The position numbers were made by a program, and so were the translations under genes. The notes beneath the pieces were generated by a model. The model was not told where the DNA came from, made no database searches, and was given only the letters and a program-made list of their open reading frames with translations. A DNA stretch of 64,000 bases from Hyphomonas atlantica corrig. (GTDB taxonomy: Bacteria > Pseudomonadota > Alphaproteobacteria > Caulobacterales > Hyphomonadaceae): assembly GCF_000682715.1 (NCBI RefSeq), contig NZ_AWFH01000034.1, positions 62,001 through 126,000 of the forward strand, given 5' to 3'. Shown here piece after piece: positions 1 to 64,000 of this stretch (position 1 is its first letter; the number at the start of each line of letters is the position of its first letter).

Positions 1-504
1 CCCGTGCGCGAACAACGCCATCAGGACGCCCTCTGGCGGGCGCTGAATGCCGGGATCGTGGATGTATTGGCGACCGATCACGCGCCACATACGCGCGAAG
101 AGAAGGAGCGGCCTTACCCTGCCTCACCATCCGGCATGCCGGGCGTGCAGACGCTCGTGCCGGTGATGTTGACCCATGTGAACAACGGAAAGCTCAGCCT
201 TCAGCGTTTCGTCGAATTGACGAGCGCGGGGCCGCAGCGTGTCTTCGGGCTCGCAGACAAGGGCCGTATCGCGGAAGGCTATCATGCGGACTTCACGGTG
301 GTAGACCTGAAGCGCAAGGAAACCATCACGCATGACTGGACGAAGTCCAAATGCGGATGGACACCCTATGATGGTTTCGAGGCGACAGGGTGGCCCGTTG
401 CAACCATCATTCGCGGCGGGTTCGTCATGCGCGACGGTGAGATCGTGAAGAAAGGCGGCGGTCAACCAGTCCGCTTCAACGAGACACTGGAGCCGATCAG
501 CTGA
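1..504 (+). CDS. pyrC: Dihydroorotase, 3' part (5' end outside window)
   Basis: This is the C-terminal 167 residues of a cyclic amidohydrolase. The frame is open from base 1, so the gene begins upstream. The motif ATDHAPH is the late metal-ligand segment (conserved Asp) of type I dihydroorotases, which interconvert carbamoyl-aspartate and dihydroorotate in pyrimidine synthesis. It is followed by SGMPGVQT and KSKCGWTPYDG, and by the typical C-terminal strand IIRGGFVMRDGEIV. The early HxH metal site is not in the window. A hydantoinase or allantoinase is possible from the fragment alone, but KSKCGW-x-P-x-DG favours dihydroorotase. The next gene starts 26 nt downstream on the same strand. Confidence 0.85.
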   Translation, partial: PVREQRHQDALWRALNAGIVDVLATDHAPHTREEKERPYPASPSGMPGVQTLVPVMLTHVNNGKLSLQRFVELTSAGPQRVFGLADKGRIAEGYHADFTVVDLKRKETITHDWTKSKCGWTPYDGFEATGWPVATIIRGGFVMRDGEIVKKGGGQPVRFNETLEPIS

Positions 505-529
505 ACCTGATGTGGGTGGAGCGGGGCGC

Positions 530-1315
530 ATGAAGAAAGAGCGCAAGGGCCTGAACCGGATTCTATTCTGGCTGTATGAGGGCACAGGCAGGTGGCCGTT
601 CCTGTTCCGCTGGGCCATGCTGGCGTTTGATTTCATCACGATCGGCTATTTCCTGTGGGCCCCGTTTGACCAACGGGACCGCGCGCATTTTGCAATCGAC
701 TACGTGATTGGCGGCGTGATCCTCGCGGATTTGCTGGCGCGGTTTTACATTGCGCGGCACCGATGGAACTTTGTCATCCGGCCCATAAACATTGCGGATC
801 TTGTCGTCGTGGTGACCATGTTTGCACCGCTGCTTGTGTCGAACTTCGCGTTTCTACGCGTGTTGCGTGCGGTGCGCGCCATCAGGGCCTTTACATTTAT
901 CAAGCGCGTGAAGGTTCTGACGCCCTTTTTTCAGCGGCATGAGCGGATCATCGACAAAGTGACCAATCTGGTCGTGTTCGTCTTCATCATGGCTGCCCTG
1001 GTCTACTCCACGCAGGTCGGGATCAATGATGGCATACACACCTATATCGATGCGCTCTATTTCACGGTGACCAGCCTGACGACGACCGGATATGGCGACG
1101 TATTGATGGTAGGCCCCGGTGGGCGGTTGCTCTCCATCATCGTCATGGTGCTCGGCCTGACCCTATTCTTGCAATTGCTGCGAACGATTGTGGAGCCGCG
1201 CGACAAGGTGGAGCAGGAGTGCGAAGAGTGCGGTCTGCGCTTTCATGAACGTGACGCGGTGCATTGCAAGCATTGCGGAGAAGTGATCCATATTCCGACA
1301 CCGGGGTTCGAATAA
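530..1315 (+). CDS. Voltage-gated potassium channel with C-terminal zinc ribbon
   Basis: This 261-residue six-TM ion channel (Ion_trans family) belongs in the inner membrane. S1 lies near residues 19-41, S2 near 55-72 and S3 near 84-99. S4 (about 103-124) carries regularly spaced arginines (RVLRAVRAIRAF). S5 is near 135-158, followed by a pore loop with the K+ selectivity filter TTTGYGD (about 184-190) and S6. After S6 the tail holds two CxxC knuckles (CEEC and CKHC), a likely rubredoxin-like zinc ribbon that is unusual for Kv-type channels. I chose the ATG at 530, preceded by GGAGCGGGG, over an in-frame GTG at 512. The downstream CoA ligase gene starts 39 nt later. Confidence 0.88.
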   Translation: MKKERKGLNRILFWLYEGTGRWPFLFRWAMLAFDFITIGYFLWAPFDQRDRAHFAIDYVIGGVILADLLARFYIARHRWNFVIRPINIADLVVVVTMFAPLLVSNFAFLRVLRAVRAIRAFTFIKRVKVLTPFFQRHERIIDKVTNLVVFVFIMAALVYSTQVGINDGIHTYIDALYFTVTSLTTTGYGDVLMVGPGGRLLSIIVMVLGLTLFLQLLRTIVEPRDKVEQECEECGLRFHERDAVHCKHCGEVIHIPTPGFE

Positions 1316-1354
1316 CCGGAAAGATAAAAACACACGGGAAGAAACGCTCACATC

Positions 1355-3229
1355 ATGCCAGATACGTCGGACATACCCTTCCGCGAAGTTCCTTACCTTC
1401 CTCAAAAGCTGAACGTAGACCGCAGACCGGATGGCACTATCTATCTGGATAATGGTCAGCCGCTGAAGGCCTGTCCGTCGCACATGCTGGCGCCATTGGT
1501 GCATTGGGCAGAGCATCGCCCGGATACGGTCTGGCTGGCTGAACGCGACCCGGAGAATCCGGCTGCGGAAGGCTGGAATACGCTGACTTATGCTGCCGGG
1601 CTGGACGCGGTGCGCCGTCTTGCTCAGGGGTTTCTGGATGCCGGCGCCGGGCAAGATGCGCCGCTGATGATCCTGTCACGCAACTCTATCGCCAACGCGC
1701 TGGTGATGTATGCGGCGATGTGGGCCGGCAGCCCGGCTGTGCCCGTGACCCCAGCTTATGCGCTGCTCAGCGAAGACCTGGGGCGCCTCAAATACATTGA
1801 TGGCCTGACGCAGCCCAAATTCATCTATGTCGAGGATGGCGCAGACTATCAGCGCGCTTTGGACGGGCTGGATCTTCAGGGGCGGCTGGTCATCTATAGC
1901 GGACGTGCACCAGAGCGCTGTGATGCAGTCCGGCTGGAGCAGTTCATGCGCGCGCCAACCGAGGCGGTGCAAGCGGCGTATGACCGGCTGACTCCGGACA
2001 CGGTCGCGAAGTACATGATGACGTCCGGCTCCACCGGAGAACCGAAAGCCGTCATCAACCTGCAAGGCATGGTGTCATCCAATGCCCGCATGATCCGATC
2101 GGTCTGGGATGAAGAACGTCTGGACGAAATGACCGGCGGGCCTCAGGTGATGTGCAACTTCTTGCCGTGGAGCCATACTTACGGCGCGCATTCCATCCTG
2201 CACAATATGCTCGATTGGGGCGGGACGCTCTACATTGACCATGGCGCGCCGACGCCCGCCCGCCTGCCAGAAATGTTACGAAATCTGAAAGAGGTTTCCA
2301 CAACCCAGCATACGACTGTCCCCGCAGCGTGGGCGGCGCTGGCCACCGAGTTGGAGCGTGATGATCAGCTGGCGGAGGTGTTTTTCAGGCGTCTCGTCTG
2401 CATGGCCTATGGTGGCGCATCCATGGGGCAAGACATTTATGAGCGCATTCAGGCGGTTGCTGTGCGTATCACCGGCGAGCGCATTTCCCTGTCTGCCGGG
2501 TATGGTGCAACCGAGACGGCACCGACTGCGTCAAACGTGCATTGGCCGAATGACCGGATGGGCCTGATTGGTCTGCCTCTGCCGGGCAACACGTTCAAGA
2601 TGGTGCCGAATGCGGAAAAGATGGAATTGCGCGTAAAAGGCGTGAATGTCACGCCGGGCTATTTCCGCAATGAGGAGAAGACAAAGGAGGCGTTTGACGA
2701 AGAAGGCTTCTACAAGCTTGGTGATGCGGTGAAGTTTGTAGACCCGGATGCGCCAGAGCGCGGGCTTGCGTTTGACGGCCGCACCGCCGAGGAGTTCAAG
2801 CTGGCAAACGGCACATGGGTGTCTGCGGGAACTGTGCGTGTACAGGCCGTTGCAGCGACAGGTGGCGCGCTGTCTGATGCAGTCGTTTGTGGCCTGAATC
2901 AGAATGACATCCGGCTTCTGGGTTTTGTGAATGAAGCATGGTGCAAGCGGCTTGTCGGCGATGACCTGCCCATAGAAGAGCTGATCCGGCACCCAGCAGT
3001 GCATGAAAAAATCAGCGCGGGACTGGCGGTGCACAACAAGGCACATCCAAATGTTTCGGCACGCGTAGCGCGGGTCCTGTTGCAGGCTACCGCTCCGCTG
3101 GCGGATAATGGAGAGATCACGGAGAAAGGATACATCAACCAGTCCCGTACGCAGGCCTTGCGGCAAGACCAGGTGGATATTCTCTATAAGGATACGGGCG
3201 ACCTGCCTGACAATCTTCTGATCCTTTAA
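1355..3229 (+). CDS. fcs: Feruloyl-CoA synthase (AMP-forming)
   Basis: This 624-residue adenylate-forming ligase should activate ferulate or related hydroxycinnamates to the CoA thioester using ATP. The P-loop TSGSTGEPK is at about 222-230, the A5-type motif GYGATET at about 381-387, YKLGD near 452 and FDGRTAEEFKL near 473. The last is diagnostic of the feruloyl-CoA synthase subfamily, where 'DGR..EDFKL' is usual. The N-terminus (FREVPYLPQK) and the C-terminal NGEITEKGYINQ lysine loop also fit. No enoyl-CoA hydratase/aldolase or vanillin dehydrogenase gene lies beside it, so the substrate remains an inference. It probably forms an operon with the ThDP enzyme 36 nt downstream. Confidence 0.85.
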   Translation: MPDTSDIPFREVPYLPQKLNVDRRPDGTIYLDNGQPLKACPSHMLAPLVHWAEHRPDTVWLAERDPENPAAEGWNTLTYAAGLDAVRRLAQGFLDAGAGQDAPLMILSRNSIANALVMYAAMWAGSPAVPVTPAYALLSEDLGRLKYIDGLTQPKFIYVEDGADYQRALDGLDLQGRLVIYSGRAPERCDAVRLEQFMRAPTEAVQAAYDRLTPDTVAKYMMTSGSTGEPKAVINLQGMVSSNARMIRSVWDEERLDEMTGGPQVMCNFLPWSHTYGAHSILHNMLDWGGTLYIDHGAPTPARLPEMLRNLKEVSTTQHTTVPAAWAALATELERDDQLAEVFFRRLVCMAYGGASMGQDIYERIQAVAVRITGERISLSAGYGATETAPTASNVHWPNDRMGLIGLPLPGNTFKMVPNAEKMELRVKGVNVTPGYFRNEEKTKEAFDEEGFYKLGDAVKFVDPDAPERGLAFDGRTAEEFKLANGTWVSAGTVRVQAVAATGGALSDAVVCGLNQNDIRLLGFVNEAWCKRLVGDDLPIEELIRHPAVHEKISAGLAVHNKAHPNVSARVARVLLQATAPLADNGEITEKGYINQSRTQALRQDQVDILYKDTGDLPDNLLIL

Positions 3230-3265
3230 CCAGCTCAAACCAGACAAAACAAAAAGGGATACCGG

Positions 3266-4837
3266 ATGACTGAACAGCCAATACAAACCATGACGGGTGC
3301 GGAAGCGCTTGTTTCCACGCTGGCCGATCATGGGGTGACCGCCTGCTTTGCCAATCCGGGCACATCGGAGATGCACCTTGTTACTGCGTTGGATCATGAG
3401 CCACGTATCAAGTCGACGCTCTGCCTGTTTGAGGGTGTGGCAACAGGGGCGGCCGATGGTCATGCGCGTGTAACGGGCGCCCCGGCCATGACGCTGTTGC
3501 ACCTCGGCGCTGGGTATCTGAATGGTGGTGCCAATATCCACAATGCACGCCGGGCCTGGACGCCGATGGTCAATGTGATCGGAGACCATGCCGTTCCACA
3601 CCAGCGCTTTGACGCCCCGCTGGCGTCTGATGTGGTTGGAATGGCGGGGCCGAATTCCCGTTGGATCAAATCGGCTGATACGGTTGCGCAGGCGGGCGAA
3701 CTTGCCGCGCAAGCCTGGGAAGCGAGCTTCGGACCAGAGCCCGGCCCTGTGTCACTGATCCTGCCTGCTGACACGGCTTGGCTGGAAGGTGGCAAGCCGG
3801 GCGCCACACGTGCACGGCCATCCTTGCGGGCACCAGATCCGGCGCGCATCGATGCCGCCGCCGCGGCGGTGAAATCCGCCAGCAAGCCCGTGATCATCAT
3901 AAACGGCACAGCCTTGACCGAGGCAGGCCTGGCGCAGGCAGCGCGGGTAAAGGCGGCCGGAATCCGTGTGCTCACCGACACCTTCTTCCCGCGTCAGGCG
4001 CGTGGGGCCGGTCGCTTCGTGCCGGACCGGATGCAATACTTTGCCGAAGGCGCAATGGCGGATCTGGAAGGTTCGGATCTGATGTTGATTGCTGGCACGC
4101 AAGTGCCTGTGGCGTTTTTCGCGTATCCGGGCAAGCCGAGTGTTCTCGTCCCTGAAGGCTGCGCACCGATGGTGATTGGCGGGCCGGATACCGATAGCGC
4201 CGCGATCCTGGCAGCCTTGGCGGACGCACTCGGTACGAAAGAGGCGGCCCCTGTCGCAGAGCTTGATGTGCCGGGTGCGCCGACTGGTGCACTCAACGCG
4301 GCTGCCATCGGTGCGTCCATTGCGCGTCACATGCCAGAAGGGTGTTTCGTTTCGGACGATGGCGTTTCCAATGGACTGCCGAGCTTTCTGATGACGCAGC
4401 GTGCCCGCCCGCACGACTGGATGATGCTGACCGGTGGTGCCATTGGCCAAGGAATGCCGCTCGCGTTGGGCGCATCACTTGCCGCGCCTGACCGCAAGAC
4501 CCTTTGCATCACCGGTGACGGCGCAGGCATGTATACAAATCAGGCGCTGTGGAGCATGGCACGGGAGGGCGCGAACGTGGTCAATGTCGTGTTCGTCAAC
4601 CATTCCTACCGCATTCTGAACATCGAACTTGCGCGGACTGGCGCGGGCAATCCCGGCCCGGCGGCTCAGGAACTGCTTGGCCTTGGCCATCCGGAGATTG
4701 ATTGGGTGAAACTGTCAGAAGCCCAAGGCGTACCGGCGGCGAATGCGACAACAGCTGAAGAGTTTGACGCGGCGCTTGAGCGCGCCTTTGCAGCTGATGG
4801 GCCGCGCCTTATCGCTGCGCATGTTCCAGCGCGCTAG
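3266..4837 (+). CDS. ThDP-dependent enzyme, acetolactate synthase-like
   Basis: This 523-residue protein has the three-domain layout of the pyruvate oxidase/acetolactate synthase/benzoylformate decarboxylase family. The ThDP-activating glutamate is in LFEGVATGAADG (E56), and the Mg-ThDP motif GDGAGMYTNQ begins near residue 417 and ends in FVNHSYRILN. It lacks a recognisable FAD-binding acetolactate synthase signature and has no ilvN neighbour, so a biosynthetic AHAS role is unlikely. A decarboxylase or carboligase acting on an aromatic or keto acid, linked to the upstream feruloyl-CoA synthase, is a reasonable guess but is not shown by the sequence. A strong bidirectional terminator follows. 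Confidence 0.72.
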   Translation: MTEQPIQTMTGAEALVSTLADHGVTACFANPGTSEMHLVTALDHEPRIKSTLCLFEGVATGAADGHARVTGAPAMTLLHLGAGYLNGGANIHNARRAWTPMVNVIGDHAVPHQRFDAPLASDVVGMAGPNSRWIKSADTVAQAGELAAQAWEASFGPEPGPVSLILPADTAWLEGGKPGATRARPSLRAPDPARIDAAAAAVKSASKPVIIINGTALTEAGLAQAARVKAAGIRVLTDTFFPRQARGAGRFVPDRMQYFAEGAMADLEGSDLMLIAGTQVPVAFFAYPGKPSVLVPEGCAPMVIGGPDTDSAAILAALADALGTKEAAPVAELDVPGAPTGALNAAAIGASIARHMPEGCFVSDDGVSNGLPSFLMTQRARPHDWMMLTGGAIGQGMPLALGASLAAPDRKTLCITGDGAGMYTNQALWSMAREGANVVNVVFVNHSYRILNIELARTGAGNPGPAAQELLGLGHPEIDWVKLSEAQGVPAANATTAEEFDAALERAFAADGPRLIAAHVPAR

Positions 4838-4841
4838 ACGT

Positions 4842-4880
4842 AAAAAGGGCGATACAACCGCCGGTCGTATCGCCCATTCT
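4842..4880. terminator. Bidirectional intrinsic terminator
   Basis: The arms GGGCGATAC (4847-4855) and GTATCGCCC (4867-4875) are perfect 9-bp complements, with an A-run before and T-rich sequence after. The hairpin lies between the convergent ThDP enzyme and TonB-receptor genes. Confidence 0.8.
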
Positions 4881-4899
4881 TCAAGTGCTCAGATGAGAT

Positions 4900-7137
4900 T
4901 TAGTAGCGTGCCGAGAAACGAACGCCGTAGGTCTCCGGTGCGCCATAGAGCGACACTTCATCACCTGCGAACGGAATGATGCTGACGCGATAAAGCTCAT
5001 CAGAGATGTTCTTGCCCCAGATCGTTGCCGTCCAGCGGCCATCGGCAGCTGCGATGCCAATACGGCCGTTGAGGAGGCCGTAGCCTGGTTCTTCATTGTG
5101 ATTGTCCGGGCCCCAGAACATCTGGTCCTGATAGGAGTAGTTCAGAGCCGCAATGAAGTTCAGATTGTCTGTCAGACGGTGATCAATGTCCGCGCCAATC
5201 GTGTACTGGAAGTCAGGCGTTCTCTGAAGCTGGTTCCCGCTGTAGTCGATGCCGCGCAGAGGGTCGATATAGTCTTTGTACTCTGTGTCGAGGAAGGATC
5301 CGGCCGCGAAGAGCGTCAGCCATTCCGTCGGCAGGACACGTACTTCATACTCGACACCCTTGATCGCGGCGTCGGCGGCGTTGGCCACGACAAGCGTCAG
5401 ATTGACATCGTCCAGCAATTCTACCTGGAGGTCGGTGAAGTCCGTGTAGAATGCAGCAAGGTTGGTGCGTAGGCGGTTGTTGAACCATTCGGCCTTCAGA
5501 CCAATCTCGTATGTAGATGCCGATTCCGGATCATAGGGTGTGGCCGCTGCAACAGCGTTTGCCGTCGCACCCTGCCATCCGCCGCCTTTGTAGCCGCTGG
5601 CGTACGAAGCGTAGATGAGCGCGTCTTCGGTCGGGGTCCAGTTCACCGCCACTTTAGGTGTGAATTCAGACCATTCCTCGCTTTGCACGACATCATATTC
5701 TTCCTGTAGCGGGGCTGGAGACAGGATGTCGCCCGGCAGGCCGTAGTCCAGAATCACCGCGCGCGTGTCGAGATCTTTCTTGTCGTGCGTAAAGCGGCCG
5801 CCAACTGCAAGCGTCACATCAGGCGTGATATCGTACTCGACTTCACCAAAGGCTGCGTAGCTGGCCGTGTCGCTGTAGCCGAGATAGATGTTGTCGCCAT
5901 CAAGGGAGTCCCGCGTGCCGCCTGGGCCGCCCGGCAGGAAGGATGTGGCTGTGTTCCGGGAAACGCGTTTCACGTTTTCATCGAGATAGTAGAGACCTGC
6001 CACCCAACGGAATGCGTTGTCCTGCGAAGATGCGAGGCGAAGTTCTTGCGTGACGCCTTGGTACAGTTCGTGCTGGGTCAGCGTACTATCCGTGATGGAT
6101 GGCGGGGACGCCGCACCGGCTTGGGTCCAGCGGCCATCGCCTTGTCCATAGCGGTAGGCGGCCAGATAGACGAGCGACATTTCGCCGATGTCCCATTCGA
6201 CACGGCCAGTCAGGCCAGCCGTATCGCGGTCAGCGTACTGATCATAGGGGGAAACGTTGACGCGTGGATCTTCCGGAATGTTCGGCGTGATGAAGCCAAA
6301 GCCGGGTGTTTTCGGATCGTCGACCGCGTGACGGGACGGGCCGCCGGCGCGATCCTGACTGTAATCTGCGACAACGGACACGAATACTGTATCCGACGCA
6401 TCCCAATTCAGCGAAAGGCGTCCGGCTGTGGAGTCCTTGTCTTCAAGGTCTTGGCCAGTGACGATATTCTTCGCGTAGCCATCATGGGTTTCGCGGAACA
6501 GGGCGAGGCGCGCGGAGACCGTGTCAGTCACCGGACCTGTGACAAAGCCTTCGGCGAGGACACTGGAATAGTTGCCGATTGATACGGAACCACCCGCGTC
6601 AAACTCATCCTGCGGCGCGGCCGTGATAAGGTTGATGGCACCGCCGACAATGTTCTTGCCGAAAAGAGTGCCTTGCGGTCCGCGCAGAACTTCTACGCGG
6701 GACAGGTCGAAGATGGGAGGCGTGGCAGAACCGCGACGACCGACATAAACTTCGTTGAGAAATGTGCCGATTGATGGGTCAGCCGTAGCGCCATTCAGGC
6801 GAACGGATCCAACGCCCCGGATGAACATCTCCGATTCCATGCTGTTCTGAGACTGGAACGTGAAGCTCGGAACCTGGAGTGCGATCTCGGAAAGGTCCGT
6901 AATCTGTTCATCGCGAAGCTGGTCTCCACCAATACCGGTCACGGCGATCGGAACATCCTGCAGGCTCTCTTCGCGTTTACGCGCGGTGATAACCAATTCG
7001 TCCAGCATGAGTTGGCCCGACTCGGATGCTGTGGTGGTGTCTTCCTGTGCCCAACTGGCGGCGGGCATGAACATGCCAATGGCTGCCGAAGCGACGGCTG
7101 AATAAAGCACGCCTTTGGTCAAACGCGTTTGCGCCAT
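4900..7137 (-). CDS. TonB-dependent outer-membrane receptor
   Basis: This 745-residue receptor imports an unidentified ligand across the outer membrane using TonB-ExbBD energy. A signal peptide (about 1-30, ending AASWAQ) precedes a TonB-box-like segment LDELVITARKREE. The plug domain starts near SLQDVPIAVTGI and includes the conserved MFIRGVGS and RGPQGTLFGKN motifs. The remainder is a 22-strand barrel ending in FSARY, with an aromatic final residue. The alphaproteobacterial IROMP-like style (SLQDVP, RGPQGTLFG) fits siderophore or plant-derived aromatic/sugar receptors. Its neighbour is the feruloyl-CoA synthase module, but it is in the opposite orientation. A clear GGGAGGAAG ribosome-binding site precedes the ATG. 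Confidence 0.92.
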   Translation of the reverse strand: MAQTRLTKGVLYSAVASAAIGMFMPAASWAQEDTTTASESGQLMLDELVITARKREESLQDVPIAVTGIGGDQLRDEQITDLSEIALQVPSFTFQSQNSMESEMFIRGVGSVRLNGATADPSIGTFLNEVYVGRRGSATPPIFDLSRVEVLRGPQGTLFGKNIVGGAINLITAAPQDEFDAGGSVSIGNYSSVLAEGFVTGPVTDTVSARLALFRETHDGYAKNIVTGQDLEDKDSTAGRLSLNWDASDTVFVSVVADYSQDRAGGPSRHAVDDPKTPGFGFITPNIPEDPRVNVSPYDQYADRDTAGLTGRVEWDIGEMSLVYLAAYRYGQGDGRWTQAGAASPPSITDSTLTQHELYQGVTQELRLASSQDNAFRWVAGLYYLDENVKRVSRNTATSFLPGGPGGTRDSLDGDNIYLGYSDTASYAAFGEVEYDITPDVTLAVGGRFTHDKKDLDTRAVILDYGLPGDILSPAPLQEEYDVVQSEEWSEFTPKVAVNWTPTEDALIYASYASGYKGGGWQGATANAVAAATPYDPESASTYEIGLKAEWFNNRLRTNLAAFYTDFTDLQVELLDDVNLTLVVANAADAAIKGVEYEVRVLPTEWLTLFAAGSFLDTEYKDYIDPLRGIDYSGNQLQRTPDFQYTIGADIDHRLTDNLNFIAALNYSYQDQMFWGPDNHNEEPGYGLLNGRIGIAAADGRWTATIWGKNISDELYRVSIIPFAGDEVSLYGAPETYGVRFSARY

Positions 7138-7451
7138 AACTTACTTCCTCCCGATTTCTATCTGTAAGTTTTATTAAGCAAGCTTCTCAATCGGGCCGTG
7201 TTTCTTGTCAAGCCTGCTGTTATTGCAATATGGGGGCGTGCCGCGACGGAAATGGATTGCATAACCATTCCTTGTTGGCGCATCGGCTAAAATCGGTGAG
7301 CGTGGGACCGGAGGAGCGACGCGAGGTGGCACGTCGCGAACACCAGCATCATCTCTATCTGCGAAGCAAAGTATATGCGATGAATTGTACCGTCAGAGCA
7401 GGGGCTCTGGCGCCGTCATGAATCGCGATATCGCTAACAGGAGGCCGGGTG
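7138..7451. other. Intergenic region, no gene recognised
   Basis: These 314 nt hold the TonB-receptor leader (SD near 7141-7153 on the minus strand) and an A/T-rich promoter-like stretch around 7160-7190. A plus-strand reading frame at 7230-7421 has no recognisable protein, SD or codon bias. I see no further feature. Confidence 0.5.
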
Positions 7452-9476
7452 TTATTGTCTGCCGCGTTCGAGGTCTTCCTCGATCTTGATCTCGACAGGC
7501 TCACCAATCAGGCGATGACGATAGACCTGTGTGTTCTCAAGGACACGCTGGACATAATTCCGGGTTTCCGAGAACGGGATGAACTCAACCCAGTCAATCG
7601 GATCGACTTGGCCCGTACGCGGATCACCATAATCCTTGATCCACTGGCGCGGACGGCTAGGTCCGGCATTGTAGGCCGCTGCGGTCATGATGTAGCTGCC
7701 ATTGAACCGGGAGAGCAGCGTATCGAGATGCTGTCCGCCCAGCGTCATGTTGTAGCCCGGATCATCCGTCAGCCAGGATGTACGATATGGCAAGCCGCGC
7801 AAACGAGCCTCGTTGCGGGCAGTTGCCGGCATGAACTGCATCAGGCCGCGCGCGCCAACATGGCTGATCGCATTGGGGTTCATCTCGCTTTCTTGTCGAG
7901 ACAGGGCGAGCATTAGCGGGCGCTCCACTTGTGGCTCTCGCAGCAAGGGATAGGCAACGACCGGATAGGCGGCATCTGTCGAGACGATGCCTTTGGCAAG
8001 TCCGGCTTTTGCGCCACGAACGCCGACATCCGGCACCTGGTACTCCGTCGCAAGACGGGCAAGCAGCAGGTATTCCGCTTCCGTTTCCAGCAGATCGTCC
8101 AGATGGTAGGCGAACTCGCGGAACAGGCGTTCCTCGCCGCTTTCACCGAGCAGGCGAAGGGCTGCAACCATGGGGCGCGACTCGAACGCTTCGATCTCTT
8201 CAGCTGTCGGCTCGGTGGTTTTGGGGAAGGAGAGCTTCTTGTCCTCAAGACGTTCCGCAGCCAGCTGACCGTAGTAAGTGAATTTATGTTCTGCCGCTGC
8301 TGTGTAATCGGTTCGCGCAGCATCAGATTGGCCAAGTGCATCCCGCGCCCGACCTGCCCAATATTTGCCACGGGCGACGCTGATCGGGGTCGACACGCCA
8401 TCGGCCATCGTTTCAAAATGCTGCAAGCTGCGATCGGCATCATTATTGAGGCGCAGGGCAATCCAGCCGGAGACCCATTCGGCTTCAGCAAAGTCACCGC
8501 CGCTATCCATGCCATGCGGTGAGGCGAGCTGATATGCGCGGGACCAGTTGCCGTCCTTCAGATCAGTGCGGATGGCGATGTTGCGCTCGTCCCAAAGTCG
8601 GGAGCGGCCAGCTTCGGGAACCTCATTCCCATCAATGCCTGTCAGCAGCGGGGTTGCTACGTCCTGATTGCGCAACTTCTGGCGACGCCACTTGGCACGC
8701 TCATAAAGAAGGCCGGGATTGTCCTGAAGGTGCGACGGCACCGCGTCGACCAGCGCATCCACATTACGGGAGCGGGCCGCCAGACCGATGCGGGCATCAA
8801 CCAGCTTTCGATAGTCGTTTGTCAGCAGGTATTTCAGGTTTGATGCGGCCGTGCGCTGATTGGTCCAGAGCAGGAATTCCACGCGCGCACGGTGGTCGTC
8901 CTGTGTAAGTTGTTTGCCGTACGTGGCCAGCACTTCGCGCTCCACCGCGCGCTCCAGGGAATTGTTGTGCCAGGCGTCGCGGACGGCTTCCAGCGCCTTG
9001 CCCGGCTCACCAATGGCGCGCCAACTGTCGGCAAGGGCGATTTTGCCTGCGCCCGTGATTGGGCCGGACTCGGTCAGCCAGTCGATGCGTTCCTTGTGGC
9101 TGTAGGAAGATTCGCTGATGATTTCCTCGGCCCGGCGCCGCATTGATGTGCGTTTCGGCCAGTCTTCGAGTTTGTCGAGCGCGAAGGATACTTCCGAAAA
9201 ATTCATGCCAGGCACGCCGCGGCTCGCCCGGATCCACATGATGAGGTTCCGAACATCCGCGTCAGAGGCCTGTGTCTGCAAATGTGCTACCGCGGGCCAA
9301 TCGTATCCATCGGCCGCGCGCAATGCCTTGTGCAGGATTTCGGCATTCCGGGTGTCCGTGACCGACGACACGTAAGGACGGTCAGGTTTCAGGCTGGGGG
9401 TTTCCGGCACCGCAGCCGCCGCAGCGGCCTGGGACAGGGCGGCAAGTGAGGCAATAATGGCAACAGGTCGCATCAT
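7452..9476 (-). CDS. slt: Soluble lytic murein transglycosylase (Slt70-like)
   Basis: This 674-residue periplasmic enzyme cleaves the MurNAc-GlcNAc bond with 1,6-anhydro formation. It has an N-terminal signal peptide with a poly-Ala region and a long alpha-helical U-shaped superhelix (about 40-480) built of TPR-like repeats. The C-terminal SLT domain contains SRQESEMNP (catalytic Glu near 528), GLMQFMP and the motif AYNAGP. Length and order match the Slt70 family. It is divergent from dapA across about 100 nt. Two adjacent start ATGs (9476 and 9473) are possible. Confidence 0.93.
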
Positions 9477-9578
9477 GAAACGGCTCAGCAGAGTTTATTT
9501 CTTGGCCAAAGCGTGAGAAGGCATTGGCGATTTATATTCGATCAAACCAAACAACACCTGAATCGCGGCAAATTTACG

Positions 9579-10460
9579 ATGTTCCATGGCTCAATCCCAG
9601 CACTCGTCACCCCCTTCAAGAATGGGGCCGTTGACCGGGACGCATTTGTTGCACTGGTAGAGCGCCAGATTCAGGGCGGTTCCAGTGCACTTGTGCCGGT
9701 CGGCACCACGGGCGAGACATCCACACTTTCAACGCAAGAGCATAAAGATGTCGTAACGCTTTGTGTTGAAATTACCAAAGGCCGCGTGCCCGTGATTGCC
9801 GGGGCCGGGGCCAACGCCACAGATGAGGCGATCGAACTGGTCGAACATGCCAAGACGGTCGGCGCTGACGCAGCGCTTGTCGTCTGCCCTTACTACAACA
9901 ATCCCAATCAGGATGGCCTTGAGGCCCATTTCCGCGCCATCAACGATGCCGTCGCGATGCCGGTGCTGCTATACAACGTTCCCGGCCGCACAGTCGTTGA
10001 TCTGGCGCCAGACACCGTCGCGCGCCTCGCCCAGCTGCCGAATATTGTCGGTATCAAGGATGCGACTGGCGACATGGAGCGTGTCAGCCAGCACATGGCA
10101 GCGATCCCTGAGGGCACACAATTCGTTCAATTGTCAGGCGATGATCCAAGCGCGCTCGGCTATCTCGCCATGGGCGGGATGGGCTGCATCTCCGTCACCG
10201 CGAACGTCATGCCGGAGGCCTGCGCCGCGATGCACAAGGCTTTCCACGCCGGAAACCTGGACGAAGCCCGCGCCATTGAGCGCAAGCTGATCGCGCTGCA
10301 CAAGGCGATGTTCTGCTCGCCTTCGCCGGGTCCGGCCAAATATGCCTTGTCGAAACTGGGGCTTTGCACCGATGAGGTGCGCTTGCCGATCACGGCGCCA
10401 TCTGCAGAAAAGCGGGCCGAAATTGATCAGGCCATGGCGCTTGCGGGTTTGAACGCCTAA
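9579..10460 (+). CDS. dapA: 4-hydroxy-tetrahydrodipicolinate synthase
   Basis: This 293-residue TIM-barrel aldolase condenses pyruvate with aspartate semialdehyde in lysine/meso-DAP synthesis. The substrate motif [10 protein letters not shown], the catalytic tyrosine in YNVPGRT (about 132) and the Schiff-base lysine in GIKDATGD (about 160) are all present. I chose the ATG at 9579 because the family begins '[13 protein letters not shown]'. The in-frame upstream extension to 9513 has no family similarity. smpB follows after 9 nt, so the two are probably co-transcribed. Confidence 0.95.
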
Positions 10461-10469
10461 ATCAGGGCG

Positions 10470-10949
10470 ATGGCAAAGAAGAGTCAGACAAAGGGCCGCT
10501 CGGATGGGCTGGTCGCGGAGAACCGCCGCTCTCGCCGCGATTATGCGGTTGAGGACACGCTGGAGGCTGGCATCATGCTGGTCGGCTCCGAAGTTAAATC
10601 CCTGCGTCAGGGCAAAGCGAATATCGCCGAAGCCTATGTCAGCCCGGAAGATGGTGGGCTCTACCTGATCAATGCGGATATCCCGATCTACAATGCTGCC
10701 AACCGGTTCAACCATGAGCCGAAGCGCAAGCGGAAGCTGCTCGTGTCAAAGCGCGAACTTGCGAAGCTGTCCCAATCCGTAGATCGGGCGGGGCGCACGA
10801 TTGTGCCGCTGAAGCTCTATTTCAACGAGCGCGGCCTGGCCAAGCTCCTCATCGGCCTTGCGACCGGCCGCAAGAGCCATGACAAGCGCGAAGTTGAGGC
10901 CAAACGCGACTGGCAACGACAAAAGGCGCGGATTCTGAAAGAGGGCTGA
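10470..10949 (+). CDS. smpB: SsrA-binding protein (tmRNA cofactor)
   Basis: This 159-residue protein brings tmRNA to stalled ribosomes for trans-translation. The sequence has the family hallmarks: N-terminal [18 protein letters not shown], the [14 protein letters not shown] beta-barrel core, the PKRKRKLL segment and a C-terminal helix rich in Lys/Arg ([15 protein letters not shown]) that mimics the codon-anticodon helix. It is directly downstream of dapA, an arrangement seen in other alphaproteobacteria. No tmRNA gene is seen in the window. Confidence 0.96.
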
Positions 10950-10959
10950 GGCCTACCTC

Positions 10960-11757
10960 TCAGGCAGTGCGAAGTTTTCTGCCGCGAAGCCTCAGCAGGC
11001 CTTGCCAGACAATCAGGGCGATCAAGGGCGCAAACGCCAGCAGGAACGGCCAGGCGGTCTGGTTGAAGCTTTCGGGAAACACTTGCGGTTGCCCCAGGAA
11101 AAGTGAGCCGGATGCGATGAACATCGAGAAACACATGCGCCAGAGGTGGCGGGAAATGCGCGCCGTGTAGGACAGCGCCTGTCGCAGGATCACATTCAAT
11201 TCGCCGAATGCGGCGATACTGCCAGCCACAATGAACAGGATGAAGGCCTGGGGCGGCGAGCCATCCACGGTGCCGGTTGCGCTGTTCGCGCCCATATACA
11301 TGAACACCACGCCCATCAGCGTTATGCCGAGCGCCGTCGCCAGTCCCACATAATGCCGCCAGTTGGTTCGGACAGGCCCACGCTGGCGAACTGTGATCAA
11401 AGCTGTGATGAGCAGGTACAAGGCGAGAATACCTGCCACGAAGTTCGGTCGTTGGCCCTCCTCAAGGAACGGCGCAACGCCCGCACCAATCAGATAGGTG
11501 ACGAACATCGAAACGAAGAAGACTTTCCCCGCAAGGCGGTGCAAGGCTTGCCCTTTACGCGCTGCAATCGCTGCGACGCCGGATGCGAGTCCCACCGCGC
11601 CGCCGCCAATATGGGCATAAAGCAGAGCGTCCGTGGCAAGTTTGATCCATAGGGGCGCGTCCGGATCAACTTCGAGCTTTGCAGCATGCGCGACACCTGT
11701 GCCGAGAAAAACCAATGCGAAAACGCATGTGAGCAGCGGAACAGCATATCTAGGCAT
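10960..11757 (-). CDS. DUF2306-like integral membrane protein
   Basis: This 265-residue protein has a signal-anchor and roughly seven hydrophobic helices. The HRLAGKVFFVSM segment (histidine at the start of a helix, after a small loop) resembles the DUF2306 predicted membrane proteins, whose biochemical role is unknown. It stands alone, convergent with smpB 11 nt away. An A/T-rich double TTATCG-ATAA motif lies immediately upstream (11769-11794), suggesting repressor control. The family assignment is from the overall pattern only. Confidence 0.6.
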   Translation of the reverse strand: MPRYAVPLLTCVFALVFLGTGVAHAAKLEVDPDAPLWIKLATDALLYAHIGGGAVGLASGVAAIAARKGQALHRLAGKVFFVSMFVTYLIGAGVAPFLEEGQRPNFVAGILALYLLITALITVRQRGPVRTNWRHYVGLATALGITLMGVVFMYMGANSATGTVDGSPPQAFILFIVAGSIAAFGELNVILRQALSYTARISRHLWRMCFSMFIASGSLFLGQPQVFPESFNQTAWPFLLAFAPLIALIVWQGLLRLRGRKLRTA

Positions 11758-11768
11758 CGGGCATCCCC

Positions 11769-11794
11769 TTATCGAATAACAATATTATCGATAA
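11769..11794. promoter_or_regulatory. Candidate operator with repeated TTATCG(A)ATAA
   Basis: Two related copies, TTATCGAATAA (11769-11779) and the perfect palindrome TTATCGATAA (11785-11794), lie in a conspicuously A/T-rich patch 11 nt upstream of the membrane-protein start. The outer TTATCGA/TCGATAA arms also form an inverted repeat. The regulator is not identified. Confidence 0.4.
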
Positions 11795-11821
11795 ACGGAA
11801 AACGCTTCGATGGCAACTCCC

Positions 11822-12469
11822 TTAGGCCGTATCGGTCACGCCCTTTGCCAATGCGAACACACCCTCGAACATCTCCGGAGTCAGGCGGCCGGTATTCGTG
11901 TTGTAGCGGCTGCAATGATAGGACGAGATCAGCGCCAGCGGCCGACCTGCGAACTCCACATCATAATGCGTGCCGTGGCCGAAGGGGTAATCCTTCAGCT
12001 TCAGCCCCAGCGTCCGCACCGTGGAATCATGGGAAATCTTGCCGAGGCAGATCATGGCCTTCAGCTTTGGCAGCGCCGCGATGCGCGCTGACAGGAAAGG
12101 CCGACACTGGTTGATCTCCGCGCCAACCGGCTTGTTCTGCGGAGGCACACAGCGCACAGCATTGGTGATCATGGCGCGTTTCAGTTCCAGCCCGTCATCC
12201 GGCCGCGCATCATAAGTGCCGGTCGAGTAGCCGAACTTGTCGATGGTCGCGTAGAGCAGGTCCCCGGCCCAGTCGCCGGTGAATGGTCGGCCCGTCCGGT
12301 TTGCCCCGGTCACGCCGGGTGCAAGGCCGATGATCAGCAATTCGGCATCCTCCGGCCCGAAGCTCGGCACGGCGCCGTTGAACCAATCCGGCTCTTTCGC
12401 CGCGACCTCTTCCCGATACGCCACAAGGCGAGGGCAAAGAGGACAATCGGCCGGGGCTTCTGGACTCAT
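11822..12469 (-). CDS. Uracil-DNA glycosylase, family 5 (UDGb-type)
   Basis: This 215-residue base-excision repair enzyme removes uracil and probably other deaminated bases from DNA. The motif GLAPGVTGANRTGRPFTGD is the UDGb form of motif A, and SYHCSRYNTNTGRLT is the family-5 C-terminal motif. The CPLCPRL N-terminus and the internal cysteines around CVPPQNK could serve the family's Fe-S cluster. I start at the ATG at 12469. The frame remains open upstream, but that sequence is the translated hairpin repeat (PSPRGERG). On the minus strand the repeat arm reads GGGAGAGGGGT directly before the ATG and provides the apparent Shine-Dalgarno. It is last in a run of minus-strand genes starting at the SoxR-type promoter. 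Confidence 0.9.
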   Translation of the reverse strand: MSPEAPADCPLCPRLVAYREEVAAKEPDWFNGAVPSFGPEDAELLIIGLAPGVTGANRTGRPFTGDWAGDLLYATIDKFGYSTGTYDARPDDGLELKRAMITNAVRCVPPQNKPVGAEINQCRPFLSARIAALPKLKAMICLGKISHDSTVRTLGLKLKDYPFGHGTHYDVEFAGRPLALISSYHCSRYNTNTGRLTPEMFEGVFALAKGVTDTA

Positions 12470-12470
12470 A

Positions 12471-12508
12471 CCCCTCTCCCCCCGGGGAGAGGGGCAGGGG
12501 TGAGGGGG
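12471..12508 (+). repeat. Left hairpin repeat flanking the DUF559 gene
   Basis: The perfect 11-bp arms CCCCTCTCCCC (12471-12481) and GGGGAGAGGGG (12484-12494) have a 2-nt loop and are followed by the G-rich tail CAGGGGTGAGGGGG. It is an inverted copy of the repeat at 12879-12915. Its hairpin end faces outward (1 nt from the UDG start codon) and its tail faces the DUF559 stop codon 13 nt away. Confidence 0.85.
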
Positions 12509-12521
12509 CACACAGTTGAAG

Positions 12522-12866
12522 TCATAGTCCCAATCTCTCCTGCACAAGACCCATCAGATGGTCTGCATCAAACACGTCGCTAGCTGGAACTCGCAGGAAA
12601 TCCCAGCCAAGTCCACGCAGCGCCTGCTCACGGATGTCATCCCGCGCCTTCACCTCCGGCAGCTTGTGGATGCCGCCATCGATCTCGATGATCAGCCGCA
12701 CTTTCGTGATGGCGAAATCGACGATGTAGCCGTTGATCGGGTGCTGTCGGCGGACCGGGAAGCCCTGCTTGCGAAATTGGCGCAATATCTGCCATGCGAC
12801 CTGTTCAGGCGCATTGGCGTCCTGCCGCAGGCGACGGGCGCGCGGCGTGGACAAGTCACGTGTCAT
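12522..12866 (-). CDS. DUF559 (Vsr-like) endonuclease-domain protein
   Basis: This 114-residue protein fits the DUF559 family, which has the Vsr/PD-(D/E)XK restriction-endonuclease-like fold. Seen here are the N-terminal helix EQVAWQILR, then FRRQ-type FPVRRQHPINGYIVDF, the acidic strand pair D..I-x(8)-LIIEIDGGIH (candidate metal ligands Asp/Glu/Asp) and the C-terminal GWDFLRVPASDV strand. It is not a standard restriction-modification or mismatch-repair Vsr: no methyltransferase is nearby. Its SD-like GAGGGAG is formed by the tail of the flanking repeat. Substrate and role are unknown. The tight repeat frame suggests it is the mobilising component of the repeat family. Confidence 0.88.
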   Translation of the reverse strand: MTRDLSTPRARRLRQDANAPEQVAWQILRQFRKQGFPVRRQHPINGYIVDFAITKVRLIIEIDGGIHKLPEVKARDDIREQALRGLGWDFLRVPASDVFDADHLMGLVQERLGL

Positions 12867-12878
12867 CGGCTTTGCGCT

Positions 12879-12915
12879 CCCTCACCCCCGGCCCCTCTCC
12901 CTCAAGGGAGAGGGG
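12879..12915 (-). repeat. Right hairpin repeat flanking the DUF559 gene
   Basis: The tail CCCTCACCCCC (12879-12889) is followed by perfect 11-bp arms CCCCTCTCCCT (12892-12902) and AGGGAGAGGGG (12905-12915) with a 2-nt loop. Its reverse complement matches the left repeat in both hairpin and tail, with differences mainly in the loop-proximal bases. The compensating C/G versus T/A change next to the loop keeps pairing perfect. Confidence 0.85.
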
Positions 12916-12918
12916 AGT

Positions 12919-14847
12919 CTAGTACCCATCCGCGCTGCCATCCTTGCGCATTTCGGTGGCGGCGATCCAGGCGCCGGTCTCGAAGTCGCGCATGATGGCC
13001 TGATAGCCGCCTGCATTCGCCTTGCAGCACTCGACCGTGTGACCGCGCGCTTCCAGTTCGGCGCGAGTTTCCGGCGGGATGCCGCTTTCCAGATGCACGA
13101 CGCCCATGTCGCTCTCACATTTGTCGCCGTTCAGATCATCCGTTGGCTCGCAGCCGCCGACATGTTCCCAGCGCGCGGCGTCGCCGGCCTCCTGAAGGCC
13201 CATGTCGAAATCGACGAGGTTCAGGATGACCTGCACATGGCCCTGCGGCTGCATGCCGCCGCCCATCAGGCCAAAGCTAAGCCAAGGCTCGAACGGGCAG
13301 GCCTGTTCGATCGGTTCGGCGCGCACCTGACAGCCCGGCATGTCCTTCTTGAAAGCAAAGGCGGGGATGATCGTGTGGAAGGGGCGCTTGCCCGGCTCGA
13401 ACACGTTCGGATGGGCCGGGTCGAGGCTGAACAACTGGCCCCGGTCCTGGAACATGAAGCCGAGGCCATCCGCAACGAGCCCTGTGCCCATGCCGCGATA
13501 GTTTGACTGGATAAGGGAGACCATCATGCCGTCCTTGTCGGTGACGGTGAGATAGGTGGTGTCGCCGTCGTTCAGCTTGGCATCTGCGTCTGCGAAGCCG
13601 GGGGCAGGAGGTGCCATCGCCTGACCGAGGTCAATCGTGTCTGCCCGTTCAGCATTGTAGCCGGGGCGAACAAAGATAGCGGGATCAATTCCGGACGTTT
13701 CTGGATCAGCATAGCCAGCCGCCCGGTCTGCAAAGGCGAGCCGTTTCGCTTCCACCTGCGCCATGATGCTGTCGGCCGAGCCGAAGCCCATGCCGCGCAG
13801 GTCAAACCGTTCCAGCATCTGCAGCATCTGAAGCGCCGCGATGCCCTGCGTGTTCGGCGGCAATTCGCAGACCTTGTAGTCGCCGCGATAGGTCACACAG
13901 ATCGGCTCGACCCATTCGCCGGTATGGGCGGCAAAGTCCTCATAGGTCAGGAAGCCGCCGATCCGTTCGAAATAGTCGCCCATGATGTGGGCGGTTTCGC
14001 CGGAATAGAATTCGTCCCGGCCCTTGTAAGCGATCCGCTCCAGCGTGTCGGCCAGATCAGGATTGCGGAACAGGCTACCTTCCTTCGGCGCGGGCGAGAA
14101 ATAGGTCGCCTTCGCATTGTCGAACTCTTCCAGCATGCCGCTGTCAGCCGCTTCCTGCAGGCGCGTTGCGTTGCGGCCCCAATAATAGGCGATGACCTCA
14201 GGAATCGGCGCGCCGTTGCGAGCGTACTGAATGGCCGGTTCGAGGTTCATGTTCATCGGCTGCTTGCCGAACTTGTCATGCAGCGCGTACCAGCCATCAA
14301 CCGTGCCGGGCACGGTTACCGGCGCAGCGCCGAAGGGCGGAATCTCTTCGCCTTGCATGAATTCGTCGGCTTTCGCCTGCATGTCGTCCAATGTCGCGCT
14401 CATGGGTGAGCGGCCGGAACCATTATAGCCGTAGAGCTGCTGCGTTTCCGGGTCCCAGACGATGGCAAACAGATCGCCGCCGATGCCGTTTCCGGTCGGC
14501 TCGACCAGGCCGAGCATCGCATTTGCGGCAATGGCAGCGTCCACGGCTGAGCCGCCCGCTTTCAGCACATCAAGCGCCGTCTGCGTGGCGAGGGGATGGG
14601 CCGTGGCGGCCGCGCCATTGGGGGCCACCACTGAGGAGCGGGTGCCAAGGTCCCGCCCGGTAATCATCCGGTCACCCGGCCCCGGCGGGGTAGCTTCGGC
14701 ATCCTTTTCGACGGATATCCGGACCACTTTCTTCTGCGTGACCTTGGCGGTCGCGTCTACTTGCGTTTCATCCGGTGCTGGCGGTGTAGCGCACGCGTAC
14801 AATCCGATAGCCAGCGCTGTTGCGGCGATTGCCTGAATGGGTCTCAT
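12919..14847 (-). CDS. ggt: Gamma-glutamyltransferase (periplasmic lipoprotein)
   Basis: This 642-residue Ntn-hydrolase cleaves or transfers the gamma-glutamyl group of glutathione outside the cytoplasm. The N-terminus is a lipoprotein signal with lipobox LYAC (Cys19). TGNGIGGDLFAIV is the conserved early motif. The autoprocessing nucleophile Thr lies in DGDTTYLTV (about 426), so the precursor would split into a large and a small subunit. SNYRGMGTGLV follows. The SD GGAGAGG precedes the ATG at 14847. It lies third in the minus-strand run from the SoxR-type promoter, and its stop is 3 nt from the hairpin repeat. Confidence 0.93.
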   Translation of the reverse strand: MRPIQAIAATALAIGLYACATPPAPDETQVDATAKVTQKKVVRISVEKDAEATPPGPGDRMITGRDLGTRSSVVAPNGAAATAHPLATQTALDVLKAGGSAVDAAIAANAMLGLVEPTGNGIGGDLFAIVWDPETQQLYGYNGSGRSPMSATLDDMQAKADEFMQGEEIPPFGAAPVTVPGTVDGWYALHDKFGKQPMNMNLEPAIQYARNGAPIPEVIAYYWGRNATRLQEAADSGMLEEFDNAKATYFSPAPKEGSLFRNPDLADTLERIAYKGRDEFYSGETAHIMGDYFERIGGFLTYEDFAAHTGEWVEPICVTYRGDYKVCELPPNTQGIAALQMLQMLERFDLRGMGFGSADSIMAQVEAKRLAFADRAAGYADPETSGIDPAIFVRPGYNAERADTIDLGQAMAPPAPGFADADAKLNDGDTTYLTVTDKDGMMVSLIQSNYRGMGTGLVADGLGFMFQDRGQLFSLDPAHPNVFEPGKRPFHTIIPAFAFKKDMPGCQVRAEPIEQACPFEPWLSFGLMGGGMQPQGHVQVILNLVDFDMGLQEAGDAARWEHVGGCEPTDDLNGDKCESDMGVVHLESGIPPETRAELEARGHTVECCKANAGGYQAIMRDFETGAWIAATEMRKDGSADGY

Positions 14848-14989
14848 CAGCCTCTCCTGTCCTCGTTTGAGGAGAGCTTAGCGCGCTTCGGGGCAGAAGC
14901 GAGTCCCAGTCGGTGTCGGGGAAGTCGTCGCGCGGTCGCCAGCCCTGGCCGAACGCGTCCAGGTAGGAATGGATCAATCCGTCAAGCAT
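14768..14989 (-). CDS. Possible small ORF coupled to the VOC gene
   Basis: The start ATG (14989) overlaps the end of the VOC gene by 8 nt, and the frame runs into the start of ggt. The first ~35 codons are dominated by G/C at third positions (GAC, TTC, CTG, CCC), as in neighbouring genes, and this bias fades after LLPRSAL. The encoded start is MLDGLIHSYLDAFGQGWRPR. I do not recognise it. It may be a genuine small protein or the remains of a gene shortened by deletion against ggt. The overlap with ggt argues against the full 73 residues being functional. Confidence 0.3.
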   Translation of the reverse strand: MLDGLIHSYLDAFGQGWRPRDDFPDTDWDSLLPRSALSSPQTRTGEADETHSGNRRNSAGYRIVRVRYTASTG

Positions 14990-15365
14990 AGCTCACAACC
15001 TCCCACTCGATGTCGTCATGGTCGTGGAAATAGAAGCGACTGCCGGGGTCATAGGTCTGGTGGCTGTGGGTGCGATAACCGGCGTCGAGGATCTTCCGCT
15101 CGGTCGCGTCCAGATCATCCACCAGAATGCCGAAATGATTGACGGCGCCTGTCCGGTAATAGCTTTCCTGTTCCGGCTGGTCCTGCTGGGGCAGGGCATA
15201 GAGCGCGATGTAATCCTCGTCCGTGCCGACATGCACCGTGTATCCATCATACTTCGCTGGCCCCTCCCAGCGCACTTTCCAGCCGAACAGTTTCGTCAGC
15301 ATGGACGCGGTTTTCTTCGGGTCGCGAACCGTTACGTTCACGTGTTCAAACTTGGCAATGCTCAT
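14982..15365 (-). CDS. VOC-superfamily (glyoxalase-like) protein, SoxR-controlled
   Basis: This 127-residue protein is one vicinal-oxygen-chelate module with two beta-alpha-beta-beta-beta repeats. Likely metal ligands are His in FEHVNVTV (repeat 1), His in VNHFGILVDD (repeat 2) and Glu in IEWEVVSY at the C-terminus. These suggest a glyoxalase, dioxygenase or resistance-type fold with an unassigned substrate. It is the first gene downstream of a textbook SoxR promoter (15410-15440), so induction by redox-cycling compounds is expected. ggt and the UDG gene follow on the same strand. Confidence 0.82.
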   Translation of the reverse strand: MSIAKFEHVNVTVRDPKKTASMLTKLFGWKVRWEGPAKYDGYTVHVGTDEDYIALYALPQQDQPEQESYYRTGAVNHFGILVDDLDATERKILDAGYRTHSHQTYDPGSRFYFHDHDDIEWEVVSYA

Positions 15366-15409
15366 TGTTTTCGACTCCGTTTCGTCTTGATCAAATCTCT
15401 GATATGGCT

Positions 15410-15440
15410 GTCGTAATTCCTCAACTTAAGTTGAGGTCAA
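15410..15440 (-). promoter_or_regulatory. SoxR-type promoter and operator
   Basis: The perfect 18-bp palindrome CCTCAACTTAAGTTGAGG (15419-15436) is a SoxR box with the E. coli soxS consensus half-sites. On the minus strand, -35 TTGACC (15440-15435) and -10-like TACGAC (15415-15410) are separated by 19 bp. This is the over-long spacer that MerR-family activators untwist. The promoter fires toward the VOC-ggt-UDG run. Because soxR begins within 30 nt on the other side, autoregulation is also possible. Confidence 0.92.
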
Positions 15441-15462
15441 GCGCGAAATGGAAGGTTTTTTC

Positions 15463-15930
15463 ATGGCGGTTCAGACGGGGCTGACAATCGGCGAAGTGGC
15501 TGCGCGGACCGGCCTGTCGGTCTCGGCGATCCGGTTTTATGAGGGACGCGGGCTCGTGCATCCCGAGCGTTCACCGGGTGGTCAGAGGGTTTTCCTGCGG
15601 TCGGATATCCGCCGCTTGTCGTTCATTCTGATTGCCCAGCAGATCGGGCTGACAATTGAGGAGATCGGCCAGCTTCTGTCGTCACTGCCTGACCGACGGA
15701 CGCCAACGAAGCGGGATTGGACGCGGATCAGTACCGCCTTCCGGCATTTGCTGGACGAGCGCATCGCGCTGATGGAGCGCACACGGCGGAAGCTGGATGG
15801 GTGTATCGGGTGTGGGTGCCTGTCGCTGAAAAAGTGCCAGCTATACAATCCGGAGGACCGCGCGCGCGGGCTTGGCACCGGGCCGCGTTTCCTGCTGGAC
15901 GATGTCAGCGTGGTATCGACCGAATCCTAG
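15463..15930 (+). CDS. soxR: Redox-sensitive MerR-family activator SoxR
   Basis: This 155-residue homodimeric DNA-binding sensor activates its target promoter when its [2Fe-2S] cluster is oxidised. The N-terminal winged HTH contains TIGEVAARTGLSVSAIRFYE. A dimerisation helix follows, then the cluster motif C-x2-C-x-C-x5-C in CIGCGCLSLKKC, which is unique to SoxR among MerR proteins. The ATG at 15463 has GGAAGG 7 nt upstream and is preferred. An in-frame ATG at 15448 would add five residues. There is no soxS, as is usual outside enterics, so SoxR acts directly on the divergent VOC/ggt/UDG genes. Confidence 0.95.
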   Translation: MAVQTGLTIGEVAARTGLSVSAIRFYEGRGLVHPERSPGGQRVFLRSDIRRLSFILIAQQIGLTIEEIGQLLSSLPDRRTPTKRDWTRISTAFRHLLDERIALMERTRRKLDGCIGCGCLSLKKCQLYNPEDRARGLGTGPRFLLDDVSVVSTES

Positions 15931-16340
15931 TCGTTGCGCGCTGGGGGCTGAGGGAAATAGTGGGTCGCCATGCGGGTCGCAATTTCCTGGCCTTTCACGG
16001 CGAAATCCGCTTCCGCTTCAACCGCGCGATTGTCACAGGACTGGTAGATGCGGCCAGCGCTGGTGAAGGCTTCGTTGAAAGCCTCGACAAGTGAGCTGCG
16101 TACCGCACCGCGATTGGGCGCTTCATATTTCAACATGTCGGACATGTAGCGCCGCCAGTACTGGTCGCCCCGGCCATTGCACTCGACCCGAATGGCGTGC
16201 GCGGCGCCCAATGTGGCGGCCAAATCCTTGGCATCACGGAAGTAATCCGGCCCGCGCATTGGCAGATCGGACTGCGCCACGCTTGCGCCGCAGAAGGCGA
16301 GCGCGCTAAGCAGGAGGACATGAAAACCTGTTTGCTTCAT
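15927..16340 (-). CDS. TIGR02301-type exported protein of unknown function
   Basis: This 137-residue protein has a signal peptide (MKQTGFHVLLLSALAFCGASVAQ, cleavage after about 22). The mature domain has RVECNGRGDQYWRRYM, APNRGAVRSSLVEAFN and YQSCDNRAVEAEADFA segments, with paired cysteines that could form a disulfide. This pattern matches an alphaproteobacterial family of periplasmic proteins (TIGR02301) without known function. Its stop overlaps that of soxR by 4 nt (convergent). Its first 21 nt overlap the start of the divergent dehydrogenase gene, so the two cannot have fully independent leaders. Confidence 0.75.
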   Translation of the reverse strand: MKQTGFHVLLLSALAFCGASVAQSDLPMRGPDYFRDAKDLAATLGAAHAIRVECNGRGDQYWRRYMSDMLKYEAPNRGAVRSSLVEAFNEAFTSAGRIYQSCDNRAVEAEADFAVKGQEIATRMATHYFPQPPARND

Positions 16341-17312
16341 GCGAAGACTTTTGCGCGCATTCGCGAAAGGCTCAAGGGCCTTGAACACAAGGTCGAGTTC
16401 ATTGTGATGGACGAAGATGGCCTGTTTTCCCATGCCGGGGACGGCACCGTGGTGCATGACATCCGCCCGGACATCGTGTTCGGCAATACAGATGTCTGGT
16501 TCGGGGATCATGTCCGCGATTTCATGATCGCTGTTCTCAAGACTGGTGGGATTGACTGGTTCCAATCGTCTGCGGCAGGTCTCGACAATGCTGCATTGAT
16601 CTCCGTTGGGAAAATTTCGCGGCTCTACACCACGAACCACACCCAGTCTGAAGCGATGGCGGAGTGGGCGTTGTGGCAGGCATTCGACTTTCTGAAATGT
16701 GGCCCCCAACATCGCGCTCAGCAGGCCGACGGAAACTGGAGCCGACTGGAGATGCGCGAGATGATGGGGTCGCGCTGGCTGATCGTCGGGTATGGCTCTA
16801 TCGGCTCGGCGGTTGGCAAACGCGTGCAGTTGCTTGGCGGACATGTTACGGGGGCGCGTCGCTCTCCCGGCCCGGCCGAGGGCGCCGATCACATTGTTCC
16901 GATGGCGTTGGTTAAAAGTGAGCTGGCGCAGGCGGATGTGGTGTTGCTCAGCCTTCCGCTTACGGACGAGACCGAGGGGCTTGTGGACGAAGAATTTCTA
17001 TCTGCGATGAGACCCGACGCTCTTCTGATGAATTTGGGCCGTGGACAACTGATTGACGAGGGCGCGCTCGTTGCGGCGCTTGATGCAGGCCGTCCAGCCT
17101 TCGCCGCTGTTGATGTAACAGCTGAGGAGCCGCTGCCGAAAGACAGCCCGCTCTGGCACCATCCGAAGATCGCCATTACGCCGCACAACAGCGCCATGAC
17201 CCAGGCAACCTACATTCGCGCGGACGAGACCTTTCTCGACAATCTCCAGCGTTATCTGGCGGGCGAGCCGTTAAAGCATGTCGTCCCGCCGGAGACATTT
17301 GCGAACGAATAG
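16320..17312 (+). CDS. D-isomer-specific 2-hydroxyacid dehydrogenase
   Basis: This 330-residue NAD(P)-dependent oxidoreductase is of the phosphoglycerate dehydrogenase/GhrA-like family. The nucleotide-binding motif GYGSIGSAVG lies near 160. The catalytic triad is visible as Arg in NLGRGQLID, Glu in DVTAEEPLP and His in AITPHNSAM. The ATG at 16320 is set by a perfect AGGAGG at 16312-16317. The substrate (glyoxylate, hydroxypyruvate or another 2-ketoacid) cannot be told. The start lies inside the divergent TIGR02301-type gene. Confidence 0.86.
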   Translation: MKTCLLHAKTFARIRERLKGLEHKVEFIVMDEDGLFSHAGDGTVVHDIRPDIVFGNTDVWFGDHVRDFMIAVLKTGGIDWFQSSAAGLDNAALISVGKISRLYTTNHTQSEAMAEWALWQAFDFLKCGPQHRAQQADGNWSRLEMREMMGSRWLIVGYGSIGSAVGKRVQLLGGHVTGARRSPGPAEGADHIVPMALVKSELAQADVVLLSLPLTDETEGLVDEEFLSAMRPDALLMNLGRGQLIDEGALVAALDAGRPAFAAVDVTAEEPLPKDSPLWHHPKIAITPHNSAMTQATYIRADETFLDNLQRYLAGEPLKHVVPPETFANE

Positions 17313-17375
17313 CGGGGAACCCTTTTCGCCGCCCCGCGTTTTCCGGAGCAGATATCTGCCTCCGGAGGAATTTTC

Positions 17376-18587
17376 ATGTCATCATTCATTCTGCGCTGTT
17401 TGGTCAGCGCCAGCGCCGCTTCATTGCTGATCGGTTGCGCGAGTGCCGAACATCACGAGCAAGCCCCCGAGCCGATTAGCGTCACCGGAACGGCAGGAAC
17501 GGCACTTACTGTGACACCGCTTGAAACATTCGATAGCGCATGGGCGATGACCTACCTGCCGGACGGGCGTTCGCTTGTCTCCGAAAAGGATGGCAATCTG
17601 TGGCTGTTGGGAGCAGACGGTAAGAAGCTCGGAGAAATCGCAAATGTGCCATCCGTTACAGCGCGGGGCCAGGGCGGTCTGGGAGATATAATCGTTCATC
17701 CCGACTTCGCCGACAACAGCACCGTTTTTCTGTCCTATGTCGAGCGCGATGCAGAGGATGACAATTTAAGCGGCGCGGCGGTTGAACGGGCAACGCTCAA
17801 TCTCACGGCTGAAGGCGGCGCTCTGGAGAACCGCGAAGTCATCTGGCGACAAACGCCGAAAATGACTGGCAATGGTCACTATGGGCATCGACTGGCTATC
17901 GCGCAGGATGGGCATTTGTTCATTGCGTCCGGCGAACGCCAGAAATTTACGCCAGCCCAAAACATGGCGATGAATCTGGGCAAGGTCGTGCGCATCAATC
18001 AGGATGGTTCGGTTCCGGAAGACAACCCGTTCTATGGAAATGGGGCAATGGCGGATCAGATATGGACGCTCGGCCACCGAAATCCGCTCGGAATTGCGTT
18101 TGATGGAGAGCAACGTCTCTGGGTCGTGGAGATGGGCCCAAAGGGCGGAGACGAGTTGAACCTGATCGTGCGATCCGAAAATTATGGCTACCCGGAAGTG
18201 TCAGAGGGTGATCACTATAGCGGCAAGCCGATCCCGACACATGAAAGCAATCCGATCTTCGAAGATCCGGCCATCGCCTGGGTTCCGGCCATCAGCCCGG
18301 CCGGGTTGGTCTTTTATGACGGAGATATGTTCGCAGACTGGAAGGGGAATGCCTTCATAGGTGGCCTGTCTTCACAAGCATTGATCCGCGTATCATTCGA
18401 AACGCAGCCGACGGACAATCTTGGCCAGCCACCAAAGGGCGGACAAACCGAGCCAGTGGCAAAGGAAGCGGAACGGTTTGAATGGGGCAAGCGCATTCGT
18501 GAAGTTGAGCAAGGTCCTGACGGCGCGCTCTATGTGCTGGAAGACAAGGAGGGCGGTCGCCTCATCCGCCTGACGCCAGCAGAGTAG
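17376..18587 (+). CDS. PQQ-dependent sugar dehydrogenase (aldose dehydrogenase-like lipoprotein)
   Basis: This 403-residue six-bladed beta-propeller of the soluble glucose/sorbosone dehydrogenase family oxidises sugars in the periplasm with PQQ. The N-terminus is a lipoprotein signal (LLIGC, Cys22). GNGHYGHRLAIA carries the active-site His, GHRNPLGIAFD the PQQ-contacting Arg, and EMGPKGGDELNLI the Ca/PQQ segment. The family match is to YliI/Asd-type enzymes. The substrate is not defined. It is a single gene followed by a strong terminator. Confidence 0.9.
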   Translation: MSSFILRCLVSASAASLLIGCASAEHHEQAPEPISVTGTAGTALTVTPLETFDSAWAMTYLPDGRSLVSEKDGNLWLLGADGKKLGEIANVPSVTARGQGGLGDIIVHPDFADNSTVFLSYVERDAEDDNLSGAAVERATLNLTAEGGALENREVIWRQTPKMTGNGHYGHRLAIAQDGHLFIASGERQKFTPAQNMAMNLGKVVRINQDGSVPEDNPFYGNGAMADQIWTLGHRNPLGIAFDGEQRLWVVEMGPKGGDELNLIVRSENYGYPEVSEGDHYSGKPIPTHESNPIFEDPAIAWVPAISPAGLVFYDGDMFADWKGNAFIGGLSSQALIRVSFETQPTDNLGQPPKGGQTEPVAKEAERFEWGKRIREVEQGPDGALYVLEDKEGGRLIRLTPAE

Positions 18588-18598
18588 CGATCGAACAG

Positions 18599-18630
18599 AA
18601 AAAGCCGGACCATACAGGTCCGGCTTTTTA
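18599..18630. terminator. Intrinsic terminator
   Basis: The 13-bp perfect arms AAAAAGCCGGACC and GGTCCGGCTTTTT have a 5-nt loop. It lies between the convergent PQQ dehydrogenase and nitronate monooxygenase genes and is likely bidirectional. Confidence 0.93.
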
Positions 18631-18649
18631 CTTGGGAACTACGTGTTGA

Positions 18650-19633
18650 TCAGGCTGTAGCCTTGGCCTTTAGGGACGATACGCGATCAATGGCCGCCTC
18701 GGCGTCGCGCATGATGTCGCCCACGATTTCTGCCACTGGCTTCACCTCTTTCACACCGCCTGCTGATTGACCCATCGCGAAACAGGACGTGTCCGGATTG
18801 AGTTTCTCTTCATCCGTGATGCCGCCGATGCCGCCGATCACACCCGTCTGGTGGGAATGGATTGCCTGATGCGGGAAGGGCTGGATGTCTTCTGGGCGGC
18901 CTTCCCAATCCTTGATGTAATCGTTCGTACGGCAACGCATTGGCTTGCCCGAATAACAACGCGTGCGAGTTGTGTCCGTGTCGCCAGCTCCGACCACGGT
19001 GTCCTTATACATCTGAGCGGCATGCGCCTCGGTTGAGGCGATAAAGCGAGTGCCCATCCAGACGCCACAAGCGCCAAGCGACAAGGCCGCTGCGAGGCCG
19101 CGCCCGTCATAGATGCCGCCGGCTGCGATCACCGGTATGTTCACGGCTTCCACGGCTTGCGCGACAAGGGGCATGGTGCCGACGAGGCCCGTATGTCCCC
19201 CGCCTTCGCCGCCCTGCAGGATCACTGCGTCACATCCAGCCTGTTCGGCCTTGATGGCATGCTTCACAGCGCCGCCGACAACCATGACTTTTACATTGGC
19301 TTTCTTGAGCCGCTCCATGATTGGCATGGGCACGCCAAGTCCTGCGATGAAGCTGTCCGCACCATTGTTGATGATGACATCGACGCTTTCTTCCAGGCTT
19401 TCGGGGCTCGCGGCCAGCAGGTCGACGCCGAACGGCCTGTCGGTCAGTTCCCGAACGCGCTTCATCTGGCCTTCGATAAAGTCTGGTGTGGTGCCCGCCA
19501 TGCCCAGCACGCCATAGCCGCCCGCATTGCACATGGCAGCGCAAACCTCCGCATAGGACACGCCGCCCATGCCTGCGAGCATGATCGGATGTTCGATATT
19601 GAGCATTTTCGTGAGTGCAGTCTGCAAGGCCAT
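18650..19633 (-). CDS. Nitronate monooxygenase (class I, FMN)
   Basis: This 327-residue TIM-barrel flavoenzyme oxidises alkyl nitronates such as propionate-3-nitronate. Typical features are the N-terminal LNIEHPIMLAGMGGVS, FMN-phosphate glycines in AAGGIYDGRG and GVWMGTRFIAS, and the catalytic histidine in GGEGGGHTGLVG. Some members act as enoyl reductase-like FMN proteins (FabK family), but GGHTG and the length fit NMO. It is preceded by a palindromic site (19687-19704). Confidence 0.88.
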   Translation of the reverse strand: MALQTALTKMLNIEHPIMLAGMGGVSYAEVCAAMCNAGGYGVLGMAGTTPDFIEGQMKRVRELTDRPFGVDLLAASPESLEESVDVIINNGADSFIAGLGVPMPIMERLKKANVKVMVVGGAVKHAIKAEQAGCDAVILQGGEGGGHTGLVGTMPLVAQAVEAVNIPVIAAGGIYDGRGLAAALSLGACGVWMGTRFIASTEAHAAQMYKDTVVGAGDTDTTRTRCYSGKPMRCRTNDYIKDWEGRPEDIQPFPHQAIHSHQTGVIGGIGGITDEEKLNPDTSCFAMGQSAGGVKEVKPVAEIVGDIMRDAEAAIDRVSSLKAKATA

Positions 19634-20040
19634 GTTTATGTCTCCCGGATCAGTCTTTTCGGTTTTGAGGGACCGTAAATTGCCGTCCTTGCGTCAACGC
19701 AAGGCGGATTGCGCGAGATTGACCGGGCAGGGGGAAATCAATCGCTGCGCCTCATGGCTGATTCGGTCAGCTTCTTCGATTCTGCACAAGATTCGAAGAA
19801 ATCCTGAGTTTCGCGCGCCTGGTGATAGGAGAAGCGAACGCGCAGATCAGGCCTAAACAATGATGAAGAAGTGCCCGAAACCGCCCGAAATTGCCTCAGC
19901 AGGGCGCGAAGTCGCACTAATTCTAGAATAATCGTCCGAACGGGCTGCATTCGCGCCTCAGCTGAAACCATCTTTGCGTCATGGTCGGCAGATGGTAAAC
20001 CTCTGCCCGGTCATCTTTGGCCTGAAGTAGGGGAAAAGGT
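19634..20040. other. Long intergenic region with two inverted repeats
   Basis: This 407-nt region lies between the divergent nitronate monooxygenase and acidic lipoprotein genes. No convincing gene is seen. It contains CCTTGCGT-CA-ACGCAAGG (19687-19704, perfect 8-bp arms), a good candidate operator for the monooxygenase gene. It also contains a 29-nt inverted repeat at 19772-19800 with 12-bp arms and one mismatch. The latter lacks a T-run, so it is more likely a protein-binding site or RNA hairpin than a terminator. Confidence 0.5.
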
Positions 20041-20370
20041 ATGAAACAACTCCTGATTATTGGTGCGTCTGCGCTTGTTCTGGCTGCCTGTGCAGCGGAA
20101 GAAACGACGGCTCCTGAAGAAACCACGACGGTTGAGTCCATCGAAGAAGCTGCGGATGACGCTGCTGAAGCGGTTGACGAAGCTGTCGATGATGCTGGCG
20201 AAGCGCTTGAAGAAGCAGGCGACAACGTCGACGCCGCGATGGATGATGCCAGCGAAGCTATGGACGACGCCATGTCCGATGCGGAAGAAGCTGCTGAAGA
20301 CGCTGCGGACGAAGCAGAAGCAGCTGCCGACGAAGCAGAAGAAGCTACTACGGAAGAGCCAACCGAATAA
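20041..20370 (+). CDS. Small, extremely acidic Ala/Glu/Asp-rich lipoprotein
   Basis: This 109-residue precursor has a lipoprotein signal peptide with lipobox LAAC (Cys17). The mature ~90 residues are almost only Ala, Glu and Asp with a few Thr, Val, Ser and Met. There is no Lys or Arg after the N-terminal MK, and the sequence has helical periodicity (DDAAEAV/DEAVDDAG/EALEEAG). It should form one long, very negatively charged helix anchored to a membrane. Composition recalls LEA-like or cation-buffering proteins, but no function can be assigned. It is monocistronic with its own terminator. Confidence 0.8.
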   Translation: MKQLLIIGASALVLAACAAEETTAPEETTTVESIEEAADDAAEAVDEAVDDAGEALEEAGDNVDAAMDDASEAMDDAMSDAEEAAEDAADEAEAAADEAEEATTEEPTE

Positions 20371-20393
20371 TCGGTTTGTCTTGAACACATAAG

Positions 20394-20423
20394 AAAAGGG
20401 CTGCCTGCGGGCAGCCCTTTTTT
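20394..20423. terminator. Intrinsic terminator
   Basis: The arms AAAAGGGCTGCC and GGCAGCCCTTTT have a 4-nt loop and the hairpin ends in a T-run. It lies between the convergent acidic lipoprotein and SDR genes. Confidence 0.93.
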
Positions 20424-20445
20424 GTTTGTCGCGTTCTGGTGCGGA

Positions 20446-21231
20446 TCAGAATTTAGCATACCCCCCATCGACGATCAGCGTGTCGCCGGAATGATACTTC
20501 GAGGCGTCTGACGCCAGATAGACGGCGATACCCCCAAAATCCTCCGGTTCTCCCCAACGTCGGATCGGCACGCGGGAGATGACTTTTGTGTTGAACACTT
20601 CGTTCGCTTGGCCACCTTCTGTCATATCTGTAGCAATCCAGCCTGGCAGAATGGAGTTTGCCCGGATCAGATAGCGACCATACTCAACCGCAATCGCGTT
20701 CATCATGGCAATCAGCCCGCCCTTGGTATGGCCGTAAGCCTGATTGCGGCCTGCGCCTTCAATACCAGCAAGCGAAGCTGTCCCCACCAGACTGCCGCCC
20801 GGGTCGCCGGCTTTGGCACGCTTGACCATCGACTTGGCCGCCTCCCGCAATGTAAGAAAGGCGCCTTCAGAATTGATGCGTTGATTGTAGCGCCATGTGT
20901 CGAGCGTCATGTCGCCAAAATTTGCCGCGCCGCGTCCGACACCGGCATTGGCGATACAGGTGTCGATGCGGCCAAACTCTTCTTCCGCTTCGGCCATGGC
21001 CTTTACGACCTGGTCTTCCTCACCGACATCGACTTGCCAGGCTTTTGCCTTGCCGGTGCCGAGAGCTTCCAGCTTCTTGACGGCTTCGGCGTTATCGTCT
21101 GCCTTGCGGCCCCAGATCACAATATCTGCATTCGATGCGGCCAGCGCTTCAGCCATGCCTAGGCCAATGCCCTTGTTCCCGCCGGTTATGACGCAGACCT
21201 TACCTGCGAGATTGAAAGGTGCATAAGTCAT
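20446..21231 (-). CDS. Short-chain dehydrogenase/reductase
   Basis: This 261-residue classical SDR has the cofactor motif TGGNKGIGLGMAEAL (residues ~16-30), NAG in CIANAGVG, the catalytic Ser in GTASLAG and Tyr-Lys in AYGHTKGGL. It ends with SKYHSGDTLIVDGGYAKF, the common quinoprotein-free SDR C-terminus. Substrate is unknown. The gluconate 5-dehydrogenase/3-oxoacyl reductase-like subfamily is closest in style. An acidic or neutral residue after the second strand (IWGRKADD, with Arg-Lys) would suit NADP(H). Confidence 0.88.
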   Translation of the reverse strand: MTYAPFNLAGKVCVITGGNKGIGLGMAEALAASNADIVIWGRKADDNAEAVKKLEALGTGKAKAWQVDVGEEDQVVKAMAEAEEEFGRIDTCIANAGVGRGAANFGDMTLDTWRYNQRINSEGAFLTLREAAKSMVKRAKAGDPGGSLVGTASLAGIEGAGRNQAYGHTKGGLIAMMNAIAVEYGRYLIRANSILPGWIATDMTEGGQANEVFNTKVISRVPIRRWGEPEDFGGIAVYLASDASKYHSGDTLIVDGGYAKF

Positions 21232-21297
21232 CTGGTGTCCTCCGCTATGATTTGTCTGATCAGCAGATCAAGCGGGTGACGTAGGGGCGGTCAAGTC

Positions 21298-21738
21298 TCA
21301 GTTTGGTTGAGTGATCGCGAGCCGGGCCGCATGGATGATGCGGCGGGTCTCTTCCCAAAGGTCCAGCTGGTTCAGACGACTTGGGCTCATCCATTCGGCA
21401 TGTGCGGCATCGTCTCCGGCATTTGGTTCGCCCGAGATCCAGACGGCAGCGTAGTCGAACAGAAGGTAGTGTCGGGTGACGTCACCACTTTGGCGTGATC
21501 TGAAGATCGCATCGACCACATCGACCAGAGTAACGATCCGCGCCGTGATACCAGTTTCTTCTTTCAGTTCGCGCAAGGCGGCAACGTCAGCATGTTCTCC
21601 GCGCTCGATGCGGCCACCCGGCAGGGACCACTGGCCCTGAAGTGGTTTGGTTCCACGCTGGATCAGCAGAACATCGTCGCCTTTGAAACATACCGTACCC
21701 ACTGCGGGTGCAACCCTGTTCATAGGAGTGTCGGTCAT
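21298..21738 (-). CDS. NUDIX hydrolase
   Basis: This 146-residue protein has a complete Nudix box, G-x5-E-x7-REL-x-EE-x-G, in GGRIERGEHADVAAL/RELKEETGI. It therefore hydrolyses a nucleoside diphosphate linked to another moiety. The N-terminal PAVGTVCFKGDDVLLIQRG is the usual first strand pair of ADP-ribose pyrophosphatase-like or MutT-like members. Its ATG overlaps the stop of the glycosyltransferase gene (ATGA), so the two are translationally coupled. A sugar-nucleotide substrate is a guess from that pairing. Confidence 0.9.
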   Translation of the reverse strand: MTDTPMNRVAPAVGTVCFKGDDVLLIQRGTKPLQGQWSLPGGRIERGEHADVAALRELKEETGITARIVTLVDVVDAIFRSRQSGDVTRHYLLFDYAAVWISGEPNAGDDAAHAEWMSPSRLNQLDLWEETRRIIHAARLAITQPN

Positions 21739-22799
21739 GCGCTGATGTGACAGAGTGCGCGAAGCTCGCTCAACTGAACTTCAAGGTCGGTCTCGTATCG
21801 TGCGAGAGGGTTTCCGGTCCGGCGCTGGATGCGGCTGATCACCGGCATTCGCAGGAGGGGAATTACGGAGGGTTCCGTTCCGACCAGTTTTGCGGCGCCC
21901 AACACGTCTTTCTGTTTCAGCGCTGTCATGACTTTATCGAACACGACCGCGCGTTGAATAGACTTTAGTCGGGCAACGTGCGCTGCTGTAACTTCTGCAT
22001 GCGGATTAGGTTGGCGCAGGGCTTCATTGGCCGTATGGGCCAGCGCATCAAGCGATATGGCGTCAAGCCTGTGCGAAATGGATTGGCCATGCTTGCGATA
22101 GAAATACATGACATCCGGGATGCTCATCATGCGCGCGCCTGCTGACAGTAGGCGGACGATAAGGTCGTAATCTTCCCCGATTCGCATGGATTCGTTGTAG
22201 CGGATGTTGTTGGTTTCCAACGATGCCCGCCGGATCAGTGGTTTTGCATAGCCGAGCTTACTGCCACGCCCATACATCATGTTTGCCTTGATGTACTCAC
22301 TCTCCATGATGCGAGCCGGGCGCTCACGCAAATCGCCTTCGAACATGGTCGTGATATTTGGCGGACCATCAGACTGGAATATGGCAAGATTGTCGATCAG
22401 GATGTCAGCGTTGGCCTCTTCGGCGGCAAACAGCATGCGCTCCAGACGATCGGGAACGATCAAGTCGTCACTGTCGACAATGGCGATCCAGTCGCCCTTG
22501 GCGTCTTCCAGTCCACGATTGCGCACAGGCGCGGGGCCGCCATAACGCGTTCCGCTGACGATGCGCAGGCGAGGGTCAGTGACAGCAATCCGTTCAGCGA
22601 TCTTCACGCTATTGTCGCTGGAGCCGTCATCGACAAGTATCAGTTCGAGTGCGACCTTGGTTTGGTTCAGCACCGAATGGACTGCGCCAGCGAGGAAGGC
22701 CTCACTGTTGTAATTCGCCATGATGACTGAGATCACGGGCTTTGGCGGAATCTCGTACGGCATCGCGGATACCTGCTTTTCCAGTTGGTTACCGGGCAT
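21735..22799 (-). CDS. Family 2 glycosyltransferase
   Basis: This 354-residue GT-A fold enzyme has the N-terminal nucleotide-sugar motifs ISVIMANYNSEAFL, the first acidic pair in LVDDGSSDNS, and the DxD-type metal site IVDSDDLIVPDRL. A C-terminal helical region with many basic residues follows. It should transfer a sugar to a polysaccharide or glycolipid acceptor at the membrane face. The start is uncertain: ATG 22799 and ATG 22763 (MPYEIPPKP) are both possible and neither has a strong SD. It is the first gene of a two-gene unit with the Nudix gene. Confidence 0.88.
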   Translation of the reverse strand: MPGNQLEKQVSAMPYEIPPKPVISVIMANYNSEAFLAGAVHSVLNQTKVALELILVDDGSSDNSVKIAERIAVTDPRLRIVSGTRYGGPAPVRNRGLEDAKGDWIAIVDSDDLIVPDRLERMLFAAEEANADILIDNLAIFQSDGPPNITTMFEGDLRERPARIMESEYIKANMMYGRGSKLGYAKPLIRRASLETNNIRYNESMRIGEDYDLIVRLLSAGARMMSIPDVMYFYRKHGQSISHRLDAISLDALAHTANEALRQPNPHAEVTAAHVARLKSIQRAVVFDKVMTALKQKDVLGAAKLVGTEPSVIPLLRMPVISRIQRRTGNPLARYETDLEVQLSELRALCHISA

Positions 22800-22964
22800 T
22801 TTAACGCAAACTCTGTGCCAAAATCGACCAGATTCGACAAAGCCTGCGTTTTCGCGTCACGATGGGGAGACCCAAGGCATTTGTGTCATATGTCTGAGCG
22901 AACAACGCACTAAGCCAGAAACCGCAATGTGAGTTTCATCAAGACTGAAGACGGGATTTCCAGA

Positions 22965-23969
22965 ATGGCAAAGCAGACCTCGCGATCCCTCAGCCTCGCC
23001 CTACAAGGTGGCGGCGCACATGGTGCTTACACCTGGGGTGTTCTGGACAGGCTGGTTGAAGAGGAATCACTGGAGATTTCTGCGATTACGGCAACTTCGG
23101 CTGGGGCCATGAATGCGGTGGCGCTAGCGGCTGGTATGGCGGAAAACGGGGCTCAAGGTGTGAAGGATACGCTGGAAGCGTTGTGGCGCGGCATTTCCCG
23201 CTCGGGCCGCAGCTTGACGCCCTATGGTGCGCTCAGCCCCATCGCCTTCGCTTACGCCAGTGCGGTACAGAGCCTCGCCAGCCCGTACGATCTCAATCCG
23301 TTCAACATCAACCCATTGCGGGATGTCGTGAAGGACGTGATCGACTTTTCGAAAGTGGATGATTCCGGCATCCAACTGTTTCTGTCGGCGACCAATGTTG
23401 AGTCCGGTCACGTCACTGTTTTCGAGGATGGCGATATCTCGCTCGATACAGTGCTCGCCTCTGCCTGCTTGCCTCAGACCTTCCAGGCTGTGGAAATTGA
23501 TGGCGAGGCCTATTGGGATGGCGGATTCATGGGCAACCCGAGCCTGTTTCCGCTTATCTATTCCGGAGCGCCGCGCGATGTGCTGCTGGTGATGCTGAAC
23601 CCCATTCGTCGGGATGGCGTCCCGAAACGGGCTGGCGAAATTCAGGACCGTATGAATGAGATCAGCTTCAATGCGGCCCTGATCGGAGAGTTGCGTGCCA
23701 TCGCCTTTGTCCAGCGTCTGCTGGATGACGGCATGCTTAAGGAGCCGATGCTCAAGAAGTACCGTCGTCTCAATATTCACGCGATCAAGGGTGGGCAGGA
23801 TCTTCTGGAATTCAGCCTACGTACAAAATATGATACGAGTTGGAGCTTCCTTACAAAACTCAAGGAAATGGGCCGCGCTGCGGCTGAAAGCTGGTTGGCA
23901 GAGTGTGGACAAATGATCGGCACGAACCAGACGCATCTGGATTTGCGCAAGGAATTCTTTGAAGGCTAG
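22965..23969 (+). CDS. Patatin-like phospholipase
   Basis: This 334-residue serine lipid acyl hydrolase has the Ser-Asp dyad of the patatin family. The oxyanion glycines are in LQGGGAHGAYTWG, the nucleophile in ITATSAGAMNAV (a T-S-A-G variant of GxSxG) and the catalytic Asp in YWDGGFMGNPS. There is no signal peptide, so it acts in the cytoplasm or is secreted otherwise. The ATG at 22965 fits the family N-terminus (RSLSLALQGGG). It is a single gene, convergent with rsmD (4-nt overlap of ends). Confidence 0.9.
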   Translation: MAKQTSRSLSLALQGGGAHGAYTWGVLDRLVEEESLEISAITATSAGAMNAVALAAGMAENGAQGVKDTLEALWRGISRSGRSLTPYGALSPIAFAYASAVQSLASPYDLNPFNINPLRDVVKDVIDFSKVDDSGIQLFLSATNVESGHVTVFEDGDISLDTVLASACLPQTFQAVEIDGEAYWDGGFMGNPSLFPLIYSGAPRDVLLVMLNPIRRDGVPKRAGEIQDRMNEISFNAALIGELRAIAFVQRLLDDGMLKEPMLKKYRRLNIHAIKGGQDLLEFSLRTKYDTSWSFLTKLKEMGRAAAESWLAECGQMIGTNQTHLDLRKEFFEG

Positions 23970-24526
23970 CTTTGCGTCAGGAACCAGATCCGCGCTGCGC
24001 CATAGTCGCGTGTTTGAATAACATCCCACCCTTGCGGCGCGATCATCTCGTCCGATCCGGTCTCGACGACCGCAACAGCCTTCTCGGTCAGCCAGTTGCC
24101 AGAAACGAGACACGCCAGAGCCGGTTCGGCGAGGCCCTTGTGATAGGGCGGATCCAGAAAGGCCAGCGTGAAGGGCTGGCCGACGCCGGCGGGCTTCTCG
24201 CCCAGATCGGTCGCGGACCTGCGATGCAGGCGCGTGTTCCCGTATAGTCCGAGCGTCTCGATATTGTCGCGGATCGCGCCGCGCGCACCGTGATCGGTCT
24301 CGACGAACAGGCAGAAGGCCGCGCCCCGGCTCATCGCCTCCAGGCCCAGCGCGCCGGAGCCTGCGAACAGGTCAATCACGCGGGCGCCTTCCATCTCGGG
24401 CGCCCAGTCGGCATGGGCCAGCATGTTAAAGATGGACTCGCGCGCGCGATCCCCGGTCGGCCGCGTACCCTGTCCCTTTGGCGCAGCAATGGCGCGTCCC
24501 TTGTGCTGTCCGGCAATAATGCGCAT
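23966..24526 (-). CDS. rsmD: 16S rRNA (guanine966-N2)-methyltransferase
   Basis: This 186-residue SAM-dependent methyltransferase has the N-terminal MRIIAGQHKGRAI and RPTGDRARESIFNML motifs of RsmD. The SAM loop is in VIDLFAGSGALGLEA and the catalytic tetrapeptide is DPPY in FLDPPYHKG. I start at 24526, the family N-terminus. An in-frame ATG at 24538 adds MACR. It is divergent from tadA, as often seen next to pseudouridine synthase or tadA genes in this class. Confidence 0.94.
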   Translation of the reverse strand: MRIIAGQHKGRAIAAPKGQGTRPTGDRARESIFNMLAHADWAPEMEGARVIDLFAGSGALGLEAMSRGAAFCLFVETDHGARGAIRDNIETLGLYGNTRLHRRSATDLGEKPAGVGQPFTLAFLDPPYHKGLAEPALACLVSGNWLTEKAVAVVETGSDEMIAPQGWDVIQTRDYGAARIWFLTQS

Positions 24527-24576
24527 TCGACAAGCCATCCCTTTACTTTGGGCCCGTGTAAGGCGATCCCATTCTC

Positions 24577-25038
24577 ATGACAATTCCTTCTGATCCGATG
24601 ACCCGCGCGCTGGAGCTGGCGCGGCAGGCTGCTGAGGCCGGTGAAGTGCCGGTCGGCGCTGTGGTCGTGGATCCGGAGACGGGCGCTATTGTGGGCGAGG
24701 GGGCCAATTGCCCGATTGCCGGGCATGATCCGACGGCGCATGCTGAAATCATTGCCTTGCGCGCAGCGGCGGCGGCCAGGGGGAATTACCGGCTGACCGG
24801 TTTGCATCTCTATGTGACACTGGAGCCGTGCGCGATGTGCGCCGGGGCGATCAGCTTTGCCCGTATCGGCAAGCTCGTATTCGCAGCGTGTGATCCAAAG
24901 GGCGGCGCGGTGATTCATGGCGCGCGCTTCTTCGAACAGCCGACCTGTCATTGGCGGCCGGACGTGGAGCAGGACGAGGCGACGGGTGAGTTGGCCAGCG
25001 CCCTGCTGAAAGACTTCTTCCGCGCTCGGCGGGGCTGA
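24577..25038 (+). CDS. tadA: tRNA-specific adenosine-34 deaminase
   Basis: This 153-residue zinc deaminase converts A34 to inosine in tRNA-Arg(ACG). The zinc site is complete: His55-Ala-Glu57 (HAEIIAL) and PCAMCAGA (Cys85, Cys88). The typical C-terminal FFRARRG tail is present. Its length fits the family. The Kef antiporter gene starts 31 nt after the stop. Confidence 0.94.
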   Translation: MTIPSDPMTRALELARQAAEAGEVPVGAVVVDPETGAIVGEGANCPIAGHDPTAHAEIIALRAAAAARGNYRLTGLHLYVTLEPCAMCAGAISFARIGKLVFAACDPKGGAVIHGARFFEQPTCHWRPDVEQDEATGELASALLKDFFRARRG

Positions 25039-25069
25039 GGCTGGATAATTTAGAGGGTGTGAGCGAGGC

Positions 25070-26800
25070 ATGACAGAACCGGGTCACGAGATACTCATCA
25101 AGGATGCGGTCGTCTTCCTATTTGCCGCGGGTGTCGTCGTACCCGTGTTCCGGTATCTCAAACTGCCCGCCGTGGTCGGCTTCATGCTGTCCGGCATTGC
25201 GCTCGGCCCGTATGCGTTGGGCCAGTTGGCGCATCAGTACCACTTCCTCGAATACTTTTCGATTTCAGAACCTGAAGCCGCTGCGCCGTTTGCTGAGCTT
25301 GGCGTGCTGTTCCTCTTGTTCCTGCTGGGCTTGGAATTTTCGTTCGAAAAACTCTGGGGACTAAGGCGCGCTGTGTTTGGCGCAGGCGGTTTGCAGGCCG
25401 GGGTCAGTGCGCTCGCCATAGGCCTGATCGCCTGGCAGGTGGGGCTGCCAGCAGAAGCGGCCATCATCTGCGGTCTTGCGCTCGCACTTTCGTCCACTGC
25501 CATCGTCATGCAGTTGCTGATCGAGCAGAAACAGGCGGCCCAGCCGGTCGGACGCGCCGCGCTGGCGGTTCTGCTGTTTCAGGACATTCTCGTCGCGCCA
25601 ATCCTGATCTTCGTGGGCTTCGTGAACATCGAAGCGGGTACGAACCTTACTGCCGTCCTTCTGGAAGCATTGGTCAATGGCGTCATCGCAATTGTGGCGA
25701 TCATGATCATCGGTCGTTTCGGATTGCGCCGCATGTTCAGTCTCGCCGCTGCTGCCGGGGGACGAGACTTCCTGATGGCGTTGACCTTGCTGACTGTGGT
25801 CGGGGCAGCGGCCATTACCGCGACGGCTGGTCTGTCGCTTGCGCTTGGGGCGTTCCTTGCGGGGCTGTTGCTGGGCGAGACAGAGTTCAAGCACCAGACC
25901 GAAGTGGACCTTGAGCCATTCAAGGGCATCCTGCTTGGCCTGTTCTTCATGACGGTCGGCATGGGTCTCGACTTGCCGTCGATCCTGTCCCAGCCTTGGG
26001 TGATCCTGGCTGGACTGGGCGCATTGCTGTTGCTGAAACTGTTTATCGGATTTGGTGCCCTGCGCCTTTTTGCTGGCAAGACGCCGATGTCGATCGAGGC
26101 GGCATTTCTTCTCGCGCCTGCGGGGGAATTTGCCTTTGTCGTGATTGCGGCAGCAACGGCTGTTGGTGCGTTGGCGCCCGAGCCCGGAGGGATGATGGCC
26201 GCGATTGCGGGCCTTTCCATGCTGTTGATCCCGATCCTGGGCAAGGTCGGTACGTTCATTGCGGATCGCCTGAGAGCGCAGGAACCGGCGCACACGCTGG
26301 AGGAAGACTTCTCTGACCTTGAGGGCCACGTCATCATTGCGGGCTTTGGCCGGGTAGGGCATGCGGTTGCCCGCATTCTGGCGGCGGAAGAGGCTGATGT
26401 GGTGGCGCTGGAACGCAGCGCGGTCAACGTCTCCCGCGCCCGAAACGCTGGCTGGCGTGCCTATCTGGGCGATGCGGCTCGCCAGGAAATCCTTCACAGC
26501 GCAGGCGCAGATGGCGCGCGCCTCTTCGTCGTCACCGTGGATGATGTGAGCGCCGCTGAGGGTATGGTGCGCGCATTCCACAAATTGCGGCCGGAAGTGC
26601 CAATCATTGCCCGCGCGCGGGACCACGAGCATGCCCAGCGCTTGATCGACGCCGGGGCCAAGGAAGTTATTCCGGATGCGGTCGAATCCGGCCTGCAAAT
26701 GGCCGGGCGCACACTTCATGAGTTCGGCTATAATGATGAGACGATCCGTGACCGGTTGGCTGCGGAACGTGATGAGGAATATCACCGCATCGGAACCTGA
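25070..26800 (+). CDS. Kef-type K+/H+ antiporter (CPA2) with TrkA-N domain
   Basis: This 576-residue protein has about twelve TM helices (residues ~10-390) of the CPA2 cation/proton exchanger domain. A cytoplasmic RCK/TrkA-N domain follows, starting at HVIIAGFGRVGHAVA (NAD/AMP-binding glycine motif) and continuing through ALERSAVNV and the IARARDHEHAQRL segment. The SSTAIVMQLL and LGLEFSFE motifs fit KefB/KefC. No KefF/KefG-like flavodoxin regulator gene is adjacent, so it may be an unassisted antiporter. Confidence 0.9.
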   Translation: MTEPGHEILIKDAVVFLFAAGVVVPVFRYLKLPAVVGFMLSGIALGPYALGQLAHQYHFLEYFSISEPEAAAPFAELGVLFLLFLLGLEFSFEKLWGLRRAVFGAGGLQAGVSALAIGLIAWQVGLPAEAAIICGLALALSSTAIVMQLLIEQKQAAQPVGRAALAVLLFQDILVAPILIFVGFVNIEAGTNLTAVLLEALVNGVIAIVAIMIIGRFGLRRMFSLAAAAGGRDFLMALTLLTVVGAAAITATAGLSLALGAFLAGLLLGETEFKHQTEVDLEPFKGILLGLFFMTVGMGLDLPSILSQPWVILAGLGALLLLKLFIGFGALRLFAGKTPMSIEAAFLLAPAGEFAFVVIAAATAVGALAPEPGGMMAAIAGLSMLLIPILGKVGTFIADRLRAQEPAHTLEEDFSDLEGHVIIAGFGRVGHAVARILAAEEADVVALERSAVNVSRARNAGWRAYLGDAARQEILHSAGADGARLFVVTVDDVSAAEGMVRAFHKLRPEVPIIARARDHEHAQRLIDAGAKEVIPDAVESGLQMAGRTLHEFGYNDETIRDRLAAERDEEYHRIGT

Positions 26801-26807
26801 TGGTCTG

Positions 26808-27377
26808 CTACAGCCATCCCGCCGTTTCGGCGATCAACCAAATTCCAAGCGCGAGGAATAACAGTGCCGCGAGCCGCCTGACGACGCTGAGGGGCACGCG
26901 CCGGATTACCGCTTCGCCAAAATAAACCGCTGGCACATTGGCCAGCATCATTCCGACTGTCGTGCCGAGCGTGACCAGCGCAACTTGCTCAAACTGGGCG
27001 CCTAGCGCGATTGTCGCCACCTGCGTCTTGTCACCCATCTCCACCAGGAAAAAGGTGATCAGTGTCGTGAGGAAGGCGCCGTTTCGCATGCGAGGGCGCT
27101 CATCTTCGTCCAGCTTGTCGGGGATCAGCGTCCAGGCCGCCATCAACAGGAAAGATGCGGCTATCAGATACCGAAACCAGTCTCCTTCAAGAAATGCGGC
27201 GGCTTGCGATCCGATCAGTGCTGCGAGAAAGTGATTTGCGATTGTGGCAGCGAATATCCCGGCAATAATCGCGAGCGGCTTTCGAAATTGCACAGCCAGC
27301 AGGATGGCGAGTAATTGTGTTTTGTCGCCGATTTCCGCGAGCGCGACCACGAGTGTGGAGGTGAGAAGGGCTTCCAT
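26808..27377 (-). CDS. GDT1/TMEM165 (UPF0016) manganese exporter
   Basis: This 189-residue protein has six TM helices in two inverted halves. Each half contains the family motif E-x-G-D-K-T (ALAEIGDKTQLLAILL near 14 and LVEMGDKTQVATIAL near 111), whose acidic residues bind the transported Mn2+/Ca2+. A yybP-ykoY (Mn2+) riboswitch lies directly upstream, matching bacterial members of this family that export manganese (MneA). The gene is convergent with the Kef gene. Confidence 0.92.
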   Translation of the reverse strand: MEALLTSTLVVALAEIGDKTQLLAILLAVQFRKPLAIIAGIFAATIANHFLAALIGSQAAAFLEGDWFRYLIAASFLLMAAWTLIPDKLDEDERPRMRNGAFLTTLITFFLVEMGDKTQVATIALGAQFEQVALVTLGTTVGMMLANVPAVYFGEAVIRRVPLSVVRRLAALLFLALGIWLIAETAGWL

Positions 27378-27410
27378 GAATGGCGGTCTCCAGGCCGGGC
27401 AATACTAACG

Positions 27411-27462
27411 CAATGACACCAGCTTCCCGTGCCCGGCCCGAGCAGGAAAGCGGCGTCATTGG
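27411..27462 (-). promoter_or_regulatory. Expression platform of the Mn2+ riboswitch
   Basis: The 3' strand of P1 (CCAATGAC) is followed on the minus strand by GTCATTG (27417-27411), which can pair with it perfectly. An inner GCTTTCC/GGGAAGC pairing extends the stem. This long hairpin excludes P1, so metal binding should switch between the two folds. A GGCCGGGC segment in its loop also complements GCCCGGCC just upstream of the GGAG Shine-Dalgarno, suggesting control of translation. Confidence 0.6.
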
Positions 27463-27566
27463 TCTCGCCCGAACGGTTGCCCGCTCCCTTCGCGCCACGA
27501 CCTGTTGGCCGAGTATGTTGACGCGGAGGCCCGATCATCAGACCGGCTGGCTACTCCCCAAGTGAC
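27455..27566 (-). ncRNA. yybP-ykoY manganese riboswitch
   Basis: On the minus strand the aptamer begins GTCACTTGGGGAGTAGC. It contains the conserved CAACATACTCGG segment (27519-27508) and closes with GCGAGACCAATGAC. The 5' GTCA-c-TTGG and 3' CCAATGAC strands form P1. The two internal conserved loops (GGGGAGTAG and ACATACTCG) are the Mn2+-binding four-way arrangement of this class. It controls the GDT1 gene 77 nt downstream. Confidence 0.93.
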
Positions 27567-27586
27567 GGGGCTCTCGTATCGCCTGC

Positions 27587-28501
27587 TCAGGTGGAAGGCA
27601 AGCGCGGCAGAATATCCTCCACCGTTTCCAGAATAAGCGACCGCAACCAGGACAAGGCAGCATCCTCAGAATTCTCTCGCCGCCAGTAGAGTTCGCTGTC
27701 CAGCGGCGGGAACACGCCTGGCAATTCATGAGTCACCAAACCCGGTGCCGGGGCCATCAGTGCCGGCAGGGTGAGCGCCAGATCGGTCTGACGCACAATC
27801 TCCATCGCGGGCATGTAATGGGGCAGTCGCATGACAGGCGTGATGCGGGCGCCATGCGTCCGCGCGACCTCCTCAACGTAGGAGCGGCCCTCCCGGCGAC
27901 TGGACACGACAACATGGCGAAGCTCCAGATAGGTTTCAAAACTCATCTCTGTGCCAGCCTGCGGATGGTCTTCCGAGACGACGCACACATAGGGCGTCGT
28001 CATCAATTGCTCGCGTTCGAGGTCAGTGCCGCGAATGCCAGGCACATCGATCGCCAGGTCCAGGCGACCTGAGGCGAGTTCGGAAGAGATTGCCCCGCGA
28101 TTGAGTTGTGTCCAAGCGATCCGAACCCCAGGCGCATCGGCTTGCAGGCGTTGGGCAAGGCGAGGCGCGATCATGAACGCGCCTGCATCCCGCGCCGAGA
28201 TGTTGAACACACGCGTTGACCGGGAAGGCTCGAACGCCGATCGGGGCTCTAGCCCGGCGCGCAATCTGTCCAGCGCGTCGCGTACAGCGGGCATCAGCGC
28301 TTCGGCCATTGCGGTTGGCTTCACGCCGTGCCCTTCGCGCACAAACAGCGGATCCTCGAAATGCGTGCGCAGCCGCGCCAGGGCATTGCTGACGGCCGGT
28401 TGGGTGATGTGCAGGAATTCGCTCGCCCGTGTCAGGCTGCGTTCAGTGTAGACAGCCTCCAGTACGGGCAGCAGGTTCAGGTCTAGCGATCTGAGGTTCA
28501 T
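27587..28501 (-). CDS. LysR-family transcriptional regulator
   Basis: This 304-residue protein has the N-terminal winged HTH (LNLLPVLEAVYTERSLTRAS, ITQPAVSNALARLR) and a periplasmic-binding-protein-like effector domain. The N-terminus MNLRSLDLNLL and the PAVSNALARLR helix resemble NodD/LeuO/PcpR-type regulators that respond to aromatic or phenolic compounds. The start at 28501 has GGAG 8 nt upstream; an ATG at 28513 is less likely. A palindromic site (28516-28532) sits directly upstream and may be its own operator. Target genes are unknown. Confidence 0.9.
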   Translation of the reverse strand: MNLRSLDLNLLPVLEAVYTERSLTRASEFLHITQPAVSNALARLRTHFEDPLFVREGHGVKPTAMAEALMPAVRDALDRLRAGLEPRSAFEPSRSTRVFNISARDAGAFMIAPRLAQRLQADAPGVRIAWTQLNRGAISSELASGRLDLAIDVPGIRGTDLEREQLMTTPYVCVVSEDHPQAGTEMSFETYLELRHVVVSSRREGRSYVEEVARTHGARITPVMRLPHYMPAMEIVRQTDLALTLPALMAPAPGLVTHELPGVFPPLDSELYWRRENSEDAALSWLRSLILETVEDILPRLPST

Positions 28502-28515
28502 GGCGCGCTCCAACT

Positions 28516-28532
28516 CATCACCAGTGGTGATG
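28516..28532. promoter_or_regulatory. Candidate operator upstream of the LysR gene
   Basis: CATCACC-AGT-GGTGATG is a perfect 7-bp-arm palindrome 14 nt upstream of the LysR-type start codon. It is consistent with autoregulation, but no other copy in the window supports this. Confidence 0.4.
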
Positions 28533-28656
28533 TGAAGTCTTCATATAATAAATTTCCCGAATGATCGAGCGCGCGTTATCGTCACCGCCAGAATAGAGGT
28601 GGTGAATGAACGCGGCGAGAACGCCCACACAATTGGAAAGCCTGTGCGCGGCGGCT

Positions 28657-29403
28657 CTAGAGCCAGCCCGCGGCGCGAATCAGCAGCACCACGCCCACAG
28701 CCGTCACAAGATACTTCATACCGCGTTTGAAGTTCACATCGCTCATCCGGTCCAGCACCTTGCCGCCCAAAGTCGTGCCCAGCATGGAGAGCGGCACCGC
28801 CGCAAGGATCAGCCAGGCTGGCGGCAGCATCTTGATGCCGGACGCCATGATGACGGGTACACTCCAGAAGATGATCTTCACAAAATGCGCCAGGACCTGC
28901 GTCACGGCCTTTGTCGCAACGATCTGATGGCGCGTCATCGCCGTGTTCACGAAGAACTGGTCCATCAGTGGCCCGGCAACCCCGGCGACGGTGTTCAGCG
29001 CCTGCACGACAAATCCGGCACCCTCGGCCTGGAACCGTTTCTGGATATTGAGATCCGCGACCGATTTCGGCAGCCATACCAGCAGGGTCACGAGACCCAG
29101 CATCAGGTAGACCATCTGCTTGTCCGGTCGCCAGCTCAGCGCGAAGAGCAATCCAATCGCCGCGACCGAGCCGAGCGCGTAGCGCCGGAAAATGGTCCAG
29201 TCGATATGCTCTCGCCAAAGATAGGCCCGGTAGCCATTCGCCACCATTTGCACGGTGCCGTGTATGATCATGGCGGTGGCCACGGGAACCAGCGCAGCCA
29301 GCACACCCATGAAGATGATGCCGCCAGCCATGCCAAATATGCCCGACAGGAAACTCGTGGCCAACACAGTGACGAGAATGATGGCGGCAGATATCGGGCT
29401 CAT
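28657..29403 (-). CDS. TauE/SafE-family sulfite/anion exporter
   Basis: This 248-residue membrane protein has about eight TM helices in the two repeated halves of the TauE/SafE family. The first repeat carries FLSGIFGMAGGIIFM and the second NTVAGVAGPLMDQF, the usual small-residue motifs. The family exports small organo-sulfur or carboxylate anions; the substrate here is unknown. It lies upstream of the LysR gene on the same strand with a 155-nt gap, so a shared transcript is possible but not required. Confidence 0.85.
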   Translation of the reverse strand: MSPISAAIILVTVLATSFLSGIFGMAGGIIFMGVLAALVPVATAMIIHGTVQMVANGYRAYLWREHIDWTIFRRYALGSVAAIGLLFALSWRPDKQMVYLMLGLVTLLVWLPKSVADLNIQKRFQAEGAGFVVQALNTVAGVAGPLMDQFFVNTAMTRHQIVATKAVTQVLAHFVKIIFWSVPVIMASGIKMLPPAWLILAAVPLSMLGTTLGGKVLDRMSDVNFKRGMKYLVTAVGVVLLIRAAGWL

Positions 29404-29554
29404 GGTGCCGACCTAGACCCGTTTGTCGGAAAACGCGACCCCGGACGCAGGTGGGCAGCCACCGACACAAAACATTTCATAGAAACAATTTGCGGTGCTG
29501 CAGCCGCAAGGCGTACCATTCCCCCAATAACACAGTCTGAGAGGAGACACCGAA

Positions 29555-30856
29555 ATGGCGGATACTGAAACGTCCATGGACGTCCAGAATGACCTGAATG
29601 ATCTGCGCATGTCGGATGCGGCCGTGCCGCTTTACGAGCATGTGAAGACCTTCATTCGTGACGTCGTCAACCCAATGAGCGAGGAATTTCATCGCCTCGG
29701 CGAAGGCAAGACCGACATCTGGTCCTATGCACCCGGCCAGTTGGAAGCGCTGGAAAAGGCCAAGGACGAGGCCAAGAAACAGGGCCTCTGGAATTTCTTC
29801 CTGCCCGACGCCGAAACCGGCGAAGGCCTGAAGAACCTTGACTATGCCTATATCGCGGCAGAGCTGGGCAAGAACCCGCTGGCGTCAGAGACGATGAACT
29901 GCTCCGCGCCGGATACCGGCAATATGGAAGTTCTGGAGCGTGTCGGCACGCCGGAACAGAAAGAGCGCTGGCTGAAGCCATTGCTGAATGGTGAGATCCG
30001 TTCCGCCTTCGCGATGACAGAACCAGCCCTGCCATCATCCGACGCCAAGAACGTGTCCATGAGCGCCGTTCTGGAAGGTGATGAATGGGTCATCAATGGC
30101 GAGAAATTCTATATTTCCGGCGCTGGCGACCCGCGCTGCAAGATCATGATCTGTATGGTGAAGACCAGCCCGGACGCAGAGCCGAACAAGCAGCAAAGCC
30201 AAATCCTCGTGCCGTTGCCGCATCCGGGTGTTACGATCCTCGGCCCGATGCACGTCTTCGGTGATCCGGACGCGCCGCATGGCCACATGCACATCCGTTT
30301 TGAAAACGTTCGTGTGCCAAAGGAAAACATTCTGCTCGGCGAAGGGCGCGGCTTCGAAATTTCCCAGCTGCGTCTGGGGCCAGGCCGCATCCACCACTGC
30401 ATGCGTTCGCTCGGCGCAGCCGAAAAGGCGCTGGACATGATGGTTGTGCGCGGCATGACCCGTCAGGCCTTCGGCCGTGACCTGATCAAGCTGGGCGGCA
30501 ACATCGAGAAAGTTTCTCGCGCACGTATCGAGATTGAATCCATGCGCATGATGGTGCTGAAAGCTGCCAAGGCGATGGACGTTCTGGGCAACAAGGAAGC
30601 CCGCGTCTGGATTTCCATGGTCAAGGCGATGGTGCCGGAGCGCGTGTGCGCCATCATCGATGATGCCATCCAGATGCACGGCGCTGCCGGTGTGTCGCAA
30701 TGGACGCCGCTGGCGCGCATGTATGCCAATCAGCGGACCCTGCGTCTCGCGGACGGCCCGGACGAAGTGCACCACATGGTCGTCGGCCGCGCCGAAACCC
30801 GCAAATACACGGGCGAAGAAGAAGATCCGGCGATGGCCGCTGTCTGGCGGAAGTAA
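29555..30856 (+). CDS. Acyl-CoA dehydrogenase (ACAD10/11-like)
   Basis: This 433-residue FAD enzyme oxidises an acyl-CoA at C2-C3. Visible motifs are FAMTEPALPSSDAKN (flavin/substrate strand), EWVINGEKFYISGAGD, the arginine segment GMTRQAFGRDLIKLGG and the C-terminal QMHGAAGVSQWTPLARMYANQ. The length and TEPA(L)PSSD pattern fit ACAD11-type dehydrogenases rather than short-chain FadE. The start is fixed by GAGGAG upstream. It is a single gene with no beta-oxidation neighbours. Confidence 0.92.
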   Translation: MADTETSMDVQNDLNDLRMSDAAVPLYEHVKTFIRDVVNPMSEEFHRLGEGKTDIWSYAPGQLEALEKAKDEAKKQGLWNFFLPDAETGEGLKNLDYAYIAAELGKNPLASETMNCSAPDTGNMEVLERVGTPEQKERWLKPLLNGEIRSAFAMTEPALPSSDAKNVSMSAVLEGDEWVINGEKFYISGAGDPRCKIMICMVKTSPDAEPNKQQSQILVPLPHPGVTILGPMHVFGDPDAPHGHMHIRFENVRVPKENILLGEGRGFEISQLRLGPGRIHHCMRSLGAAEKALDMMVVRGMTRQAFGRDLIKLGGNIEKVSRARIEIESMRMMVLKAAKAMDVLGNKEARVWISMVKAMVPERVCAIIDDAIQMHGAAGVSQWTPLARMYANQRTLRLADGPDEVHHMVVGRAETRKYTGEEEDPAMAAVWRK

Positions 30857-30983
30857 GCCCGACGCAATTTGAATTGATGGGCGCGGTTCCTTGCGGGACC
30901 GCGCCTTTCTTGTATGCGGGTGGATGATCGTCGCTATCTAGCCCAAATTCGTCTAGCATTGTCCTCTTGGTAGGGAGGACGCC

Positions 30984-31466
30984 ATGATAAGACTGTCGAA
31001 AATAATGCTCATCGTGTTTGTCGGGCTACAGGGCCTGTTTTACGCGCTCAACAACATCGTGAACTTTGGGGCCGCGAAGGGATTCGTTCAGGGCGTCCTG
31101 CCAATGGAAGGGAATGAGGCCTATCCAAATGCGTTCGGGCCAGGAATTTCATCACCCGCTCTCATCACAATTATCCTGTGTTTCATAATTGTCGGAGAAT
31201 TGCTCGTGGCCGCCTTCTCGCTGAGAGGGGCGTTCGACATGGTCCGCGTGCGTAGTGGATCGGCTGAGCGATTCAACGATGCGAAAACTTGGGCGATCAT
31301 GGGCTGTGTCATGGCGCTGCTCGTCTGGTTTGGGCTGTTCATGGTGATTGGCGGTGCGTACTTCCAGATGTGGCAGACCCCGCTGGGCGCCGCCGCGCAG
31401 GGAGGCGCTTTCCAATATGCCATCTCCAGCGGTATCGTTCTCTTGTTCGTGAACGCGCCGGACTGA
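30984..31466 (+). CDS. DUF2165 small membrane protein
   Basis: This 160-residue protein has four hydrophobic helices (about 5-25, 55-78, 102-122, 138-155). MIRLSKIMLIVFVGLQGLFY at the start and the WFGLFMVIGGAYFQMWQ segment are typical of DUF2165 predicted integral membrane proteins. There is no known function. The ATG has GGGAGG upstream. It is convergent with ttcA 6 nt away. Confidence 0.8.
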   Translation: MIRLSKIMLIVFVGLQGLFYALNNIVNFGAAKGFVQGVLPMEGNEAYPNAFGPGISSPALITIILCFIIVGELLVAAFSLRGAFDMVRVRSGSAERFNDAKTWAIMGCVMALLVWFGLFMVIGGAYFQMWQTPLGAAAQGGAFQYAISSGIVLLFVNAPD

Positions 31467-31472
31467 CGCCGC

Positions 31473-32366
31473 CTAAAACGGCACGTTCGGATCGTCTTCG
31501 CCCGGATCGCCAATTTCCAGACCGGCGAAGTCGAACACACGCGGATCATGCAGATGGCTCGGCCGCACGGTGGCGAGCGCATGGGCCATCACCTGCCGCA
31601 CGCCCGGCTTCTTCTTCTCCCACTCGTCCAGCATTTGCTTCATCGCCACGCGCTGCAAACCGTCCTGGCTGCCGCAGAGATTGCAGGGGATAATCGGGAA
31701 CGCCATCGCCTCGGCAAACTTCGCAAGATCGTCTTCCGCCGCCGTAATCAGCGGGCGGAGCACAAAGACGTCGCCCTCGTCATTCAGCAGTTTTGGCGGC
31801 ATCGCGGCGAGCCGCCCGCCATGCACGAAATTCATCATGAAGGTTTCCAGCGCATCGTCCCGGTGATGGCCGAGCACGATGGCATCACAGCCTTCCTCCC
31901 GCGCGATGCGATAGAGAATGCCCCGGCGCAGGCGGGAGCACATGGCGCAGAAGGTCCGTCCTTCCGGCACCTTCTCGGTCACGATGGAATAGGTGTCCTG
32001 CGTCTCGATCCGGTAGCGCACGCCAACCGTGTCCAGCCAGTCAGGCAGGACATGTTTCGGAAAGCCCGGCTGGCCCTGGTCCAGATTGCACGCGACCAGG
32101 TCCACCGGCAGCGCGCCCTGCCATTGAAGATCCAGCAGCACGGCCAGCAGGCCATAGGAATCTTTGCCGCCGGACAGGCAGACCAGCCATTTCGGCCGTT
32201 TCGCCTCACCGGCATCCACCGCCCGTCGGTCGACCATCTTGTAGTCATCAATTGCTTTCAGCGCGCCGCGCACCAGCCGCTTGCGCAGCTTCTTGAAGCT
32301 GACACCGGACGGCGCATCTGCGAACAGCGGCGGTGCCGCGGTGAAGGTGGACGTATCATCTGCCAT
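31473..32366 (-). CDS. ttcA: tRNA 2-thiocytidine(32) synthetase
   Basis: This 297-residue ATP-dependent thiolase makes s2C32 in tRNA. It has the PP-loop [11 protein letters not shown] and paired cysteines in [13 protein letters not shown] and [12 protein letters not shown], which bind the Fe-S cluster. [17 protein letters not shown] is also diagnostic. Length and layout fit TtcA. Confidence 0.95.
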
Positions 32367-32423
32367 GCGCGCCCTATCTCACGGGCCGGGTTTCCCGCGC
32401 AAGCGTTTCGCGCGGTTGGCCGG

Positions 32424-32885
32424 TCAATCCGCAGCGCTTACCTGTTGCTGGTAACGCGCGGTAAGTTCGACCATGGCGAGCGCCAGGGCGTGGCCCGCAA
32501 GGCCGACCGTCCACCAGATTGTCGGCGTCAGCATGGCATAGCGCTCTCCGCCAATGCTCAGGCTGATTCCCGCGAAGACGATCATGCCGAACAGATAGCT
32601 GGCCAGATGGATGAAGAAGCCGAGCCGCATCGCGGCGGTCGCCTTGGCGTTCTTTTCGCGGATCATGGCCTCTGCTTCGGTCTTCGCATCCACCGTCAGC
32701 GCCATGACATCGACGTTGAACGCCGCCGCCAACGCCTTCAGGGAGTCGCCAGAGGCCTTTTCGCCCGTCTCGATCCGCTGCACCGTGCGCACGCCAATCC
32801 CTGCGAGCTCGGCCAGATGTTCCTGTGACCAGTGGCGCTCTTCGCGCCAGCGTTTGATTTTAGCGGCATCAGCATCGAATTGCAT
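32424..32885 (-). CDS. HTH (XRE) regulator fused to a 2TM domain
   Basis: This 153-residue protein has an N-terminal Cro/C1-type HTH (about 9-66; WSQEHLAELAGIGVRTVQRIE). A linker follows and then a two-helix membrane domain (about 89-110 and 120-142) of the 2TM (PF13239) kind. It is a membrane-tethered putative regulator with unknown signal and targets. It lies 57 nt upstream of ttcA on the same strand. Confidence 0.85.
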   Translation of the reverse strand: MQFDADAAKIKRWREERHWSQEHLAELAGIGVRTVQRIETGEKASGDSLKALAAAFNVDVMALTVDAKTEAEAMIREKNAKATAAMRLGFFIHLASYLFGMIVFAGISLSIGGERYAMLTPTIWWTVGLAGHALALAMVELTARYQQQVSAAD

Positions 32886-33050
32886 GTGTGTTCCCCTTCC
32901 ATGGGCTGTTTGTAACCGCGTTCAGAATGGGGAGAAAGCCCTTGTCCAGCCACGTCATGACGCCGTCACGAGCCTGCCAGAGGCCCGCCAGCGACCCGTC
33001 ACAGGGCCGCCAATCGACTGAATTGTCAGGAAATTCGGGAGGACGCCGCG

Positions 33051-33476
33051 CTAGCGCGCCAGAAACGGAATCCGGAACATGCGTTTCAGCTTCCACCAGA
33101 AGCGCAGGCGCGCATTGTTCGGTGCATCATTGTGGCCGCGCGGGATGAGGATGTCATTCATGCGCGGCTGGTAGCGGCGGATCAGGTCTTCCTCGATCCG
33201 CGCGCGATCGGATTCCTTCTTGATCACCAGCACGTGCCGCTCGGTCGCGCCGCGCTTCCACCAGGCTTCCCACCAGCGTTCATGGCCGATCAGCCGGTTC
33301 TTGAAGTTCGCGGCCTTGCCGATGTAGAGCGGGAACAGGAAGAAGACGAAGCGGCGCTGCACGAACACATAGACGCCGCCCTGATCCGGCAGGCCCTTGG
33401 GCGTCAGCGTGATCTTGAAGCGATACGGCCTCCCGGATTCGCCCCACCACGTATGCCATCCGAACAATATCCACAT
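33051..33476 (-). CDS. GIY-YIG nuclease-domain protein
   Basis: This 141-residue protein has a GIY-YIG core visible as GVYVFV...PLYIGKAANFKNRL, then HERWWEAW (with His in the loop) and the metal-ligand Glu in ESDRARIEEDLIRRYQP. The N-terminal MWILFGWHTWWGESGRPYRF is unusually Trp-rich. I start at 33476 because GGAGG is 9 nt upstream; the open frame extends to a TTG at 33515. There is no association with UvrC or a homing intron. Role unknown. Confidence 0.82.
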   Translation of the reverse strand: MWILFGWHTWWGESGRPYRFKITLTPKGLPDQGGVYVFVQRRFVFFLFPLYIGKAANFKNRLIGHERWWEAWWKRGATERHVLVIKKESDRARIEEDLIRRYQPRMNDILIPRGHNDAPNNARLRFWWKLKRMFRIPFLAR

Positions 33477-33625
33477 GAGCCTGACCCTCCACAATTGCGC
33501 GAAGCTCTCCTGCAACGGTTAATCAGCCGTTAAATTGTGGCCGGATCAGGGGCCTGCGGAGGAGATTTGCTTACAGGATCGCCCAATTGGTTAAGACCGG
33601 GCCGACCACGGGTTCAGGCGCGCGC

Positions 33626-34210
33626 TCAGGCCCGCGTCAGGGCCCGTTTCACCGGGGCAAAGCTCTGGCGGTGGTGCGGGCAGGGCCCGTGCTCTGCCAG
33701 CGCTGCGGCATGGGCCGCCGTGCCATAGCCCTTGTGCCGGGCAAATCCATAGGCCGGGAAGGCGGCGTCCAGTTCCTTCATCAGCGCGTCGCGCACCGTC
33801 TTCGCCAGGATCGACGCGGCGGAGATTGCCGGCTCCGTCAAATCGCCCTTCACGATGGCCTCCGCGCTGCAGGGGAAGCCCGCGGGCAGGGCGTTGCCAT
33901 CCACCAATATGTGCCCCGGCACCAGGCCGAGCCCCGCCACGGCCCGCTCCATCGCCAGGAAGGTCGCCTGTCTTATGTTCAGCCGGTCGATCTCTTCCGG
34001 TGTTGCATGTGCCACGCTCCACGCCGCCGCACGCTCTCGGATGAGGGGGGCCAGCGCGTCGCGCCTTGCCTCGGTCAGCTTCTTGGAATCGGTCAGGCCC
34101 TCAATGGGCTGTGCCGGGTCCAGGATCACCGCGCCGGCCGTCACCGGCCCGGCCCAGGGCCCCCGGCCCGCCTCATCCACACCGGCAATGATCAGCGTTG
34201 TGTTCGTCAT
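33626..34210 (-). CDS. rnhB: Ribonuclease HII
   Basis: This 194-residue endonuclease removes ribonucleotides and RNA primers from DNA:RNA hybrids. The catalytic D-E-D-D residues appear in [19 protein letters not shown] and the [13 protein letters not shown] helix. [12 protein letters not shown] is the standard family motif. I chose the ATG at 34210 from the family N-terminus. It is divergent from the quinone reductase gene across 61 nt. Confidence 0.95.
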
Positions 34211-34271
34211 GGCGCCAGAGAAACGCGAGTCGCTCTTGCGCTCCAGCGCGCCTCGGGTCTCTATAGCAGCC

Positions 34272-35243
34272 ATGACCCAGCCTTATCGCATCCAGATGCA
34301 CGAAACCGGTGGCCCGGACGTGCTGCAAGTTGAAGACTTCATCCCCCGCAAGCCCGGCCCCGGTGAGGTCACCGTTCGCCAGAGCGCGGCGGGCCTGAAC
34401 TTCATTGACACCTATCACCGCACCGGGCTGTACCCCGTGCGCTTTCCCTTCACGCCCGGACAGGAAGGCGCCGGCGCCGTGCAGGAAGTGGGCGAGGGCG
34501 TCACCCATCTGAAGCCCGGCGACAAGGTGGCCTATCTGGCCAGCGGCACCTATGCCAGCCACTTCACCGGCCCGGCCGAGCGGATGATTCCCCTGCCGGA
34601 CAGCATCACCCCGCAGGATGCCGCCGCCGTTCTGCTGAAAGGGCTCACCGCCTGGGCGCTCTTGTTCGAGGTGCGCCCGCTTCAGGCCGGGGAGACGATC
34701 CTGGTCTGGGCTCCTGTGGGCGGCGTAGGCAGCCTGCTGGTGCCGTGGGCGGCCAGCCTTGGCGCGCGCGTCATCGCCGTCACCTCAACGGAAGCGAAGG
34801 CCGAAAAGGCCAGGGCGCTGGGCGCGTCAGATGTGATCATCGGCTATGAAGGCGTGGCCGACAAGGTGCGGGAGCTGACCGGCGGGCGCGGCGTGGACGT
34901 GTCCTATGACAGTGTCGGCCGCATCAGCGCGGAGGAAAGTCTGAACAGTCTGCGTACGGCAGGCTGGTTCGTCACCTATGGCAACGCCTCCGGCCCGGTT
35001 GAGCCGATCCCGCCCGGCCGTCTGGCGCAGGGCGGCTCGCTCGTCATGACGCGGCCAACCCTGTTCAGCTTCATTCAGGATGCGGAAAGCCTGACGCGCG
35101 GCGCCAGCCTCCTCTTCAGTGCCCTGAGCTCTGGAATCCTCAAAGCCGACATCGGCCAACGCTTCCCGCTCTCCGAAGCCGCGAAGGCCCACGAAGCGAT
35201 AGAGAGCGGCACGACAACCGGGGCGACGGTGCTGGTGCCTTAG
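34272..35243 (+). CDS. NADPH:quinone reductase (zeta-crystallin-like MDR)
   Basis: This 323-residue zinc-free medium-chain reductase has [14 protein letters not shown] at the N-terminus, [30 protein letters not shown], and the Rossmann glycine motif [15 protein letters not shown] near 155. [14 protein letters not shown] follows. It reduces quinones with NADPH, giving semiquinone or two-electron products. The ATG at 34272 fits the family start. It ends 67 nt before the A/T-rich foreign gene. Confidence 0.92.
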
Positions 35244-35310
35244 GAGAAATACAGCTTTTCAAGAAACGCGGATCGGTGCAACCTGCCCCCTACTTTAAGT
35301 GGAGGTGCTT

Positions 35311-37686
35311 GTGGGTAATGTTGGCGAATTTGCAGGTGTAGAGGAATACATAAATGTTCGGCGAAAGCGGGCGAGGAGATTATTGAAGCAGGTCAACGCT
35401 GACTTCGTCGAGACTGTCATAGACTCTCCTAAAATTCAATCTGCAGAAAAGCTATGGCAAGAGCTGCGCTCTTTAAACTCCGCGGTCCCTTGCGAACTTG
35501 TGCCCAAGCTTGAAGAGGCGCTTCAATGCGCTTGGTACGCTCTTTGGAAAGCACGCAATTATTCAGTGATGGGATGGAAGAAGCGGCTGGCACCAAAGCT
35601 CACGAATTTCGGTCCGGGTAATCTGAACTATCTCATCCAAGAAATGATGCAAACCGGAGTTGAGGTAGATGGCGTGGTTTGGCCGCGTACGCATCAGGTG
35701 CCCTTCGACTCGACTGGCCAAGTGCGAGAGTTGAAAAGCGGAAGTATATCTCAAGAATTCGAACAGATACTGCGGACTATGGGTCTGGAATTTTCATTAA
35801 TCTCCGAAGGATTGGTTGCGGGGTCGGAGTCCGTATTTAATTTTTTGCCGGACCACACTTCATTGGAATACGCGGCGCTTTTCAGCAACGTTCCCGCTCG
35901 GCAATCGAAAGTTAGTAGACTTAGTAACTGCCTCATTTTGAATGTCGAACTGTTTCATTTAAAAGCCGCTAGTATCAAGGATTCAGCCGCACTTTCCAGC
36001 ACTTCTGTTCAGGTCAGATCTGTGCCGATTGCGTCCGACGCTTTCGAGAATAGTCTTTTCTTGGGTGGGCTGGTTCTGAACAAAGTCGTCGCGTCACCAG
36101 ACCCTAGCGGAGAAGTTTCTTTTTTAAGAAACAGTACGGTTTTCGGTAGGCTGACACTTAAGAGTGTCGATTTGAAATCTAGTTTTGTCGTGCCTAAGAA
36201 TAGGGCGTTTTCTGAGTTTTGCATTCTCGATTCCGAGCTAAAACATCCAATTCGCGTTGAAAGATGTTCACAAGGTATCGAGCCGTTAGTATTGAGAGTT
36301 TCTTCTGAGGCAAACTCGATCAGTAAGTTAGCGGACTTTATTTTGGAGGGTGTTGAGCTTCGATCACTATCGATAAAGGATGCAGTTTTTTCAGGCGAAG
36401 TGAACCTGAACGACACTTACTGGCTGGAGTCCTGCTCCATACTCAAGAGCACATTCGCGTCGAACTTTTCCTGCGAAGATATGAGATTTGGTCCGGAGGC
36501 CAACGATGTCTGTTTTGAGGTTCTCGATTGTGCATTCATTCAAGGCGAGACAGAGGTAGCAGGAACATCTCAAGCGATATTCCGAAATTCGACGTTTCCT
36601 AAACGTGTGGATTTTTCTAGAAGCAAGTTCGAGGTCCCTGTAAGTTTCGAGGGAGCAGAATTTCATCAAGAAGCCGCTTTCACTTGTGCTCTGTTTGAAA
36701 AGCATGCGAATTTCGGTTCAAGCGATAGGCGGGCTACCATATTCTTTAAGGACGCTGACTTCAGCTTTCCAAAGCTTGATAGTGAATCTTCCACAGGGGC
36801 TATTACTTTCTTGAACGCGGAGTTTCGGTCAAATGTAGACTTCAGCAATCGTAGGTTTGACAACTTGACCGAATTCGAATCGGTCAAGTTCAACAGCGCC
36901 CCCAGTTTCCACGGAGCAACGTTCCACCAGAATGTCAGCTTCAGGAATTCAAGATTCCAATGGCGCAGATCACGTCCTCTGCATCCCATTGCGATCGGAA
37001 TCAAATTTCGTTGTCTAGTCTGGATCGGCAAAGTTTGGCGTTTTGCGACGGCTTTATGGACGCGTGGTATGGCGTCTTACACGCTCCCTCCGGAGCTCGA
37101 GCGACATAATCGATACTGTAAGAAAACCACAAGTAGTTTTCGAACGTTGCGGCAAGCTATGCAGTCCAATGACGATACGAGACAGGCGGCCATATTTCAC
37201 AGAGAGGAGTTAAGAGCGAGGCATAGCCGGTTCGGTGATCGAGAGGTGACTAGGTTCGAGGTTTGGGTCGGAGCAATTTATAGCTTAGTGTCAGACTATG
37301 GAGAAAGCGTGTTTCGTCCGCTGGCAGTTATGATTGCTTCTCTTTGCATATCGGCGATTTTTCTGGCTGAATTTTCAGGTGCAGGGGGGAGATTTATACG
37401 CCCGGCATTTGGTAACGCGATAGAAATTCAGTTTCGGCCCTTTTACCACTTAAATCCAACCTTTGGACGAGCAGAGGCTATGGGGGTAAACGATCCCTGT
37501 AGCAATGATATTAACGCGGCGCTACATGCGAAAGATGCCTCAGGTCTCACAACCTATTGTTTTTCGATTATGGCGATTAGAAACAATGAATTCGCATTCA
37601 AACTTACGGTAATCGTACAGTCGCTGATAACGCTTATGTGCCTCTTTTTGGTACTATTAGCGGTGCGCCGAAAGCTACAAATGTAA
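35311..37686 (+). CDS. Large degenerate pentapeptide/beta-helix protein with C-terminal channel-like TM pair
   Basis: This 791-residue protein is clearly A/T-richer than every neighbour, with rare-looking codons (TTA, ATA, AGA). Residues ~1-150 are helical. About 165-580 are degenerate F-x(3)-F beta-helix repeats (FRNSTF, VDFSRSKF, VSFEGAEF, VDFSNRRF, VSFRNSRF), as in Pentapeptide_3 proteins. Then comes a helical motif FRTLRQAMQ...AAIFHREELRARHSR, followed by YSLVSDYGESVFRPL leading into TM1. A ~90-residue extracytoplasmic loop and TM2 (LTVIVQSLITLMCLFLVLLAV) with a basic tail complete it. The TM-loop-TM end recalls two-TM channels. Starts are GTGs. I prefer 35311, with GGAGG 5 nt upstream, over 35299. 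Likely horizontally acquired; function unknown. Confidence 0.7.
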   Translation: MGNVGEFAGVEEYINVRRKRARRLLKQVNADFVETVIDSPKIQSAEKLWQELRSLNSAVPCELVPKLEEALQCAWYALWKARNYSVMGWKKRLAPKLTNFGPGNLNYLIQEMMQTGVEVDGVVWPRTHQVPFDSTGQVRELKSGSISQEFEQILRTMGLEFSLISEGLVAGSESVFNFLPDHTSLEYAALFSNVPARQSKVSRLSNCLILNVELFHLKAASIKDSAALSSTSVQVRSVPIASDAFENSLFLGGLVLNKVVASPDPSGEVSFLRNSTVFGRLTLKSVDLKSSFVVPKNRAFSEFCILDSELKHPIRVERCSQGIEPLVLRVSSEANSISKLADFILEGVELRSLSIKDAVFSGEVNLNDTYWLESCSILKSTFASNFSCEDMRFGPEANDVCFEVLDCAFIQGETEVAGTSQAIFRNSTFPKRVDFSRSKFEVPVSFEGAEFHQEAAFTCALFEKHANFGSSDRRATIFFKDADFSFPKLDSESSTGAITFLNAEFRSNVDFSNRRFDNLTEFESVKFNSAPSFHGATFHQNVSFRNSRFQWRRSRPLHPIAIGIKFRCLVWIGKVWRFATALWTRGMASYTLPPELERHNRYCKKTTSSFRTLRQAMQSNDDTRQAAIFHREELRARHSRFGDREVTRFEVWVGAIYSLVSDYGESVFRPLAVMIASLCISAIFLAEFSGAGGRFIRPAFGNAIEIQFRPFYHLNPTFGRAEAMGVNDPCSNDINAALHAKDASGLTTYCFSIMAIRNNEFAFKLTVIVQSLITLMCLFLVLLAVRRKLQM

Positions 37687-37751
37687 GCTCTAGACTCTCT
37701 AACATTTGATTCCTTATCCGTCGCACAAACCCGCCCCATATCCTTGCGGGC

Positions 37752-38489
37752 ATGTTCGAGCTGGAGGATCTTACCAAGCGTGCGCTGGCCTCGGCCTGGC
37801 CTTTTGTGGCCGGGCGGATGGCGGCGGTGCGCGAGGCGCTGAGCCCCGGCGAGGATGGAACTGTGCCGCGTGCGGTATATTTTGCGAGCCTGCGCACGCT
37901 GCGCGCTCTGGAATCCCTGGTCCGCCGCATGCTCTATCTCATGTCGCTGGAACTGGCGGTTCAATGGGCCGCGCCAAAGCCACGCGCGGCGGGCCCGCTC
38001 GTCCCCGGCCCGGCTGGCGAAGCGTCTGGCATCCCGGCGGGCGACCCGCCACCGCGCAAGCTGGCGCTGGCCGATCCGATAAGTCTCTATATTCCGCCGC
38101 CGGACCCGCCGGTGAAATACGGCCCGCGCCCCTATATCACCATCATCGGCATGCCCCGCGCGCCAGAGCCGGAAGGGCCGCCAGACTGGGTGGAGGCAGC
38201 GCCTCTTCTGGCGCGGCTCTCCCGTCTGGTCGAAACCTGCGCCGCGCGGGATAAGGAGGCCGGGCGCATGGCGCGCTGGCAGGCGCGGCGACTGGCCCTG
38301 ATGAAGGCGGGCCAGCGCGGGCGCATTCATCCGCTGCGCACGGGGCGCCCACCGGGCTATGCCACGGCCCGGATGCGGCGGGATGATCTTCAGAAAAAGC
38401 TGAAGGATTTCTGGTGCTTCTGCCATTGGGCGGATGAGGCGGCCTATGCCTCCGCGCGTGCCGCCGATGGGGCATCGGCCCCGGCCTGA
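37752..38489 (+). CDS. Conserved-looking hypothetical protein, Pro/Arg-rich
   Basis: This 245-residue soluble protein is not recognised. An N-terminal helical part (MFELEDLTKRALASAWPFVAGRM, ALESLVRRMLYLMSLELAVQWA) is followed by a Pro-rich linker (PPPRKLALADP, IPPPDPPVKYGPRPYI). A basic C-terminal part carries RMARWQARRLALMKAGQRGR and a CFCHW motif. Third-position G/C is very strong, so the frame is coding. Such alpha-class proteins of unknown role occur in Hyphomonadaceae-like genomes, but I cannot name a family. Confidence 0.65.
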   Translation: MFELEDLTKRALASAWPFVAGRMAAVREALSPGEDGTVPRAVYFASLRTLRALESLVRRMLYLMSLELAVQWAAPKPRAAGPLVPGPAGEASGIPAGDPPPRKLALADPISLYIPPPDPPVKYGPRPYITIIGMPRAPEPEGPPDWVEAAPLLARLSRLVETCAARDKEAGRMARWQARRLALMKAGQRGRIHPLRTGRPPGYATARMRRDDLQKKLKDFWCFCHWADEAAYASARAADGASAPA

Positions 38490-38800
38490 CCGGGGCGTCT
38501 TTCCTGAAAATTACTGTGTCATCGGGCCCGCCTGGGCCCTGCCTGCTCGGGTGCGTGAGGGTGGGCAGGCAGGGCTATGGGCGGCGGGGTGCAGTTGATG
38601 GGAACCGCCCATTTTCATCTCGAAGGTCATGGGAATTTGCAGGTGCCATGACGCCCGGGAGGGGGTGACGCGCATTCCGGGAGAGGGGAAAGGTGTTCGC
38701 GCCACAGGGGAAATATGCCCCATGACGGATGAAGGGATGTTTGCCGGATCGCGTGGAATTGACGGCGTACGCGCAAGGCAGCGCTAACCATGCCGGTGGA
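38490..38800. other. Non-coding region between convergent genes, with long hairpins
   Basis: No gene is supported in these 311 nt. There is a perfect 11-bp inverted repeat, GCCCTGCCTGC (38536-38546) and GCAGGCAGGGC (38565-38575), with an 18-nt loop, and a smaller GGGCCC-gcct-GGGCCC just before it. No T-run follows, so termination would be atypical. Confidence 0.5.
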
Positions 38801-39706
38801 TTATGGCGTATCCTGTAGCTGCAGCAACAGCGCCGGGTCTATGTAGAAGTCTCCGCCGCGATTGTCGGAGTCCGGATTTCGCCATTTCACGGCCCAGTGC
38901 AAATGCGGCCCGGTCGTGCGGCCGGTGTTGCCTGTCTTCGCCAGCAGGTCTCCGGTCTGGACGATGTCGCCCGCCGCCACGTCGACAGAAGACAGGTGCA
39001 TGAAGACCGAGACCAGGCCATGCCCGTGATCAAGGAACACGGTGCCGCCCTCATAATAGAGATCCGGATCGGCCAGCACGACCACGCCCGGCGCCGGCGC
39101 GATCACCTCCGTGCCCACCGGCGTCGCCATGTCATATCCGCGATGCACTGAAGTGCTCTCGCACGGCTCCCCGGTCACCTTTGAGACGCCAACATATTTC
39201 CGCGTCGGCCCGAACGGCGAAGATGTTGGTGCATCAGAGGGCTTCACGAACCCCTCCAGCGCGCCGGGGCCGGGATTGAAGCTCGCAAACGCTTCCTGCT
39301 TCTTCACCCAGCTGCGCGAGGCATGTGCCTTCTGCTCGGCAGAGCGGGCGTCCACCTTGTCACAATCAAAGCCCGAGATTTCGCGATAGTCATCCTTGCG
39401 CGGGGCGATGGCCAGATCTCCGAACGCGCCGCTATCATGCGACCAGCCAATGACGCTTGGGGCCGACGTGCTGATCCCGAATTGGGCCGAGCCCATGTCA
39501 CTGACCGTCAGCTTCGTGCCCGCTACCGTGAACACGCTGCCCGGCGCGCCGGAGCAGATCACCAGTCCGCCTTGGGTCAGTACCCCATCGCACATCGGCG
39601 CAGGCGTGATTGCGGTATTGTCCTGACTGGCTGTGGGGGCAGGCGTCTCTGCCACCGCGCAGCCCATGATCAGTGTCGATAGCCCGGCCAGCAGCGCGCG
39701 CCGCAT
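38801..39706 (-). CDS. M23-family metallopeptidase (LytM-type) lipoprotein
   Basis: This 301-residue precursor has lipobox LIMGC (Cys16). The catalytic domain is C-terminal: HRGYDMATPVGTEV gives the H-x3-D pair, LDHGHGLVSVFMHL the strand, and TGPHLHWAVKW the HxH pair. It is a zinc endopeptidase likely acting on peptidoglycan cross-links. The N-terminal domain (LSGGL-like FTVAGTKLTVSDMG, WSHDSGAFGDLAIAP) resembles the beta-rich domain found in alphaproteobacterial M23 proteins. Its ATG shares one base with the TGA of the DUF2093 gene, so the two are coupled. Confidence 0.9.
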   Translation of the reverse strand: MRRALLAGLSTLIMGCAVAETPAPTASQDNTAITPAPMCDGVLTQGGLVICSGAPGSVFTVAGTKLTVSDMGSAQFGISTSAPSVIGWSHDSGAFGDLAIAPRKDDYREISGFDCDKVDARSAEQKAHASRSWVKKQEAFASFNPGPGALEGFVKPSDAPTSSPFGPTRKYVGVSKVTGEPCESTSVHRGYDMATPVGTEVIAPAPGVVVLADPDLYYEGGTVFLDHGHGLVSVFMHLSSVDVAAGDIVQTGDLLAKTGNTGRTTGPHLHWAVKWRNPDSDNRGGDFYIDPALLLQLQDTP

Positions 39707-39918
39707 CAGCTGCCCGCCTTGACCATGCGCTGGCTCGCCGCCTCTGCATCCCAGTAGGCTTCCTGAAGGTCGACGCTCCAATAGCGCAGGGCCTGCAAGG
39801 GAATTTTGCGGCCCGTCACCGCGCAGGTGACGTAGTCTCCGGGCGAGATCATTTCGATGTCGGCATCAAGATAGCGAAGACGGGCTTCGCCGGCGGGGCG
39901 GCTGGATCGATCTAGCAT
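39706..39918 (-). CDS. DUF2093 protein
   Basis: This 70-residue protein has the DUF2093 signature [38 protein letters not shown] and [10 protein letters not shown], found only in alphaproteobacteria. CAVTG may belong to a half zinc knuckle. Function unknown. I start at 39918; the open frame extends far upstream but without family similarity. It overlaps the M23 gene by one base and is divergent from recA. Confidence 0.88.
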
Positions 39919-39980
39919 GCGCGCGAGCATGCCTGAAATGGGCAGAAAAGAAAAGATGCGCCGCGCAGAAAGTTTCCTCT

Positions 39981-40005
39981 TTGTTCCGCGGAACAAATAT
40001 GGTAC
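39981..40005. promoter_or_regulatory. Candidate LexA (SOS) operator of recA
   Basis: GAAC-N7-GTAC (39991-40005) is one base from the alphaproteobacterial SOS box GAAC-N7-GAAC/GTTC-N7-GTTC. It overlaps a perfect palindrome TTGTTCCGCGGAACAA (39981-39996), and the site lies about 70-95 nt upstream of recA. Which of the two elements is used cannot be told. Confidence 0.5.
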
Positions 40006-40075
40006 ATCCGAGTCAGAGATGGCAAAAGGGGGCCTTGCCAAATGCGGCCTCATGGTAGACCTAAGGAGACGACTC

Positions 40076-41170
40076 ATGGCCAAAGCGGCGCTTCAACTCG
40101 TGGACAAGGACTCAGGCGTGGATAAGCAGAAGGCTCTCGAAACAGCGCTCGGCAATATTGAACGATCCTTCGGCAAGGGCTCGGTCATGCGGCTCGGCGA
40201 CAAGAAGGTGATGGATGTCGAAGCGGTTCCCACCGGATCGCTCGGCCTGGATATCGCACTCGGCATTGGCGGTTTGCCCAAGGGCCGCATCATTGAGATC
40301 TATGGTCCGGAAAGCTCGGGTAAAACGACGCTGTCGCTGCACAGCGTAGCCGAGGCGCAGAAGAATGGAGGCGTCTGCGCCTTTATTGATGCCGAACACG
40401 CGCTGGACCCGGTATATGCTGGCAAACTTGGCGTGGATCTGGATGATCTTCTCGTGTCCCAGCCTGATACCGGCGAGCAAGCGCTGGAAATCGCGGATAC
40501 GCTGGTGCGTTCCGGCGCGGTGGATTTGCTGGTCATCGACTCGGTCGCTGCCCTGACGCCGCGCGCTGAACTTGAGGGCGAGATGGGTGATTCCCTGCCG
40601 GGGCTTCAGGCCCGCTTGATGAGCCAGGCGCTTCGCAAGCTGACTGGCTCCATTTCCAAGTCCAAATGCATGGTGATCTTCATCAACCAGATCCGGATGA
40701 AGATTGGCGTCATGTTCGGTAGCCCGGAAACCACGACGGGCGGTAATGCCTTGAAATTCTACTCATCTGTTCGTCTGGACATCCGCCGTATCGGCGCGAT
40801 CAAGGATCGTGATGAAGTGATCGGTAACCAGACCCGCGTGAAAGTCGTCAAGAACAAGGTGGCGCCGCCTTTCCGTCAGGTCGAATTCGACATTCTTTAT
40901 GGCGAAGGCATTTCCAAGACGGGTGAGTTGATTGATCTCGGTGTGAAGGCTGAGGTGATTGAAAAGTCTGGTTCCTGGTACTCCTATAAGGGCGAACGCA
41001 TGGGCCAGGGCCGCGAGAAGACACGGAATTTCCTCAAGGAAAACCCCGCTATCGCGGATGAGGTCGAGGACGCGATCCGGCGCAATGCGGGCCTGCTCGC
41101 AGACGAACTTCTCAATGCCGGCATGGAGTCTGAGCAGGATGACGATCTGCCGGACGCCGCCGAAGGGTGA
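40076..41170 (+). CDS. recA: Recombinase RecA
   Basis: This 364-residue ATP-dependent strand-exchange protein and LexA co-protease has the Walker [10 protein letters not shown] near 77-85 and Walker [11 protein letters not shown]. It also has the loop L2 region with [21 protein letters not shown], and the acidic C-terminal tail [12 protein letters not shown]. The ATG at 40076 has AAGGAG at 40063-40068. Open frame upstream to 39917 is not part of the protein. Confidence 0.98.
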
Positions 41171-41233
41171 TCTGATATGCTCTGAAATCTGGCAATTCAG
41201 GGCATGATCTCTCACATTTCAGGTCAATGAACT

Positions 41234-41280
41234 GTCCCTTTGTGGCGCACCCCGCTTGGCGCGCCGCGAAGGGACCTTTA
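41234..41280 (+). terminator. Terminator-like hairpin after recA
   Basis: GTCCCTT (41234-41240) and AAGGGAC (41269-41275) enclose a further GGCGC/GCGCC pairing and are followed by CTTTAT. It is a likely terminator for recA, located in the recA-alaS gap. Confidence 0.7.
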
Positions 41281-41348
41281 TATCGCCGGTGTAATATTTG
41301 TGCCGATTCATTCGGCCCAACCCTCATCGCAAGGACACAGTGTTGCCC

Positions 41349-43988
41349 ATGACCGGCGTAAACGAGATTCGCGAGACCTTTCTCTCCTTCTTCGAGAAGC
41401 GAGGTCATTTGCGTCAGGCGTCCGCGCCGCTCATCCCACAGAACGACCCGACGCTTCTGTTCGTGAATGCCGGCATGGTCCCGTTCAAGAACATATTCAC
41501 CGGGGCCGAAACGCCTCCGGGGCCGCGGGCAACCACGTCCCAGAAATGCGTGCGCGCGGGCGGCAAGCACAATGATCTCGACAATGTCGGATATACTGCG
41601 CGTCACCACACATTCTTCGAGATGCTGGGTAATTTTTCATTTGGCGATTATTTCAAGGAAGACGCGATCGCGTTCGGATGGGAGCTGTGCACCAAGGAGT
41701 TCGCGCTCGATCCGAAAAAACTGCTCGTCACAGTCTATGCCGAAGATGACGAAGCCGCCGCGATCTGGAAAAAGGTTGCCGGATTTGATGACAGCAAGAT
41801 CATCCGGATCGGCACATCCGATAATTTCTGGTCAATGGGCGATACCGGCCCGTGCGGCCCGTGCTCGGAAATATTCTACGATCATGGCGAAAGCGTTCCT
41901 GGTGGCCCTCCCGGTAGCCCGGATGAGGATGGCGACCGGTTCATCGAAATCTGGAACCTCGTCTTCATGCAGTTCGACCAGCAGGCCGACGGCACACGCA
42001 AGAACCTGCCCAAGCCATCGATCGATACGGGCATGGGGCTGGAGCGGATCTCTGCCGTGCTTCAAGGCTTGCACAATAATTACGACATTGACCTGTTCCG
42101 CAATCTGATCGCCGCCGAGGAAGACCTCTATGGCTCGAAGGCCGCTGGCGATCAGCTGGCATCCTTCCGCGTGATCGCAGACCATTTGCGTACGTCGGCG
42201 TTTTTGATCGCCGATGGCGTACTGCCGTCCAATGAAGGTCGTGGTTATGTCCTGCGCCGCATCATGCGCCGTGCCATGCGGCATGGTCATCTGCTCGGCG
42301 CGCGCGCGCCGTTGATGTACAAACTGGCGCCAGCACTGATATCCGAAATGGGCGCGGCCTATCCTGAGCTTGGCCGGGCCAAGGCGGCAATCGAGTCCGC
42401 TCTGGAGCAGGAAGAAGCCCGCTTCCAGCGTACGCTGGGCAACGGACTGTCCTTGCTCGACAAGGAAACCGCGAACATGAAGGCGGGCGATGCGCTACCG
42501 GGCGATGTGGCTTTCAAATTGTCGGACACGTACGGATTTCCACTTGATCTGACGCAAGACATTCTGCGTGGGCGAGATATGGGTGTCGATGTCGCCGGGT
42601 TCGAGGCTGCACTGGAGCAACAGCGCCAAGACAGCCGCGCAGCGGGTTTCTCCTCGGGAGATCAGGCTGCGGAGGATATCTGGTTCCGTGTTCGCGATGA
42701 TGCTGGTGCCACCAAATTTACCGGTTACGACAGCACAGATGGAAAGGGGAAGCTGGTTGCGATTGCGGCCGGCGGAGCGCGCGTGGATACATTGTCACCA
42801 GGCGCAGCCGAGATCGTGTTCGATACAACCCCATTTTATGCCGAGTCTGGAGGGCAGGCGGGAGATCATGGTGAAATCGTCTTCGCGAACGGAGCGCGCT
42901 TCATCGTGCGTGATGTGCAAAAGCGTGCTGCTGATCTACATGTGCATATTGGCGAACTCGTTTCCGGTGAAGTGAAGCTGGGTGAGTCCGCAGACCTTCG
43001 CGTAGATGCGGAGCGTCGACGCGCCATCATGGCCAATCATTCGGCCACTCACATCATGCATGCGGCCCTGCGCAAGGTGCTGGGTGAGCACGTCACGCAG
43101 AAAGGGTCCCTCGTCGAGGCAGATCGATTCCGGTTTGACTTCTCCCACAATGGCCCAATGAGCCAGGCTGAGATCGAGGCCGTGGAAGACGAAGTCAACG
43201 CCCAGATCCGTGAGAACATGCCGACGGGAATTCAGGTGACTTCGCCGGACAAGGCCATCGAAGCAGGTGCCTTGGCTCTGTTTGGTGAGAAATATGGCGA
43301 TGAAGTTCGTGTGCTGTCCATGGGCACGGGCGATGCGCGGCGCTACTCGGTTGAGCTGTGTGGCGGAACGCATGTGGAGCGGTCTGGCGATATTGGCCTT
43401 TTTGTCATTACGTCAGAGAGCGGTGTATCGGCAGGTGTGCGCCGGGTGGAGGCCGCAACAGGCGCAGAGGCAGTTGCCTTCCTGAAAGGACGTGCGCAGA
43501 TCGCGGTCGATCTGTCTGAAAGCCTGAAAGTTCCGCTCAAGGATGTTCCGCGGCGCGTGGCGGCTCTGGGAGACGAGCGCAAGGCGCTGGAGAAAGAGCT
43601 TGCCGAAGCCAAGCGCAAGCTCGCCATGGGCGGCGGCGGGGCTGCTCCTGCCGGACCGGAAGAGATCAATGGCGTCAAGCTGATGGCACGTATTGCCGAA
43701 GGTGTCGGCGGCAAGGAATTGCGTACGCTGGTCGATGAGGCCAAGGCGCAGATCGGTTCCGGCATTGTCGTTTTCGTGGGCGTCGCGGACGGTAAGGCGG
43801 GCGTTGCCGTTGGCGTAACCAAAGACCTGACCGACACTTACTCTGCTGTCGACCTGGTGAAAGCGGCCAGCGAAGCCCTCGGCGGCAAGGGCGGTGGCGG
43901 CCGACCTGACATGGCCCAGGCCGGGGGGCCGGATGCGGACAAGGCAGACGAGGCGCTGGCAGCCGTGCGTGCCGCGCTCGCAGGCTAG
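41349..43988 (+). CDS. alaS: Alanyl-tRNA synthetase
   Basis: This 879-residue class II synthetase has the catalytic core [21 protein letters not shown] (motif-1/2 region), the editing-domain zinc ligands HSATHIMH and [13 protein letters not shown], and a C-terminal DHHA1 domain ([20 protein letters not shown]...). All domains are complete. The ATG at 41349 gives the usual [16 protein letters not shown] start. A hairpin terminator and the SAM-II riboswitch of metA follow immediately. Confidence 0.98.
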
Positions 43989-44018
43989 GCGGCCAGGCCA
44001 GCAATTGACTCAAACGGC

Positions 44019-44040
44019 GGAGCCCCTATGTAGGGGCTCC
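44019..44040 (+). terminator. Terminator hairpin of alaS
   Basis: The perfect 10-bp arms GGAGCCCCTA and TAGGGGCTCC have a 2-nt loop, abutting the SAM-II aptamer at 44042. The U-tract is poor, so it may work as an insulating or Rho-assisted hairpin. Confidence 0.65.
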
Positions 44041-44041
44041 G

Positions 44042-44095
44042 TGGTGATTTGGTCGGTCGGCTTGCAGCCACGTTAAACAACTTGCTAAAAGGCTG
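44042..44095 (+). ncRNA. SAM-II riboswitch (metA leader)
   Basis: The SAM-II consensus is present in order: GTGATTTGG, CGGCTTGCAGCCACGTTAAA (44059-44078), then the pseudoknot strand GCTAAAAGG. This compact H-type pseudoknot binds S-adenosylmethionine and normally represses translation or transcription of methionine genes in alphaproteobacteria. metA starts about 69 nt after it. Confidence 0.95.
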
Positions 44096-44163
44096 CGCGG
44101 ATATTCCGAACACCCTCACGGCAAGAGTCCGGCTGGCCAGAACTTGGTAGCGGAGTATTGCGT

Positions 44164-45117
44164 ATGCCCATTCGAATTCCTGACGGCTTGCCCGCGCGCG
44201 AAACGCTTGTGCGCGAAGGTGTGCAGGTGCTGGATGAATCCATTGCCACACGGCAGGATATCCGCCCCATGCAGATCGGCCTTCTGAATTTGATGCCCAA
44301 TAAGATCGAGACCGAAGCACAGATTGCTCGGCTTGTCGGCGCAACTCCGCTGCAGGTGGAGCTGACGCTCGTCCGGATCGGCAGCCATGTTGCCCGCAAC
44401 ACGTCGGAAGAACATCTCATCTCTTTTTATCATACCTGGGATGAGGTGAAGGATCGGAAGTTCGATGGCTTCATCATAACCGGAGCGCCAGTTGAGCGGT
44501 TGCCATTCGAAGACGTGTCGTACTGGGACGAGTTGAAACAGATCTTCGATTGGACAGAAACCCATGTGCATTCCAGCTTTTTCATTTGCTGGGGTGCCAT
44601 GGCGGCGGTCCAGCATTTTCACGGCGTTCCAAAGCATGAACTGAAAGAGAAGGCTTTCGGCGTTTATCGTCACCATAATCGCAAGCCGGAATCTCCTTTC
44701 CTCACGGGGTTCTCGGACGACTTTTCCGTTTCGGTGTCGCGCTGGACGGATGTGCGGCGGGAAGACATTCCCGAAGACAGTGGTCTGAGCATTCTTATGG
44801 AGAGCGATGAGACCGGTCTGTGCCTGCTACATGAAGCGCACGGAAACCGGCTCTATATCTTCAATCATATTGAATATGATTCTACATCGCTCGGCGCAGA
44901 GTATCAGCGAGATGTGTCGGCGGGGAAATCCATCAATGTACCGGCCAACTACTTTCCGGATGATGATCCCACCCGGACCCCGAAAAACCGGTGGCGCTCG
45001 CACGCGTTTCTATTGTTCGGGAACTGGATAAACCAGATGTATCAGACAACGTCCTATAATCTCAAAGATATAGGAACGGAGCGCGGCGGCGACAGTAAGG
45101 TCCGGCAGGCCAAGTAA
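44164..45117 (+). CDS. metA: Homoserine O-acyltransferase (probably acetyl-CoA-using)
   Basis: This 317-residue enzyme acylates L-homoserine, the first committed step of methionine synthesis. The nucleophile Cys is in [10 protein letters not shown] and the His-Glu pair in IFNHIEYD. The segment [11 protein letters not shown] carries Glu at the position equivalent to residue 111. In characterised MetA enzymes Glu111 goes with acetyl-CoA and Gly111 with succinyl-CoA, so acetylation is inferred here. The ATG at 44164 is used; a TTG six bases upstream is in frame. The gene is controlled by the SAM-II riboswitch. Confidence 0.94.
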
Positions 45118-45170
45118 TCTTTGTTTCGCCAAGGGGCTCTCAATATCCGGCCAAGCCGGACAATAAAGAA

Positions 45171-45247
45171 TGGTCGGAGTGAGAGGATTCGAACCTCCGG
45201 CCCCTGCCTCCCGAAGACAGTGCTCTACCAGGCTGAGCTACACTCCG
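45171..45247 (-). tRNA. tRNA-Pro (anticodon CGG)
   Basis: On the minus strand the 77-nt gene begins CGGAGTGTAGCTCAGCC, has the anticodon loop CTTCGGGA with CGG, a T-arm GGAGGTTCGAATCCTC, acceptor CACTCCG, discriminator A and an encoded CCA. All four stems pair. It decodes CCG proline codons. Confidence 0.97.
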
Positions 45248-45314
45248 CGCCGAAGAACGGGGCTTTTACGCCTGCCCAAAAATTTTTCAAGGGGGCAATC
45301 TGAGGTTCGAGGAT

Positions 45315-45971
45315 TCAGGCTGCAACCGGCAATGTCGGCTCGTCGGCGCCGGGGCTCCATTGGGCGTATTTCTTCATCACGCCCTTGAAGAGCGAGCTCT
45401 GCTTATGCCCCTCCAGCCATGCCTGCAGCGCGGGCAAATCCTGCGCGTTGAACCAGTCCATGTCGGTGTGAGCGAACTGGCGGATGAACGGAAAGATCGC
45501 AATGTCGGCCAGGCTCCGTTCAGCCCTGACAAGCTGGCCCCCCTGCGCTGTGATCCGCGCGTCCAGATCCTGAAGCATTTCGAGACCACTGGCGCGCGCG
45601 GCGCCGGGCACGAGATCTTCGTCGGAATAGCGATTGGGGTATTTGTATCTGTCCAGCGCGCGCTTGAATGGACCATCATTGCGTGCGATCAATTCATGCG
45701 TCGTGTCGGGATCGGCGTCCAGCCAGCCTTCCGGATCGTTCTGCGCCAGCGCCCAGCGCATGACATCGAGGCTTTCATCCACAATGTCGCCAGAGGAGGT
45801 CAGCAAGACCGGCACAGTCCCTTTCGGGCTTGCCTCCAGCATCTCGGCCGGCTTGTCCCGCAGGACGACTTCACGGACCAGCACCGGGACACCGGCTATG
45901 GAGAGGCCCATCCGGCCACGCATGGCATAGGGGCAACGTCGAAACGTGTAGAGCGTATGCGCCGCGCTCAT
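45315..45971 (-). CDS. Glutathione S-transferase-like protein
   Basis: This 218-residue protein has a thioredoxin-like N-domain with [16 protein letters not shown], in which a single Cys sits at the active-site position. [22 protein letters not shown] follows (cis-Pro and the glutathione-gamma-glutamyl ES site), then an all-helical C-domain. The CPY-x-MR pattern suits omega/beta-type GSTs with thiol-transferase activity. Its start overlaps the trhO stop by 4 nt (ATGA), so it is coupled to tRNA modification only by operon position. Confidence 0.85.
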
Positions 45972-46909
45972 GCGTCTTCGCTCCGGCGTGCCTCCGGGCC
46001 CATATGTTCCTGGCCACGCTGGCGGGCGAGGTCGATCTGCTTCTGGCGCTCGGCAAAGCGGGCGCGTTGCTCATCGCTCATTTCGTCGATGCAGTGAGGG
46101 CAGGAAACGCCAGGCACATAGCTGGCCTCCGCCTTGTCCGCATCCGTGATGGGACGCTTGCAGGCATGGCACATGTCGTACTCGCCGGGCGTCAGGTCGT
46201 GCTTTACTGACACGCGCTCATCGAAGACGAAGCATTCGCCGCGCCATTTGCTGTCTGTCTCGGGCACGGTTTCGAGGTATTTCAGTATGCCGCCTTTCAG
46301 GTGGAAGACATCCTCGATGCCCTCCGATTTCACAAAGCTGGTCGCTTTCTCGCAGCGGATGCCGCCCGTGCAGAACATGGCGACCTTGGGTGAGCGGCCT
46401 TCGGCTTCAAGCTTGGCGCGGAATTCGCGGAACCATTCCGGGAACTCCCGGAACGTCTTGGTCTCGGGGTCAATCGCGCCTTCGAAGGTGCCGATGGCGT
46501 ATTCATAATCATTGCGCGTATCAATCAGCACAGTGTCCGGATCGCTGATCAGCTCGTTCCACTCATTCGCCTCGACATAGGTCCCGACCAGCGCATTTGG
46601 ATCCGTGCCGGGCACACCCATTGTGACGATTTCCTTCTTCAGGCGCACTTTCAGGCGCAGGAACGGCATCTCGTCGGCTTCGGAGAATTTCGCTTCAAGA
46701 TCTGCCGCCCCCGGGATTGCGCGAAGGGCAGACAGCGCAGTCTCAATGCCATCAGCCGTGCCGGCAATCGTGCCGTTCACGCCCTCGGCCGCCAACAGGA
46801 CGGTGCCCTTGACACCGGCACCACAAAGAAGCTGGGCGAGATCCGCCTTGCGGGCTTCAAAGTCCGGGAAGGAAAAGAACTTGTAAAAGGCTGCAATCGT
46901 GTAGGTCAT
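45968..46909 (-). CDS. trhO: tRNA uridine(34) hydroxylase TrhO (rhodanese family)
   Basis: This 313-residue oxygen-dependent enzyme makes 5-hydroxyuridine at tRNA position 34. The N-terminal [16 protein letters not shown] and GVNGTIAG, the rhodanese active-site loop [13 protein letters not shown], and the C-terminal Cys cluster ([16 protein letters not shown]) are typical of the YceA/TrhO family. It is the first gene of a two-gene unit with the GST gene. Confidence 0.94.
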
Positions 46910-46966
46910 GACGCGCCTTATGCCAGAATGCGGGGCAGATTTGAATATTGGCCGCGCAGGCTCGTG

Positions 46967-47920
46967 TCAGACCGGCTCAGACAGGATGCGCGGCAGTTTG
47001 AAGGTCACCGTTTCTCGGGCCGTCTCGATCTTGTCGAGTGAGACATCGAACCGCTCACCGCAGGCATTGATCACACCCTGCACAAGGTCTTCCGGCGCGC
47101 TGGCCCCGGCGGTCAGGCCGAGGGTTGAGACGCCATCAAACCAGGCCCAGTCGATGTTCTCCGCGCTCGCCACCAGTTCCGCCCGTGCGGCACCGGCGCG
47201 CTTGGCAACTTCGACCAGTCTGACCGAATTGGAACTCGTCGTCGCGCCGATAACGAGCACCAGATCTGTGCCCGGCGCCAGAACTTTCACGGCGTCCTGA
47301 CGGTTTGTGGTGGCGTAGCAGATGTCTTCCTTGTGGGGGCTCGAAATGCCGGGGAAACGAGCCTGTAGTGCGGCGACAATGTCTGCGGTGTCATCGACCG
47401 ACAGGGTCGTCTGGGTAACGAAGGCGACATTGTCTGGATCGTTGGGCTCAAACGCGGCGACGTCCTCGACGGTTTCGATCAACGTGATCGTATTGCCGGG
47501 CAATTGTCCCATCGTACCGATGACTTCGGGGTGTCCTGCATGACCGATCAGCACGATCTCACGGCCTTCGCGATGATGGCGTTCGGCTTCGACATGAACC
47601 TTGGAAACAAGCGGACAGGTCGCGTCGACATAAATCATGTTCCGGCGTTCGGCTTCGGCGGGCACGGATTTCGGTACGCCATGCGCGGAAAAGATGACCG
47701 GGCGGTCTTCCGGGCATTCGTCCAGTTCCTCGACGAATATGGCCCCAAGCTCCTCAAGACGACTCACCACATGCGCATTGTGGACGATTTCGTGGCGCAC
47801 ATAGACTGGCGCGCCCCATTTGCCGAGGGCTTCTTCGACAATCTGAATGGCGCGATCAACGCCCGCGCAGAAGCCCCGCGGGGCGGCAAGGCGGATTGTA
47901 AGTGGCTGCCTGTCGGTCAT
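46967..47920 (-). CDS. ispH: 4-hydroxy-3-methylbut-2-enyl diphosphate reductase
   Basis: This 317-residue [4Fe-4S] enzyme carries out the last step of the MEP isoprenoid pathway, giving IPP and DMAPP. The three cluster cysteines are in [11 protein letters not shown] (Cys18), [11 protein letters not shown] (Cys102) and [10 protein letters not shown] (about 203). The catalytic ENDxT-like VEDVAAF region and the [10 protein letters not shown] substrate loop are present. It is transcribed alone, divergent from the small lipoprotein gene. Confidence 0.97.
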
Positions 47921-48032
47921 TTCATCCTATCTCCTGCCTGTGGGCGTTGCGCCGAGACGTCTGGGCCTTTAACACATCTGCAGCAACAGATGGACAGGCC
48001 TTTGCATCAGGCCAAGAAGGACACGCCGACGC

Positions 48033-48590
48033 ATGATTAAATATGCCCCACTTCTCGCCGCGGTCATCCTCTCTGGCTGTGGAGGCAGCAAGCTCGCAGA
48101 GACTTTTGATACGCGCCAGAATGCCGGGCCATGCCCGCCAGTTGGCGCGCTGTATGATTCGTCGCGTTATATCGAACTTGATGGTGGCGGTGAACTCTAC
48201 ACCAATATTGAATATACCGGAGAGGTGATCGATGTTCGCCTGTTCTGTCGGTATGTCGGAACAGACCCACTGAAGGCGGAACTCGAGATCGATTTTGCGT
48301 TTGGCAAAGGTCCAGCGGCTGACGCGTCCACGCACACCTTCCCGTATTATGTCGCGGTGATCCGGCGCAGTGGTAAGGTACTCGCCAAGGAATACTTCAA
48401 TGTCGATGCGAATTTCGGCGGTAACAAGCTCGCAGGTGCCACGGAAGTGATCCAGACCATCGAGATCCCGCGCGTAGACGAGTCGATCTCAGGCACGAAC
48501 TTCGAAGTGATTGTCGGGTTCGAGCTGACCGAAGAGCAATTGGAATTCAACCGCGCGGGCAAACGTTTCCGCATGGATGCCGGGCAGTAA
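48033..48590 (+). CDS. Hypothetical lipoprotein upstream of argS
   Basis: This 185-residue precursor has lipobox ILSGC (Cys16) followed by GGSK. The mature part looks beta-rich: RYIELDGGGELYTNIEY, VIDVRLFCRYVG, LEIDFAFGKG, YYVAVIRRSGKVLAKEYF, FEVIVGFELTEEQL. Such exported single-domain lipoproteins are widespread in Alphaproteobacteria without known function. It ends 4 nt before the argS start used here, so the two are probably co-transcribed. Confidence 0.75.
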   Translation: MIKYAPLLAAVILSGCGGSKLAETFDTRQNAGPCPPVGALYDSSRYIELDGGGELYTNIEYTGEVIDVRLFCRYVGTDPLKAELEIDFAFGKGPAADASTHTFPYYVAVIRRSGKVLAKEYFNVDANFGGNKLAGATEVIQTIEIPRVDESISGTNFEVIVGFELTEEQLEFNRAGKRFRMDAGQ

Positions 48591-48594
48591 CATC

Positions 48595-50367
48595 ATGGCC
48601 AGTCTGATCAATGAATTGTCGGCGGCCGCCAGCGCCGCCTTTGAAGCTATGGGGCTGGAGGCGAAATGGGGGGCTGTGCGCCGGTCTGACAAGCCCGAAT
48701 TTGCTAACTTCCAGTGCAATGGCGCGATGGGCGCTGCCAAGTCCGCGGGTCGTAACCCACGCGAGATCGCTGGCGAAATTGCTGCGGCGCTGAAAGAGCA
48801 TTCGATGATCCTGTCGGCGGAAGTCGCCGGGCCGGGCTTCATCAATATCCGCGTTTCGGACGAGGCCATGTCTCAGCGCGCAGAATTCATTCGGACAGAC
48901 GACATGGCAGGTGCGGAGCCTGCGCCGGACCCGAAAGTGACCGTGATCGACTTTGGCGGCCCGAATGTCGCCAAGCCGATGCATGTCGGCCATCTGCGCT
49001 CGGCCGTGATCGGCGACACGCTGGTGCGTCTCCTGCGCTTTCTTGGCGACAAGGTGACAGGCGACACTCATCTCGGCGACTGGGGGCTTCAAATGGGCCA
49101 CTTGGTTACCGAGCTGTATGACGAGCAGCCGGACCTGATCTATTTCGACGAGAGCTTTGAAGGCCCGTATCCGGAAGAGCCGCCAGTCACGATTGATGAT
49201 CTGGCACGCCTGTACCCTGCTGCGAGCGCCAAAGCGAAAGCAGATGCTGCGCGCAATGAGCGCAGCCAGAAAGCGGTCGCAGAGCTACAGGCGGGTCGGG
49301 CCGGCTATCGCGCCTTGTTGCGCCATTTCATCAATGTGTCCGTCGAGGCGTTGAAGATCGATTACGAATTCCTGAACGTGCATTTCGACCTCTGGAAGGG
49401 CGAAAGCGATGTGGATCACCTGATCCCGGGACTGGTCGAGAAGTTCAAGACGGCGGGTCTCTCTGAAGAGGATGATGGTGCCGTCATTGTTCGCATTGAG
49501 CGTGACAGCGACAAGAAGGACATGCCGCCCATCATGCTGGTCAACAGCCGCGGCGGCACCGGGTATCACACCACAGACCTCGCGACGATCGAAGACCGGA
49601 TGGAGAATATGGAGCCGACGCCGGAGCTGATGCTCTATGTCGTCGACCAGCGCCAGGCGCTGCACTTCGAACAGGTCTTTCGTGCGGCGGAGATGCTCGG
49701 CCTGATCGATGAAGGCCATATGGAGCATATCGGCTTCGGCACGGTGAATGGCGACGACGGCAAGCCCTTCAAGACCCGCGAAGGCGGCGTACTACGCCTG
49801 GCGGACCTGAACACGATGGCGTTTGAAGAGGCGCAGAGAAAGATTGTGGAAGCCGGCAAGCTGCCCGAAGACATGTCGGAACAGGAGCGTCATGAAGTGG
49901 CTGCCGCTGTGGCCCTGGCTGCGCTGCGTTTCTCGGATCTGCACAATACGCGTACCAGCAATTACGTCTTTGACCTCGACCGCTTTACCAGCTTCGAAGG
50001 CAAGACCGGGCCCTACCTGCTTTACGCGGCCGTGCGGATCAAATCCGTTCTGCGCAAAGCTGCGGAGGCCGGTTTCAAGCCGGGCGACATCAAGATTGGC
50101 CATGATGCAGAGCGCGCCCTCGTTTTACAGCTGGATGCCTTTGCAGCCGCGCTCCTTCAAGCGCGAGAGAAACGCATGCCGCATGTCCTGTGTGAGCATG
50201 TGTACAACCTCGCCCAGGGGTTCAGCGCGTTCTATGCCGCCCTGCCGATCGCCTCAGAAGAGGATGCAGATTTGCGCGCCAGCCGTCTTGCCTTGTCAGC
50301 GGCTGTCCTGAACCAGCTGGAGACCGGGCTGGACCTCCTCGGCATCCGTATACCGGAGCGCATGTAG
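48595..50367 (+). CDS. argS: Arginyl-tRNA synthetase
   Basis: This 590-residue class I synthetase has the N-terminal Add-1 domain (FEAMGLEAKWGAV, FANFQCNGAMGAAK). The HIGH-type motif is MHVGHLRS in GPNVAKPMHVGHLRS, and a KFKTREGG sequence takes the KMSKS position. The C-terminal helical anticodon domain (LLYAAVRIKSVLRKA, HVLCEHVYNLAQGFSAFY) is present. The ATG 48595 is used; an ATG at 48577 within the lipoprotein end is also in frame. Confidence 0.96.
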   Translation: MASLINELSAAASAAFEAMGLEAKWGAVRRSDKPEFANFQCNGAMGAAKSAGRNPREIAGEIAAALKEHSMILSAEVAGPGFINIRVSDEAMSQRAEFIRTDDMAGAEPAPDPKVTVIDFGGPNVAKPMHVGHLRSAVIGDTLVRLLRFLGDKVTGDTHLGDWGLQMGHLVTELYDEQPDLIYFDESFEGPYPEEPPVTIDDLARLYPAASAKAKADAARNERSQKAVAELQAGRAGYRALLRHFINVSVEALKIDYEFLNVHFDLWKGESDVDHLIPGLVEKFKTAGLSEEDDGAVIVRIERDSDKKDMPPIMLVNSRGGTGYHTTDLATIEDRMENMEPTPELMLYVVDQRQALHFEQVFRAAEMLGLIDEGHMEHIGFGTVNGDDGKPFKTREGGVLRLADLNTMAFEEAQRKIVEAGKLPEDMSEQERHEVAAAVALAALRFSDLHNTRTSNYVFDLDRFTSFEGKTGPYLLYAAVRIKSVLRKAAEAGFKPGDIKIGHDAERALVLQLDAFAAALLQAREKRMPHVLCEHVYNLAQGFSAFYAALPIASEEDADLRASRLALSAAVLNQLETGLDLLGIRIPERM

Positions 50368-50444
50368 TCTCTACAGCGGTGTAGCTTGCCACTGAGCAGA
50401 TCCTCCCTGATCTTTCGTTGAGAGATCAGTAGAGGAGTTATCAG

Positions 50445-51575
50445 ATGGCCAAGAACGTGCCCGCGCCCGTGGACGCACCTGTGGAGCCTGCGCCGCAATG
50501 GGAGTTCGCGTCCCAATGGTCCAAGGCATGGAAAGTGCTAAAATGGTCCGGCGTCGCCCTGCTGACCATCGCATTCCTGACGGTGATCGGGCAGGGATTT
50601 CTGTTCTATCGCATCTTCGATGATGTGCACCCGGTGCTGGGATACAGCTTCATCCTGATTCTCGCCGCGCTGTTGCTGTTGCTGGTTGGCCGACCGCTGG
50701 CGTCATTTCTGTCGATGCCTGTCGCGGCGAAGCCACCGCACACGCCGTTCGATATAGAGAAACCAGACATCTCGCTCCTCTCCCAGCGCCTGAAATATGA
50801 TCTGAAATATCTTGCCATGCTGAAGCGGAATCCGCTGCTGGCTGATGAAGTGTCCGCGATGGAAGAGGGTATCGCTATCGGTCGCGCCTTGCTCGCGCGA
50901 TTTGCGATTGCGGGCGAGGAGTCTGCGGCCAATGTCGCTGCAGATCTCGAAGCTTTCCAGAAGGACCATATTGAGATTCATTTGAAGAAGCTGGATACGA
51001 AGGTCGACAAGCTGATCCATGCGGAGGCTGTCGGCGTGGGCGTAGCCACAGCATTTTCGATGAATGGCACTGTGGACGCTTTCGTTGTGCTCTGGCGCAA
51101 CGCCAATCTCATCGCACGTATCTCTCAGATCTATTTCGGGCGCCCGCATCTTGGCGGCACGCTGCTGATCTTGCGCGATGTGGCCGCAATCGTGATCGTC
51201 AGTCGCGCGCTGGAGGATGTGACCGACATGACAGGCGATGTCATTGGCGGCTTGCTCGGTCGGATGGGTGGGCTGATCGCCGGGCCGGTCATGGATGGCG
51301 CGGTGAACGCGATGCTCACTCTGAAGATGGGCTATCTGGCCAAGCGGCGGTGCCGCGCCTTTGAGGGCTGGTCCGCACGGCAGGCCCGGTCGATTTCGGC
51401 AGAGGCGCTCGAGCGGGTGAAAAAGGAATCCGGTTCGGTCGCGACAGACCTGCTGAAACGGTGTGGCGGTCTGACGTCTCGCGCTGCCTGGGCGGCGGAA
51501 CAGACCATGTCCGGCTCGCGCAATGCCTGGTCGATGGTTCAGGGCTGGTTCGGCCGCAAGCCATCGGAAGCATGA
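50445..51575 (+). CDS. DUF697 (YcjF-like) inner-membrane protein
   Basis: This 376-residue protein has a Pro/Ala-rich start, two TM helices (about 32-55 and 67-85) and a coiled/helical linker. A C-terminal DUF697 domain follows, with AEAVGVGVATAFSMNGTVDA, FVVLWRNANLIARIS, IYFGRPHLGGTLLILRDVA and GYLAKRRCRAF. In YcjF-type proteins the gene is normally paired with a YcjX (DUF463) P-loop partner; none is present here. The SD GAGGAG is 8 nt before the ATG. A glycine riboswitch follows. Confidence 0.78.
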   Translation: MAKNVPAPVDAPVEPAPQWEFASQWSKAWKVLKWSGVALLTIAFLTVIGQGFLFYRIFDDVHPVLGYSFILILAALLLLLVGRPLASFLSMPVAAKPPHTPFDIEKPDISLLSQRLKYDLKYLAMLKRNPLLADEVSAMEEGIAIGRALLARFAIAGEESAANVAADLEAFQKDHIEIHLKKLDTKVDKLIHAEAVGVGVATAFSMNGTVDAFVVLWRNANLIARISQIYFGRPHLGGTLLILRDVAAIVIVSRALEDVTDMTGDVIGGLLGRMGGLIAGPVMDGAVNAMLTLKMGYLAKRRCRAFEGWSARQARSISAEALERVKKESGSVATDLLKRCGGLTSRAAWAAEQTMSGSRNAWSMVQGWFGRKPSEA

Positions 51576-51687
51576 TCCCCGCTTGGTTGCCCAAACATCT
51601 GGCAGGCGGCGTGGCAAGACAGGGGGGTGCTGACTCTCTGCTTGCTGGCCACCAGAATCCGCGCTAGTTCGACACTCATAGACGACC
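51576..51687 (+). other. gcv promoter region
   Basis: This is the untranslated stretch between the DUF697 gene and the glycine riboswitch. It should contain the promoter of the gcv operon, but I cannot pick out a convincing -35/-10 pair. Confidence 0.35.
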
Positions 51688-51872
51688 TCCTCCCGGGAGA
51701 GAGCGGGTAACCAGCCCCGCCGCCGAAGGCGCAACCGCCCCGGAAACGCTCAGGCAAAAGGACCGGGGGAGAGACAACACGCTGGAAAGAGGCGGGCCTT
51801 GTGGTGCCGTCTCGCCGAAGGAGCAAGCCCGTACATCGGGCGGAATCTCTCAGGCGCCCAAGACAGCGGGGG
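51688..51872 (+). ncRNA. Tandem glycine riboswitch
   Basis: Two related aptamers lie in series. The first has GGGAGAGAGCGGG, GCCGAAGGCGCAACCGCC, AACGCTCAGGCAAAAGGACCG. The second has GGAAAGAGGCGGG, CGCCGAAGGAGCAAGCC, AATCTCTCAGGCGCCCAAGACAG. The conserved 'GCCGAAGGxGCAA' and 'CTCAGGC' elements occur in both. It is 48 nt upstream of gcvT and should turn the operon on when glycine is high. Confidence 0.95.
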
Positions 51873-51920
51873 CGACGATGCGCAGCTTCGGGCTGCCCCG
51901 TCTCCTCATGAAAGGGCGTC

Positions 51921-53078
51921 ATGGCCGAACCGACAACTGATAATCTGAAGCGCACTCCGCTTCATGACCTGCACGAAGAACTTGGTGCGAAGCTGGTTCC
52001 GTTTGCGGGCTATGAAATGCCGGTTCAGTATCCGATGGGCGTCAAGGACGAGCATCTCTGGACCCGGTCCGAGGCAGGCTTGTTCGATGTGTCTCATATG
52101 GGACCGTGCTTTCTCTCCTTGGCAGATGGCATTGGTGGTGGAGACGAGGCGCACGCGAAAATCGCTGCGCTGATTGAAACGTTGGTGCCCTCCGATATCG
52201 CCGGACTGAAAGAAGGTCAGGCGCGTCTGACCGTGCTGCTCAATGATGAGGGCGGCATTCTCGACGACCTGATCATCACACGACCAATCGGCGAAGAGGC
52301 GCAGGGGTCACTTTACATCGTTGTCAATGGTGCGGTGAAGGAGGCGGACTGGGCCCTCTTTGAGCGGACATTCGAAGGCAAGGCCGTGTTGACACGCGCC
52401 GATGATCGCATCTTGTTTGCTCTGCAGGGACCAAAGGCCGCCGAGGTAATGCAGGACTTTTTCCCGGGCTGTGCAGAGCTCAAATTCATGCGTCACATGC
52501 CGTTCGAGCTGAATGGGACTCGCTGCATCGTATCGCGCTGTGGGTATACGGGTGAAGATGGTTTTGAAGTGCTGGTCTCTCCCGAGGCGGGCGTGCCGCT
52601 GATCAAGGAGATGTTGACGGATGAGCGCGTGAAGCCGATTGGTCTCGGCGCACGGGACTCCCTGCGCCTGGAAGCGGGATTGTGCCTTTATGGTCACGAT
52701 ATGGATACCACCCGCGATCCGGTGGAGGCGGACCTTGCCTGGGTCATCCAGAAGAAGCGTCGTGAGCAGGCCAATTTTCCGGGAGCGGAGCGTATTCTGA
52801 AGGCGCTTTCCGATGGGCCGGCTGAAAAGCGCGTTGGCATCAAGCCACTTGAAAGGGCCCCCGCGCGCGAAGGCACAGTGATCGAGATCGGCGGCGAACC
52901 TGTGGGTGTTGTGACATCCGGCGGTTTTGGCCCCAGTGTCGATGGGCCAGTAGCCATGGGCTATGTGCGCGCGGATCTGGCCGAACTTGGCACGAAGATT
53001 GACCTGATGGTGAGAGGCAAAGCGCGCGCTGCAGAAGTTTGCGAGCTGCCTTTTGTGAAACCGAATTACAAACGCTAA
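51921..53078 (+). CDS. gcvT: Aminomethyltransferase (glycine cleavage T-protein)
   Basis: This 385-residue enzyme moves the methylene group from aminomethyl-lipoyl-H protein to tetrahydrofolate, releasing ammonia. The N-terminal [34 protein letters not shown] (catalytic Asp segment region), [11 protein letters not shown] and the [18 protein letters not shown] motif are standard. It is the first gene of the glycine-riboswitch operon; gcvH starts 14 nt later. Confidence 0.96.
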
Positions 53079-53092
53079 GAGGGAAACGGGCG

Positions 53093-53464
53093 ATGACAAC
53101 TTACTATACTGAAGATCATGAATGGATCACGGTTGAGGGCGATATCGCCACGGTCGGGATCACGAAATATGCGGCGGACCAGCTCGGCGATGTGGTCTTT
53201 GTCGAAGTACCGGAAGCAGGCGCCAGCTTTGGAAAGGGCGACGACATGGCTGTTGTTGAAAGCGTCAAGGCGGCGTCTGACGTTTACGCGCCTGTGGCTG
53301 GCGAAGTGACCGAGGGCAATGGCGCGCTGGCCGATGCTCCGGAAACCGTCAACGAAGATCCGGAAGGCGCAGGCTGGTTCTGCAAGATGAAACTGTCCGA
53401 TTCCGGAGAGCTTGGCTCTTTGATGAATGTGGATGCGTACAAGGCTTTCTGCGACGGCCTGTAG
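53093..53464 (+). CDS. gcvH: Glycine cleavage H-protein
   Basis: This 123-residue lipoyl carrier protein has the lipoylated lysine in [15 protein letters not shown] (about residue 59) and the conserved [17 protein letters not shown] start. The acidic GAGWFCKMK end region also matches. It shuttles the aminomethyl group between P, T and L proteins. Confidence 0.97.
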
Positions 53465-53496
53465 GGGCCTCCTGACACTCTGATGGAGTAACTAGC

Positions 53497-54840
53497 ATGA
53501 GATACCTCCCCCTGACACCGGAAGACCGCGCAGACATGCTGGGCACGGTCGGTGCCAATTCGGTCGATGACTTTTTCACCGATGTACCGGAATCGGCTCG
53601 CTTGAGCGGTACAATCTCCGGCCTGCCGGACCATCAGGGGGAGCTCGCCGTTGAGCGCCATATGACGAAACTGGCCGCGAAGAACCGCTCGGCGTCGTCA
53701 GGGCCGTTCTTTGTCGGCGCTGGCGCCTACAAGCACCATGTTCCGGCCACGGTCGACATGGTGATCCAGCGCTCCGAGTTTCTGACAACCTACACGCCCT
53801 ACCAGCCGGAAATTGCGCAGGGCACGCTACAGACCTTGTTCGAATTCCAGACTCAGGTCGCCGCGATGACCGCAATGGATGTGGCAAACGCCTCCATGTA
53901 TGACGGCTCTACGGCCTGCGCCGAGGCGGCCATCATGGCCACCCGCGTAACGCGCCGGAAAAAGGTGATTCTGTCAGGCGGTCTGCATCCGCACTATGCC
54001 GCCGCCACGAAAATGGTGTGCGAGGCGCAAGGGTTCGAGGTCGTCCAGTTGCCAGTCGCCGTGGATGGTGAGAATGCGCTGGCCGATGCCGTCGACGACC
54101 AGACAGCCTGCGTGATCGGCCAGAGCCCGAACATTTTCGGAACGGTAACCGACCTGTCGAAAACTGCCGACGCCGCGCATGACAAAGGCGCGCTGCTCGT
54201 CTCCGTCTTCACTGAAGCCGTTTCGCTGGGCCTTGTCACGCCGCCCGGAGAGATGGGCGCGGACATTGCCGTGGGCGAGGGCCAGTCCATCGGCAACGGC
54301 CTCAATTTCGGCGGGCCCTATGTTGGCCTGTTTGCCTGCACGCAGAAACTGGTCCGCCAAATGCCAGGGCGTCTGTGCGGGGAGACCGTTGACGCCAACG
54401 GAGATCGCGGGTTCGTGCTGACGCTGTCGACCCGCGAACAGCATATCCGCCGTGACAAGGCGACGTCCAATATCTGTACCAATTCCGGCCTGTGCGCGCT
54501 GGCCTTCACGGCGCATATGACGCTGCTGGGAGGCAAGGGGCTGGAACAACTGGCCCTGCTGAACCATGAGGCGGCCTGCGATCTTGCCGATGCGCTGGAG
54601 GCAGTGCCTGGTGTCGAAATCCTGACGCCGCGCTTCTTCAACGAGTTTGCCTTCCGGACCCCGATGGATGCCGAAGCTGTTCTGGCCATGCTGGATGAGG
54701 CCGGTGTGGTCGGCGGCGTTCGCGCCAGTCGCCTCTTCCCCGATGGACATATGGGCGACGTCATCCTCTGCGCAGCTACAGAATGCACGACGGCGGAAGA
54801 TATAGCCGCCTATGCTGCCGCCCTGAAGGAGATCATCTGA
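53497..54840 (+). CDS. gcvPA: Glycine dehydrogenase (decarboxylating) subunit 1
   Basis: This 447-residue alpha-type half of a split P-protein starts [15 protein letters not shown] and has [28 protein letters not shown] and the [14 protein letters not shown]-terminal motif. The PLP lysine is in the partner subunit. Its TGA shares one base with the ATG of a small unknown gene that separates it from gcvPB. Confidence 0.96.
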
Positions 54841-55172
54841 TGACCGAGGTATGCGTGGAGCGCAGGATCGAATGCCTCGTTGAGGGCAAATGGAGATCTG
54901 GCCGTATCGCGGTCATGCAGCCGGAGCTTGATGGCGAGGACTGGCGTTGTGAACTGGATCTTGATTGGCCAGGTTACAAGAAATCATATCCGGTGATGGG
55001 CGTGGATGCTTACCAAGCTCTCGAATTGGCGCTGAGAGTTGTACCAGTCGAGATTATGGCCAGTGAGAGTTTTTGCCGCGGTCAGCTGCGCCTTTATGCC
55101 GAACAGGATCTACTCAACGAAGAGCGCCTCTACAAAGCCTTTCACGCTCAGCCTTATGGAAAGCCGTCATGA
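54840..55172 (+). CDS. Unknown small protein inside the gcv operon (DUF6968-like?)
   Basis: This 110-residue protein has a beta-rich first half (CVERRIECLVEGKWRSGRIA, WRCELDLDW), then YPVMGVDAYQALELALRVVP and a helical end. The 'GVDAYQALELAL' element resembles a motif of DUF6968-type small proteins, but the match is weak. Its start overlaps the gcvPA stop (TGATG) and its stop overlaps the gcvPB start (ATGA), so it is translationally coupled on both sides. It is not a known glycine-cleavage component. Possibly an accessory or regulatory factor, or a passenger gene. Confidence 0.7.
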   Translation: MTEVCVERRIECLVEGKWRSGRIAVMQPELDGEDWRCELDLDWPGYKKSYPVMGVDAYQALELALRVVPVEIMASESFCRGQLRLYAEQDLLNEERLYKAFHAQPYGKPS

Positions 55173-56740
55173 CCATGAACACCCAAGGCCGCCCGACATC
55201 TCCCGTTTCAGCTGCCAACCAGTCCGTGGACACCGTGTCCGGTTCGAAAGGCTTGCTGCAAGCCGAGGGCCTGATCTTCGAGATCGGCACACAAGACACG
55301 ACGGGCGTTGACCTGCCCACGCCGAAGAACCGCACCGGTCGCCTTGGCGGCGTTGCGCGCAAGCAGCCGACCGGCCTGCCGGGCCTGTCGGAGCCGCAGA
55401 CGGTGCGCCACTATATGCGCCTCAGCCAGAAGAATTATGCCATCGATCTTGGCCTGTTCCCGCTGGGCAGCTGTACGATGAAACACAATCCGCGCCTCAA
55501 TGAGAAACTGGCGCGCCTGCCGGGCTTTGCGGATATCCATCCGCTGCAACCGCAGGCGACCGTGCAGGGCGCGCTGGAATTGATTGACGAATTGGCCACC
55601 TGGCTGAAGACCCTGACCGGTATGCCTGCGGTCGCGATGAGCCCCAAGGCCGGAGCGCATGGAGAGTTCTGCGGCATGATGGCGATCCGCCAGGCTCTGG
55701 TGGCGCGCGGCGAGGCCGAGGCCCGAAAGCGCGTCCTGGTGCCGGCCTCCGCCCACGGAACGAACCCGGCAACTGCGGTTCAGTGCGGCTTCATCGTGGA
55801 CGAGATCAAGGCCAATGCCCGCGGCCGCGTCGACATGGAGTCTCTGAAGGCGAAGCTTGAAAAAACCGACGATATTGCCGGCATCATGCTGACCAACCCC
55901 AATACGTGCGGCCTGTTCGAGACCGACATCAAGGAGATTGCCGACCTCATCCATGCGGCGGGCGGATATTTCTATTGCGACGGTGCGAACTTCAACGCCA
56001 TTGTCGGCCGGGTCCGCCCGGGGGATCTCGGCGTCGATGCGATGCATATCAATTTGCACAAGACGTTCTCCACTCCACATGGCGGCGGCGGCCCGGGCTC
56101 CGGCCCGACCGTCCTGTCCGATGCGCTGGCGCCTTACGCTCCGGTGCCCTTTGTCGTGAAGGATGAAGATGGCGTTTTCCGTCTCGTTGAGGATATGGAA
56201 GGTGACGCCAAAGAGAGCTTCGGCCGCATGGTCGCCTTCCACGGCCAGATGGGCATGTTCGTCCGGGCCCTGACCTATATGCTCAGCCACGGCGCAGATG
56301 GCCTGAAACAGGCCTCCGAGGATGCGGTCCTCAACGCGAACTATATTCAGGCCCGCCTCAAATCCGTGATGACCCCGGCCTTTGAGGGCTATTGCATGCA
56401 CGAGGCATTGTTCTCCGACGCCTTCACGGCAGACGGGATCGAAACCATCGACATTGCCAAATCGCTGATCGATGAAGGCTATCACCCGATGACGATGTAC
56501 TTCCCGCTGGTTGTGCACGGGGCGATGTTGATCGAGCCGACCGAGTCGGAATCGAAGGCGGAACTCGACCGGTTCTGTGACTCGCTTGAGTCGATTGCCC
56601 GCCGCGCCGCGCAGGGCGACGAGACGCTGAAAGGCGCGCCTTACCTAGCCCCGATGCGTCGTCTGGACGAGACACAAGCGGCCCGCAAGCCGGTTTTGAA
56701 ATGGACACAGCCCGACGCCAATTCCGTCGCGGCAGAATGA
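55169..56740 (+). CDS. gcvPB: Glycine dehydrogenase (decarboxylating) subunit 2
   Basis: This 523-residue PLP-binding beta-type half of the split P-protein has the Schiff-base lysine in NLHKTFSTPHGGGGPG (about 297). It also has GSCTMKHNPRLNEKLARLPGF, SPKAGAHGEFCGM and VPASAHGTNPATA. Together with GcvPA it decarboxylates glycine onto lipoyl-H protein. The ATG at 55169 overlaps the preceding gene (ATGA). Confidence 0.96.
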   Translation: MTMNTQGRPTSPVSAANQSVDTVSGSKGLLQAEGLIFEIGTQDTTGVDLPTPKNRTGRLGGVARKQPTGLPGLSEPQTVRHYMRLSQKNYAIDLGLFPLGSCTMKHNPRLNEKLARLPGFADIHPLQPQATVQGALELIDELATWLKTLTGMPAVAMSPKAGAHGEFCGMMAIRQALVARGEAEARKRVLVPASAHGTNPATAVQCGFIVDEIKANARGRVDMESLKAKLEKTDDIAGIMLTNPNTCGLFETDIKEIADLIHAAGGYFYCDGANFNAIVGRVRPGDLGVDAMHINLHKTFSTPHGGGGPGSGPTVLSDALAPYAPVPFVVKDEDGVFRLVEDMEGDAKESFGRMVAFHGQMGMFVRALTYMLSHGADGLKQASEDAVLNANYIQARLKSVMTPAFEGYCMHEALFSDAFTADGIETIDIAKSLIDEGYHPMTMYFPLVVHGAMLIEPTESESKAELDRFCDSLESIARRAAQGDETLKGAPYLAPMRRLDETQAARKPVLKWTQPDANSVAAE

Positions 56741-56747
56741 GCGAGCC

Positions 56748-58124
56748 CTATGGTGCAACCCGGCCGAGTGGTTTTGGCTGCTCGCGCCGGAAGATTGCGC
56801 TCCGTGCCTTGGCAAAGCCGACAATCATCGGTCGTTCAATGAAGCGATAGGTCATCGCCGCAACGAAGAGCGTGGCAAACAGCGCTGTGGCGTAGAGAAT
56901 GATATTGTCCAGCGGTCCGGCATGTCCTGCCTGGAAGAGCGGCCTGAGCGCCGGAACCTTGGATAATTCCGCGAAGCCAATCCGGATCGGCGCCAGAATG
57001 ATCGGGTGACACAGGTAGAGTGAAAAAGACCAGTCGCCGACACGCGCAAGGGCGCCATGCACTCTCATGAAGCCAGGTTCTATTGCGCGAATCCTGTCCG
57101 GCATGGCCTGTCCGCCCAGCCAGCCAATCCAGAAGACGATTGCGGCAGCGATCGCCCCGACAATGAGCGACACTATCAAGGCATCAAGGCGCTGGCTGAA
57201 CGGCGCAGCTTCAGTGAGATCGAAACCGAGAATTCCGAGCGTCGCAACGAGTGCGCCGATACCGGCCGGAATGAGCCAAGCTTGCCGACGGTACAACTCC
57301 AGCGTGGCGAAGCCGTAAACAAGCAGCGTGCATGGCAGACCGAACCAGAACACGCGGCCCCACATCATCAACTGATCATCTTCGACGCCCTGAAGGCCGA
57401 GACTGGCCATCAGCCAGAACACAGCTACCAGGGTGAGCGCACCGCTGCGCCAGGCTACGCCAGAGCTGACCAGCAAGCCGACCACGGCACCCATGATGAA
57501 CTCCATCGTCATTGGATAGAAGACCAATGAAACTATATCGGCTCCAAAAGGCTTGGTTAGTCCGAAGAATGTGCCCGCCGCGATTGCGCCGCCCCACCCC
57601 AACAGGACCCACAGCCAAAAGCGCCGCGGCAGCAGAATGATCAGTGTGAAGGCGAGATAGAAATAGATCTCGTGAACCAGCGTCCAGCCGACACCAAGCA
57701 CCGGATGCGCGTTCTGGGGTACCAGAAAGTAGGATTTGATGAGGAATGGAAGAAGCGGTTGTCCTTGGCTGACCCGGTTCCAACCTTCGCCCAGACCAAA
57801 ATCATTATACAGGAAGAACATGCCAGTCATGATCGCGGCGAACAGCCACCAGAGCGGGTAAATCCGGGTAACGCGGGCGAACAGGAAGTCCAGGCTGGAA
57901 CGTACACCTGACCTCATGCCTTGGGTTACATGCACCATGATGAAGCCGGATATCACGAAGAAGAGGTCAACTCCGGCATATCCATTCGTGACAAAGCCAT
58001 TCAGGAATGGCGTCTCCGAAAGGCCATTGTTGCCGATCGCCAGCATTTCCATTGCGCGAATGTGATAGACGACAACCAGCATGGCGGCCAAGCCGCGTAG
58101 GATCTGGATGGACTGAAGTTTCAT
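56748..58124 (-). CDS. Acyltransferase 3 family membrane protein
   Basis: This 458-residue protein has about ten TM helices. The N-terminal IQILRGLAAMLVVVYHIRAM has the conserved His of the family in VVYHIR. NGYAGVDLFFVISGFIMVHV and the arginine-containing RVTRIYPLWW follow. These integral membrane enzymes O-acetylate or succinylate exopolysaccharides, lipids or peptidoglycan. The target is unknown. It is convergent with gcvPB, 7 nt apart, and divergent from the small membrane-protein gene. Confidence 0.9.
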   Translation of the reverse strand: MKLQSIQILRGLAAMLVVVYHIRAMEMLAIGNNGLSETPFLNGFVTNGYAGVDLFFVISGFIMVHVTQGMRSGVRSSLDFLFARVTRIYPLWWLFAAIMTGMFFLYNDFGLGEGWNRVSQGQPLLPFLIKSYFLVPQNAHPVLGVGWTLVHEIYFYLAFTLIILLPRRFWLWVLLGWGGAIAAGTFFGLTKPFGADIVSLVFYPMTMEFIMGAVVGLLVSSGVAWRSGALTLVAVFWLMASLGLQGVEDDQLMMWGRVFWFGLPCTLLVYGFATLELYRRQAWLIPAGIGALVATLGILGFDLTEAAPFSQRLDALIVSLIVGAIAAAIVFWIGWLGGQAMPDRIRAIEPGFMRVHGALARVGDWSFSLYLCHPIILAPIRIGFAELSKVPALRPLFQAGHAGPLDNIILYATALFATLFVAAMTYRFIERPMIVGFAKARSAIFRREQPKPLGRVAP

Positions 58125-58262
58125 GCCGTCCTCTAGCCAAGTTGCCGTTCATGACAGCAAGAATTCGCAAAATGTAGCAATCAGGTAACGCAGACACCAG
58201 ACTTTGAACACATGCTGTCGATACCACTGGCGACACTCGATAATTTTACCATATTCAGCAGC

Positions 58263-58610
58263 ATGGCAGACGACGAACCCTCATTGTCAAAACGAGCAGA
58301 TGCTATGCCAAAGCCCTCAACAGGGCTTCGGAATGGCGTGAATGTGGCATTCCGCCAGATTCTCGCGCTGACGGGTCTCATCATGATCGTGGTCGCCATT
58401 CCAATAGCGTTTGTGACGCCAATCATACCGGTCGGTTTGCCCATTGCCATTGTGGGCGTCGTATTGCTGGGGCGTAATGCTGTTTGGGGGCGGCGCTGGA
58501 TGGAGAGCGTGCTGGATCGGCATCCGCGTGTCGAACGGTTTGCGCCGAACTGGTTAATGCGTTTGGTTTTCGGTCGAGACAAGAAAGACCCGTTCAAGCC
58601 AGATCTTTAG
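58263..58610 (+). CDS. Small PGPGW-like membrane protein
   Basis: This 115-residue protein has a polar start, then a helical hairpin (RQILALTGLIMIVVAIPIAF and IPVGLPIAIVGVVLLG) and a basic amphipathic tail (RRWMESVLDRHPRVER). Layout resembles small 'PGPGW' predicted TM proteins, though the exact PGPGW motif is not present. The start is uncertain: the ATG 58263 lacks a strong SD, and an upstream in-frame ATG at 58212 would add 17 residues. Function unknown. Confidence 0.6.
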   Translation: MADDEPSLSKRADAMPKPSTGLRNGVNVAFRQILALTGLIMIVVAIPIAFVTPIIPVGLPIAIVGVVLLGRNAVWGRRWMESVLDRHPRVERFAPNWLMRLVFGRDKKDPFKPDL

Positions 58611-58737
58611 CATTGCATTGCACTTTTATGCGTGCGGCGAGGAACAAATAAGCGTTTGCGCATCAGCCAACCCTTGAAGCCGCAGCAAATCTCAGCAGTA
58701 TGCGCGTCTTGTATTTGCGGAAACGGGGCAAGACGAA

Positions 58738-60150
58738 ATGCGAAGATTCCACGGGCTGGCAGCAGCCTGCACAGCTGCGCTTTTGCTGGCAGCATGCGGC
58801 GGCGATGATTCTAAAAAGGCTGACTCGAGCGCGAAGGAAGGGTTTGACCGCAATCCGTATCCTTCGACCTATCAGCCCTATCCAAATGATCCGGTCCTGA
58901 TCACCAATGCGACCATTCTGGACGGCGAGGGAAATCTGATCGAAGACGGCAGCCTTCTGCTGAAAGACGGCAAGATTTCCGCCATCGGCAGCGATATCAA
59001 GGCGCCTGACGGTGTTGAGACCATTGACGCAAGTGGGCGTTGGGTCACTCCCGGCATCATCGACAATCACAGCCATCTTGGTGTTTACCCGTCGCCAGGT
59101 GTCAGTGCGCATGGTGATGGCAACGAGATTTCTGCCCCCGTTACGGCAGAGGTTTGGTCAGAGCACGGCGTCTGGCCGCAGGATCCCGGCTTTACGCGCG
59201 CTATTGCCGGCGGCATCACCTCCATGCAGGTTCTGCCCGGTAGCGCCAATCTGTTTGGAGGGCGCGGCGTAATTCTCAAGAATGTGCCGAGCCGCACGGT
59301 GCAGGGCATGAAGTTTCCAGATGCGCCCTACACGCTGAAAATGGCCTGCGGTGAAAACCCGAAACGTGTTTATGGCTATGGCGCCGGTCGTTTCCCGGGC
59401 GGGGCTCCCTATTCGCGCATGGGCAACGTCGCCGGGTATCGCCAGGCCTGGATCAAGGCCGCTGAGTACAAGCGTAAATGGGACAAGTTCGCAGATGAAG
59501 GCGGAGAGCCGCCTGCGCGGGATCTTGAGCTGGATACGTTGGCGGGTGTGCTGAATGGCGACATCCTCGTGCACATGCACTGCTACCGCGCCGACGAAAT
59601 GGCTCAGATCATGGATATGTCCAAGGAGTTTGGATACAAGGTTGCCTCGTTCCACCACGCTGTCGAAAGCTACAAGATTGCCGACAAGCTGGCAGACTAT
59701 GGCGCGTGTTCGTCCATGTGGGCTGACTGGTGGGGCTTCAAGATGGAAGCCTATGACGGAGTTCGGGAGAACATCCCCCTCGTACACAAGGCGGGTGCAT
59801 GTGCCATCGTCCACTCAGACAGCGATGTTGGCATTCAACGCTTGAACCAGGAAGCGGCCAAGGCCTGGTCCGACGGCCAGAAAGCCGGGATCGACATTCC
59901 GAAGGAGGTCGCATGGACCTGGCTGTCGCTGAACCCGGCGAAATCCCTCGGCATTGAGGATCGCACCGGCAGCTTGAAGCCGGGCAAGATGGCGGATGTC
60001 GTCATTTGGTCTGGTGATCCGTTCAGCGTGTACACGAAAGCGGACCAAGTCTTCATTGACGGTGCGTTGATGTTTGACCGCGACCATCCTGAAACCAATC
60101 CTGTCATGGACTTTGAACTCGGCCAGCCTGGCGAAGGAGATCGAAAATGA
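58738..60150 (+). CDS. Amidohydrolase lipoprotein, metal site intact
   Basis: This 470-residue precursor has lipobox LLLAAC (Cys21) and then GGDDSKK. The amidohydrolase fold shows the first HxH in GIIDNHSHLGVY, the downstream histidines in HMHCYRADE and SFHHAVES, and the catalytic Asp in AIVHSDSDVG. A C-terminal GSLKPGKMADVVIWSGDPF closes the composite barrel. It is an imidazolonepropionase/prolidase-like hydrolase of a cyclic amide or peptide in the periplasm. Its stop overlaps the next gene's ATG (ATGA). Confidence 0.88.
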   Translation: MRRFHGLAAACTAALLLAACGGDDSKKADSSAKEGFDRNPYPSTYQPYPNDPVLITNATILDGEGNLIEDGSLLLKDGKISAIGSDIKAPDGVETIDASGRWVTPGIIDNHSHLGVYPSPGVSAHGDGNEISAPVTAEVWSEHGVWPQDPGFTRAIAGGITSMQVLPGSANLFGGRGVILKNVPSRTVQGMKFPDAPYTLKMACGENPKRVYGYGAGRFPGGAPYSRMGNVAGYRQAWIKAAEYKRKWDKFADEGGEPPARDLELDTLAGVLNGDILVHMHCYRADEMAQIMDMSKEFGYKVASFHHAVESYKIADKLADYGACSSMWADWWGFKMEAYDGVRENIPLVHKAGACAIVHSDSDVGIQRLNQEAAKAWSDGQKAGIDIPKEVAWTWLSLNPAKSLGIEDRTGSLKPGKMADVVIWSGDPFSVYTKADQVFIDGALMFDRDHPETNPVMDFELGQPGEGDRK

Positions 60151-61418
60151 TCCGTACACTATTTGCAAGCGTCGCTGCGATCGGTCTGGCCGCAGCACCC
60201 GCCCTCGCCGAAACGATTGTCCTTCGCGGTGAGACTGTCTGGACCGGCACGGCGCAGGGGACAATTCCGAATGGCGTTGTCGTGATTGAGGACGATCGTA
60301 TTGTCACGGTCGGCGGCGAGAATACCGAAGTGCCAGATGGCGCAACCGAAATCTCCGCGGCATGGGTTACGCCCGGCCTGATTGCGGCCTTCTCGCGAAC
60401 AGGGCTTGTCGAGGTCAGCGCAGAAGATTCGACCAATGACACGATGGCCGCGAATTCCAAATTTTCGACATCGCTGAACGCGGCTGATGGCTTCAATCCC
60501 GATGCGACAGCAGTGGACATCACACGTATCGAGGGTTTTACCCGACTGGTCGTCGCGCCGAACACCGGCAACACCATTTTCGCGGGTCAGGGGTTCGTGG
60601 CTGACACAAGCGGTGATCTGGATGCGGACATTGATGCGCAAGCTTTCTCCTTCATCAAACTCGGCGAGTCCGGCGCAGGGCTGGCGGGCGGGTCGCGGCA
60701 GTCGGCCATGGCTATGCTTCGCGCCGCTCTGGACGATGCGCGGACGTATCCGGCCAGATACCTGACCCACAATGAAGGCGCTGCGCTGAACCGGCTGGAT
60801 GCCTTGTCCTTCTCTACCGCCGCCCGGGGTCAACAATTGATGGTCATTCAGGCCAGCCGTGCGAGTGACCTGAACGCGGTGATGGATTTGGCGGAAGAAT
60901 ATCCCAATCTGGACATCATCATTGTGGGGGCAGATGAGGCTTGGCGCGTGGCAGACCGTTTGGCCATCATGGATATTCCGGTCATCATCAACGCATTTTC
61001 AAATCTTCCATCTTCATTCGAACAATTGGCTGCGACGTCAGAGAATGCTGCGCGGTTGGCGGATGCTGGCGTGACCTTTGCGATTGCAAATATCGGGGAT
61101 GAAAGCCATCAGGCCCGGTTGGCGCCGCAATTGGCAGGAAATGCCGTTGCCAATGGCCTTTCATCCGACGATGCGCTGGCCGCGCTCACAACGGCGCCGG
61201 CAGACATTTTCGGTCTGACCGGGTTCGGACGGCTTGCGCCGGGCGCCCATGCGGATGTTGTTGCATGGGATGGAGACCCGCTGGAAGTAGTCTCCTCGCC
61301 CACAGCCGTGATTATCGCTGGTGAAGCGCAATCTCTGGAGTCTCGTCAGACTCGTCTTCGCGACCGGTATCTCAGCCTGGACGAATCCGAACGCCCACGC
61401 GCTTATTCACGTCCATGA
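60147..61418 (+). CDS. Amidohydrolase paralogue lacking the HxH site
   Basis: This 423-residue protein has a Sec signal peptide (to about 21, AAPALAET). The composite-domain edges are typical: VVVIEDDRIVTVGGENTEV at the N-side and GRLAPGAHADVVAWDGDPLEV at the C-side. Where the family has D-x-H-x-H it reads TPGLIAAFSRTGLVEVS. The late Asp region reads ANIGDESHQARL. Both ligands of the usual metal site appear lost. It is probably a pseudo-enzyme partner of the preceding amidohydrolase, with which it is translationally coupled. Confidence 0.85.
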   Translation: MIRTLFASVAAIGLAAAPALAETIVLRGETVWTGTAQGTIPNGVVVIEDDRIVTVGGENTEVPDGATEISAAWVTPGLIAAFSRTGLVEVSAEDSTNDTMAANSKFSTSLNAADGFNPDATAVDITRIEGFTRLVVAPNTGNTIFAGQGFVADTSGDLDADIDAQAFSFIKLGESGAGLAGGSRQSAMAMLRAALDDARTYPARYLTHNEGAALNRLDALSFSTAARGQQLMVIQASRASDLNAVMDLAEEYPNLDIIIVGADEAWRVADRLAIMDIPVIINAFSNLPSSFEQLAATSENAARLADAGVTFAIANIGDESHQARLAPQLAGNAVANGLSSDDALAALTTAPADIFGLTGFGRLAPGAHADVVAWDGDPLEVVSSPTAVIIAGEAQSLESRQTRLRDRYLSLDESERPRAYSRP

Positions 61419-61422
61419 GGAT

Positions 61423-61448
61423 AAGGCTGGCGCTCAGGCGCCAGCCTT
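61423..61448. terminator. Bidirectional terminator between convergent genes
   Basis: AAGGCTGGCG (61423-61432) and CGCCAGCCTT (61439-61448) are perfect 10-bp arms with a 6-nt loop. The stop codon of the PodJ-like gene (61434-61436) lies in the loop and the amidohydrolase stop is just before it. Confidence 0.85.
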
Positions 61449-64000
61449 TGCATTCAGGCTTTCGATCAGTCCGCTGGTCACGGTGCCGGTCTCCGGAAGT
61501 CCGTGGTCGGCCTGGTAGGCACGAATGGCCGCGGCCGTGCCGGGGCCAACTGCGCCATCCGGAGTGCCGGGCTGATAGCCCAGCGCGGTCAGGGCCAGTT
61601 GGATGGACATCACCTGTTCAGGATTTCCGAGCTCCCAGGCTTGCGGCTCGAACTGGCCATTGGCTGGGCCATTGGCGCGCGAAGCAGTCCACGCATCCGT
61701 TTGCGCTTGGGCCAACGCGGCAGCTTCCTTTGAAACCGATGCTTTCAGCTCCATGACTTTTGCGGGGGCGCCAGCATCACCATTCTTGGCTGCAACCATA
61801 AACCAGTAAAGCGCTTCGGTGAGGTTGGGGCTGATACCCAGACCCTGCTCATACAGAATGCCCAGATTGTACTGGCTGTCGACGATGCCGTACTCAGCGC
61901 CCTTGCGGAACCATTCGACGGCGCCAGCATAGGATTGCGGACCGCCTTCGCCTTGCGCCATGAAGACAGCAAGGTCGTGCATGGCCTTTACATTCCCGTT
62001 CTGAGCGGCCTTTTCCGTCCACTGACGTGCGAGGTTCAGATCCTTGGGCACACCCGTGCCGCGCTCATGCAGCTTGGACAGAGTGTATTGCGCGATGGGA
62101 AGGCCTTTGTCGGCCGCGCTCTGCATCAGGGGCGCAGCCTCGCGCAGATTGTTCTCGGCGAGGTATTGCTGGGCAACATAATACTCAGCGACCGCATCGC
62201 CGGATGCGGCAAGGGTGGCAAGAGATTCTACTGCGGGGATCGGTGCGTAACTTACAGCGGTTTCGACCACCGGCGCTGTCTCTACCGGAGCAGGCAGTGC
62301 AGGGGTAGGCTGCGTTTCAAGCTCAGTGCCTTCGGGATCGGCCTGAGCGACAGCCGCCGGTGTGTCCTCTTCGAACAACATGGCGTCCGCATCCGTTGTC
62401 ATGCTCGCGACCGTGATGTCCTCCGCGGCCTCTGCGGGCTGCTCAACAGCGTCTGCTGAGGTTGTCGCGGTTGGCGCAACTGGCGCAGCGGCAACGCTCG
62501 GCGTGGACTGTTTTCCGCGCAGATACAGATATCCGCCGACGGCAGCCCCGGTAATCACGACGGCAGACGCTGCGGCATACAGAGGAAGCTTGCCATTGCT
62601 GAACATGCCGGAGCTGCTGTCACGGCTCGCTATCCGGATAGGTTGAGATGGGCGTCCTGACGACGCAGCGATTGCGGCTTGCCGCGCGGCGCTCATGAAG
62701 TCCAGCTTTTCCTCTTCTTGCGGAGCCTCTTCAATGAGTGGATCGAACTCTGCTTCGTCGCTGTCGGAATGGTCCGCCAGAATGGCATCAGCTTCAACTT
62801 CTTCTTCCGTCGGGGTGTCTTCTTCGAACGGAGATGATGACAAGTCGAACTCGTCATCTTCGAAGATGTCGGATTCTCTCGCTTCGGTATGGCTGTCATC
62901 ATACTCGTCGAGATCGACCAGAGGGTCGATTCCGTCGCCCGTGAGCGAGTCCGGCCCTGCGGTCAGGCTTTCATGGAAGTCATCGTCTGCGTCGACCGGG
63001 CCCGGTTCGGCCTCCGGCTCAACGAGTTCGTCAACAAGCTCAAAATCTTCTGTGTAAGCACTTTTCGCCGGTGCGGATGCGAGATTGTCTTCGGCGACTG
63101 TGTCGCTTTCATTTTCCGTCTCGACGTCGTCCGAAAAGAAGTCTTGCGGATCGTCAAACGCGGTCGAATCTTGCGGCAGGCCCGGCTCGAATTCCGCGTC
63201 ATAGTCTTCTGATAACAGGCTATCTGAATCTTCCGTCTGAAACTCTTCGAGCAGACTGTCCGCATCAATGAAGCTGTCTTCTGCGCCAAGACCTTCAATC
63301 GGATCGCGGCTTGCTTGAGCCGGGTTGATCGTATCTTCCAGATTTTCCAGTCGCGTTGCGAGCGATGCCATCGCCTTCTGGATTGGCGACAAGGATGCGC
63401 TGGTCTGGGTCTGGATCTGGTCGAGCCTGTCGGACATGCCTGTCAGGGCGTCTGATAGATTGGCATCCGCGCGCTTGCGAGTTTCTTCAATTTCTGTCGC
63501 CAGGGTCTGGAGGGCCTTGTCCTGACGAGACTGAAGGCGACCAGCGACATTGGCGACTTGCTCGCCGATTTGCGAGATGGCTTCCGCTGTGCGTTGTTCA
63601 CTTGCATTAACGCGCTTGTCGATCTGCTCACCAAACTCTTCGATCCGGTCTCCGACAAGTCCACCAATGCGTTTGATTTCAGAAGATACAGATTGGATGT
63701 CGTTGCTCTGACGCTCCTTGTCCTCGGAGACAGTACGGCGTACACTGTCAATCTCTGAGCGGATGTCCTCGAACACGTCATCAGCAGGCGCAGCAGCCGC
63801 CTTGCTGATCTCTTCTGCCAATTCCCGGCGCGTCGTGTCTACTGACTGGCGCACGGTTTCCATGATCTGCTCAAACCGGGATTCGAATTCAGCCCGCAAC
63901 TTGTCGGCCATATCTGGCTCAACAGACCGGGACAGTGAGCCGATTTTCACGTCCAGATCGTTCAGCGTGGATTCCAGGCTTAGCAGCGCGGCGTCGGTGG
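61434..64000 (-). CDS. PodJ-like polarity/Sel1/peptidoglycan-binding protein (5' end outside window)
   Basis: At least 855 residues are in frame, and the frame remains open to the window edge, so the start is missing. Order: a long coiled coil (ADKLRAEFESRFEQIMETVR; SSEIKRIGGLVGDRIEEFGE), an acidic low-complexity segment (DDFHESL, EEDTPTEEEVEAD), and one TM helix (LPLYAAASAVVITGAAVGGYL). A periplasmic part follows with three or four Sel1/TPR repeats (LPIAQYTLSKLHERGTGVPKD, GIVDSQYNLGILYEQGLG) and a C-terminal PG-binding_1 domain (IQLALTALGYQPGTPDGAVG). This is the layout of Caulobacter PodJ, which organises the flagellar/pili pole. Orthology is likely but not proved. Confidence 0.82.
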   Translation of the reverse strand, partial: TDAALLSLESTLNDLDVKIGSLSRSVEPDMADKLRAEFESRFEQIMETVRQSVDTTRRELAEEISKAAAAPADDVFEDIRSEIDSVRRTVSEDKERQSNDIQSVSSEIKRIGGLVGDRIEEFGEQIDKRVNASEQRTAEAISQIGEQVANVAGRLQSRQDKALQTLATEIEETRKRADANLSDALTGMSDRLDQIQTQTSASLSPIQKAMASLATRLENLEDTINPAQASRDPIEGLGAEDSFIDADSLLEEFQTEDSDSLLSEDYDAEFEPGLPQDSTAFDDPQDFFSDDVETENESDTVAEDNLASAPAKSAYTEDFELVDELVEPEAEPGPVDADDDFHESLTAGPDSLTGDGIDPLVDLDEYDDSHTEARESDIFEDDEFDLSSSPFEEDTPTEEEVEADAILADHSDSDEAEFDPLIEEAPQEEEKLDFMSAARQAAIAASSGRPSQPIRIASRDSSSGMFSNGKLPLYAAASAVVITGAAVGGYLYLRGKQSTPSVAAAPVAPTATTSADAVEQPAEAAEDITVASMTTDADAMLFEEDTPAAVAQADPEGTELETQPTPALPAPVETAPVVETAVSYAPIPAVESLATLAASGDAVAEYYVAQQYLAENNLREAAPLMQSAADKGLPIAQYTLSKLHERGTGVPKDLNLARQWTEKAAQNGNVKAMHDLAVFMAQGEGGPQSYAGAVEWFRKGAEYGIVDSQYNLGILYEQGLGISPNLTEALYWFMVAAKNGDAGAPAKVMELKASVSKEAAALAQAQTDAWTASRANGPANGQFEPQAWELGNPEQVMSIQLALTALGYQPGTPDGAVGPGTAAAIRAYQADHGLPETGTVTSGLIESLNAKAGA

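Follow-up and report, generated by a model that had tools for sequence, protein, structure and literature searches.

The question raised by this locus is whether a small nuclease gene and the inverted hairpins that frame it form a mobile unit, and whether the nuclease is the part that mobilises it. In the window, by which is meant the whole 64,000-nucleotide stretch of Hyphomonas atlantica DNA that was analysed, the gap between UDG and ggt is occupied by a unit of 445 bp in the order hairpin-tail-DUF559-tail-hairpin (12471-12915, no strand assigned). Its outer left end is a hairpin with 11-bp arms and a 2-nt loop (12471-12494, + strand), followed by the inward-pointing purine tail GGGGTGAGGGGG (12497-12508, + strand, read from the sequence), and its right end is the inverted copy of that hairpin (12892-12915, - strand), with an inward-pointing purine tail that reads GGGGGTGAGGG on the - strand (12879-12889, likewise read from the sequence). 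The DUF559 gene between them (12522-12866, - strand) encodes a PD-(D/E)XK Vsr/homing-endonuclease-like protein of 114 aa. The anatomy given by the first-pass annotation was confirmed: both hairpins have perfect arms, 2-nt loops and inward tails, the spacers between repeat and gene are 13 nt on the left and 12 nt on the right, and the compensatory change beside the loop is real, the innermost pair being C-G in the left hairpin and T-A in the right one. The unit also fills the ggt-UDG gap as had been described, with the UDG ATG (12469) 1 nt and the ggt stop (12919) 3 nt beyond the hairpins.

Hairpins with arms of at least 11 bp and loops of at most 4 occur at five positions in the window, two of which are those of the unit. 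The unit's hairpins are not due to chance: in ten randomised windows drawn from a first-order Markov model, the numbers of such positions were 0, 0, 0, 0, 0, 0, 1, 0, 1 and 0. The exact pattern CCCTCTCCC-N(0-8)-GGGAGAGGG was found at two places only in the host's own genome (3,604,440 bases in 63 contigs), both of them at the window unit. A further window hairpin with 11-bp arms and a 2-nt loop (CGGAGCCCCTATGTAGGGGCTCCG), at 44018-44041, falls outside the C-rich type.

The window protein has an intact frame and scored 83.1 bits against PF04480 (DUF559; cut-off 20.6), and its best NCBIfam model was the ycjD-type DUF559 model, under the cut-off of which it scored. Residues E21, D50, E61, D63, H67, R79, and R92 were invariant in alignments that included the window protein, which has the majority residue at all but 4 of the 26 columns conserved to at least 85%; we take the invariant E, D, H, and R residues to be catalytic in the predicted activity. 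An AlphaFold model (mean pLDDT 92) was closest in fold to I-Bth0305I (1.8e-5) and 3hrl (1.0e-4), followed by Toxoplasma and Tetrahymena mitoribosomal proteins, PvuRts1I (8e-3), and Vsr (0.03), and the profile matches were 3hrl (9e-36), 3r3p, which is I-Bth0305I (1.9e-4), PvuRts1I (7e-4), and Vsr (0.26). The Vsr/PD-(D/E)XK-like fold named in the first-pass annotation was upheld by profile, model, and fold comparison, and the protein is modelled as a putative nuclease of PD-(D/E)XK fold and Vsr/EDxHD type, I-Bth0305I being an EDxHD enzyme. I-Bth0305I and Vsr are relatives of the protein in fold and profile but differ in role, which is homing or mismatch repair, and we know of no framing of either by cognate hairpins. 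The profile of YcjD is reported to pick up Vsr (PMC1189080). Assignment to a known defence gene was rejected, the PADLOC matches being weak and to parts of large proteins for 2 of 3 proteins. With one query protein, DUF559 proved rare on plasmids and phages, which counts against the explanation favoured below: matches came from 44 of 72,556 plasmid records, of which some are clearly chromosomal, and from 4 of 50,697 phage records.

A profile search of the host's order found DUF559 in 210 of 299 genomes (624 genes), and 80 regions carrying 82 of the genes, with 40 later ones, were picked by hand among the listed best-scoring matches. Linkage was scored with hairpins of any sequence (arm of at least 8, loop of at most 8) and with control ORFs more than 1.5 kb from DUF559. 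A hairpin lay within 250 bp on both sides of 59 of the 82 DUF559 genes, on one side of 21, and on neither side of 2, against 17, 155, and 506 of the 678 control ORFs (p 4e-53 for both-sided hairpins); one locus (L032) is truncated at a contig end. By eye, the 17 both-sided control ORFs had no family in common, and their hairpins were in many cases not C-rich. The first-pass annotation had proposed that its claim be judged by whether the repeat is commoner near DUF559 genes than elsewhere, and C-rich hairpins were indeed about 90-fold denser there, at 4.13 per kb up to 260 bp from DUF559 and 0.046 per kb in those parts of the same regions that lie over 1.5 kb off. Both tails could be read at 39 of the 82 genes, and pointed inward at 27, outward at 6, and the same way at 6.

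The wider searches yielded 107 loci, 80 from named genome contigs and 27 from a phylum-wide draw, of which 5 lay too near an end to be scored. The remaining 102 loci, taken without an ORF control, had hairpins on both sides in 63 cases, on one side in 28, and on neither in 11; L339 was excluded as too short, and the set partly overlaps the first sample with duplicates kept (L261 and L308 resemble L119 and L069, and L360 resembles L277). Contigs with hairpins on both sides carry labels such as Nitrospira, Binatia, Gastranaerophilales, Desulfobacterales, and Gamma- and Betaproteobacteria, and many of them are metagenome bins whose taxon labels may err. The pairing of DUF559 with hairpins recurs in other classes and phyla beyond the host's order.

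The hairpin with its G-rich tail is a known repeat, the PIT or intrastrand triplex repeat, and the window unit has the features of PIT/TM repeats, namely a CCCTCTCCC-GGGAGAGGG pyrimidine-purine hairpin and a purine mirror tail. PIT/TM_ECO (Holder et al. 2015, PMC4666352) likewise has the form CCCTCTCCC-loop-GGGAGAGGG-GGGTGAGGG and is found singly or in inverted pairs. In that paper's treatment of E. coli, TM sites are described as having no transposase or integrase remnants nearby, and the repeats are tied to instability with no dedicated enzyme named; unlike there, a link to DUF559 and covariation with the DUF559 tree are reported here, and come from the present analysis. Membership in a known RNA family was rejected, as each of the three matches scored under its gathering score.

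Over 197 module sides, the tail scored as a mirror of its own purine arm with a mean of 0.772, while arms swapped between units (200 trials, a control that does not preserve relatedness) reached at most 0.596 and the direct repeat 0.606. Among 168 asymmetric arms the mirror beat the direct repeat in 115, tied in 36, and lost in 17. The arm GGGAGAAGG was paired with the tail GGATGAGGG in 22 of 24 cases and the arm GAGAGAGGG with the tail GGGTGAGAG in 12 of 15; the mirror tail was inconsistent in some arm types, such as GGGGAGGT (n=5). Tails often have one T facing an A of the purine arm, and the left tail of the window unit is such a mirror with one T facing A. By these scores the tail changes along with the purine arm as its mirror image, which an intrastrand triplex would require; the folding itself is a prediction, in which the left tail is a possible third strand.

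Hairpin type follows the DUF559 phylogeny. Among 127 units (L157, which has an in-frame stop, was excluded), the type label was the same on both sides in 58 of the 86 with both sides labelled, compared with a mean of 19 and a maximum of 32 in 2000 shuffles. On the DUF559 tree, with the five commonest types, the 5' type required 18 changes (n=93 of the 127 units) and the 3' type 21 (n=101 of 127), against at least 31 and at least 39, respectively, in 200 within-genus shuffles. Median protein identity within genomes was 0.91 for same-type pairs (13, including recent duplicates and not independent) and 0.57 for different-type pairs (37); between genomes of one genus the values were 0.69 (n=154) and 0.59 (n=321). 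Besides the window gene, the host's own genome has a second DUF559 gene; it sits in the serS-surE gap, flanked by the inverted hairpins CCTCCCCC-loop-GGGGGAGG, a type that differs from that of the window unit. Between families the link of type to protein is almost gone (0.457 against 0.442, p 0.007; nearest neighbour with the same type in 7 of 86, 7.4 expected), a result that counts against the explanation favoured below.

These data bear on the view that DUF559 is a VSP-like host repair nuclease and that the repeats are fragile sites, which rearrange solely through replication errors and carry the gene along by chance or keep it for the repair it gives them. Such a view accords with the modelled Vsr-like fold, with the repair role proposed for DUF559 proteins in work on VsrA of Caulobacter, a DUF559 protein described as needed for the SOS response when a cytosine methylase is missing (PMC12907096), and with the instability of TM repeats, for which the account in PMC4666352 names no dedicated enzyme. 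It does not predict that hairpin type tracks DUF559 phylogeny beyond host genus, nor that DUF559 paralogues of one genome have different hairpin types, and we consider it rather unlikely.

Copy number was counted in the 299 genomes of the order with the pattern CCTCYCCC-N(1-8)-GGGRGAGG. The median was 18 copies in the 210 genomes with DUF559 and 3 in the 89 without a match, and repeat number correlated with DUF559 number (Spearman 0.59, 299 genomes; reached in 0 of 500 within-genus permutations), so that the expectation that repeat copy number tracks DUF559 was borne out. There were exceptions, which count against the explanation favoured below, with 10 or more copies in 18 of the 89 genomes without a DUF559 match and zero in 14 of the 210 with DUF559, and one genus (f2g19) opposed the trend (rho -0.08). 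Some DUF559 genes of pattern-free genomes (L121, L134, L144) are flanked by other hairpins. Some of the DUF559 absences may be false, because the E. coli control genome was missed by the PF04480 genome search, though MG1655 ycjD, a DUF559 gene, scores 167 bits.

An alternative is that RAYT/Y1 transposases move the repeats as ordinary REPs and that DUF559 is carried as a passenger. In its favour, the palindromic doublets are REPIN-like and repeats show a weak unadjusted correlation with the presence of Y1_Tnp (0.16). Y1_Tnp was found in 67 of the 299 genomes, however, and its partial correlation with repeats given DUF559 was 0.02, while that of DUF559 given Y1 was 0.57; GTAG/CTAC lay within 8 nt of 7 of 162 hairpin feet and CGTC/GACG of 6 of 162. 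The number of repeats tracks that of DUF559 genes whether or not Y1/RAYT transposases are taken into account, and the passenger reading is rejected as having next to no probability. The resemblance to the REP/REPIN-RAYT system (REPtron) is nevertheless close in that inverted tailed palindromes, a single framed nuclease gene, gene-less doublets, and type specificity are shared. The differences are that the REPtron has a GTAG/CGTC tag at the palindrome foot, found here at few feet, with a purine mirror tail instead, and a Y1 transposase, in place of which there is here a PD-(D/E)XK nuclease and no genome-level link to Y1 (299 genomes). CGTC REPs are described in PMC3733652 as having no dedicated transposase. 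The host's own genome has a single weak Y1_Tnp match (G000:C12:61236-61553), which is under the cut-off.

Signs of mobility were seen in duplicated units, in gene-less doublets, and in the states of orthologous junctions. In one genome, two units 151 kb apart are 98.8% identical over 672 bp and have unrelated flanks, and three further within-genome pairs that were inspected are 86-92% identical. Homology in these three pairs stops at or near the modules, two of them having weak similarity about 25 nt further out. Ten gene-less doublets fetched from the genus of the 98.8% pair are 83-95% like the unit ends and have the same two edges; their flanks differ, save in L398 and L405, which lie at apparently one orthologous site. 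Gene-bearing units and gene-less doublets thus have ends in common, as in pairs of a MITE and its autonomous transposon, from which the present case differs in that no target-site duplication was found and there is no known transposase. Neither a target-site duplication nor a target motif was established at ggt-UDG, in the within-genome pairs, at the helicase locus described below, or at the duplicated unit of genome G054, which is without a clean empty partner because its neighbourhood is a repeat-rich intergenic site in its genus. None of these sites offered a clean recent insertion to set beside an empty allele, and the lack of a duplication or motif counts against the explanation favoured below.

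When the pattern was widened, 12 hairpins came up in the host's own genome; the window unit accounts for 2 of them and the second unit for 3, and the other 7 belong to gene-less doublets or doublet fragments at other places. One 104-bp gene-less doublet (L218 1501-1604, contig C12 of that genome) is read through in frame within a helicase-like gene. At the helicase gene, a stop-free insert was present in 8 of 30 congener loci (30 fetched of 42 genomes with a match; junction read by tblastn), in several hairpin types and at the same loop.

The first-pass annotation had called for a search among relatives for junctions without the unit, and these exist at both ggt-UDG and serS-surE, so that neither of its two tests refuted the claim. 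Thirty ggt-UDG loci of the genus were fetched from 38 matching genomes, and ggt lay beside UDG in 21. The junction was filled in 4 of these, held a unit with an internal deletion of the gene in 1, a doublet in 1, and one hairpin alone in 3, and had no C-rich hairpin in 12. Among the closest relatives it is filled, partly deleted, or occupied by one hairpin; those lacking any C-rich hairpin belong to more distant congeners. The window DUF559 is 91, 71, and 63% identical to those of filled congeners, for which UDG identity is 95, 79, and 80%, a divergence that suits inheritance and loss. The window copy looks old, without sign of recent movement, because DUF559 identity roughly follows that of UDG and the genome has no other exact hairpin copy; this counts against the explanation favoured below. 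At serS-surE, 30 loci were fetched from 41 genomes with a match: 3 are filled, 5 have doublets, of which some are degenerate, 1 keeps a short remnant, and 21 are empty (0-2 bp), among them the three closest relatives. DUF559 there is 73% identical between the host's own genome and G120, with surE 94% identical, which would suit separate arrivals of the two DUF559 genes.

Homing, too, would leave junctions filled in distant congeners and vacant in others; the nuclease would make a double-strand break at the vacant site, and repair would copy the unit in from a homologous occupied one. The best fold match of the protein is indeed the homing endonuclease I-Bth0305I (profile E 1.9e-4), and two Rhizobium phage relatives are annotated as homing endonucleases. 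Homing into homologous sites gives neither 98.8%-identical units nor 83-95%-identical doublets at unrelated sites, and it is judged improbable as the explanation. A further view, that the hairpins serve transcription termination or mRNA stabilisation and are kept by selection at gene ends, accords with their mostly intergenic position and with a genome paper in which a role in termination is presumed for the same palindrome (PMC2869309). Terminators alone are rejected in the face of a doublet within the helicase reading frame, hairpin-free junctions in relatives, and the roughly 90-fold concentration at one gene family; this view is very improbable, and termination could stand as a secondary role.

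The reading preferred here is that the unit is an autonomous, gene-bearing element of the triplex-module repeat family, that gene-less derivatives of it exist, and that DUF559 mobilises it, and we hold this to be probably correct. The elementary module would be a hairpin and a purine tail able to fold back as a triplex, and gene-less doublets and single modules would be non-autonomous derivatives of the gene-bearing unit. The DUF559 nuclease would recognise its own hairpin-tail type, extruded single-stranded or folded, for example at replication forks, and would cut at the recognised module; host repair would then copy or move the module-bounded stretch elsewhere, or lose it. The cut by DUF559, the form of DNA cut, and the route of repair are the parts of this scheme that we infer. 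In proposing DUF559 as a mobiliser comparable to RAYT for REPs, the first-pass annotation was supported in part, on anatomy, type specificity, and copy number, and mobilisation by DUF559 and the chemistry of insertion are best read as conjecture. To a broader version, in which DUF559 proteins are the mobilising nucleases of widespread minimal elements with triplex-module ends, the arm-tail mirror is recognised type by type, and PIT/TM repeats, those of E. coli included, are non-autonomous offspring, we give even chances.

In E. coli MG1655, PIT no. 9 of Table 1 in PMC4666352 (1351239-1351204) has fabI and ycjD as its neighbours, the ycjD end being 168 bp away. A second module, tailless in MG1655, overlaps the ycjD end and has its tail in NZ_LT883142. 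No module was seen on the other side of ycjD when it was inspected, and the presence of repeats on one side only counts against the preferred reading. The PIT/TM repeats, including those of E. coli, have so far been without a known spreader, and DUF559 is a candidate nuclease partner for them; with ycjD in E. coli K-12, their origin is directly testable. If the reading is true, a large nuclease family of unknown function would have a job, and there would be a REP-like system whose enzyme is unrelated and whose DNA structure is a different one. Among titles and the openings of abstracts, no literature linking DUF559, COG2852, or YcjD to these repeats was found; preprints, and subscription journals for the most part, lay outside this scope, and an earlier report is possible.

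Several loci showed other arrangements. On a Rickettsiales contig (L294 2700-3600), hairpin arrays surround DUF559 and the start of the DUF559 gene is repeated past the array. In a Rickettsiaceae MAG (L295 2700-3560), DUF559 lies within inverted repeats that include the A/T-rich hairpin CAAAATAG, an arrangement that may be relevant to the movement of Rickettsia palindromic elements. In L139, near a contig start, a sequence of about 100 bp occurs as two direct copies just ahead of a DUF559 gene (260 bp upstream). In another genus of the order (L069 11793-13565), a gene that is gamma-glutamyltranspeptidase-like by eye has C-rich hairpins on both sides.
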